From Deltaproteobacteria bacterium (lineage in GTDB: Bacteria; Desulfobacterota; DSM-4660; Desulfatiglandales; HGW-15): a DNA stretch of 32,140 nt. The notes below the pieces were generated by a model. It was not told the origin of the DNA, ran no database searches, and saw only the letters and a program-made list of their open reading frames with translations. The stretch lies in assembly GCA_016931115.1 (NCBI GenBank), contig JAFGFM010000014.1:1-32140 (forward strand), read 5' to 3'. The translations under genes were made by a program, and so were the position numbers. Numbering within the stretch: the first letter of the stretch is position 1; every line of letters starts with the position of its first letter. Shown here one piece after another: positions 1 through 32,140 of this stretch.

Positions 1-91
1 CTAAGACGTCAATCGAAAAACTGTATATTGTCTTCTAATGGAGAGGTGTTTTTTCTCTTGACTTACCCTTTAATGGGTGACCCCTTTTTAA

Positions 92-714
92 CAGTTGATA
101 GCCCACATCCTTTATTTCTTCTCAAAAGAGAACGACCTTGTCTTTGATCCAATGGCTGGCGGTGGGGTTGTAGCCGACACATGCCTTGCATTCAACCGGA
201 AATGCTGGAGCTTTGATATGGTTGATAGAATGGATACCAGCCGGAAATAGAACCCTACTTCTGGGATACCAAAAACCCCAAATGGCCTGTAAGCGGAAAG
301 ACAAAGCCCGATCTTATCATCTTTGACCCGCCATATTTCAGTAAAAAGGCGGAGGAATATTCAGAGGGCAGCATTTCAAACCTAACGAGAGAAGAATACC
401 TTACCTTTCTTGAAAGGTTTTTCAAACTGGCAAATGAGAACAGTAAAAAGGGTACAAGGTTTGCGATGGTTAATGCGGACTGGCGTGATTTTCAGGACAA
501 GCCTGCTATTGAGGAGACAAGAGAGTCATCTATCCTGATAACTGATTATTGTCGTTTATTGGAAAAATCTAGCTGGGAAGTAACCCATATTATACAGGCA
601 CCCATGTCATCGGAAAGATTTCAGGCAAATATTGTGGCTGCAATGCAGAAAGCAAAAATACTGGGTGTTACGAGTATGTATGTGATTATAGGAAAACAGG
701 CTAAAGCGGTTTAG
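92..714 (+). pseudogene. DNA methylase remnant (5'-truncated, frameshifted)
   Basis: Two reading frames together encode the C-terminal half of an N4/N6-type DNA methyltransferase. The first frame (about 92-241) carries the SAM-binding motif FDPMAGGG and a following CWSFD strand. The second (about 240-714) carries the catalytic motif DPPYFS at about 325-342 and runs to the TAG at 712-714. Near 236-242 the frame shifts by one base: frame one reads DTSRK and stops at 248-250, while frame two reads PEIEPYFWDTK, so one base seems lost inside an expected DTRPEIEPYF. Frame one is also closed upstream by TAA at 89-91, with no start or target-recognition part visible. An intact ATG-started piece (466-714) exists but lacks both motifs. 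Most likely a decayed gene; a sequencing error could explain the shift but not the missing 5' part. Confidence 0.75.
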
Positions 715-760
715 GCTGTAGGCTGTTAGGAAAGGCAAAACACCTAAAAGCCTTCAGCCT
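713..760. repeat. Long imperfect hairpin overlapping the methylase stop codon
   Basis: Arms 713-730 and 743-760 pair at 16 of 18 positions around a 12-nt loop. The left arm starts inside the TAG stop of the methylase remnant. The sequence is also built from related 7-mers (TAGGCTG twice, then TTAGGAA, AAAGCCT, TCAGCCT). No T-run follows, so this is a repeat or structured 3' end rather than a classic intrinsic terminator. Confidence 0.6.
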
Positions 761-806
761 GTTAAAAGCAATTTCCATTTCTACATTTCTGCTCCCTTCT
801 GTTTGG

Positions 807-829
807 ACCTGTCAGAATTTCCGACAGGT
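807..829. repeat. 23-bp near-palindrome
   Basis: ACCTGTC (807-813) is mirrored by GACAGGT (823-829), and the centre continues GAA/TTC with one A-C mismatch, so almost the whole 23 bp is self-complementary. It lies between the methylase remnant and the convergent arylsulfotransferase-like gene. It may be a transcript-end hairpin or a dispersed palindromic repeat; no T-run follows closely. Confidence 0.4.
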
Positions 830-881
830 TGCCTACTCTGGCAATGCCCCTTAATCAAATATGGATGGGGGGAACATGCAA

Positions 882-2219
882 CTATTTCTCTATCTTATAT
901 ATCTTGAAAAATTCCGGGCATTCGGTCAGGGGTGTTTTTTGGGTCAAATCCCTGTTTTTTAGCCCAGGATAATCTGCCCCATAACGATATGACCTGTGGA
1001 TCATATTATTCATCATATTGGGCATATCACCATCTTCAGCATAGCATTTCAGCTCTTTACCAAATACAGGGCTTATATAATCCCATACTATCTTCTTGTC
1101 TTCTGTCACCTCAAAGAGGTGGCCGCTGTTGGTGGATGTCACATGTATGTTGCCGTTGGGAAGCATCTGCACATAACCCTGGCGGAATGAATAAAAGCTT
1201 TGAGATGTTGTAGCGGAATACTCCCATACAATCTGATTTGTCTTCCTGTCTACTATTACAATGCCTGAGCGGTTGCCCTCAGCACGTTCAGAACCATTAT
1301 CAAATATCATAAAGCGGTCTTTACCTATATAAGAAACCCCGTGAGAGCCAAACACCTTCTGGTCACCATTATCATACCATGAAGGTTTCTTACCCTGACC
1401 ATAAGCGCTGGGGTTTCCCCATCTGTAAACCATCTTGCCTGTTTTGTGATCAACAAGATAAAACTCACTCAGGTTTCTTGAATTCAAAAGCACCATATCC
1501 ATTTCAGGTATATACTCAACCACATTAAAATGGCTCCAGTCAAATCCGGCATAGTTCGGGCCAATCTTTTCAGGGAGTATATAATTTATATCAAGCTGGT
1601 TCGGGCCTGTTCCAATATGATCCCATACATGCCATTCCCAGACGGTCTTGCCATTCTTATCCACCTCACGCACAAAATCCATCCAGAATTCATTGTGATA
1701 CTGGCCCATATCATGAACCTCAAGAGGTATGGTTCTGGGATCACGCCCTTTGGCAATTACCTCATCAATACTCTTTGCCTCCCAGCCCAGTATCAGGGTG
1801 TTACCGTTTGGCATACGGTCAAAACAGTGATGATGAATCTCTTTGGCGCTGTTCATCTTATATTCCCACACCACCCTGCCATCCCACTCTATCTCCTGAA
1901 CAATGCCCCCTGCCCCGCCGATTGCTGCGGGTTTTTTTTCCATTACCCCGCCCCTTAAGAGATTGCCATTTGCCAGCAGCATGGCATAGGCGCCTGGTGT
2001 ATATGCGGATTCCCATTTGTGAACAAGATTACCCTCCATATCTATAAGATATGTGGTTTTGTTATTCATCATTGGCGCAAAAAGGGTATAGCCACCATAT
2101 GACCTTTCACTGTTATACTTGAGCACGCCAGTCGGCCCAACAATGGCCTCATATGAGAAAACAAAACCAGATGACATGGCAATAATAAAAGCAAAAATAA
2201 ACCAGTAAATTTTTTTCAT
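882..2219 (-). CDS. Secreted arylsulfotransferase-like protein (ASST family)
   Basis: The 445-residue product starts with a hydrophobic signal segment (about residues 3-22), so it should be exported. The body has repeated beta-propeller blades of the ASST/arylsulfotransferase type: recurring [IV]VWEY or TVWEWH strands and MPNGNT or LPNGNI turns, with His-rich spots (IHHHCFDRMPNGN, FGSHGVSYIG) where the family has catalytic and structural histidines. Family members move sulfuryl groups between phenolic compounds in the periplasm, but many anaerobe homologues have no proven activity. The start is supported by AGGAGG about 7 nt upstream. It is transcribed alone, convergent with the methylase remnant and divergent from the next gene. 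The family is clear; the substrate is unknown. Confidence 0.8.
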   Translation of the reverse strand: MKKIYWFIFAFIIAMSSGFVFSYEAIVGPTGVLKYNSERSYGGYTLFAPMMNNKTTYLIDMEGNLVHKWESAYTPGAYAMLLANGNLLRGGVMEKKPAAIGGAGGIVQEIEWDGRVVWEYKMNSAKEIHHHCFDRMPNGNTLILGWEAKSIDEVIAKGRDPRTIPLEVHDMGQYHNEFWMDFVREVDKNGKTVWEWHVWDHIGTGPNQLDINYILPEKIGPNYAGFDWSHFNVVEYIPEMDMVLLNSRNLSEFYLVDHKTGKMVYRWGNPSAYGQGKKPSWYDNGDQKVFGSHGVSYIGKDRFMIFDNGSERAEGNRSGIVIVDRKTNQIVWEYSATTSQSFYSFRQGYVQMLPNGNIHVTSTNSGHLFEVTEDKKIVWDYISPVFGKELKCYAEDGDMPNMMNNMIHRSYRYGADYPGLKNRDLTQKTPLTECPEFFKIYKIEK

Positions 2220-2556
2220 ATTACCCTCCTGAAAATGAGATTCTGAATCTGAGGTGACCTGTCTGATATAGATTGTTTCATTTGATTTTTTATCTCTTAT
2301 GTTGAGTTAAAAGACAATAACCTAGGCTTTATTCAATATGGTTTCTTTACTATGTTAAAGTTTAGCAGTCAAATAATAAACCGGAAAGAATTTATTTAGC
2401 TTTATTTATTAAGATATTTTAAATACAGAAACGGCTGAAATAAAGGTCCTGATATTGAACCTTAAAAAAAGCAGGGTTCCAGGCAAGGGACTATAAAATA
2501 GGGCTTTACATTTCTCTCTTTTTTAACTAAAGCGCTAGTATATGAGGTGATTATTT
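2220..2556. other. Divergent intergenic region
   Basis: This 337-bp AT-rich spacer separates two divergently transcribed genes for exported proteins and should hold both promoters. I see no ORF with coding character, no RNA gene and no strong hairpin. Several TATAAA/TTTATT-like stretches exist, but none is paired with a convincing -35 box, so no promoter is called. Confidence 0.5.
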
Positions 2557-3114
2557 ATGAAAACATATTCTCAATTTGCATCAATTCTTATTGTATACAC
2601 CCTTATTATTCTATCTGCCTCAGTAGCGGATGCGGCTGAATACAAATGGCTCAAGACATCAAACTATCAGACAGTTCTGGTATTTGCAGATATAAAAGAA
2701 TGCGGGCAATTATCAGGATATCTGAAAGATACAATAAAGGTAATCCTGTCGCGCTCAGATATCAAAGCGACCATCTCAGACAGCCTTGTCTTTCAGTCTG
2801 AAGAAGAAGGTAGTGAATTTTCACTGGAGCTTATGAACAGTAAATTGATAGAAGATGGCAAGATACTCTTTTATGTGTATGGCAGATGCATTGAGTATGG
2901 TTCAGCGCTCATTTACCAGTTTGATATAAATTTCGCTACATATGATAATAAGAGCTCACAGGCACTTATCTATTCATCGCCCAGACACAGCGTGTTCGGC
3001 GCTGATTCAGTAAACGGCATAAAAAGGAAATTTAAAAAGCTCATGGAAGATGCAGCGGCTGATTATATCTCATCCAATAAAGAGCATGCAAAACCTCATA
3101 AAACAAATAAGTAA
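2557..3114 (+). CDS. Exported protein of unknown function
   Basis: A 185-residue protein with a clear N-terminal signal peptide: Lys at position 2, a hydrophobic core at about 8-22 and an Ala-rich cleavage site near ADAAE at about 25-28. The mature part is mixed alpha/beta, has two cysteines (in KECG and GRCIE) and ends in a basic tail. I do not recognise the family. Short beta-rich stretches such as GKILFYVYGR and YQFDINFATY suggest a compact periplasmic domain. GAGGTGAT sits 7-8 nt before the ATG. The next gene follows after 79 bp on the same strand, so co-transcription is possible but unproven. Confidence 0.6.
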   Translation: MKTYSQFASILIVYTLIILSASVADAAEYKWLKTSNYQTVLVFADIKECGQLSGYLKDTIKVILSRSDIKATISDSLVFQSEEEGSEFSLELMNSKLIEDGKILFYVYGRCIEYGSALIYQFDINFATYDNKSSQALIYSSPRHSVFGADSVNGIKRKFKKLMEDAAADYISSNKEHAKPHKTNK

Positions 3115-3193
3115 AAAGCGGTTGACTTTTATGGAGCAGCCATTTTAGATATCCCTACTATTAATTAATAAAACATCAGGAAAGGAATGAACA

Positions 3194-3733
3194 ATGACAC
3201 AAAGAAAATATGAGAAACTTGTATATGAGTTTAAACCTGAGTACAACGAGGCAGCTGCGGAGGGTGTCGGCACAGACTTTGTCTATTCCCCACAGGCATA
3301 TTTCAGGGGGGCATGTCAGATACCCGGTGCAAAGTACAATGTGGGTTTTCAGATCTTTGTGAAACCATTCTTTCTTGACAGGACTCCCCATCGCCATCCG
3401 GTAGAGGAATATCTTATATTCCTGGGCGGTACATTCCCAAATGTGTTTGAATTTGACGCTGATATCTCACTCTGCCTTGGCGAAGAGATGGAGGAGTATA
3501 TTATTACAAAGCCGACTATCGTGCGTATCCCTGCCGGGGTTCTGCATTGCCCCCTAAATTTCAAGCGTGTTGGAAAGCCGATCTTTTTTCAGGCGGCATG
3601 CATGCAGGGGATGTTCGGCGGTGTATATGATGGAAAGGAGATCTATTACAATGGCCCTGGCCAGTGCGTATATGATGCAGACAAGAAGTGCGACGCCTGC
3701 AAAAACTGCCTGGATGATGACTGGGATAGATAG
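3194..3733 (+). CDS. Cupin-fold protein with C-terminal cysteine cluster
   Basis: A 179-residue cytoplasmic protein. Cupin motif 1 is at 66-79 (H66, H68, E71/E72, closing Gly pair) and motif 2 at 113-122 (PAGVLHCPLN, H118), giving a likely 3-His/1-Glu metal site. After the cupin barrel comes a short tail with four cysteines (C158, C166, C169, C172), the last three spaced CxxCxxC, which could bind a metal or iron-sulfur cluster. There is no signal peptide. AGGAAAGGAA precedes the ATG. No neighbour reveals the substrate, so enzymatic, storage and regulatory roles all remain open. The fold is well supported. Confidence 0.7.
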   Translation: MTQRKYEKLVYEFKPEYNEAAAEGVGTDFVYSPQAYFRGACQIPGAKYNVGFQIFVKPFFLDRTPHRHPVEEYLIFLGGTFPNVFEFDADISLCLGEEMEEYIITKPTIVRIPAGVLHCPLNFKRVGKPIFFQAACMQGMFGGVYDGKEIYYNGPGQCVYDADKKCDACKNCLDDDWDR

Positions 3734-3743
3734 AGGTGAAGAA

Positions 3744-3892
3744 GCTCAAAGCTGAAAGCTCAAAGCTCAAAGCTCAAAGCTCAAAGCTGAAAGCTGAAAG
3801 CTGAAAGCTCAAAGCTGAAAGCTGAAAGCTGAAAGCTCAAAGCTGAAAGCAGGCTGAAAGTTTAAGGCTAAAGGATGAAAGCTGAAAGGCTG
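3744..3892. repeat. Heptameric tandem array (GCTSAAA)n
   Basis: Fifteen perfect, head-to-tail 7-mers run from 3744 to 3848. Each is GCTCAAA or GCTGAAA, varying only at base four. A degenerate continuation (GGCTGAAAG, AAGGCTAAAGG) reaches about 3892. It starts 11 bp after the cupin stop and sits between convergent genes. Some frames stay open through it, but no start or coding character is seen, so it is non-coding. Confidence 0.9.
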
Positions 3893-3935
3893 ACATCCTT
3901 TTTTTTGAATCACAAAGATACCCTATTCTGCGCTT

Positions 3936-4475
3936 TTACTTGATAATTTTAACTATATCCCTGAACCTTGGATGCTCTGCTGTCCTCATCAGTTCAAAAA
4001 GGGCCATCTCAACACAGGTCATTGTTGCGCCCATACGTTCCATCTTTCTTAAGGCAAGCTCCCTGTTTTTTGGGTCCCTTGATGCGACCGCATCCGTTAC
4101 AATATGCACCTCATAACCCATATCAAGGAGATTGATTGTGCTCTGGTAAATACAGATATGGCTTTCAATACCGGATATAAGTATCTGTCTTTTATTAATC
4201 TTTTTAACCTCTTCCATGAATGTCTTTTCATTACAGCAGCTGAAAGAGATCTTTGGGATAGCAATTAAATCAGGTATAAGTTCTCTGATCTCCGGAATCG
4301 TTGGGCCAAGCCCCTTCGGATTCTGTTCAGTGAGTATCATGGGTATTTCAAGGCACTTAATACCCTTTATCAACTGTCCGGTAGCTTTAAATAGAGACTC
4401 CTTGTCATGCATGGCAAGGGCAAGGTTCCCCTGGATATCTATTACCGCCAGTATTGTATTCTTAATATCAAGCAT
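3936..4475 (-). CDS. Isochorismatase-like cysteine hydrolase
   Basis: A 179-residue hydrolase of the isochorismatase/YcaC superfamily. The expected Asp-Lys-Cys triad is present: D13 in AVIDIQ, K75 in IPKISFS and C108 in ESHICI, with YcaC-like spacing. Members cleave isochorismate, nicotinamide, ureido compounds or similar C-N/C-O bonds; the substrate here cannot be told. The start at 4475 is chosen because AGGAGGG lies about 5 nt upstream; a longer frame would run back through the preceding ferredoxin gene. It lies 16 bp downstream of that gene, so the two form an operon. Confidence 0.8.
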   Translation of the reverse strand: MLDIKNTILAVIDIQGNLALAMHDKESLFKATGQLIKGIKCLEIPMILTEQNPKGLGPTIPEIRELIPDLIAIPKISFSCCNEKTFMEEVKKINKRQILISGIESHICIYQSTINLLDMGYEVHIVTDAVASRDPKNRELALRKMERMGATMTCVEMALFELMRTAEHPRFRDIVKIIK

Positions 4476-4491
4476 ATTTTCCCTCCTTCTA

Positions 4492-4683
4492 TTAATCCCA
4501 GAATATACAGGACATGGGGCACTCTCCCATTGCATCTAGTATGCACTCCTCATCACCGCCTTCAGGTTTTATCACAAAGGCTTTTTCGATTTCATGATTT
4601 AATTCAAATACATCAGGACACAAATCAGCGCAACTCCCGCACCCTATGCACTCACCTTCGTCTATTCGTACCTTTCTGCTCAT
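4492..4683 (-). CDS. Single-cluster [4Fe-4S] ferredoxin
   Basis: The 63-residue protein has C12-x2-C15-x2-C18 and a distant C55-Pro, the ligand pattern of small monocluster ferredoxins. C22 and C47 are extra cysteines, a pair that forms a disulfide in some relatives. It is acidic overall and should be a soluble low-potential electron carrier. GGAG precedes the ATG by about 6 nt. It is the first gene of a two-gene unit with the isochorismatase-like hydrolase, and its partner reductase or dehydrogenase is not in the window. Confidence 0.85.
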   Translation of the reverse strand: MSRKVRIDEGECIGCGSCADLCPDVFELNHEIEKAFVIKPEGGDEECILDAMGECPMSCIFWD

Positions 4684-4913
4684 ATTTACTCCATGAATTT
4701 ATGATTGTAAACGGCAGGCAATATATCATAAAAAATGGCTTTATCCATTAATTTCTGCCTGTAGAATTAAATAATAGCTTGAAATAATAGACAGTTTTTT
4801 ATATTTCTATCATGATATGATTTTTACAAGGTTAAAGAGGCTTAGAGACCCTGATAAAAGTATGGAAAATGGTTGTAAAGCAATAAAAATGCAAAAAAAA
4901 CAAGGAGAATTGA

Positions 4914-5999
4914 ATGACAAAGAGAATTGATAATTTTAATGCAGGCCCTTCGGCCCTTCCCCTGCCAGTACTGGAACAGGCAAAGGAGGAATTACTTGAT
5001 TTCAATGGAACAGGGATGTCCATAACAGAAATCAGCCACAGATCAACTGCCTTTGATGAGGTGATAGATACTGCCATAGCAAGGGTAAAAAGGCTTTTAA
5101 ACCTTGATGACAATTACAGTGTGCTCTTTATCCAGGGCGGGGCCAGTATGCAGTTCTGCATGGTACCGATGAACCTTAATGTAGCAGGAAAACCTGTTGA
5201 CTATATAAATACAGGCACATGGTCAACTGCCGCAATAAAAGAGGCAAAGATACAGGGGCTTGATACAAGGATACTTGCCTCTTCTGAAGAGAGGAATTTC
5301 GCATATATCCCCTATGATGTAAAAGAGGATGGCAATGCCGCATACCTGCACTTTACCTCCAATAATACCATAAAGGGTACACAGTGGGCCAAATTCCCTG
5401 AACCAAACGGGGTTCCCCTTGTATGTGACATGTCTTCGGATTTTTTAAGCCGGACCTTTGACGTTAAACCATTTGGTTTAATCTATGCGGGGGCACAGAA
5501 GAATATCGGGCCTGCGGGCGCTGCGATGGTTATTATTAGAAAGGATATGCTTGAGAGGACACCTAAAAATATCCCGACCTTTCTTAAATATACCACCTTT
5601 TCTGAGAACAACTCTATGTTCAACACACCGCCCTGCTTTGTCGTCTATATAATAGGCCTTGTTCTTAAATGGCTTGAAGAAACCATAGGCGGCCTTAAAA
5701 ACATGGAAAAGCTGAACAATGAAAAGGCTGAAACCCTTTATTCATTACTGGACAGCTCCAGCTTTTACAGGGGCACAGCTGATAAAGACAGCAGGTCAAA
5801 GATGAATGTCACATTCAGGCTGCCTAATGAAGATCTTGAAAAAAGGTTTGTCTCCGCTGCAACAAAGGCTGGTCTGGAAGGGCTTAAGGGACACCGTTCT
5901 GTTGGCGGGTGCAGGGCCTCCCTTTATAATGCAACCACTATAGAGGCGGTAAAGAGCCTTGTTCAATTCATGAAGGACTTTGAAAAGAAAGAGGGGTAA
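4914..5999 (+). CDS. serC: Phosphoserine aminotransferase
   Basis: A 361-residue PLP-dependent class V aminotransferase that converts 3-phosphohydroxypyruvate and glutamate to phosphoserine and 2-oxoglutarate in serine biosynthesis. The N-terminal [10 protein letters not shown], the GGASMQF phosphate-binding loop, the CDMSSDFLS strand and the Schiff-base Lys K196 in [10 protein letters not shown] are all diagnostic. The C-terminal [18 protein letters not shown] is the typical substrate-carboxylate loop. Length matches the family, and AAGGAGAA precedes the ATG. asnS begins 2 nt after its stop, so the two are coupled. Confidence 0.95.
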
Positions 6000-6001
6000 T
6001 C

Positions 6002-7393
6002 TTGAGACATATAAGGGTCGCCCAGCTCCTCTCCCTGGATAAGGGAGAGGACAATATCATAGTGATGGGGTGGGTAAGAACCAGGCGGGATTCCAAGGGA
6101 GGTTTCTCCTTTATTGAGGTAAATGATGGCTCCTGCCTTGGTAATCTCCAGGTTATTGCCGACTCAACACTGCCCAATTACCAGGATGAGATACTTAAAA
6201 TCCAGACCGGATGCTCTGTAAAGGTGACAGGCAAAGCAGTTCCTTCACCTGGCAAAGGCCAGAAAATGGAGCTGCAGGCAAAAAGCCTGGAGGTGCTTGG
6301 ATGGGCAGACCCTGAAACGTTCCCTTTACAGAAAAAGAGGCACTCCTTTGAATTCCTTCGCACCATCGCCCATTTGAGACCCAGAACAAATACCTTTGGC
6401 GCAATAGCAAGGGTACGCAATGCCATGAGTATAGCCATCCATAAATTTTTCCAGGAAAGGGGATTTCTCTATATTCATACCCCTATCCTGACCGGAAGCG
6501 ACTGTGAAGGGGCTGGCGACATGTTCAGGGTCACCACCTTTGAACTGGATAAGATCCCCTTTAAGGATGGAAAACCCGCATTTGAACAGGACTTTTTTGG
6601 TGCGCCTTCACACCTGACTGTAAGCGGTCAGCTCGAGGCAGAGATATATGCCCTTGCAATGGGTGATGTCTACACATTCGGCCCCACATTCAGGGCGGAG
6701 AATTCCAATACTTCCCGTCATCTTGCTGAGTTCTGGATGGTAGAACCTGAAATGGCCTTTTGTGACCTTGAGGGGGATATCAGGACAGCAACAGAATTTA
6801 TCAAATATATATTAAAGTATGTACTTGAAAACTGCCGTGAAGATATGGATTTCTTTAATAATTTTATTGATAAGACCATTATCGACACCCTGGAAAATAT
6901 CATATCACAGGATTTCAGGATCCTGACCTACACTGAGGCCATTGATATACTTACATCCTCTGGTGAAAAATTTGAGTACCCTGTAAAATGGGGGAGTGAT
7001 CTCCAGGCAGAGCATGAAAGATACCTCTGTGAAAAAAGGTTTCACTGTCCTGTAGTACTAATAAATTATCCCAAGGATATCAAGGCCTTTTACATGAAAC
7101 TTAATGAAGATAATAAAACAGTAAGGGCAATGGATGTGCTCTTCCCTAAAATTGGAGAAATCATTGGCGGAAGCCAGAGGGAAGAGAGTTATGAACTCCT
7201 TCTCTCAAGGATAAAAGAGATTGGGCTTAATCCTGATGATTACTGGTGGTATCTTGAATTAAGAAAATTCGGCTCAGCCCCTCACTCTGGGTTTGGTTTG
7301 GGTTTTGAACGGCTCATCCAGTTTGTTACGGGCATGGCGAATATAAGGGATGTAATACCATTCCCCCGCACGCCGGGTAATATATCCTTTTAA
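6002..7393 (+). CDS. asnS: Asparaginyl-tRNA synthetase
   Basis: A 463-residue class IIb aminoacyl-tRNA synthetase charging tRNA-Asn in the cytoplasm. An N-terminal OB-fold anticodon-binding domain (about 1-100) is followed by the catalytic domain with motif 2 in [21 protein letters not shown] and motif 3 in [12 protein letters not shown]. The [17 protein letters not shown] segment is characteristic of AsnS. It uses a TTG start; the SD GAGGGG lies across the serC stop region, so translation is probably coupled to serC. The convergent lipoprotein-like gene ends 7 bp after its stop. Confidence 0.95.
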
Positions 7394-7400
7394 AGAAAGG

Positions 7401-7826
7401 TTACTGGTTCATTGAAACCTTTACCTTTTCTTTAATATCTATCACCATGTCATCACTAATATTTTTATCATCTATATGATAGACAACTGATATAAGGTGC
7501 CTGCTCTTTTTGACCCTGTCAACAGGGCTTATAATAAGAGAGCCAAGCCCGAATGTTGTAAAATCCATAATGTCAAAACTAAGTGTATCCCTGGCGGATG
7601 GTTCAGAAGGATACTCATATATCCCGCTATACTCATTTTCACTCAGCCGGGAAATAAACATCGGGCTTCCCAAATGCCTTTCAGCCTCACCCCTTTTCAT
7701 GCCCAAAAATACCGGACCCCATTCAGGGGCAGTCGAATGCATCTTCACATACACCCCGGTTGAACAGTCTGTAAATAAAAAAAATGTTCCCAGAAAAAGA
7801 ATAAAAGGAATCCATCTTCTAACCAT
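7401..7826 (-). CDS. Small exported, possibly lipid-anchored protein
   Basis: A 141-residue protein with a signal segment (about residues 5-18) followed by a cysteine (LFTDCS). The position suits a lipobox, but Asp just before the Cys is unusual, so lipidation is uncertain. GMKRGEAERHLGSP resembles the helix-turn of SmpA/OmlA-type envelope proteins, in which a strong turn precedes a short beta sheet. AAGGAGG lies about 10 nt before the ATG. It is convergent with asnS. No function can be assigned beyond an envelope location. Confidence 0.6.
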   Translation of the reverse strand: MVRRWIPFILFLGTFFLFTDCSTGVYVKMHSTAPEWGPVFLGMKRGEAERHLGSPMFISRLSENEYSGIYEYPSEPSARDTLSFDIMDFTTFGLGSLIISPVDRVKKSRHLISVVYHIDDKNISDDMVIDIKEKVKVSMNQ

Positions 7827-8429
7827 TTATAGCTGCCTCCTTTATATCAAAAGATATCCTCTCTTAAAACTATTCAAATTCCATGCCAATTATTTGATTG
7901 CACCCACCCGGAAAGGGGTAATTCTGGATTAAGCTTTCAGTCCCGCTTCCAGCGCATTAGCGTCAAATTAACAAAAAAATCGTACCGAAAACATATTAGT
8001 GGTAAGGGATATAAGATAAAGTTCACTGAGAAAACATCTATTCATAAATCAAGACGAAAAATCATTTTTCACACAAAGTCACAAAGCTCACAAAGTTAAA
8101 AAAATAATATGTAAAAAGCATTTGATTTTCTTAGTGTTCTTTGCGCCTCTGTGTGAGCTATTTCTTTAGGCTTTTGCTTTTCGCCTTAGCTTGACTCCTA
8201 TGCGCTTCCAGCGGGATCAGCCAATTATTTGTTTTAATGTCTTGTGCAGAAAGATGAGGGCTGACCGCTTGCCCGCTAGGTAATATTTGCCGGTTACAGG
8301 GAAAGTACTTCATATCTGACGGCCTGCCAGAATTTACCTCAGATTGAATCTTGAAATCACAATACTTTTTATGCTTTAATTTCAATAAGATGGAATATTG
8401 AAAAAGGGCATGCAGTGCATAATTGAGAA
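7827..8429. other. Long spacer upstream of the flagellar operon
   Basis: About 600 bp with no gene I can support. It holds one imperfect inverted repeat (8069-8156, listed separately). A minus-strand frame at 8158-8466 stays open for 102 codons but has no SD, no recognisable domain and runs across the flgF promoter and start, so it is not called. The region may contain decayed coding DNA. Confidence 0.5.
8069..8156. repeat. Imperfect inverted repeat with CTTTGCG-type arm
   Basis: Left arm 8069-8095 and right arm 8130-8156 match as inverted copies at 21 of 27 positions, separated by a 34-bp AT-rich centre. The right arm (TTCTTTGCGCCTCTGTGTGA) is of the same style as the single copy near 29327. 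This looks like a small non-autonomous repeat element rather than a terminator. Confidence 0.5.
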
Positions 8430-8445
8430 TGGTACGATAATTGCT
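8430..8445 (+). promoter_or_regulatory. Sigma-54 (-24/-12) promoter of the flagellar operon
   Basis: TGGTACGATAATTGCT matches the RpoN consensus TGGCACG-N4-TTGCW at every fixed base except one (T for C). GG and GC are separated by exactly 10 bp. The predicted start is near 8456, about 29 nt before the flgF ATG. RpoN control of rod/hook genes is common in polarly flagellated proteobacteria. It also shows that the upstream in-frame extension of flgF, from 8398, cannot be translated from this transcript. Confidence 0.8.
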
Positions 8446-8484
8446 AATATCATTCGCAGAAATCAATCTTATGTGGAGGCAGAG

Positions 8485-9198
8485 ATGATAAACGGAATGC
8501 TTGAATCTTCCAGGGGTTGCATGAAAGAAGAATTCAGGATGGATATTATATCCAGCAACCTATCAAATATTAATGTTATTGGTTTTAAAAAAGACAGGAT
8601 CTCCTTCCAGAGTATTCTTGATAAGACATCAATGTCAGCAAATGCACCTGCAAATGTAACAATAAGGCCTGATATGGAGCAGGGGGACCTTAATGGCACA
8701 GGAAATGAACTTGACATTGCCATTACAGGAAAAGGTTTTTTCAAGATCAGCACAGAAAACGGCATTAGATATACCAGGAAAGGTAATTTCACCCTTGATA
8801 CCAGCGGCATTCTTACAACACAGGGTGGTGAAAAGGTCATGGGCAAATCCGGCCCCATAACAATAACAGGCAAAAACATAAGTATTGACAGAAAAGGTAA
8901 TATCCAGACCGATGATGGCATATTGGGTCAGCTGGATGTTGTGGATTTCGAAAATTACAGGGGGCTCATCAAGGAGGGAAAAACCCTTTTTGCAAACCAG
9001 ACGGATGAACCTGAAATTGATATCCCGACTGAAACTGCTATATCACAGGGATACACAGAACTCTCAAATGTTAATGCAGCTGATGAAATGGTCAACATGA
9101 TTCATGCCATGAGGGCATTTGAATCATACCAGAAGGCTATGAGGGCTATTGATGATCTGAACAACCAGGCCATAAACCAGGTTGGCAGATTAAGATAA
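8485..9198 (+). CDS. flgF: Flagellar proximal-rod protein FlgF
   Basis: A 237-residue flagellar rod/hook family protein. The N-terminal rod signature SSNLSNINVIGFKK and the C-terminal LSNVNAADEMVNMIHAMRAFESYQKAM helix are the paired coiled-coil ends that pack in the rod. It is shorter than flgG and the first of the pair, so FlgF is the best call; some annotations would say FlgG-like. The start at 8485 is chosen because GGAGGC lies 5-6 nt upstream and the sigma-54 start site lies at about 8456; the longer frame from 8398 begins upstream of the promoter. Confidence 0.9.
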   Translation: MINGMLESSRGCMKEEFRMDIISSNLSNINVIGFKKDRISFQSILDKTSMSANAPANVTIRPDMEQGDLNGTGNELDIAITGKGFFKISTENGIRYTRKGNFTLDTSGILTTQGGEKVMGKSGPITITGKNISIDRKGNIQTDDGILGQLDVVDFENYRGLIKEGKTLFANQTDEPEIDIPTETAISQGYTELSNVNAADEMVNMIHAMRAFESYQKAMRAIDDLNNQAINQVGRLR

Positions 9199-9228
9199 TA
9201 TTGTAAACAAGGAACAAGGAGAAAAGAA

Positions 9229-10014
9229 ATGATAAGAAGCCTTTGGACAGCCGCATCAGGCATGTCAGCCCAGAAACTGAATATGGATGTGATCGCACAG
9301 AATCTTGCTAACGTAAATACAAGCGGGTTCAAGAAAAGCCGTGCGGATTTTGAAGACCTCCTGTATCAGAATATGAAGTCACCGGGGGCTGATACAAGTT
9401 CAGGCGGGCAGATACCTACAGGCATCCAGATAGGTATGGGCACAAGGCCTGTATCAGTACAGAAGATATTCACCCAGGGTGATTTCCAGCAGACAGGCAA
9501 TAAACTGGATATGGCCATTGAGGGGGATGGATTTTTCAAGGTAATAAGTAATGGCGAAGAGGTCTATACCAGGGCCGGCTCTTTTAAACTGGACAATGAA
9601 GGATACATTGTAACCTCACAGGGAGACAGGCTTCAGCCGGAGATTTCCATACCGCCAACTGTCACGGAAATAACAATCGATGCAGGTGGTATGCTTTCAG
9701 CACTGGAAGAAGATGGTAACACTGTTGCTGCTTCCGGGCAGATTAACCTTTATAACTTCATCAACCCATCAGGCCTGAAAAGCCTTGGCGGTAATTATTA
9801 CAGCCCCACCCCTGCATCAGGAGATGTTACAGAGGGTACGCCCGGCGTAGATGGTCTTGGCGCAATTGTTCAGAATTCTCTTGAAATATCAAATGTTGAT
9901 GTTGTTGAAGAGATGGTGAATATGATCGCCTGTCAGCGCGCCTATGAAATATCATCAAAATCAATCAGGTCTGCTGATGACATGATGCAGATGGCTAACA
10001 ATATAAAGAGATAG
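9229..10014 (+). CDS. flgG: Flagellar distal-rod protein FlgG
   Basis: The 261-residue product has the N-terminal LWTAASGMSAQKLNMDVIAQNLANVNTSG-type rod motif and the C-terminal SNVDVVEEMVNMIACQRAYE helix. Between them lies the GDFQQTGNKLDMAIEGDGFF segment typical of FlgG. It polymerises into the distal rod that spans the periplasm through the P and L rings. AAGGAG lies about 8 nt before the ATG, 30 bp after flgF. Length equals the usual FlgG size. Confidence 0.95.
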   Translation: MIRSLWTAASGMSAQKLNMDVIAQNLANVNTSGFKKSRADFEDLLYQNMKSPGADTSSGGQIPTGIQIGMGTRPVSVQKIFTQGDFQQTGNKLDMAIEGDGFFKVISNGEEVYTRAGSFKLDNEGYIVTSQGDRLQPEISIPPTVTEITIDAGGMLSALEEDGNTVAASGQINLYNFINPSGLKSLGGNYYSPTPASGDVTEGTPGVDGLGAIVQNSLEISNVDVVEEMVNMIACQRAYEISSKSIRSADDMMQMANNIKR

Positions 10015-10024
10015 GACAAAGGCT

Positions 10025-10999
10025 ATGATGAGTAATACTTTCAAATCAGTCAAATATACCTTAACCCTGTTTGCAGCATGCATGCTTTTTTCATCCTTGT
10101 GTCTTTCACTTGAAATCAAAGTAAAGGATAAGGCGCTTGTTGATGGTGAAACAGTCTCCCTTGGTGACATTGCCACTTTTCAGCCCGCAGATGATATACG
10201 TGTTGACAGGTTAAGTGCAATCGAGATCTCAGTCTCCCCTGCCCCTGATACAATACGTAAGATTGAAAAAGATCTCATTATGTACAGGGTTGCCCATCAT
10301 ATTAACGGGGATAAGAATATTACCCTTAGCACACCTGAAAGTATTATTGTTGAAAGAGAATCACAGGTTATCTCAGGAAAAACACTTGAAAAGATATTCA
10401 CGGATTATGTGTTTGGAAACTCACCCTTTGATCAGGACGAGATAGTAATAGAGAAGATAAATACACCATCATCTATAGCATTCCCGAAGGGAAGGCTGGA
10501 TTGGGAAATATCAGAAAAACAGAACAATAGTAACTCAGGAAATATCTCGATTAACGTGGAATTTTATTTAGAAGGTGAACCACAGAGAAAAATAGTCCTC
10601 TCAGGCAGAGTCGGGATCATTAAAGAGGTTATAAAGGCGAACAGAAACATCAATAAAGGAGAGCTTATCTCATTAAAGGATATAACCCTTGTATCAGAAA
10701 AAGGTAAAAACAATAAAAACTCTATATCAAGTATTGAAGATGTGATCGGTAAAAGGGCAACCAGAAGAATCCAGGCAGATCAGGCTATCCAGAACGGTAT
10801 GGTAATGATGCCCCCTGCTATTGAAAAGGGCGCCCAGGTAATGATCAGGGCTGAAAATGAAGAACTTGTCATAACTGCCTCAGGAAAGGCGCTTGAAGAA
10901 GGAAGTGTTGGTGACCAGATAAGGGTAATGAATATAACAAGCGGTAAGGAAATAATAGCCACAGTAAAAAGAGCTAATCTTGTACAGGTCCAGTTCTGA
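10025..10999 (+). CDS. flgA: FlgA, P-ring assembly chaperone
   Basis: The 324-residue protein has an N-terminal signal segment (about residues 8-28) and a C-terminal SAF/ChapFlgA module. The region around IKEVIKANRNINKGELIS and the later VIGKRATRRIQADQAI are the typical SAF turns, and it ends in KRANLVQVQF. FlgA works in the periplasm to help FlgI assemble into the P ring. An N-terminal pre-domain makes it longer than the enteric protein, as is usual in deltaproteobacteria. Start is ATG 10025 or the adjacent ATG 10028. It lies between flgG and flgH, a normal order for this group. Confidence 0.9.
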   Translation: MMSNTFKSVKYTLTLFAACMLFSSLCLSLEIKVKDKALVDGETVSLGDIATFQPADDIRVDRLSAIEISVSPAPDTIRKIEKDLIMYRVAHHINGDKNITLSTPESIIVERESQVISGKTLEKIFTDYVFGNSPFDQDEIVIEKINTPSSIAFPKGRLDWEISEKQNNSNSGNISINVEFYLEGEPQRKIVLSGRVGIIKEVIKANRNINKGELISLKDITLVSEKGKNNKNSISSIEDVIGKRATRRIQADQAIQNGMVMMPPAIEKGAQVMIRAENEELVITASGKALEEGSVGDQIRVMNITSGKEIIATVKRANLVQVQF

Positions 11000-11037
11000 A
11001 AAAGATAAACAGGGAATAATTTCCCGGGAGTTTTAAA

Positions 11038-11778
11038 ATGATAAAAGCAATTAATATAATAACTATCCTCTGCCTCGCAGCAGTTACAGGCTGCGCCGCA
11101 AAACAACCTCAGAGGCAGACCATGATGCCGGTTACAATGCCTTCTGTAAACGCTGTGGCTTTTGAGAGGGATATTAATAAAAGAGACCCGGAATCACTGG
11201 CCGGCATTTTTTCAGAAGAGGTGTCAAGGGATTTTTATCAGGACCTTAGGGCCTATAAAGTTGGAGACCTTGTAACAATAAATATTGTCGAGACTTCCAA
11301 TGCAAGCAAATCAGCCTCAACACAGACAGGCAGAAACTCATCCATTGATGCAGGTATTCAGAATATGCTGGGATGGGAAGGAAAAATTAAAAACCTCACT
11401 TCATTTGGAAACAGTGATGCAAGAAATGCATTTAACAGTTCAAGCATGCTGAAGGGTTCTCTTACCAACAGTTTCAATGGTTCAGGGCAGACTTCAAGGG
11501 GTGACAGCATGACTGCATCCATAACCGCCAAGGTTATTGATGTAAAACCAAACGGAAATCTGCTTATTGAAGGGATAAGGGAGATACGGGTCAACAGTGA
11601 AACACAGATTATTATTCTTTCCGGTTTCATCAGACCTGTTGATATATCACCGGATAATACTGTTCTTTCAAGTTACATAGGGGAGGCAAAGATCGAGTAT
11701 CTTGGGACCGGGGCAATAAGCGATAAACAGCGTCCAGGCTGGCTTACAAGGGCAGCAGACATTGTATGGCCCTTTTAA
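11038..11778 (+). CDS. flgH: FlgH, flagellar L-ring lipoprotein
   Basis: A 246-residue outer-membrane lipoprotein: the signal peptide ends in a good lipobox (AVTGCAA, Cys at about 19). The FlgH core includes YKVGDLVTINIVE, the SMTASITAKVIDVKPNGNLLIEG region and a conserved end (IEYLGTGAISDKQRPGWLTR). It forms the outer-membrane bushing around the rod. CGGGAG lies about 8 nt upstream of the ATG. flgI starts 11 bp after the stop. Confidence 0.95.
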   Translation: MIKAINIITILCLAAVTGCAAKQPQRQTMMPVTMPSVNAVAFERDINKRDPESLAGIFSEEVSRDFYQDLRAYKVGDLVTINIVETSNASKSASTQTGRNSSIDAGIQNMLGWEGKIKNLTSFGNSDARNAFNSSSMLKGSLTNSFNGSGQTSRGDSMTASITAKVIDVKPNGNLLIEGIREIRVNSETQIIILSGFIRPVDISPDNTVLSSYIGEAKIEYLGTGAISDKQRPGWLTRAADIVWPF

Positions 11779-11789
11779 TGGAGGCAACG

Positions 11790-12914
11790 ATGAAACGAGT
11801 TAATAATAACAGATATACAAAACTGATTATCCTTACAATCCTTTTTATTTCAGGTTATGCAACATGCGCTTCAGGGGCAAGGATAAAGGATATTGCATCT
11901 TTTAAGGGTGTAAGAAGCAACCAGCTTGTAGGCTACGGGCTTGTAATAGGCCTGAACGGTACAGGAGACGGCAATTCAACACAGTTTACAACACAAACCC
12001 TTGCAAACATGATGGAACGTCTTGGAATCCATACCCTGGCTGAAAAAATCAAGGTAGACAATGTAGCGGGTGTTATTGTTACTGCAAATCTTCCTCCCTT
12101 TTCAAAAAAGGGGAGCACACTCGATGTGCTTGTGTCGTCAATCGGTGATGCAACAAGCCTTCATGGCGGCACACTTGTAATGACACCCCTTAAGGGCGCT
12201 GATAACAATATATATGCAGTAGCACAGGGTGCACTGCTGGTCGGAGGTTTTGCCTCTTCAGGTGGGGCAGGCGGCGGTGTCCAGAAAAATCATCCAACAG
12301 TGGCCAGGATTCCCGGTGGAGCCATGATTGAAAGGGAGTTGGCCTTTGATTTCAATGCACTGACCGATATAACCATAGCCCTTGACCGTCCGGATTTTAC
12401 AACCGCACTCAGGATGTCTGATGCCATTAATAATACACTCGGGGTTAAAAATGCTATCCCTGTGGATGCCGGCACTGTAAAGATTAAGATACCTGAGACA
12501 TATGCCGGAAATCATGTCACCCTGGTCTCTTCACTTGAACAGATAGAAATTCAGCCTGATATGGAGGCAAGAATCGTTCTTTCTGAAAGGACAGGCACGG
12601 TTATAATGGGTGAAAAGGCAATGATCTCACCGATCGCTATAGCACATGGAAACCTGAGTGTCGAGATCAAGGAAAAAAAGGATGTAAGTCAGCCTGCGCC
12701 ATTTTCAGATGGTGAAACGGTTGTTACACCGGATACCGAGGTGAATGTAACAGAAGAAAATAACAAGCTCCTGCTGGTGAGCCCTGAAAAGGCTGATATC
12801 GGAAGTGTGGTAAAGGCGTTGAATGCAATAGGCGTTTCTCCAAGAGACCTTATAACAGTATTCCAGGCCATAAAGGCAAGCGGTGCCTTACAGGCTGAAC
12901 TTGAGATTATTTAG
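11790..12914 (+). CDS. flgI: FlgI, flagellar P-ring protein
   Basis: A 374-residue periplasmic protein with a signal peptide to about residue 32, followed by the highly conserved ARIKDIASFKGVRSNQLVGYGLVIGLNGTGD. Also present are the PFSKKGSTLDVLVSSIGDA block and the C-terminal LNAIGVSPRDLITVFQAIKASGALQAEL. It forms the P ring in the peptidoglycan layer. The start at 11790 is set by GGAGGCAACG just upstream; an earlier in-frame start would overlap the flgH end and spoil the signal peptide. Confidence 0.95.
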   Translation: MKRVNNNRYTKLIILTILFISGYATCASGARIKDIASFKGVRSNQLVGYGLVIGLNGTGDGNSTQFTTQTLANMMERLGIHTLAEKIKVDNVAGVIVTANLPPFSKKGSTLDVLVSSIGDATSLHGGTLVMTPLKGADNNIYAVAQGALLVGGFASSGGAGGGVQKNHPTVARIPGGAMIERELAFDFNALTDITIALDRPDFTTALRMSDAINNTLGVKNAIPVDAGTVKIKIPETYAGNHVTLVSSLEQIEIQPDMEARIVLSERTGTVIMGEKAMISPIAIAHGNLSVEIKEKKDVSQPAPFSDGETVVTPDTEVNVTEENNKLLLVSPEKADIGSVVKALNAIGVSPRDLITVFQAIKASGALQAELEII

Positions 12915-12955
12915 GATTTTTTAAAAATGAGGCCATCACAGGGGGCATCCAGTTA

Positions 12956-13693
12956 ATGAAAGATATATCCATAAAATCATCAGATCAGCCTTCAGCAATA
13001 AAAACTGCTGATCAAAAAGATGCCAAACTGAAAAAGGCCTGCGTTGATTTTGAGGCTGTATTTACATATGAGATGCTTAAAAGCATGAGAAAAAGCATAG
13101 AGAAGGGTGATCTTTTTCATGGCGGCCAGGCAGAGGAGATATATGAATCCATGCTGGATCAGGAGCTCTCACAAAATATTGCTGGAAAAAGTAGCAACAG
13201 CATCAGCGAGATATTATATAACCAGTTAAAAAATATCCATCAATTGACCGAACAGGCAGAAACTGCAGATACTCCCGTCAGTACCAGCAAGGCCGGGGAA
13301 ACCGGCACACATCCCGAATGGCCCCTTAATGGAAGGATATCCTCATCATTTGGATGGAGAAATGATCCTTTTACAGGGAAAAGAAAATTCCATGCAGGAA
13401 TGGACCTGGCTGCAAAGGAAGGTACTGATATCAAAGCTGTTATGGCTGGCAGGGTGCAGATGGTGGATGATCAGAAGGGATATGGCAAGTTAGTGGTACT
13501 TGATCATGGTGAAGGGTATACAACACTCTATGCCCATAACAGTGATATTACTGTAAAGAGCGGTGACTGGGTACAAAAAGGTTCAACCATCGCGAAGGTA
13601 GGCTCAACAGGCAGAAGCACAGGACCGCATCTTCACTTTGAGGTAAGAAAAGACGGGCAAAGGCTTGATCCTGAAAAATTCTTTAAAATTTAA
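12956..13693 (+). CDS. flgJ: FlgJ-type rod-binding protein fused to an M23 peptidase
   Basis: The 245-residue protein has two parts. Residues about 25-95 are the FlgJ N-terminal rod-capping domain (CVDFEAVFTYEMLKSMR, then GGQAEEIYESMLDQELSQ). Residues about 121-245 are an M23/LytM endopeptidase with all zinc and catalytic residues: H146-x3-D150, H194 in YAHNS and H225-x-H227 in HLHFEV. A low-complexity linker (about 100-120) joins them. In enterics FlgJ carries a glucosaminidase instead, so this version should cut peptide crosslinks while capping the rod. There is no signal peptide; export is probably through the flagellar apparatus. AGGGGG lies about 10 nt upstream. Confidence 0.88.
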   Translation: MKDISIKSSDQPSAIKTADQKDAKLKKACVDFEAVFTYEMLKSMRKSIEKGDLFHGGQAEEIYESMLDQELSQNIAGKSSNSISEILYNQLKNIHQLTEQAETADTPVSTSKAGETGTHPEWPLNGRISSSFGWRNDPFTGKRKFHAGMDLAAKEGTDIKAVMAGRVQMVDDQKGYGKLVVLDHGEGYTTLYAHNSDITVKSGDWVQKGSTIAKVGSTGRSTGPHLHFEVRKDGQRLDPEKFFKI

Positions 13694-13766
13694 GGTTAAT
13701 GGCCCCGATTTAAAGGATATTTCAGTATTTGCATTCTTGTACCGATATAAAAGAAAAAGGAGTAAC

Positions 13767-14222
13767 ATGGAAAAGGATATTAACAGACTGAAAAATCTAT
13801 ACCTTAAAAGGGTATCACTATATGAAGAGCTGCTTGGTTGCATAAAAAGGGAGAGCGATAACCTTATTAACCAGGACATTAAGGGTATATGGTCATCCCT
13901 GGATGAGAAAAAGGAGATTTTAGAGGCTATAGAAGAAAATAACAGGAGCTTTCCTGAAAATTATACAACGAGCCCTGTACCTGCAGATATTTCAAGAAAT
14001 GACAAAGATTCAATAATGAGTTTCAAGAAAAAACTCATGAATTTAAAACAGGAAATCGGTACAAGAATCAATGAAAATATATCATTTATCAATGATACGC
14101 TTACTTTTATAAATGATGTGTTCAACACCATCACAAATACCGATAAAAAACCTGATATATATGGACGGGACCTTAAAAAAAGAAATGGAACCTCTAACCT
14201 TATTTATCATAACGAGGTTTAA
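13767..14222 (+). CDS. flgN: FlgN-like chaperone for FlgK/FlgL
   Basis: A 151-residue, charged, almost wholly helical protein immediately upstream of flgK, as expected for FlgN. The KNLYLKRVSLYEELLGCIKRESDNLINQDI region matches the leading helices of the family, which bind hook-junction proteins in the cytoplasm before export. The start at 13767 is set by AAAAGGAG about 5 nt upstream; the longer frame from 13665 would overlap flgJ. Sequence conservation in FlgN is low, so the call leans on position and helix pattern. flgK begins 2 nt after its stop. Confidence 0.75.
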   Translation: MEKDINRLKNLYLKRVSLYEELLGCIKRESDNLINQDIKGIWSSLDEKKEILEAIEENNRSFPENYTTSPVPADISRNDKDSIMSFKKKLMNLKQEIGTRINENISFINDTLTFINDVFNTITNTDKKPDIYGRDLKKRNGTSNLIYHNEV

Positions 14223-14224
14223 AA

Positions 14225-15979
14225 ATGAGTGGAATTGGTCTTGTACTTAATCTGGCAAAGGACGCCATACTTACACAGCAATATGCTATTGATGTGATTT
14301 CTCATAATATTGCCAATGTGAGCACTGAAGGGTATGCAAGACAGGTCCCTATGCTTGAGGCTCAGGACGCTGCACCCTATGGGGGCCATTTGTTCGGCAG
14401 GGGTGTAAAACTGAGCGATATTCAGAGCGTGACAAACGCATTCATAGAAAGACGTTTGCAGTCATCAACAAGCAATCTCTCCATGATGACAGAAAAAGAG
14501 ACATACATGAATATCATGGAGACTATCTTTACTGAAAATTCAAGCAACAGTATAAGCAATCAGTTCAGCGAATTCTGGAATGCCCTTAATGACCTGAATA
14601 ACAACCCTTCAGGAATACCCGAAAGAAATATGCTTACAGAATATGCATCTCTTCTTGCCCAGAGTTTTCAGGATACAAGCAGTGACCTTCTAAACCTGAG
14701 TAAAGAGGTTAACAATTCGATAGAGGTAAGCATAAACTCCATAAATGAGGTACTTGATCAGATAGCAGATGCAAATAAGCAGATACAGCTGGTAAAGATT
14801 ACAGGGAGTCCAAATGACCTGATAGATAAAAGGAATCTCCTTGTAAAAGAGCTTTCAGAGTATATGGATATCAATACCTATGAATATGAAGATGGAACCA
14901 TTACGGTTAGCAGCAATAAGGGTTTTATGCTGGTCAACAAGCAGTCATCATACCACCTTGACTTTAATGGGACAGATATTACATGGTCAACCAATTCAAG
15001 CCCTATTACTAATGAAATCAATGGAGGCAAGCTTGGCGGATGGCTCGATATAAGGGATGAGATAATCCCGAAGTTCAAGTCTGACCTTGATGAACTGGCA
15101 AAATCAACCATATGGGAGGTGAACAAGCTTCACAGCCAGGGAGTGGGCCTTACCGGATTTACATCTGTCACAGGCACTTATGATGTGGATGATTCAACTT
15201 CAGCATTGGGCATCCCTGCATCAGGTCTGGATTATTATGACAGGATTCAGGACGGGAGCTTCAAAATCTACTTATATAATGCTGACGGCGATTATATGGG
15301 AGATACCACAATAACTATTGACGCAGACACTACCTCCCTTGATGACCTCGCAACTACATTAAGCGCGCTCACAATAGGAGGAGAAGATGCATTAAATTCA
15401 ACAATCACGAACGACTCCTTGAATATAGAGATAGACTCTTCAACCCACTCAGGATACACCTTTGCCTTTTCAGATGACAGCAGTAATATCCTTGCAGCGC
15501 TCGGTATAAACACATTTTTTACCTCTTCCAATGCCAGGGATATGGGAATAAACGATATGATCATTGCCGACAAAAACTTTATTGCAGCAGGCACAATCAG
15601 CAATGACGAAATTTATCCCGGAGACAACACTAACTCCCTTAAACTGGCAAATCTCCAGTATGAAAATGTATCTGTAAAAAAATGGGTTTATTCGCGGGGT
15701 GAGAGCCCAACCTCAATTGATGTTACAAATATTACACTGGATAATTATTTTCACCAGATGGTAGGCTCAATAGGGATAGAGAGCCAGAGCGTTCAGCGCG
15801 AAAAGAGCTATACAGAGGCAATACAGGAAGAGATGAAGGCAACAAGGGACAATATATCCGCTGTTTCTCTGGATGAAGAGATGACTAACCTGATCAAGTA
15901 TCAGCATGCCTACATGGCTGCTGCCAAATTAATAACGACCGCACAGGAGATGCTTGATGAGATTCTCCAGACGGTATAG
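14225..15979 (+). CDS. flgK: FlgK, hook-filament junction protein 1
   Basis: A 584-residue hook-associated protein. The N-terminal VISHNIANVSTEGYARQVP and the C-terminal SLDEEMTNLIKYQHAYMAAAKLITTAQEMLDEIL helices form the axial coiled coil. The middle (about 330-480) is a variable outer domain rich in Asp, Ser and Thr. It forms the first junction layer between hook and filament. The stop of flgN is 2 nt upstream and a weak GAGGT SD precedes the ATG, so translation is probably coupled. Confidence 0.95.
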   Translation: MSGIGLVLNLAKDAILTQQYAIDVISHNIANVSTEGYARQVPMLEAQDAAPYGGHLFGRGVKLSDIQSVTNAFIERRLQSSTSNLSMMTEKETYMNIMETIFTENSSNSISNQFSEFWNALNDLNNNPSGIPERNMLTEYASLLAQSFQDTSSDLLNLSKEVNNSIEVSINSINEVLDQIADANKQIQLVKITGSPNDLIDKRNLLVKELSEYMDINTYEYEDGTITVSSNKGFMLVNKQSSYHLDFNGTDITWSTNSSPITNEINGGKLGGWLDIRDEIIPKFKSDLDELAKSTIWEVNKLHSQGVGLTGFTSVTGTYDVDDSTSALGIPASGLDYYDRIQDGSFKIYLYNADGDYMGDTTITIDADTTSLDDLATTLSALTIGGEDALNSTITNDSLNIEIDSSTHSGYTFAFSDDSSNILAALGINTFFTSSNARDMGINDMIIADKNFIAAGTISNDEIYPGDNTNSLKLANLQYENVSVKKWVYSRGESPTSIDVTNITLDNYFHQMVGSIGIESQSVQREKSYTEAIQEEMKATRDNISAVSLDEEMTNLIKYQHAYMAAAKLITTAQEMLDEILQTV

Positions 15980-15992
15980 GTAAAGGTGTAAC

Positions 15993-16889
15993 ATGAGAGT
16001 AGCCAATAAAACTATTTATGACGGCACCATAAGGAACCTCGGCATGACCTCATCAGGAATGGTCGATGCGAATGAAACTGTATCAACCACAAAAAGGATA
16101 AATAACCTTTCCGATGACCCTGTAGGCCTTGTTGCTGTGCTGGGACTGAGATCATCTTTGTCCAATCTCAATCAAATGGAAAGAAATATCTCCATGGGAA
16201 GTTCATGGCTCAAGGCATCTGAATCTGCGCTTACACAGGTAAATAATATACTCTCATCCACAAAAGAACTTACTGTTGCAATGAGCAGCGGAAATACCAA
16301 TGCATCCCAGAGAGCGAATAATGTGGATCTAGTTGACGGTTATCTTAAAGAGATCATCTCTCTTTCAAACAGCTCCACCGGAGGAAGGTACATTTTCGGA
16401 GGCACAAATACAGATACAATACCGTTTGATTTTGATGCTTCTGGCACACAGGTGACATATGCCGGAAATGATACTGCATTTTCAATAAACATCGGCAAGG
16501 ACTCGGTTGTTCCGGTTGGGAGAGACGGCGAGGATGTATTTGGCGAAAACTGGGATGATTCAAATATATTCAAGACCTTAATGGACCTAAAGACAAGCCT
16601 TGGGAGCAATGATATAGCCGGCATTCAGGGTGCAATGACGAAACTTGATGCACATATAAAAAGCGTTAGTGGTACCATTTCAGATATAGGCGGTAAAACA
16701 ATAAGGCTTAATGTAAAACAAGAGGTAGTAACGGATCTCAAACTCACAGATACTGAAAGGATGTCAGAACTTGAAGATGCTGATCTTGCAGCGGCAGTTA
16801 TCAATCTGAAGTCAAAGGAGCTGGCATACAATGCGGCACTCTCTTCATCAGCAAAACTGATGGAGTTGAGCCTGGTTAACTTTGTCTAG
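15993..16889 (+). CDS. flgL: FlgL, hook-filament junction protein 2
   Basis: The 298-residue protein has flagellin-like ends: N-terminal KRINNLSDDPVGLVAVLGLRS and C-terminal DLAAAVINLKSKELAYNAALSSSAKLMELSLVNF. The inner GGRYIFGGTNTDTIPF motif is typical of FlgL. It forms the second junction layer on which the filament cap and flagellin assemble. AAAGGTG lies about 6 nt before the ATG, 13 bp after flgK. Length is normal. Confidence 0.95.
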   Translation: MRVANKTIYDGTIRNLGMTSSGMVDANETVSTTKRINNLSDDPVGLVAVLGLRSSLSNLNQMERNISMGSSWLKASESALTQVNNILSSTKELTVAMSSGNTNASQRANNVDLVDGYLKEIISLSNSSTGGRYIFGGTNTDTIPFDFDASGTQVTYAGNDTAFSINIGKDSVVPVGRDGEDVFGENWDDSNIFKTLMDLKTSLGSNDIAGIQGAMTKLDAHIKSVSGTISDIGGKTIRLNVKQEVVTDLKLTDTERMSELEDADLAAAVINLKSKELAYNAALSSSAKLMELSLVNFV

Positions 16890-16967
16890 CTGCATTCTCA
16901 GGTATCTGAGTTCTTAATTGCGAGGATGAGAAGATAATCAATATTTCTGGAGCCATGGAGGGTACCA
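16890..16967 (+). promoter_or_regulatory. csrA leader with GGA motifs and a small hairpin
   Basis: The 78-nt gap between flgL and csrA holds a 5-bp hairpin (CTCAG-GTAT-CTGAG, 16897-16910). Three GGA motifs follow: GCGAGGATGAG near 16919-16930, TCTGGAGCC and ATGGAGGG. The last is also the csrA SD and lies within a CTGG/CCAG-closed segment (16947-16968). CsrA binds ANGGA motifs over SD sites, so autoregulation is plausible. This is inferred from motif placement only. Confidence 0.45.
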
Positions 16968-17207
16968 GTGCTTGTACTAACAAGAAAAGTAGATGAAAGT
17001 ATAACAATAGGACATTTTATCACCATATCGATCCTGGAGGTCAAAGGGAACCAGGTAAAACTGGGCATCAAGGCGCCAAAAGATGTCCATATAAACAGGA
17101 CCGAGATATATGAAAAGATCATGAGTGAAAATATAAAGGCATCACAGACAGAGATAGATCTGGATAAATTCCTTAACTCTATTGAAATAGGTGAAAAAGG
17201 AAAGTAA
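16968..17207 (+). CDS. csrA: CsrA, post-transcriptional regulator
   Basis: A 79-residue CsrA/RsmA homologue starting at GTG, with the signature [15 protein letters not shown], then [27 protein letters not shown]. The RNA-binding Arg and the basic strands are present. CsrA dimers bind GGA hairpins at ribosome sites and, in flagellated bacteria, repress flagellin translation. GGAGGGT lies 4 nt upstream. Its TAA overlaps the fliW ATG by one base, so the regulator and its protein antagonist are translationally coupled. Confidence 0.95.
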
Positions 17208-17644
17208 TGAATATTAAAACTTCAAGATTTGGCGATATAGAAATTGATAAGGGCAGGGTTATCCAGTTCACTGAAGGCCTGATTGGATTTCCTGATGAGA
17301 GGGAATATATAGTCATGGAACATAGGAGTGATTCCCCGTTCATGTGGCTCCAAGCTGTAGGCAACCCGGATCTGGCCTTTGTTATAATGAATCCTTTTCA
17401 GGTCTTTCCTGAATACCTGAAGGATATCTCTCAGGAAGAAGAAAATGCCCTGAAACCGGATAATAATGAAACAGTAATGATATTTGCGATTGTCACTATA
17501 CCTAATGGAAAACCAGAAGAATCAACGTTGAACCTGATGGGGCCAGTTGTAATAGACCCTGTTACTAATAAAGGCAAACAGATAATCCTGGCAAATTCGG
17601 GATACAGTCACAGGCACCCGATCACCTTTAAAGCTAACAGGTAA
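17207..17644 (+). CDS. fliW: FliW, CsrA antagonist and flagellar assembly factor
   Basis: A 145-residue FliW protein: the N-terminal KTSRFGDIEIDKGRVIQFTEGLIGFPDEREY is diagnostic, followed by PFMWLQAVGNPDLAFVIMNPF. FliW binds either flagellin or CsrA. When flagellin has been exported, FliW is free to sequester CsrA and flagellin translation resumes. Overlap with csrA by 1 nt shows direct coupling. The flagellin gene itself is not in the window. Confidence 0.95.
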   Translation: MNIKTSRFGDIEIDKGRVIQFTEGLIGFPDEREYIVMEHRSDSPFMWLQAVGNPDLAFVIMNPFQVFPEYLKDISQEEENALKPDNNETVMIFAIVTIPNGKPEESTLNLMGPVVIDPVTNKGKQIILANSGYSHRHPITFKANR

Positions 17645-17761
17645 GAGGATATTTTTATCATTTTTTTTTATGATTAAAGTAATAATTACTGCATAATATC
17701 CTTGAAAAAATAGTTCTTACGTATTATATTTTGCATTACTTTTCTTATTCAGGGTTCAGTA

Positions 17762-17986
17762 ATGAAAACCAATACGGATCTGGCGATTATACCGGTCAAA
17801 AATGAGATCAAGCCTGTGAGGGTGATTTCCAGCAGAGCTATAGGCGCTTATACCGATGATAAGGATAAACTTGTAAGGATCGCTTTTCCGGGCACAAAAT
17901 ACAGCCGTGTTGGCAGCACCTATGGCAGGGCAGGTAATGAAAAAGATACCAGGGGCATGGGAGAAAATATTGACATGTATGTATAG
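17762..17986 (+). CDS. Small protein of unknown function next to fliW
   Basis: A 74-residue ORF 117 bp after fliW on the same strand. The middle (PVRVISSRAIGAYTDDKDKLVRIAFPGTKYSRVGS) is basic with alternating hydrophobics, and the end is Gly-rich. There is no signal peptide, membrane segment or known motif. Only a weak CAGGG lies about 9 nt upstream of the ATG. It ends 9 bp before the convergent PilZ gene. Codon use resembles its neighbours, so it may be real, but I cannot name it. Confidence 0.45.
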   Translation: MKTNTDLAIIPVKNEIKPVRVISSRAIGAYTDDKDKLVRIAFPGTKYSRVGSTYGRAGNEKDTRGMGENIDMYV

Positions 17987-17995
17987 GCGCTGACC

Positions 17996-18712
17996 CTATT
18001 CATCAAACCCTCCCCTTTCCTTGAGCACCCTCCTCTGACAATAATAGATAAATTTCTTGAGCTCGTTCTGATCATCCTTTTTTATCTCAAGGATTTTAAG
18101 TCCAAAATCCATTTTCCCTGTTTCCACATGTTTTGCCATTCTTACAATCTCAGCAGAACCTATCTTTATATTAACAGGGGTCTCTTCCTCGTCAAATAAA
18201 AGGGAGATGGCTGAATATTTTTTCCCCTTAAACAGGATATCCTTATTATACCGGTTTAGATCAGCATCTATCAGGATACCACCTTCACTTACATTTATAA
18301 CCGGAAAGGTCATTTGATTATCAGCACATTTACAGGATAACCTTACCCCTGAAGGAACAGGCACCCTGAAGCTATTGCGTCTCTGCGCCCTTTCTATAAA
18401 TTCGGGAAAGCGAAACTTGATTCGTCTGCCAATAATCCTGGTAATGGTAGTCTTGAAACTGTACTGTATCTTTTCACCATCACTGAACTGAAAATAACAT
18501 TTTTTGCCCTCTGCAACCGGGGCAACAGAACCGGCGCTTCCAGGGTAATCAATGAAGAATCCCCTGTTTTCAGTATCAGACAGGCCCAGAACAATGGTCA
18601 GGCCATCAAAATTTGTGCCCATCACATGTATATTCAGTATTGTATGATCCTGTTTTAATTTCTCAAGGATGGCAAATATCTTTTTACCGCTGATTCTTTC
18701 GGTATCTTCCAT
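17996..18712 (-). CDS. PilZ-domain c-di-GMP-binding protein (YcgR-like)
   Basis: A 238-residue protein with an N-terminal YcgR-N-like beta domain (about 25-105) and a C-terminal PilZ domain (about 108-230). The RxxxR c-di-GMP loop is present (R112, R116 in RRNSFR). The second motif, normally (D/N)xSxxGG, reads NVSEGG at 140-145, so ligand binding is likely retained. YcgR proteins act as a c-di-GMP brake on the flagellar motor, which fits its place next to the flagellar operon, on the opposite strand. The start is preceded by only a weak GGGA, so the exact N-terminus is less certain than the family. Confidence 0.82.
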   Translation of the reverse strand: MEDTERISGKKIFAILEKLKQDHTILNIHVMGTNFDGLTIVLGLSDTENRGFFIDYPGSAGSVAPVAEGKKCYFQFSDGEKIQYSFKTTITRIIGRRIKFRFPEFIERAQRRNSFRVPVPSGVRLSCKCADNQMTFPVINVSEGGILIDADLNRYNKDILFKGKKYSAISLLFDEEETPVNIKIGSAEIVRMAKHVETGKMDFGLKILEIKKDDQNELKKFIYYCQRRVLKERGGFDE

Positions 18713-18793
18713 AACTGTATCCCATTAATTCCCTGATCTAATCATATATATCATCGAGATGCAATACCTGTGCCCTGTAATCATACTCCCAAC

Positions 18794-19483
18794 TCATAAG
18801 GAAAAGGTTTTGTTGTTTTTATCTGATTTCATTACCAATCGATGTATCAATACATATGCAGCAATTACGACTGCAATAAAAATCAGGATCCATAAATAAT
18901 GCTCTTGTATCATTGCCTTTCCTCTGTGTACCAGGTCACTGTATGTCATATCACCTGAAAGCCTTCCGAGATAGTAACCGACCCATATGAGAATAATAGA
19001 CCATATCCCTGCGCCTAGAGCGGTAAAGAGAGAAAACCTTGACAATGGCATCTTTGCAACACCTGCCGGTATCGAGATCAACTGCCTTATGGCAGGAAGG
19101 AGGCGGCATATAAAGGTGGCAATCTCTCCATATTTTAAAAAAATCTCCTCTGACCTTGTGAGTACTGACGGTTTTATAAAAAAATATCTGCCATACCTGT
19201 ATAGAAAAGGCCTGCCCAGATACATTGCCAGATAATAGTTGATGTATGCACCAGCAAGGGAGCCTGCCAGACCGCATACAAACACAAAAGCGATGTCAAT
19301 ATAAGGATCACCGAAAAAGAGCTCACCCCTGTATGCCATGAAACCGGCAGGGATCAAGACTACCTCACTCGGAAAGGGAATAAATGAACTCTCTATGGTC
19401 ATAAACAGGAAGATCATGAGAAAACCCCATACATGTGCATATTGCACTGCCCACTCTATGTGTTCGATTATTATTTCAGTCAT
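18794..19483 (-). CDS. DedA-family membrane protein
   Basis: A 229-residue integral membrane protein with about five hydrophobic segments. The family motifs are present: ESSFIPFPSEVVLIPAG, then GSLAGAYINYYLAMYLGRPF, the FICRLLPAIRQLISIPAGVAKMP block and a final YYLGR. DedA proteins are linked to lipid-carrier recycling (undecaprenyl phosphate or phospholipid flipping) and proton-motive-force upkeep; the individual substrate cannot be read here. It starts 10 bp after the DUF4301 stop, so the two are likely co-transcribed. Confidence 0.85.
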   Translation of the reverse strand: MTEIIIEHIEWAVQYAHVWGFLMIFLFMTIESSFIPFPSEVVLIPAGFMAYRGELFFGDPYIDIAFVFVCGLAGSLAGAYINYYLAMYLGRPFLYRYGRYFFIKPSVLTRSEEIFLKYGEIATFICRLLPAIRQLISIPAGVAKMPLSRFSLFTALGAGIWSIILIWVGYYLGRLSGDMTYSDLVHRGKAMIQEHYLWILIFIAVVIAAYVLIHRLVMKSDKNNKTFSL

Positions 19484-19493
19484 CTCTATTCAT

Positions 19494-21053
19494 TTACCCC
19501 GGCTGATGCTCATCTCTTACAAGGTCAAAAACTGTTTTTACAGGGCTGAAGGTTGCAGCAGGCACTTCAATAAAAACAGTATTCCAGAATGCCATAGAAC
19601 CATTCCAGAGCCCCGGCAGTTCAAGAGCCTTCAACTCCTTACCATTCTGTGATTTTAAGGAAATAAAGTCTGCATCATTGTCCACATAGTCTCTCAGGTT
19701 ATATGGATTCCCCCAATAATCCCTGAGGCCGCATACCAGATCAACCGGGTTAAAATGGGTGGCTGATTTAAATGCCTGCTTCTGATCCGGCTTATCCATA
19801 TCAATCTGTGATGACTCAACAATCTGTATGGATGAGCCTTTGCCTGCCTTTTCTACCCAGAATGGCCCTCCACCCGGTTCACCTTCATTCTTTACCATAC
19901 CGCATACCCTTAGCGGCCTGTTAAGCATCTTAATGAGGTATTCCTTTTGTATGCCGGCAGGGCTCGCTAATAAACCGGCATCAGGGATGACACTGAGATG
20001 TTCTTCCATGAATATGAAAAGTGATTTTATATATTGCTCATCCGGATTATCATCTATCAGGGTCTTAACATGTCCGAATATTTTATCCTGGAGCTCTATC
20101 AGAAAACCGCCAATGGCCTTTTTATATTTAAAGGTAATATCCTTAAACCTGTCATGGCTGACATTATCTATATTCTTGATAAATACAATATCGCCTTCAA
20201 GGTCTGATAGGTTTTCTATCAGGGCGCCATGTCCGCCAGGCCTGAAAACAAGAGACCCCTTTTCATCCCGGAACGGTTCATTATCCATATCAACAGCTAT
20301 TGTATCGGTATAAGGCCTCTGGCATGAATACGCTATTTCATATGAAGCCCCTTCCCTTTCATAAAGTTTAAGGACAGAGTCAATGTATCCCCTCACCCGT
20401 GTCTCATGTTCAGGTGAGATGGTAAAATGGATTTTTATCCTGCCAGCCTTGTCAGCTGTATAATTGAGAGCCTCAACAAGTTGTTCCTCAAATGGGGTTC
20501 TTGAATGGGTGTCATACCTGTGAAATGGTATCAAACCCTTGGGTATATTTGAGAGGTTAAGGCCTTCATCAGAAAGGAGGCAATCAAGTATCTGGTTTAT
20601 TTTTTGATTTTTAACAGCAGTATCAATGTCGTTGCCGTTCTCTTTCATTATTTTTTTAAGAGCATCGAAAAAGGCGTATCTTTCAAGATCACCTGTAAAT
20701 GAAATAAGAGGTTTATACCTGTTATCAGATGATATTATTGCAGGATCATTTATATTTGTTATTTCATTGTAAACCTCAAGCAGATATTTGAACATCCTGC
20801 TGGCAGCACCTGATGCAGGCACAAACTTCATGCACCTGCCCTGTTTTTGAGCATCATCAAATATGCTGATATATCTCTCGATCTCTTTGTTATCCAGGGC
20901 CGTGATGCCATCATTGACAGTACAGGGTCTTAAAATCTTTGTGAAGGGTATCCCTTTTTTAAATATGCTGATCTGAGAGATCACCTTTTCCGGTGTCATC
21001 CCGTGGGCGGATATCTGTGAAAGATCCGCGTTAGTAAATATCTCTTTATCCAT
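19494..21053 (-). CDS. DUF4301-family protein
   Basis: A 519-residue cytoplasmic protein that I recognise as DUF4301 from the N-terminal HGMTPEKVISQI, the CMKFVPASGAASRMFK block and the later FRPGGHGALIENLSDLEGDIVFIKNIDNV. The FVPASGAASRM and FRPGGHGA loops resemble nucleotide-sugar pyrophosphorylase-type phosphate loops, so a nucleotidyltransferase-like fold is plausible, but no reaction is established to my knowledge. GGAG lies 6 nt before the ATG. It heads a two-gene unit with the DedA gene. Confidence 0.75.
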   Translation of the reverse strand: MDKEIFTNADLSQISAHGMTPEKVISQISIFKKGIPFTKILRPCTVNDGITALDNKEIERYISIFDDAQKQGRCMKFVPASGAASRMFKYLLEVYNEITNINDPAIISSDNRYKPLISFTGDLERYAFFDALKKIMKENGNDIDTAVKNQKINQILDCLLSDEGLNLSNIPKGLIPFHRYDTHSRTPFEEQLVEALNYTADKAGRIKIHFTISPEHETRVRGYIDSVLKLYEREGASYEIAYSCQRPYTDTIAVDMDNEPFRDEKGSLVFRPGGHGALIENLSDLEGDIVFIKNIDNVSHDRFKDITFKYKKAIGGFLIELQDKIFGHVKTLIDDNPDEQYIKSLFIFMEEHLSVIPDAGLLASPAGIQKEYLIKMLNRPLRVCGMVKNEGEPGGGPFWVEKAGKGSSIQIVESSQIDMDKPDQKQAFKSATHFNPVDLVCGLRDYWGNPYNLRDYVDNDADFISLKSQNGKELKALELPGLWNGSMAFWNTVFIEVPAATFSPVKTVFDLVRDEHQPG

Positions 21054-21264
21054 AATAACTCCGAATAGCTGTACAGTACCTTTTCAAAAACAATGTCAAC
21101 AGAGGATATATAAAAGCAAAAATAATGCCAACATAATTTTGGATATTATTTTCCGATAAATACCGCTATCTAACAGCAGCCTGTTTTTAAAAACCTCATC
21201 TATTTCGCTGGTGAAATCCTTTTTCAAATATTCCCCCTTCATTAAAGAATTAACGAGGTTTCTC

Positions 21265-21981
21265 TCACCCATGAACCAACATGTATGCTGCGATGGCTGC
21301 AAGCAGGACTGCAACAAACCGGTTAAATGTTTTTTGCGGCATACGCTCAACAAATCCTTTTGCTGACCATGTCCCAAGAATCATTGCGATACCCATCAGC
21401 GCGGCAAGAGACCAGAATTCCCGGTTCAGAGGTATGAAGTGCTGGTATACCAGCATTTTAATACCATGCATCATTAGTGCGGTTATAGCCTCGCTGGAAA
21501 TATAACCGGCAGGTGGCAGACCGAGTGAAAGGAAGATTGCAGCCCCCAGGGGGCCTGCACTTCCGACCAGCCCTGAAAGTAAACCAACCAGGCATCCTGA
21601 ACCTGTCAATAATACTGGGCTCACCTTGATTTTTAACAAACCGAAGTATTTTAACAGGATGAATATCAAGATGGCCGATCCGATTAAACGCATAACCAGT
21701 TCTTTGGGCAACTGGACGAATGAGACCGCTCCCAAAATACTGAATGGTACAGCACCAAGAAGAAAGAGCCCTACAGGTTTCCACCGAATCTGTTTAAAGC
21801 CGAACCCAGCCCTTGAAAGATTGCCGATAAACTGTGCAATAGTCAGTAATGGAACGGCATGTGTTACCCCAACAGTAAAAACCAGCAGGGGCAGAAGCAG
21901 AAGGGCGCCGCCAAATCCGACTGCTCCTGAAATTGCTGCTGCAATAAAAGCAGCTACAAATAGTAAAACTGTTTCAAACAA
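21265..21981 (-). CDS. TSUP (TauE/SafE) family permease
   Basis: The 238-residue protein has about seven membrane segments and two repeated TSUP cores: the N-terminal AISGAVGFGGALLLLPLLVF and the middle GLLSGLVGSAGPLGAAIFLSLGLPP. The family moves sulfite, sulfonates, sulfoacetate or other organic and sulfur anions. It starts at TTG with a weak AGGTTGG upstream. It lies 125 bp past the J-domain gene at the 3' end of the arsenic/sulfur island, and is a second TSUP protein besides the one at 28071-28862, so sulfur-anion export is a repeated theme here. Confidence 0.8.
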   Translation of the reverse strand: MFETVLLFVAAFIAAAISGAVGFGGALLLLPLLVFTVGVTHAVPLLTIAQFIGNLSRAGFGFKQIRWKPVGLFLLGAVPFSILGAVSFVQLPKELVMRLIGSAILIFILLKYFGLLKIKVSPVLLTGSGCLVGLLSGLVGSAGPLGAAIFLSLGLPPAGYISSEAITALMMHGIKMLVYQHFIPLNREFWSLAALMGIAMILGTWSAKGFVERMPQKTFNRFVAVLLAAIAAYMLVHG

Positions 21982-22106
21982 TTAGTTACCAACCTGTTTT
22001 AGGGGTTATGGGAAATTAAGGACAAACCAAAAAAAATAAATTATCTAAAAATCATTTTTTTTCATTTGATCACTATTCTGAAATTGTTTTTTTCGGTTTC
22101 CTTTTT

Positions 22107-22445
22107 TTAAGATTTCCCAGGTTTAATATTAAACCAACCCCTCGCTTCATAATATTTCACAACCATTTCTCTTAGAGATTGAAACGGGTGGTCCTGCATG
22201 GCAGAATAAAATTCATTACTGTCTTGATACTCCGTGTTTTGATTCAATGGGATATCATCATTGGTCAAATAGTCATATGCCTGCTGGATTTCTTTAAATC
22301 GCATTTCCGCATCGGGATTTCCCGGATTTTTATCAGGATGCCATTTCAAGGCCAGCCTTCGATATGCCTTTTTTATTACCTTTTCTGAGGCTGATTCTTT
22401 GACTCCCAGTACCCGGCAAGACTCATATCTGTTTATAATTGTCAT
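22107..22445 (-). CDS. Short J-domain (DnaJ-like) protein
   Basis: A 112-residue protein. Residues about 5-65 form a J domain with the invariant HPD (H36-P37-D38) in [12 protein letters not shown], the part that stimulates DnaK ATPase. The rest lacks G/F, zinc-finger and substrate domains, so it is a specialised co-chaperone or tether. It starts 3 bp after the YeeE/YedE stop with no visible SD, which suggests reinitiation after that gene. A link to quality control of the membrane transporter upstream is only a guess. Confidence 0.8.
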
Positions 22446-22448
22446 TTT

Positions 22449-23711
22449 TTATTTACTAAAAATATCCGAAACACTCCCGCCCATAAGATAAAAATATGTC
22501 ACAGCCCAGTTGCAGAGTATTGTAACAATACCAAATAAAATATTACCAACACTCATGAGCGCCCACCCAGAGAGGATATTGCCTATGACACATCCCCCTG
22601 CAAACGCAGCGCCTGCCCCCAGCAATATCCCTCCGAAAAATGCGACCACTGTCTGGGATGGGGGCCTGGAGGTGAAGGTCATGGTTCCGGAGATCCTTGC
22701 TGATACCCACGAACCGACCATAAGGCTTACAACAAGGAGCAATAGCCAGAGGTTGATCTTTTTGGACGCAGGGGCAGCAGGTGTAACCGGTTTATCACTG
22801 GCTGAGAACTGACCAGTGGATGGTGTCTGAGTTAAAGCAGCAGGCTTTGTTTCGGGCTTTTTATAGACATATGTCGGGTTGTTTTCAGTAAAAAGCTGCT
22901 GCATATGAAGGACTCCATGTGTTACACCAAGGGGATAGTTTCTCCCGACAGAGGCGGATGACAAATAGGCAAATATCGCAAGTATACCGATGGCTATCCC
23001 TGCCTTCCATGGTTTCCATGGGCGTCTGATCGTCCGTGATATTATTCCTGTATCATCCTGTTTTAGTTTGCCCTGTTTCTTATTCTTTTTGTTGCTTATG
23101 ACAATACCTATTATGGTCAATACAGCAAAGATAGCTGCCAGCATCCAGTAAGGCATACCGGTAATGGATGAGAGGGTAACAGGCCCACCATCCTGTGCTT
23201 TTATTACAAAACTTTTCATATGTTTATTAAAACCGCTCAGGTATCCGAACTCGACAATGGATATTCCGAAAGGGATGCCAATAAGACCCGCCATAGAATT
23301 GATGCTGCCTGCCGCAGATTTGAACAGGCATCCACTGACACAGCCGCCCGCAAGCACTATTCCGGTGCCAAAGAGCACCCCGCCAACAATATAGTTAAGA
23401 TAGATCAAGGGCTTTGGTGAAAGTTTAATAAACCCCATAAGATCAAACGCTGCAAAGAGCACCATGCATATGACTATGGCTATCCAGAGACCAAGGGCCT
23501 TTGAGCGGTCCCGCATGAGAATTACTTCACTAATGGCGCTTGCACCGCAGAGTTCGCCTTTTTTAAGGAAAAAACCGAACAGAAAACCCACAGGTATAGC
23601 GGTTAATACAGAGAGACCTGTATATTTTGCAATCAGCACAATCCCGATTAAAAACATTATGCTGAGAATAGAATACCCCTTCCAGTTGACATTTGTTCCT
23701 GCTTCTGACAT
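22449..23711 (-). CDS. YeeE/YedE-family sulfur (or selenium) transporter
   Basis: A 420-residue polytopic protein with two YeeE/YedE halves (about 10-215 and 300-415). Each half has the Gly-Gly-Cys pore motif: AGGCVSGCLFKSAAGS and AGGCVIGNILSGWA, plus an early GELCGAS. A soluble Pro/Ala-rich segment (about 280-315) joins them. Relatives take up thiosulfate through cysteine relays; another branch (YedE/FdhT) is associated with selenium metabolism. I cannot place this one between the two, but the selenocysteine signal in arsM of the same island makes the question relevant. AGGGAG lies about 7 nt upstream of the ATG. It lies 12 bp after arsC. Confidence 0.82.
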   Translation of the reverse strand: MSEAGTNVNWKGYSILSIMFLIGIVLIAKYTGLSVLTAIPVGFLFGFFLKKGELCGASAISEVILMRDRSKALGLWIAIVICMVLFAAFDLMGFIKLSPKPLIYLNYIVGGVLFGTGIVLAGGCVSGCLFKSAAGSINSMAGLIGIPFGISIVEFGYLSGFNKHMKSFVIKAQDGGPVTLSSITGMPYWMLAAIFAVLTIIGIVISNKKNKKQGKLKQDDTGIISRTIRRPWKPWKAGIAIGILAIFAYLSSASVGRNYPLGVTHGVLHMQQLFTENNPTYVYKKPETKPAALTQTPSTGQFSASDKPVTPAAPASKKINLWLLLLVVSLMVGSWVSARISGTMTFTSRPPSQTVVAFFGGILLGAGAAFAGGCVIGNILSGWALMSVGNILFGIVTILCNWAVTYFYLMGGSVSDIFSK

Positions 23712-23723
23712 TTGATTCGCTCC

Positions 23724-24152
23724 CTATTTATTGAACTCTTCCTCTATATTTTCTACAAAGGCCTTTATCTCGTCCCTTACCCTTCTGTAATGGTTCAATG
23801 CCTTCTCCTCATCCTTTTCACCTTCAGACAGCCCTGGCGGATCATCGAAACCCCTGTGCATCAATCTGGTCTTTGCAGGGAAAAAGGGGCATGCCTCTTT
23901 TGCATTGTCACACAGCGTGACAACATAATCAAATTCCATTACGCCCAGTGAATCTATATCCTTTGACCTCTGCGATGAAATATCTACACCAGCCTCAGCC
24001 ATAACCTTTACAGCCCTCGGGTCAACACCCTTTGGTGTAATACCCGCAGAGTATGCCTTGAACTTATCTTTTTTCAGATAATTGGTCCACCCTTCTGCCA
24101 TCTGGCTGCGGCATGAGTTGCCGGTGCATAAGAAGAGAATCTTTTTTATCAT
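23724..24152 (-). CDS. arsC: Thioredoxin-coupled arsenate reductase
   Basis: The 142-residue protein is of the low-molecular-weight phosphatase type that reduces arsenate to arsenite. The P-loop is C9-x5-R15 (LCTGNSCRS), and the redox relay cysteines C81 and C88 (VVTLCDNAKEACPFF) are spaced as in the thioredoxin-dependent subgroup. FDDPPG carries the expected acid region. The start at 24152 is set by AAGGA about 9 nt upstream; a longer frame to 24188 adds 12 unlike residues with no SD. It lies downstream of acr3, separated by a 222-bp repeat-bearing gap, and just upstream of the YeeE/YedE gene. Confidence 0.92.
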   Translation of the reverse strand: MIKKILFLCTGNSCRSQMAEGWTNYLKKDKFKAYSAGITPKGVDPRAVKVMAEAGVDISSQRSKDIDSLGVMEFDYVVTLCDNAKEACPFFPAKTRLMHRGFDDPPGLSEGEKDEEKALNHYRRVRDEIKAFVENIEEEFNK

Positions 24153-24210
24153 ATTTTTATATCCTTTATTAGTTAAAGTGGATTTCATGTAATTTATAAA
24201 TAGGAGTCAA

Positions 24211-24369
24211 GGAGTCAAGGTTTCAAGTGAAAGACGAATAAACATCCAACATTTAACGCACAATGTTCAATACCCAATATAAACTGGAAAAAAATATAAA
24301 TTCTTGAATATTGATTTTTCAATTTTGAATCTTCTCCTCAAACCCTTGATCACTTGAATCCTTGAACCC
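24211..24369. repeat. Inverted-repeat element with 8-bp periodic arms
   Basis: Arms 24211-24230 and 24350-24369 match as inverted copies at 17 of 20 positions. Each arm continues outward or inward in 8-bp steps (AGGAGTCA repeated on the left; CTTGAATC and CTTGAACC on the right). The 119-bp centre is AT-rich with no ORF. It fills the gap between acr3 and arsC and could be a MITE-like insertion or a 3'-end structure. It breaks what would otherwise be a tight operon. Confidence 0.6.
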
Positions 24370-24374
24370 TTCTT

Positions 24375-25463
24375 TTATTCACACCTCACATGACATACAC
24401 CTGCAGGTGTATTTACTTCATATGGAAAATACTTCCTCTTTAACCATAACGCCACATTTACAAGGGCTATCAACACAGGGACCTCAACCAGTGGCCCTAT
24501 AACCGCAGCAAATGCCTGCCCTGAATTGATACCAAAGACTGCAACCGCCACTGCAATGGCCAGTTCAAAATTATTGGACGCTGCGGTAAAGCTTAATGTT
24601 GTTGATTGTTCATATGTGGCCCCTGCCTTCATGGAAAGGAAGAAAGAGGCAAAGAACATAATTACAAAATAGATACAGAGAGGTATGGCAACACGCACCA
24701 CATCCATAGGGAGCTGGACTATGTATTCGCCCTTAAGGGAAAACATGACAAGTATTGTAAACAGAAGGGCGATAAGTGTAATGGGGCTGATCTTTGGGAT
24801 GAATTTTTTCTCATACCATTCCCTGCCTTTAGTATTAAGGCCGATCACACGCGAAATAATGCCTGCAATAAAGGGGATACCAAGGTAGATAAATACACTT
24901 TCGGATATCTGACCAATGGATATATCAACCACAATACCCTTTAGACCTATCCACTGGGGAATCACAGTTATAAATATATAGGCGTAAACAGAAAAGAACA
25001 GCACCTGGAATATGGAATTGAAGGCAACAAGACCAGCACAGTATTCAGTATCGCCAGATGCCAGGTCGTTCCATACAATCACCATTGCTATACAGCGTGC
25101 GAGACCGATGAGTATCAGGCCTACCATATACTCATGGTGCCCGGATAAAAAGGCGATAGCCAGAAGGAACATAAGTATTGGCCCTATTATCCAGTTCTGA
25201 ACCAAAGAAAGCAAAAGCACTTTATAATTACGAAAGACCTTTCCAAGTTGCTCGTATTTAACCTTTGCCAGAGGCGGGTACATCATTAAAATAAGCCCAA
25301 TTGCTATTGGGATGTTGGTTGTGCCAACCTGAAATATATTTATAACATCCTTGATCCTTGGAAAGAGATAGCCTGAAAACACACCGATTATCATTGCTGC
25401 GAATATCCACAGTGTAAGAAACCTGTCCAGAAAAGAGAGTCTTTTAGTAATTGATTCGCTCAT
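24375..25463 (-). CDS. acr3: Acr3-type arsenite efflux permease
   Basis: A 362-residue transporter with ten predicted membrane segments that exports arsenite using the proton gradient. Family motifs are present: [20 protein letters not shown], the [18 protein letters not shown] block with the essential Cys C124, [21 protein letters not shown], and [13 protein letters not shown] with the conserved Glu. The short tail holds two extra cysteines (AGVCHVRCE), which are not essential family positions. AGGAGC lies within the end of ccdA, and the start is 1 bp after its stop, so the two are coupled. Confidence 0.95.
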
Positions 25464-25464
25464 T

Positions 25465-26172
25465 TTATGCTCCTAAAAAAGGATTAACAATAAAATAGAT
25501 AGCCAATAACAGGATAACCACCCCTGCGCCCTTGCGAAACCAGCTCCCGGCACCCTGCCATCTGCTGTTATCCATTATGCTCTTTACAAACCCGGTAAAG
25601 CTCCCTGCAAAGACAATAGGCAGGCAATGGCCTATTGCAAAAAGAATAATAAACAGGATGCCTGTGGCGATCTTTTCCTGCACAGTAATGATTGCAAGTA
25701 TAGGAGCAATAAATCCAAATGTGCATGACCCTGAAAGAATACCATATGCCAGCCCAAGACCAAAGGCCCCGATAAATCCCCTGAAATTGAGTTTGTAAAG
25801 CAGGCTGCCGGATGCTGAACATTTTTCAACCCCGATCATGCCAAGCGCAATCCATATGAGAACAAGGCCTATAACAACCTGCCAGTAATTTCCGATATCG
25901 CCAAGCATGCGCCCAAGAATGGCGCAAATGATTCCTACAAGTGCTATGGAGATAAAAAGGCCAGTCGAGAATAAAACAGAGTATATACCGGCCTTTCGTG
26001 GTGTCAGCATGGCCTCCTGGCCACCAACATAACCGACAATGAGCGGGATTGATGCAAGGTGGCAGGGGCTGAACATTACACTTATCACGCCCCACAGGAA
26101 ACAACCAAGTGCAGCAATAGATGAACCTGAGGTCATCAGTTCATTCACTTTGAGAAAAATTGTTTCAAACAT
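25465..26172 (-). CDS. CcdA/DsbD-like thiol electron transporter
   Basis: The 235-residue protein has six hydrophobic segments. It carries the paired transmembrane cysteines of the family: C37 in [10 protein letters not shown] and C150 in [11 protein letters not shown]. CcdA-type proteins pass electrons from cytoplasmic thioredoxin across the membrane to periplasmic thiol proteins. The exported thioredoxin encoded 14 bp upstream is the obvious partner. AGAGGTTATT precedes the ATG. It is coupled to acr3 downstream. A role in keeping extracytoplasmic thiols reduced during arsenic stress is inferred. Confidence 0.85.
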
Positions 26173-26186
26173 AATAACCTCTGTTG

Positions 26187-26576
26187 CTATTCAACACCCA
26201 TTTTATTGAGCTGGGTTATGATTTCCTTTTCGCTAAAAAATCCCACATGCCTGAATACCTCTTCGCCTTCCGTGTCAAAAAATACCTGGGTAGGAAGCGC
26301 TTTCAGATTGTAGACATACTGCTGTTCAGGGTCTTGCAGGAGGTTGATAAAGACTATTGCGGCCTTCCCCTCATATTTTACTTTCAATTTTTCCAGTATG
26401 GGCGCCATCATCTTGCACTGGGTGCATGTTTTTTTACCAAGGGCAACCATTGTAACCATGCCTTTGACAGGAAGGTTTTTAAGAAATTCCTCATGCTCTT
26501 CAGCAGCAGATTTCCCTGATGCAATCCCTGGAATAATTAAGAGAGTTATACTTACTGTAATCAATAAAGATTTCAT
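26187..26576 (-). CDS. Exported thioredoxin-fold protein (CTQC)
   Basis: A 129-residue protein with a signal peptide (about residues 1-20, ending near GIASGKS). The thioredoxin fold carries the redox motif C51-T-Q-C54 in KKTCTQCKMM and the cis-Pro in ALPTQVFFD. It should act in the periplasm and receive electrons from the CcdA-like protein encoded next. The start at 26576 is set by GGAGGATCAA directly upstream; a longer frame adds four residues but loses the SD. It begins 15 bp after the arsM stop. Confidence 0.88.
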   Translation of the reverse strand: MKSLLITVSITLLIIPGIASGKSAAEEHEEFLKNLPVKGMVTMVALGKKTCTQCKMMAPILEKLKVKYEGKAAIVFINLLQDPEQQYVYNLKALPTQVFFDTEGEEVFRHVGFFSEKEIITQLNKMGVE

Positions 26577-26591
26577 TTGATCCTCCATTTG

Positions 26592-27383
26592 CTATTTAAC
26601 TGCCTTAATGTAGGCTGAGAAAACCAAATTTTCTGCCCCTTCTGCCACACTCCAGCTGCCTATTATTTCTTTACTTTTAGGTTTTCGTGTAATTGATATT
26701 TCTTTAAATCCATTAATTGACAGTATTCTTTCCACCTCACCGGGTGAAATTGCCCCGGACACTCAACCGGTATAGGCCACAGGATCATTAAGTATCTGAT
26801 CAGCCATTTCACCTGATCGGAGTACATCTGATATGACAAGCCTCCCACCAGGTTTAAGAGTGCGGTACAGTTCACTGAACACCCTGCTTTTGTCCGGGGA
26901 TAGATTTATCACACAGTTTGAAATCACCACATCAACCGAACTGTCCTGAACAGGAAGCTCTTCTATTTTACCTGATCTGAAATCAACATTTTCTATCTTC
27001 AGCTTTAGTGCATTTTCTCCGGCCTTTTTAACCATTTCGGGAGTCATGTCCACACCAATAACACGGCCTGATTCACCAACACGTTTTGCCGCAAGAAATG
27101 CATCAAACCCTGCCCCGCTGCCCAGGTCAAGCACTGTTTCACCTGCCTTGAGTTCTGCCTGGCTCAATGGGTTTCCGCACCCAAGCCCCAGGTTTGCCTC
27201 CCCCGGAGCAAGACGAAGGTCTTCGTCAGAGTAATCAAGATACTTTCCAAGGTCTTTTACAGATAAATCTCCTCCTGTTTCTCCGCAACAGGAGCACGAA
27301 GACCCTCCGGATCTGGCGATATCGGAATATTTTTGGATTACAATCTGGTGAACCTTTTCTGTTTGTTTCTCGATATTCATCAT
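26592..27383 (-). CDS. arsM: Arsenite methyltransferase ArsM, probable selenoprotein (Sec207)
   Basis: ArsM transfers methyl groups from SAM to arsenite in the cytoplasm. The frame gives 263 residues if the single internal TGA (26763-26765) is read as selenocysteine. Residues about 82-92 hold the SAM motif [11 protein letters not shown]. Family cysteines C69 (LGLGCGNP) and C157 (SNCVINL) are present, and the TGA falls in YTG-TGA-VSGA, where ArsM proteins have their third arsenic-binding Cys. After it the frame stays open for 56 codons to TAG 26592-26594, including the typical end [14 protein letters not shown]. No other disruption occurs. A bSECIS-like hairpin follows the TGA. Standard annotation would stop at 26763 and give a truncated 206-residue protein. 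A nonsense mutation is the alternative, less likely given position and context. It starts 3 bp after the DGC gene. Confidence 0.85.
26730..26749 (-). promoter_or_regulatory. Candidate bacterial SECIS stem-loop in arsM
   Basis: Starting 13 nt after the TGA on the mRNA, TTTCACC pairs with GGTGGAA (seven pairs, one U-G) around the 6-nt loop CGGTGA. The apical loop begins 20 nt after the TGA and has G as its second and third base followed by U. This matches what is known of bacterial SECIS elements: a short stem, a small apical loop with an early G or GU, and a distance of roughly 16-37 nt. A weaker alternative stem (CCGGG/CCCGG) overlaps it. Confidence 0.7.
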
Positions 27384-27386
27384 ATG

Positions 27387-27770
27387 TTACTCTGCCCCAC
27401 CGCAACACACCTTTTTAATCTCATCTTTTACCCTCTGAACCTCAAGGTGTTTCAGATCAAAATCCTTGCTCTTTTTGATTCCCAGGTCGGTCAGCACTAT
27501 ATAATCCTTTAAGGGGACGACTGCTTTCTTAAGTGTAGCCTTTGCACAGCCCACTTCACACCCGTCTATGGCTATCATGCGTGGCACATCCTTTGCTGAC
27601 TGAACAAACCCTGAGAGACCTCCACCGATCCCTGCAAGACAGAACATCTTGCCAAAGCCTTCCTGGGTTAATTCAACAGCGGCTCTATTTGAGAGCTGCC
27701 CCACATTTGAAGCCCCTGAACATGCTAAAATCATAATGTTCCCATCTGTTGTACAGCAATTTTCTGCCAT
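27387..27770 (-). CDS. DGC-domain putative zinc-binding protein
   Basis: A 127-residue protein of the DGC family, named for the conserved Asp-Gly-Cys: here IDGCEVGCAK with C71 and C75. Other conserved cysteines are C17 (ACSGASNVGQLSNRAAVEL) and C44 (FCLAGIGGG), plus an N-terminal CC and a C-terminal CC. The family is common in anaerobes beside arsenic or mercury genes; its cysteines probably bind metal, and its biochemical role is not established. The start at 27770 is set by AAGGAG about 7 nt upstream; a longer frame overlaps the thioredoxin gene. It lies directly upstream of arsM. Confidence 0.8.
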   Translation of the reverse strand: MAENCCTTDGNIMILACSGASNVGQLSNRAAVELTQEGFGKMFCLAGIGGGLSGFVQSAKDVPRMIAIDGCEVGCAKATLKKAVVPLKDYIVLTDLGIKKSKDFDLKHLEVQRVKDEIKKVCCGGAE

Positions 27771-27787
27771 TTTAATCTCCTTCTTTA

Positions 27788-28021
27788 TTATTGTTGTATC
27801 CAACCCTTTATCTCATCCCTGGTTGGTATCTTTCCGACACTCTTCACCTTGCCGTCCACAACAATCGCTGGTGTCCCGAACACACCATGTTTGGCAATCT
27901 CAAGGGTATCGGTGATTTTTATAATTTGTGCTGAAACACCGGTTTCAGCAACCGCCTCTTTCACATTTTTTTCTGCGGCCTCGCACCTTTTACATCCGGG
28001 ACCAAGAACCTTTATTTCCAT
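27788..28021 (-). CDS. Small CxxC redox protein (thioredoxin-like)
   Basis: A 77-residue thioredoxin-fold protein with C10-K-R-C13 in VLGPGCKRCE and the cis-Pro in FGTPAIVVDG, the hallmarks of the small redox-active-disulfide family found in archaea and anaerobes. It is cytoplasmic. It may reduce ArsC, the DGC protein or ArsM, as all of these need thiols; this is inferred from the neighbourhood only. GGAGG lies about 5 nt upstream of the ATG. 17 bp separate it from the DGC gene. Confidence 0.88.
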   Translation of the reverse strand: MEIKVLGPGCKRCEAAEKNVKEAVAETGVSAQIIKITDTLEIAKHGVFGTPAIVVDGKVKSVGKIPTRDEIKGWIQQ

Positions 28022-28070
28022 GAAACCTCCATATCTTTATTGTTTTTGTTTTAAAGCACATATTCGCATA

Positions 28071-28862
28071 TTATTTGCCAGAAAAAGCATTTGCCATCAT
28101 GATAATCGCAGCAATAATCGTAATAATCCCGGAAATGGTTTTCAGACTTTTTGGTTTTGTCTTAAGAGCTATTTTGCTGCCGATTAAACCCCCTGCAACA
28201 GCCACAATCCCGCACGGAATTGCGAGCGATGGGTCAAAGCCCCCATGCAAAGCATTACCGGTAAACCCTGTCAAGGCAGTAGCTGCAAGCATAGCTGTTG
28301 CTGTACCAACCGCTGTACGCATGGGCACGCCGCACCCCACGACCATCAATGGAATAAGAAATGAACCGCCTGAAATTCCCACCATTCCGGAAAAGAATCC
28401 TGTTGCCAGAGTCAAGGGAACCGCAATAAACAGATTTATTACATAAAGGTTATCTCCTTCACTTATATTCCAGTAGCCAAATCGGGTAATGGCTGCCTTA
28501 GGCGACTCCTTTTCCGGAAAGAGCATTGCAATACCGGCAATAAACAACAAAAAGGATAAAACGAATTCCAATGTCATACCGCCGAATGAATGGGCTGTAA
28601 AACCTCCCACAAAGGCCATTGAGGCATTCAAACCTCCAAAGAAGAATACAAGCGGCCAGGACATGGTTCTTGCCTTTCCAAAGGCAATAGCCCCCATTAA
28701 AGCACTAAGAAGCAGTATAAACTGGCTAGTTGTGGAGGCAGTATGCATGGCCACTCCCGAAAGAACAAGTGCTGCCACATAAAAATTACCTCCGCCACGT
28801 CCGCTCATAATCATAACGACTGTAAGAAGAAAAATAACAGCAACGACAATCATGGTGTGCAT
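28071..28862 (-). CDS. TSUP (TauE/SafE) family permease
   Basis: A 263-residue membrane protein with seven to eight hydrophobic segments and the TSUP signature GFFSGMVGISGGSFLIPLMVVGCGVPMRTAVGTA-type core in its second half, and a first-half GGNFYVAALVLSGVAMHTA variant. Likely substrate: sulfite or another sulfur anion. The start at 28862 is preferred because AGGGGG lies 8 nt upstream; the in-frame GTG at 28871 sits almost on top of that SD. It lies between the rhodanese and the small thioredoxin, which points to export of a sulfur product, possibly sulfite from sulfane sulfur. This is inference. Confidence 0.82.
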   Translation of the reverse strand: MHTMIVVAVIFLLTVVMIMSGRGGGNFYVAALVLSGVAMHTASTTSQFILLLSALMGAIAFGKARTMSWPLVFFFGGLNASMAFVGGFTAHSFGGMTLEFVLSFLLFIAGIAMLFPEKESPKAAITRFGYWNISEGDNLYVINLFIAVPLTLATGFFSGMVGISGGSFLIPLMVVGCGVPMRTAVGTATAMLAATALTGFTGNALHGGFDPSLAIPCGIVAVAGGLIGSKIALKTKPKSLKTISGIITIIAAIIMMANAFSGK

Positions 28863-28882
28863 TGCATTCACCCCCTTATCTT

Positions 28883-29281
28883 TTAAACCTTGTCGCCGGT
28901 AATTTTCTTGTGGAGTTTTCCTGGTAAAAGCAGGTTCGTGAAAGCATCATAATTGCTGGTAGCAATATAAACATTTTCATACCCAAGAAATCGAAGATAC
29001 AGGTAAACAATGGTTGATCTGGTGCCTGCGGAACAAAAAACCCCCACAACCTTATCCCTGGGGATCTCATTATAACGTTCAGGAATCTCATCAATAGGAA
29101 TCCATAAAACCTGAATATGGTGCTCCAATCTAATCTGAATCGATTCAACCTCCTGACGAGATCTTACATCCAGAAACACAGCATCTTTGGTTTCAAGCAG
29201 CTTTTCCATTTCAATCTTATGTTTTCCACTTCCAAAAAAATCAAACGTCATACCTTGTAATAATTTGTCAAGTTTATCCAT
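28883..29281 (-). CDS. Single-domain rhodanese-like sulfurtransferase
   Basis: A 132-residue cytoplasmic protein with a rhodanese domain: VFLDVRSRQEVES and the active loop VFCSAGTRS, with nucleophile C83 and following Arg, complete for a persulfide-carrying enzyme. About 20 leading residues precede the domain. AGGAGG lies 5-6 nt before the ATG. It starts the sulfur-handling part of the island, 20 bp ahead of the TSUP permease start. The donor and acceptor are unknown; thiosulfate, polysulfide or thioarsenic species are possible. Confidence 0.85.
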   Translation of the reverse strand: MDKLDKLLQGMTFDFFGSGKHKIEMEKLLETKDAVFLDVRSRQEVESIQIRLEHHIQVLWIPIDEIPERYNEIPRDKVVGVFCSAGTRSTIVYLYLRFLGYENVYIATSNYDAFTNLLLPGKLHKKITGDKV

Positions 29282-29326
29282 TTCTTCCTCCTATTGGCTC
29301 ATCTTGTTTAGTTTGAAATATCCATT

Positions 29327-29357
29327 TCATTCTGCGTCCTCAGCGTCTTTGCGGTGA
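29327..29357. repeat. CTTTGCG-type dispersed intergenic repeat (single copy)
   Basis: TCTGCGTCCTCAGCG followed by TCTTTGCGGTGA resembles a family of intergenic sequences that I know from many bacterial genomes, and it resembles the right arm at 8130-8156. It occupies most of the gap between the permease and the rhodanese genes and has no ORF or clear hairpin. Confidence 0.4.
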
Positions 29358-29361
29358 AATC

Positions 29362-30534
29362 TTAACCTGATATCCACCCATATGTCATACCAGCAATGGT
29401 AGACAGAACGACAATTATTACACAAAATACTGCTGTCTTTTTTGCCCCCATAATGCCGCCAATTACGAGCATGTTTGGCAGAGAAAGCGCGGGTCCGGCA
29501 AGGAGCAACGCCAGCGCAGGCCCTTTTCCCATACCTGCTCCAATAAGCCCCTGAAGAATTGGCACTTCAGTCAGTGTTGCAAAATACATCAATGCCCCTG
29601 CCACAGATGCAAAAAGATTGGCCCATAGAGAGTTACCACCTACCAGGCTTTCTATATAATGTTCAGGTATCAGGGCAGGGTGACCCGGCCTTCCGAGCAT
29701 GAAACCGGCAACAAGCACGCCAGCTCCCAAAAGGGGTAAAATCTGTTTCATGAACCCCCATGTAGATTCCACCCAGTTTACCCTTTCATCTTTAACAAAC
29801 CACTGTTTGATCATGAACCCAAGGACAGCCAGAAGCACTATGGTAATGTACCATTTGATTGAAAATATAAAAGGCCATATGCCTGTTGAACCCTCTGCAG
29901 GTCTTGCAAAGGCGGCAAATATCAGGATAAGAACCATTGTAAAAATAAACATGGCATCCTGTGTGAGTGTGCGCCCTTTTGCCTCTTCATCAGGTAGATA
30001 AATCTGTCCTGCCTCTCTTTCTGCATCATCCTTTCTAAAGAAAAATGCCATCAAAAGACCGGTTATTATGGCAAAGAGTACAGCACCCAATGCCCTTGCT
30101 AAACCAAGCTGCCAGCCTAAGATTCGTGCAGTTAAGACAATTGCCAGCACATTTATCGCAGGGCCTGAATATAGAAAGGCAGTAGCAGGGCCAATACCCG
30201 CACCCCTTGTATAGATACCTGCAAAAAGGGGCAGAACTGTACATGAACATACAGCAAGTACTGTCCCGGATATGGAGGCAACAGAGTAAGATAATATCTT
30301 GTTTGCCTTTGAGCCGAAATATTTAAGCACCGATGCCTGCGATACAAAAACCGAAATAGCGCCCGCAATAAAAAATGCAGGAATAAGGCATGTGAGTACA
30401 TGCTCCCTTGCATACTCCTGAAGCATAAGAAAGGCTTCAAGGCCTGATTTTCTAATGATCTCACTTCCCCAGGGGATGAAATAGGCTGCTAAAAATATAA
30501 CAGTAATAAGTATTATTTTATAACGTTCTTTCAT
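29362..30534 (-). CDS. ArsP/SO_0444-type permease
   Basis: A 390-residue protein of the permease family that includes ArsP, with about ten membrane segments and two similar halves. Key loops: VCSCTVLPLFAGIYTRGAGIGPATAFLYSGPAINV in the first half and YFATLTEVPILQGLIGAGMGKGPALALLLAGPALSLPN in the second. The family exports methylarsenite and other organoarsenicals; relatives may export other metals. With arsM in the same island, export of methylated arsenic is the natural reading. It lies 50 bp downstream of arsR, and a 9-bp motif in that gap recurs at the arsR promoter. Confidence 0.82.
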   Translation of the reverse strand: MKERYKIILITVIFLAAYFIPWGSEIIRKSGLEAFLMLQEYAREHVLTCLIPAFFIAGAISVFVSQASVLKYFGSKANKILSYSVASISGTVLAVCSCTVLPLFAGIYTRGAGIGPATAFLYSGPAINVLAIVLTARILGWQLGLARALGAVLFAIITGLLMAFFFRKDDAEREAGQIYLPDEEAKGRTLTQDAMFIFTMVLILIFAAFARPAEGSTGIWPFIFSIKWYITIVLLAVLGFMIKQWFVKDERVNWVESTWGFMKQILPLLGAGVLVAGFMLGRPGHPALIPEHYIESLVGGNSLWANLFASVAGALMYFATLTEVPILQGLIGAGMGKGPALALLLAGPALSLPNMLVIGGIMGAKKTAVFCVIIVVLSTIAGMTYGWISG

Positions 30535-30584
30535 TGGGTTTACCTTTTTTACATTCCAATATGGCTATATAGGTATCCATTTAA

Positions 30585-30929
30585 TTATCTGCAGCAAACC
30601 TCCTCTCTTCTGATAAAAGGGATTTTTTTCACAAGAGATATTATATCCTTTTCATCCTTGAGCCAGTGTTTAAGGTTACCCAGAAGACTTGCCGCATATG
30701 GTGAGCAGCTCCCATCTGACAGAAAATATTCCACCCACAATCCATCCTTCTGGCTCTCAACCAGACAAGCATCTTCAAGTACCTTAAGGTGTTTTGATAC
30801 ACTTGGCTGTGCAATCTGGAGCGCCTCCCTTAATTCGCAGACACACATCTTCTTAAACTGAAGCATTTTTACTATCTTTACCCTGTTTGGATCAGATAGT
30901 GCCTTCATTACCTTGATGAACTCTTTCAT
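30585..30929 (-). CDS. arsR: ArsR-family metalloregulator
   Basis: A 114-residue winged-helix repressor: KALSDPNRVKIVKML, then CVCEL (C29, C31), then the recognition helix QPSVSKHLKVLEDACLV (C55). C29 and C31 in the MCVCEL helix are the usual As(III) ligands of this family; C55 and the terminal CC could add a third. The start at 30929 is chosen because GGAG lies 6 nt upstream and the promoter's predicted start site is about 30954. The in-frame ATG at 30953 would be leaderless and has no spaced SD. It is first in the island and should repress it until arsenite binds. Confidence 0.92.
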   Translation of the reverse strand: MKEFIKVMKALSDPNRVKIVKMLQFKKMCVCELREALQIAQPSVSKHLKVLEDACLVESQKDGLWVEYFLSDGSCSPYAASLLGNLKHWLKDEKDIISLVKKIPFIRREEVCCR

Positions 30930-30960
30930 TCGAATCTCCGCATCTATATTCATTTATTGG

Positions 30961-30989
30961 AATATACTCCCAGTTTTTTATCATGTCAA
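30961..30989 (-). promoter_or_regulatory. Sigma-70-type promoter of arsR
   Basis: On the minus strand TTGACA (30984-30989) is followed after exactly 17 bp by TATATT (30961-30966), a near-perfect housekeeping promoter. Transcription should start near 30954, giving a leader of about 25 nt to the arsR ATG at 30929. The motif ATTCCAATA (30955-30963) overlaps the -10 box and start site, where an ArsR repressor could block RNA polymerase. Confidence 0.8.
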
Positions 30990-31441
30990 TGATGTTTTCA
31001 GAAAGGAAAGCATCTATCCCATATCTCTCGTGCCATACTTTATTAAACTAAAGCCCATAACTAATAACCTGCTTTTACCTTACAGCTTTTCCAAACATCC
31101 CATTACCTATCACTCCTAACCTATCACCGATTACCCATTACCTATTACCTACAGCCTTTAGTCTGCCTTTTCTTCTCTTGCTCATTGTTAACTTTTCTGC
31201 TAATACAAACCAGTCAATAAAATTAGCAATTCCAATTATTTAAATATTTAACAGGGTGAATCCCGGCTACGAAAAGAGCGGTTATCGGCTGGATTTAAAA
31301 TTGTTTTAATTTGGTAATTGACCACTAATAGCTTAATGATAAATTAACACTTTCTTTATTTTGATGGGGAGTAGCAATGGTAGTGCTTGACCCCGAATAT
31401 CTTTTTTGAAAAAAACATATACCAGAATATAGGACACTTTG
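30990..31441. other. Intergenic region with heptad repeat, no gene
   Basis: The 450 bp between the arsR promoter and the hsdS fragment hold the 7-bp periodic tract at 31102-31150 and otherwise AT-rich DNA. No ORF with coding character and no RNA gene is seen. GGTGAATCCCGGCTACG (about 31254-31270) stands out in base composition but matches nothing I know. Confidence 0.5.
31102..31150. repeat. Degenerate heptad tract (ATTACCT-like)
   Basis: Seven consecutive 7-mers, ATTACCT, ATCACTC, CTAACCT, ATCACCG, ATTACCC, ATTACCT and ATTACCT, form a periodic tract. Its composition differs from the array at 3744 but the 7-bp period is the same. It is non-coding, upstream of the arsR promoter. Confidence 0.6.
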
Positions 31442-31504
31442 ATGACAAAAGAACAGAAACGCATCGTTACTATTCTTGATAAATTTGCCGCACTGGTGAA
31501 CGGC

Positions 31505-31577
31505 ACCACCCCACCGCCTTCGGCGGCACCCCTCCAGAGGAGGGGAATAAACCCGCCCTGTCGGGCACCCCTCCAGG
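31505..31577 (+). repeat. Double-hairpin palindromic repeat, copy A plus partial copy
   Basis: The unit is CCACCCC, a variable hairpin, then the conserved hairpin CCCCTCC-AGA-GGAGGGG (31529-31545) and GAAT. The variable hairpin here is CCGCC-TTC-GGCGG (31514-31526). A second, partial unit follows at 31552-31577 with GCCC-TGTC-GGGC and only the left half of the conserved stem. The whole lies in frame inside the hsdS fragment. Confidence 0.85.
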
Positions 31578-31673
31578 GTAGAGCAATTGCAGTAAATATT
31601 CCCTCCGAAATTGCATTGAGAAAAAAACAATATGAATACTACCGGGTCAAGCTACTAACTTTTAACGAATTAA

Positions 31674-31718
31674 ATTCCCCTCCATTGGAGGGGTGTCAGT
31701 CGAAGACTGACGGGGTGG
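31674..31718 (-). repeat. Double-hairpin palindromic repeat, copy B (inverted)
   Basis: The same unit as copy A in opposite orientation. Conserved hairpin CCCCTCC-ATT-GGAGGGG is at 31677-31693 and the variable hairpin GTCAGTC-GAA-GACTGAC at 31695-31711, then GGGGTGGT. It closes the hsdS fragment and sits about 14 bp before the DUF559 ATG, so it also forms that gene's leader. Confidence 0.85.
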
Positions 31719-31731
31719 TATAGGCGATATC

Positions 31732-32136
31732 ATGAGGGCAACACAAAAATATAGATCTCTACCCTATAACCCAGCACTTCGCGCTCGCGCAAAAGAGTTG
31801 CGTAAAGCGGGAATATTACATGAAGCACTTTTTTGGAACCAGATAAAATCCGGTAAACTCAAAGGGTTGGATTTTGACAGGCAGAAGATCATAGGCAACT
31901 ATATCGTAGATTTTTATTGTGCTGAAAAAAATGTCATTATTGAGCTTGATGGTTCGTCACACGATGGCAAGGAAGACTACGATGAACAAAGGAATATTTT
32001 TTTCACATCTTTGGGCCTAACCGTGATTCATATTGGTGTCGTAGAGGTGTTGAATAACATGGAAGGCGTTCTTGTGTTTTTAAATAACCACCCCGCCCTG
32101 TCGGGCACCCCTCCAGAGGAGGGGAATGAAATATGA
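31732..32136 (+). CDS. DUF559 (Vsr-like, PD-(D/E)xK) endonuclease-domain protein
   Basis: A 134-residue protein. Residues about 8-115 are the DUF559 domain, related to very-short-patch-repair nucleases: E31 in LHEALFWNQI, D60 in GNYIVDFYC and E71-L-D73 in VIIELDGSSH form the likely PD-(D/E)xK site, all intact. The last 16 residues (HPALSGTPPEEGNEI region) are encoded by repeat copy C, so the gene's 3' end is the repeat itself. The usual domain ends about at VLNNMEGVL. Repeat copy B lies just upstream. No good SD is visible (GGCGATATC before the ATG). Activity is untested; an association with the repeats is inferred. Confidence 0.82.
   Translation: MRATQKYRSLPYNPALRARAKELRKAGILHEALFWNQIKSGKLKGLDFDRQKIIGNYIVDFYCAEKNVIIELDGSSHDGKEDYDEQRNIFFTSLGLTVIHIGVVEVLNNMEGVLVFLNNHPALSGTPPEEGNEI
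32086..32127 (+). repeat. Double-hairpin palindromic repeat, copy C
   Basis: CCACCCC, variable hairpin GCCC-TGTC-GGGC (32094-32105), then conserved CCCCTCC-AGA-GGAGGGG (32109-32125) and AAT. It lies in frame in the last codons of the DUF559 gene, in the same orientation as copy A. Its variable hairpin equals that of the partial copy at 31552. Confidence 0.85.
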
Positions 32137-32140
32137 TCAA

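Follow-up and report, generated by a model that had tools for sequence, protein, structure and literature searches.

A predicted selenocysteine-containing arsenite methyltransferase in a deltaproteobacterial arsenic-resistance operon

The arsM locus and its neighbors

We analyzed a stretch of 32,140 nucleotides (hereafter the window) from the genome of a Deltaproteobacteria bacterium, which is 5.18 Mb in size, 98.5% complete, and assembled as a draft in 240 contigs. The window carries an arsM gene in a single frame of 264 codons that closes with a TAG stop at 26592-26594, and this gene lies in a run of minus-strand genes in the order ArsR, ArsP_1, rhodanese-like, TauE/SafE permease, thioredoxin-like, DGC, arsM, thioredoxin, DsbD/CcdA-like, Acr3, and ArsC-like (Table 1). 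The rhodanese-like assignment, between the ArsP_1 and TauE/SafE permease genes, was made by eye.

Table 1. Features of the arsM locus, with positions in the window
Feature	Position	Strand	Basis
ArsR/SmtB family regulator	30585..30953	-	NF033788 88.9 bits, cut-off 55
ArsP_1 family permease	29362..30534	-	PF03773 3.4e-74
77-aa thioredoxin-like protein (GxxCxxC, GTP motif)	27788..28021	-	family by eye, without profile
DGC-domain protein, directly upstream of arsM	27387..27803	-	PF08859 2.7e-35
arsM, predicted 263-residue Sec-containing arsenite methyltransferase	26592..27383	-	Methyltransf_31 (PF13847) 1.1e-38, read-through protein; NF008823 317 bits
In-frame TGA for predicted Sec207 (third conserved cysteine of ArsM; GUVSGA, a UxxG motif)	26763..26765	-	column comparison
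Candidate bacterial SECIS hairpin UUUCACC-CGGUGA-GGUGGAA	26730..26749	-	comparative pairing
Thioredoxin-like protein with signal-like N terminus, next gene downstream of arsM	26187..26588	-	PF00085 6.6e-10
DsbD/CcdA-like membrane thiol-electron transporter	25465..26172	-	PF02683 1.4e-13
Acr3 arsenite efflux transporter	24375..25463	-	TIGR00832 461 bits, cut-off 283
ArsC-like (thioredoxin-type) arsenate reductase	23724..24188	-	TIGR02691 148.6 bits (below cut-off 174); LMWPc 6.8e-23

The arsenic operon around arsM is partly conserved: genes for ArsR, ArsP, DGC, thioredoxin, and CcdA-like proteins recur near the candidate selenocysteine (Sec) arsM genes of many relatives, although gene order and completeness vary among these loci and several are cut by contig ends. 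Of the 15 relatives' loci, for example, 8 have a DGC match nearby, which in one case covers just 28% of the length. Together, the family assignments and the recurring neighbors point to a detoxification operon.

An in-frame TGA at the third conserved cysteine

Translated with TGA as U, the arsM frame gives 263 residues in which residue 207 is the sole U. A previous reading of the sequence alone had proposed that one TGA splits an otherwise full-length ArsM, followed by 56 family-like codons, and the profile comparison bears this out: the NCBIfam model for arsenite methyltransferase (NF008823) spans residues 6-263 of the read-through protein at 317 bits (cut-off 263), so that the codons 3' of the TGA keep the same family sequence to the last residue. 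Cys69 (in LGCGN) and Cys157 (in SNCVIN) are both in place, as that reading had noted, and with U207 they make up the three As(III)-binding cysteines of ArsM, one of them as Sec. Its placement of the TGA at the third conserved cysteine agrees with the solved ArsM structures, in which a Cys aligns with residue 207, and with the homologues described below. The expected truncation by automatic annotation was also found: under translation table 11 the frame ends at the TGA (26763-27383), giving a product of 206 aa that lacks the third arsenic-binding residue, and surveys of arsM could therefore misjudge such genes as broken or as two-cysteine forms.

We screened all other in-frame TGAs of the window against relatives and set them aside, as they fall in out-of-frame or antisense frames, where the matches are mostly to the closest relative alone, or in columns that are not Cys/Sec. 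The TGA in arsM is the sole one in the window whose column holds U in the close homologues and C in the distant ones.

Searching 85 genomes of the class returned 16 close copies, including the present gene, each of which (16/16) contains exactly one TGA, always at the Sec207 column. Six more clade members, from other families, came from a wider sample of the phylum (395 genomes), and the TGA sits at exactly this column in 22/22 members, never as TAA or TAG, a regularity that excludes chance. The other homologues compared have Cys at column 207 without exception (51/51), and in the alignments compared the column is exclusively Cys or Sec, a check that the sequence-only reading had proposed; C69 and C157 are kept in both Sec and Cys homologues. 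A divergent methyltransferase with Sec at this column (L080) is a fusion of known type. The codons beyond the TGA are under purifying selection, with pN/pS values of 0.25-0.50 on the 3' side compared with 0.18-0.36 on the 5' side. The clade's Sec sequences are monophyletic, with support of 100/100 (100/99 once clostridial sequences are included).

These comparisons bear on two readings in which the TGA ends translation. Taken by itself, the window offers one stop in one frame of a genome in draft, as would be expected of a gene that had recently become a pseudogene or of a fault in sequencing or assembly; the relatives refute this account by keeping the codon, always as TGA and at the same column across the clade, together with selection on the sequence past it, and we give it practically no weight. 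Alternatively, the TGA could be a functional stop, with the 206-residue product real and the 56-residue tail separate or never made. The SAM-binding fold (about residues 79-199) does precede the TGA, and an ArsM with two cysteines has reportedly been described (Huang et al. 2018), but in all copies the tail stays in frame, remains family-like, and is under purifying selection, no stop other than TGA occurs at the position, the genome encodes Sec machinery, and homologues outside the clade have Cys there, making a functional stop very improbable.

The same searches turned up further ArsM genes. One relative (genome G013) holds two Sec-ArsM copies (L095 and L096) plus an additional Cys-type ArsM, and so presents a natural within-genome Sec/Cys comparison. 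Elsewhere, an ArsM homologue in genome G246 (L119) has an in-frame TGA away from the Sec207 column, which is Cys in that protein, and another ArsM homologue (G198:C69:23711-24499) also contains an in-frame TGA.

Selenocysteine machinery and a candidate SECIS hairpin

All four genes expected with a bacterial selenoprotein, which the previous reading had proposed searching for, are present in the genome: selA (628 bits), selB (367 bits), selC (tRNA-Sec; 73.6 bits, gathering score 47), and selD (364 bits; L018:1044-2108, plus strand). The tRNA-Sec model gave a weak signal in all 14 controls and reached its cut-off in 5 of them, and for this reason it is the over-threshold match that counts. The selD gene is itself a selenoprotein gene, with its own in-frame TGA near the N terminus (GAGUASKLG).

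A third alternative is that UGA is read as a different amino acid, through near-cognate readthrough or a changed code. Of the 33 window genes that we checked, 3 end in TGA, and 95 TGG codons specify Trp, from which we conclude that the code is not reassigned; in addition, the homologous residue is always Cys and the Sec genes are all present. We consider insertion of another residue extremely unlikely and decoding as Sec the far better account.

Downstream of the UGA we find a candidate SECIS hairpin with a 7-bp stem (UUUCACC/GGUGGAA) and a 6-nt loop (CGGUGA) that begins 20 nt past the UGA and has G at its second position in 22/22 sequences. The published model for bacterial SECIS elements allows 4-16 bp in the stem and 3-9 nt in the loop, requires G as the first or second loop base, and sets the spacing from the UGA at 16-37 nt (PMC13188914). 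The candidate agrees with these stem, loop, G, and spacing constraints, whereas the energy of the window copy as an isolated hairpin (-6.4 to -7.2 kcal/mol) just misses the published, suggested cut-off of -7.5. Single-sequence folding of the region was no better than that of shuffled sequences, and within the 50-nt stretch a competing CCGGG/CCCGG pairing has the lowest energy; the case for the SECIS therefore rests on comparison. The Rfam SECIS_1 model found no match in the genome, but it found none in any of the 14 controls either, so this negative carries no weight.

Across the 22 sequences the stem is paired in 99.4% of cells, compared with 50-60% when the partner strand is slid by 1-3 columns, and two of the pairs show compensated change, one from U-A to C-G (seven sequences) and the other from A-U to G-C (two sequences). 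The hairpin is absent from Cys homologues, which average 2.7 of 7 pairs at these columns compared with 6.95 of 7 in the Sec genes. Since the region is coding, amino-acid conservation contributes to the pairing; the compensated changes and the absence from Cys homologues argue that the RNA structure is selected as well.

Proposed function and comparison with known ArsM proteins

With the conserved TGA, the Cys/Sec-only column, the decoding machinery, and the hairpin all in its favor, the earlier proposal that Sec207 replaces a Cys is supported, and TGA 26763-26765 is almost certainly read as Sec. We are highly confident, from sequence comparison, that the gene, part of an arsenic-resistance operon, encodes a Sec-containing ArsM, an arsenite S-adenosylmethionine methyltransferase. 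Judging from sequence, machinery, and conservation, SelB and Sec-tRNA-Sec would decode the UGA, with the downstream hairpin directing insertion. By analogy with the family, Cys69, Cys157, and Sec207 would hold the As(III), to which the enzyme would pass methyl groups from SAM; Sec207 stands in for the third cysteine, the one that cycles redox state.

Family and position suggest roles for the neighboring proteins. Reducing power could plausibly come from the adjoining thioredoxin and CcdA-like proteins, although their service to ArsM is guessed from gene position, and the downstream thioredoxin, given its signal-like N terminus, may work outside the cytoplasm. ArsP could plausibly carry methylated arsenic out of the cell, while Acr3 and ArsC would form the inorganic-arsenic arm. 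The operon would then reduce arsenate, export or methylate arsenite, and recycle the methyltransferase with thiol reductants. Sec in place of Cys may bring ArsM a chemical advantage, and it may alter the As-Se chemistry as the sequence-only reading suggested; the 22-member clade with its candidate SECIS kept, together with the matching Cys homologues, provides a clean Sec/Cys pair for the role of selenium in arsenic methylation.

Cys-type ArsM chains of solved structure (5evj and 4kw7) have the same fold, and their three conserved cysteines align with Cys69, Cys157, and residue 207; they differ in having Cys in place of Sec and in being longer (377-387 aa). The three conserved cysteines of Cyanidioschyzon ArsM are Cys72, Cys174, and Cys224 (PMC7248198).

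Several fused selenoprotein families, namely ArsM_AhpD_UU (NF041537), ArsM_DUF2284_UU (NF041536), and MTase_UXPK_star (NF047649), share the ArsM-like methyltransferase domain and the UxxG motif; they are fusions with two or three Sec, unlike the present ArsM, which has no second domain. Against these three NCBIfam models the present protein scores 155-166 bits (cut-offs 460-575), and it falls outside ArsM_AhpD_UU and ArsM_DUF2284_UU in particular, with 161.5-165.6 bits against 510-575 and a chain that ends at 263 aa. We also observed two ArsM-like fusions with several in-frame TGAs in relatives of the same order (L098:2686-3852 and L099:5356-6783, both on the minus strand; motifs WFRUEGGA with CEPUTKYC and WFQUEGGA with GGTUPT, respectively), which resemble the known ArsM/AhpD and ArsM/DUF2284 selenoproteins and, unlike the present ArsM, have no Cys at the C157 position (ISNGVFN).

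Clostridial Sec-ArsMs (L126, L133-L139) have Sec at the same column as Sec207 but are 46-49% identical, form a second clade that lies among Cys sequences in the tree, and carry a hairpin (UUCUUC-AGUU-GAAGAA) of another register and spacing than that of the present clade. The separate tree clades and the different SECIS-like hairpins suggest separate origins. When a common origin of all Sec sequences was tested on the tree it was not rejected (p-AU 0.184), and a SECIS may be exchanged for another within a single lineage. We found no description of the present Sec-ArsM clade in the literature searched, of which coverage was incomplete, and the separation of the two clades, with their different hairpins, is possibly new. 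More tentatively, the change of the third Cys to Sec could have occurred independently here and in Clostridia, each with its own SECIS, and here, alongside the thioredoxin/CcdA chain of the operon, Sec207 could be adaptive for anaerobes by making the reductive recycling of ArsM faster; we put this forward as a conjecture that we lean somewhat against.

Sec-ArsM as such has been catalogued since 2007-2008, as the sequence-only reading had cautioned might be the case, and the present gene thus belongs to a known kind. A selenoprotein designated "Arsenite S-adenosylmethyltransferase, PRK11873" was counted in the Global Ocean Sampling selenoproteome of 2008 (PMC2398784), and reviews name the ArsM selenoprotein family PRK11873/NF008823, with WP_011987699.1 as example (PMC9312934, PMC13188914). 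Both review tables place Sec-ArsM above the heading for predicted families (PMC9312934, PMC13188914), and one of them gives it the motif UxxG, with credit to Fomenko et al. 2007 (PMC13188914). Compared at the family level with this listed selenoprotein ArsM (WP_011987699.1), the present protein is of the same family, standalone, and has a single Sec in a UxxG motif (UVSG here), and it differs in its lineage and in its operon.
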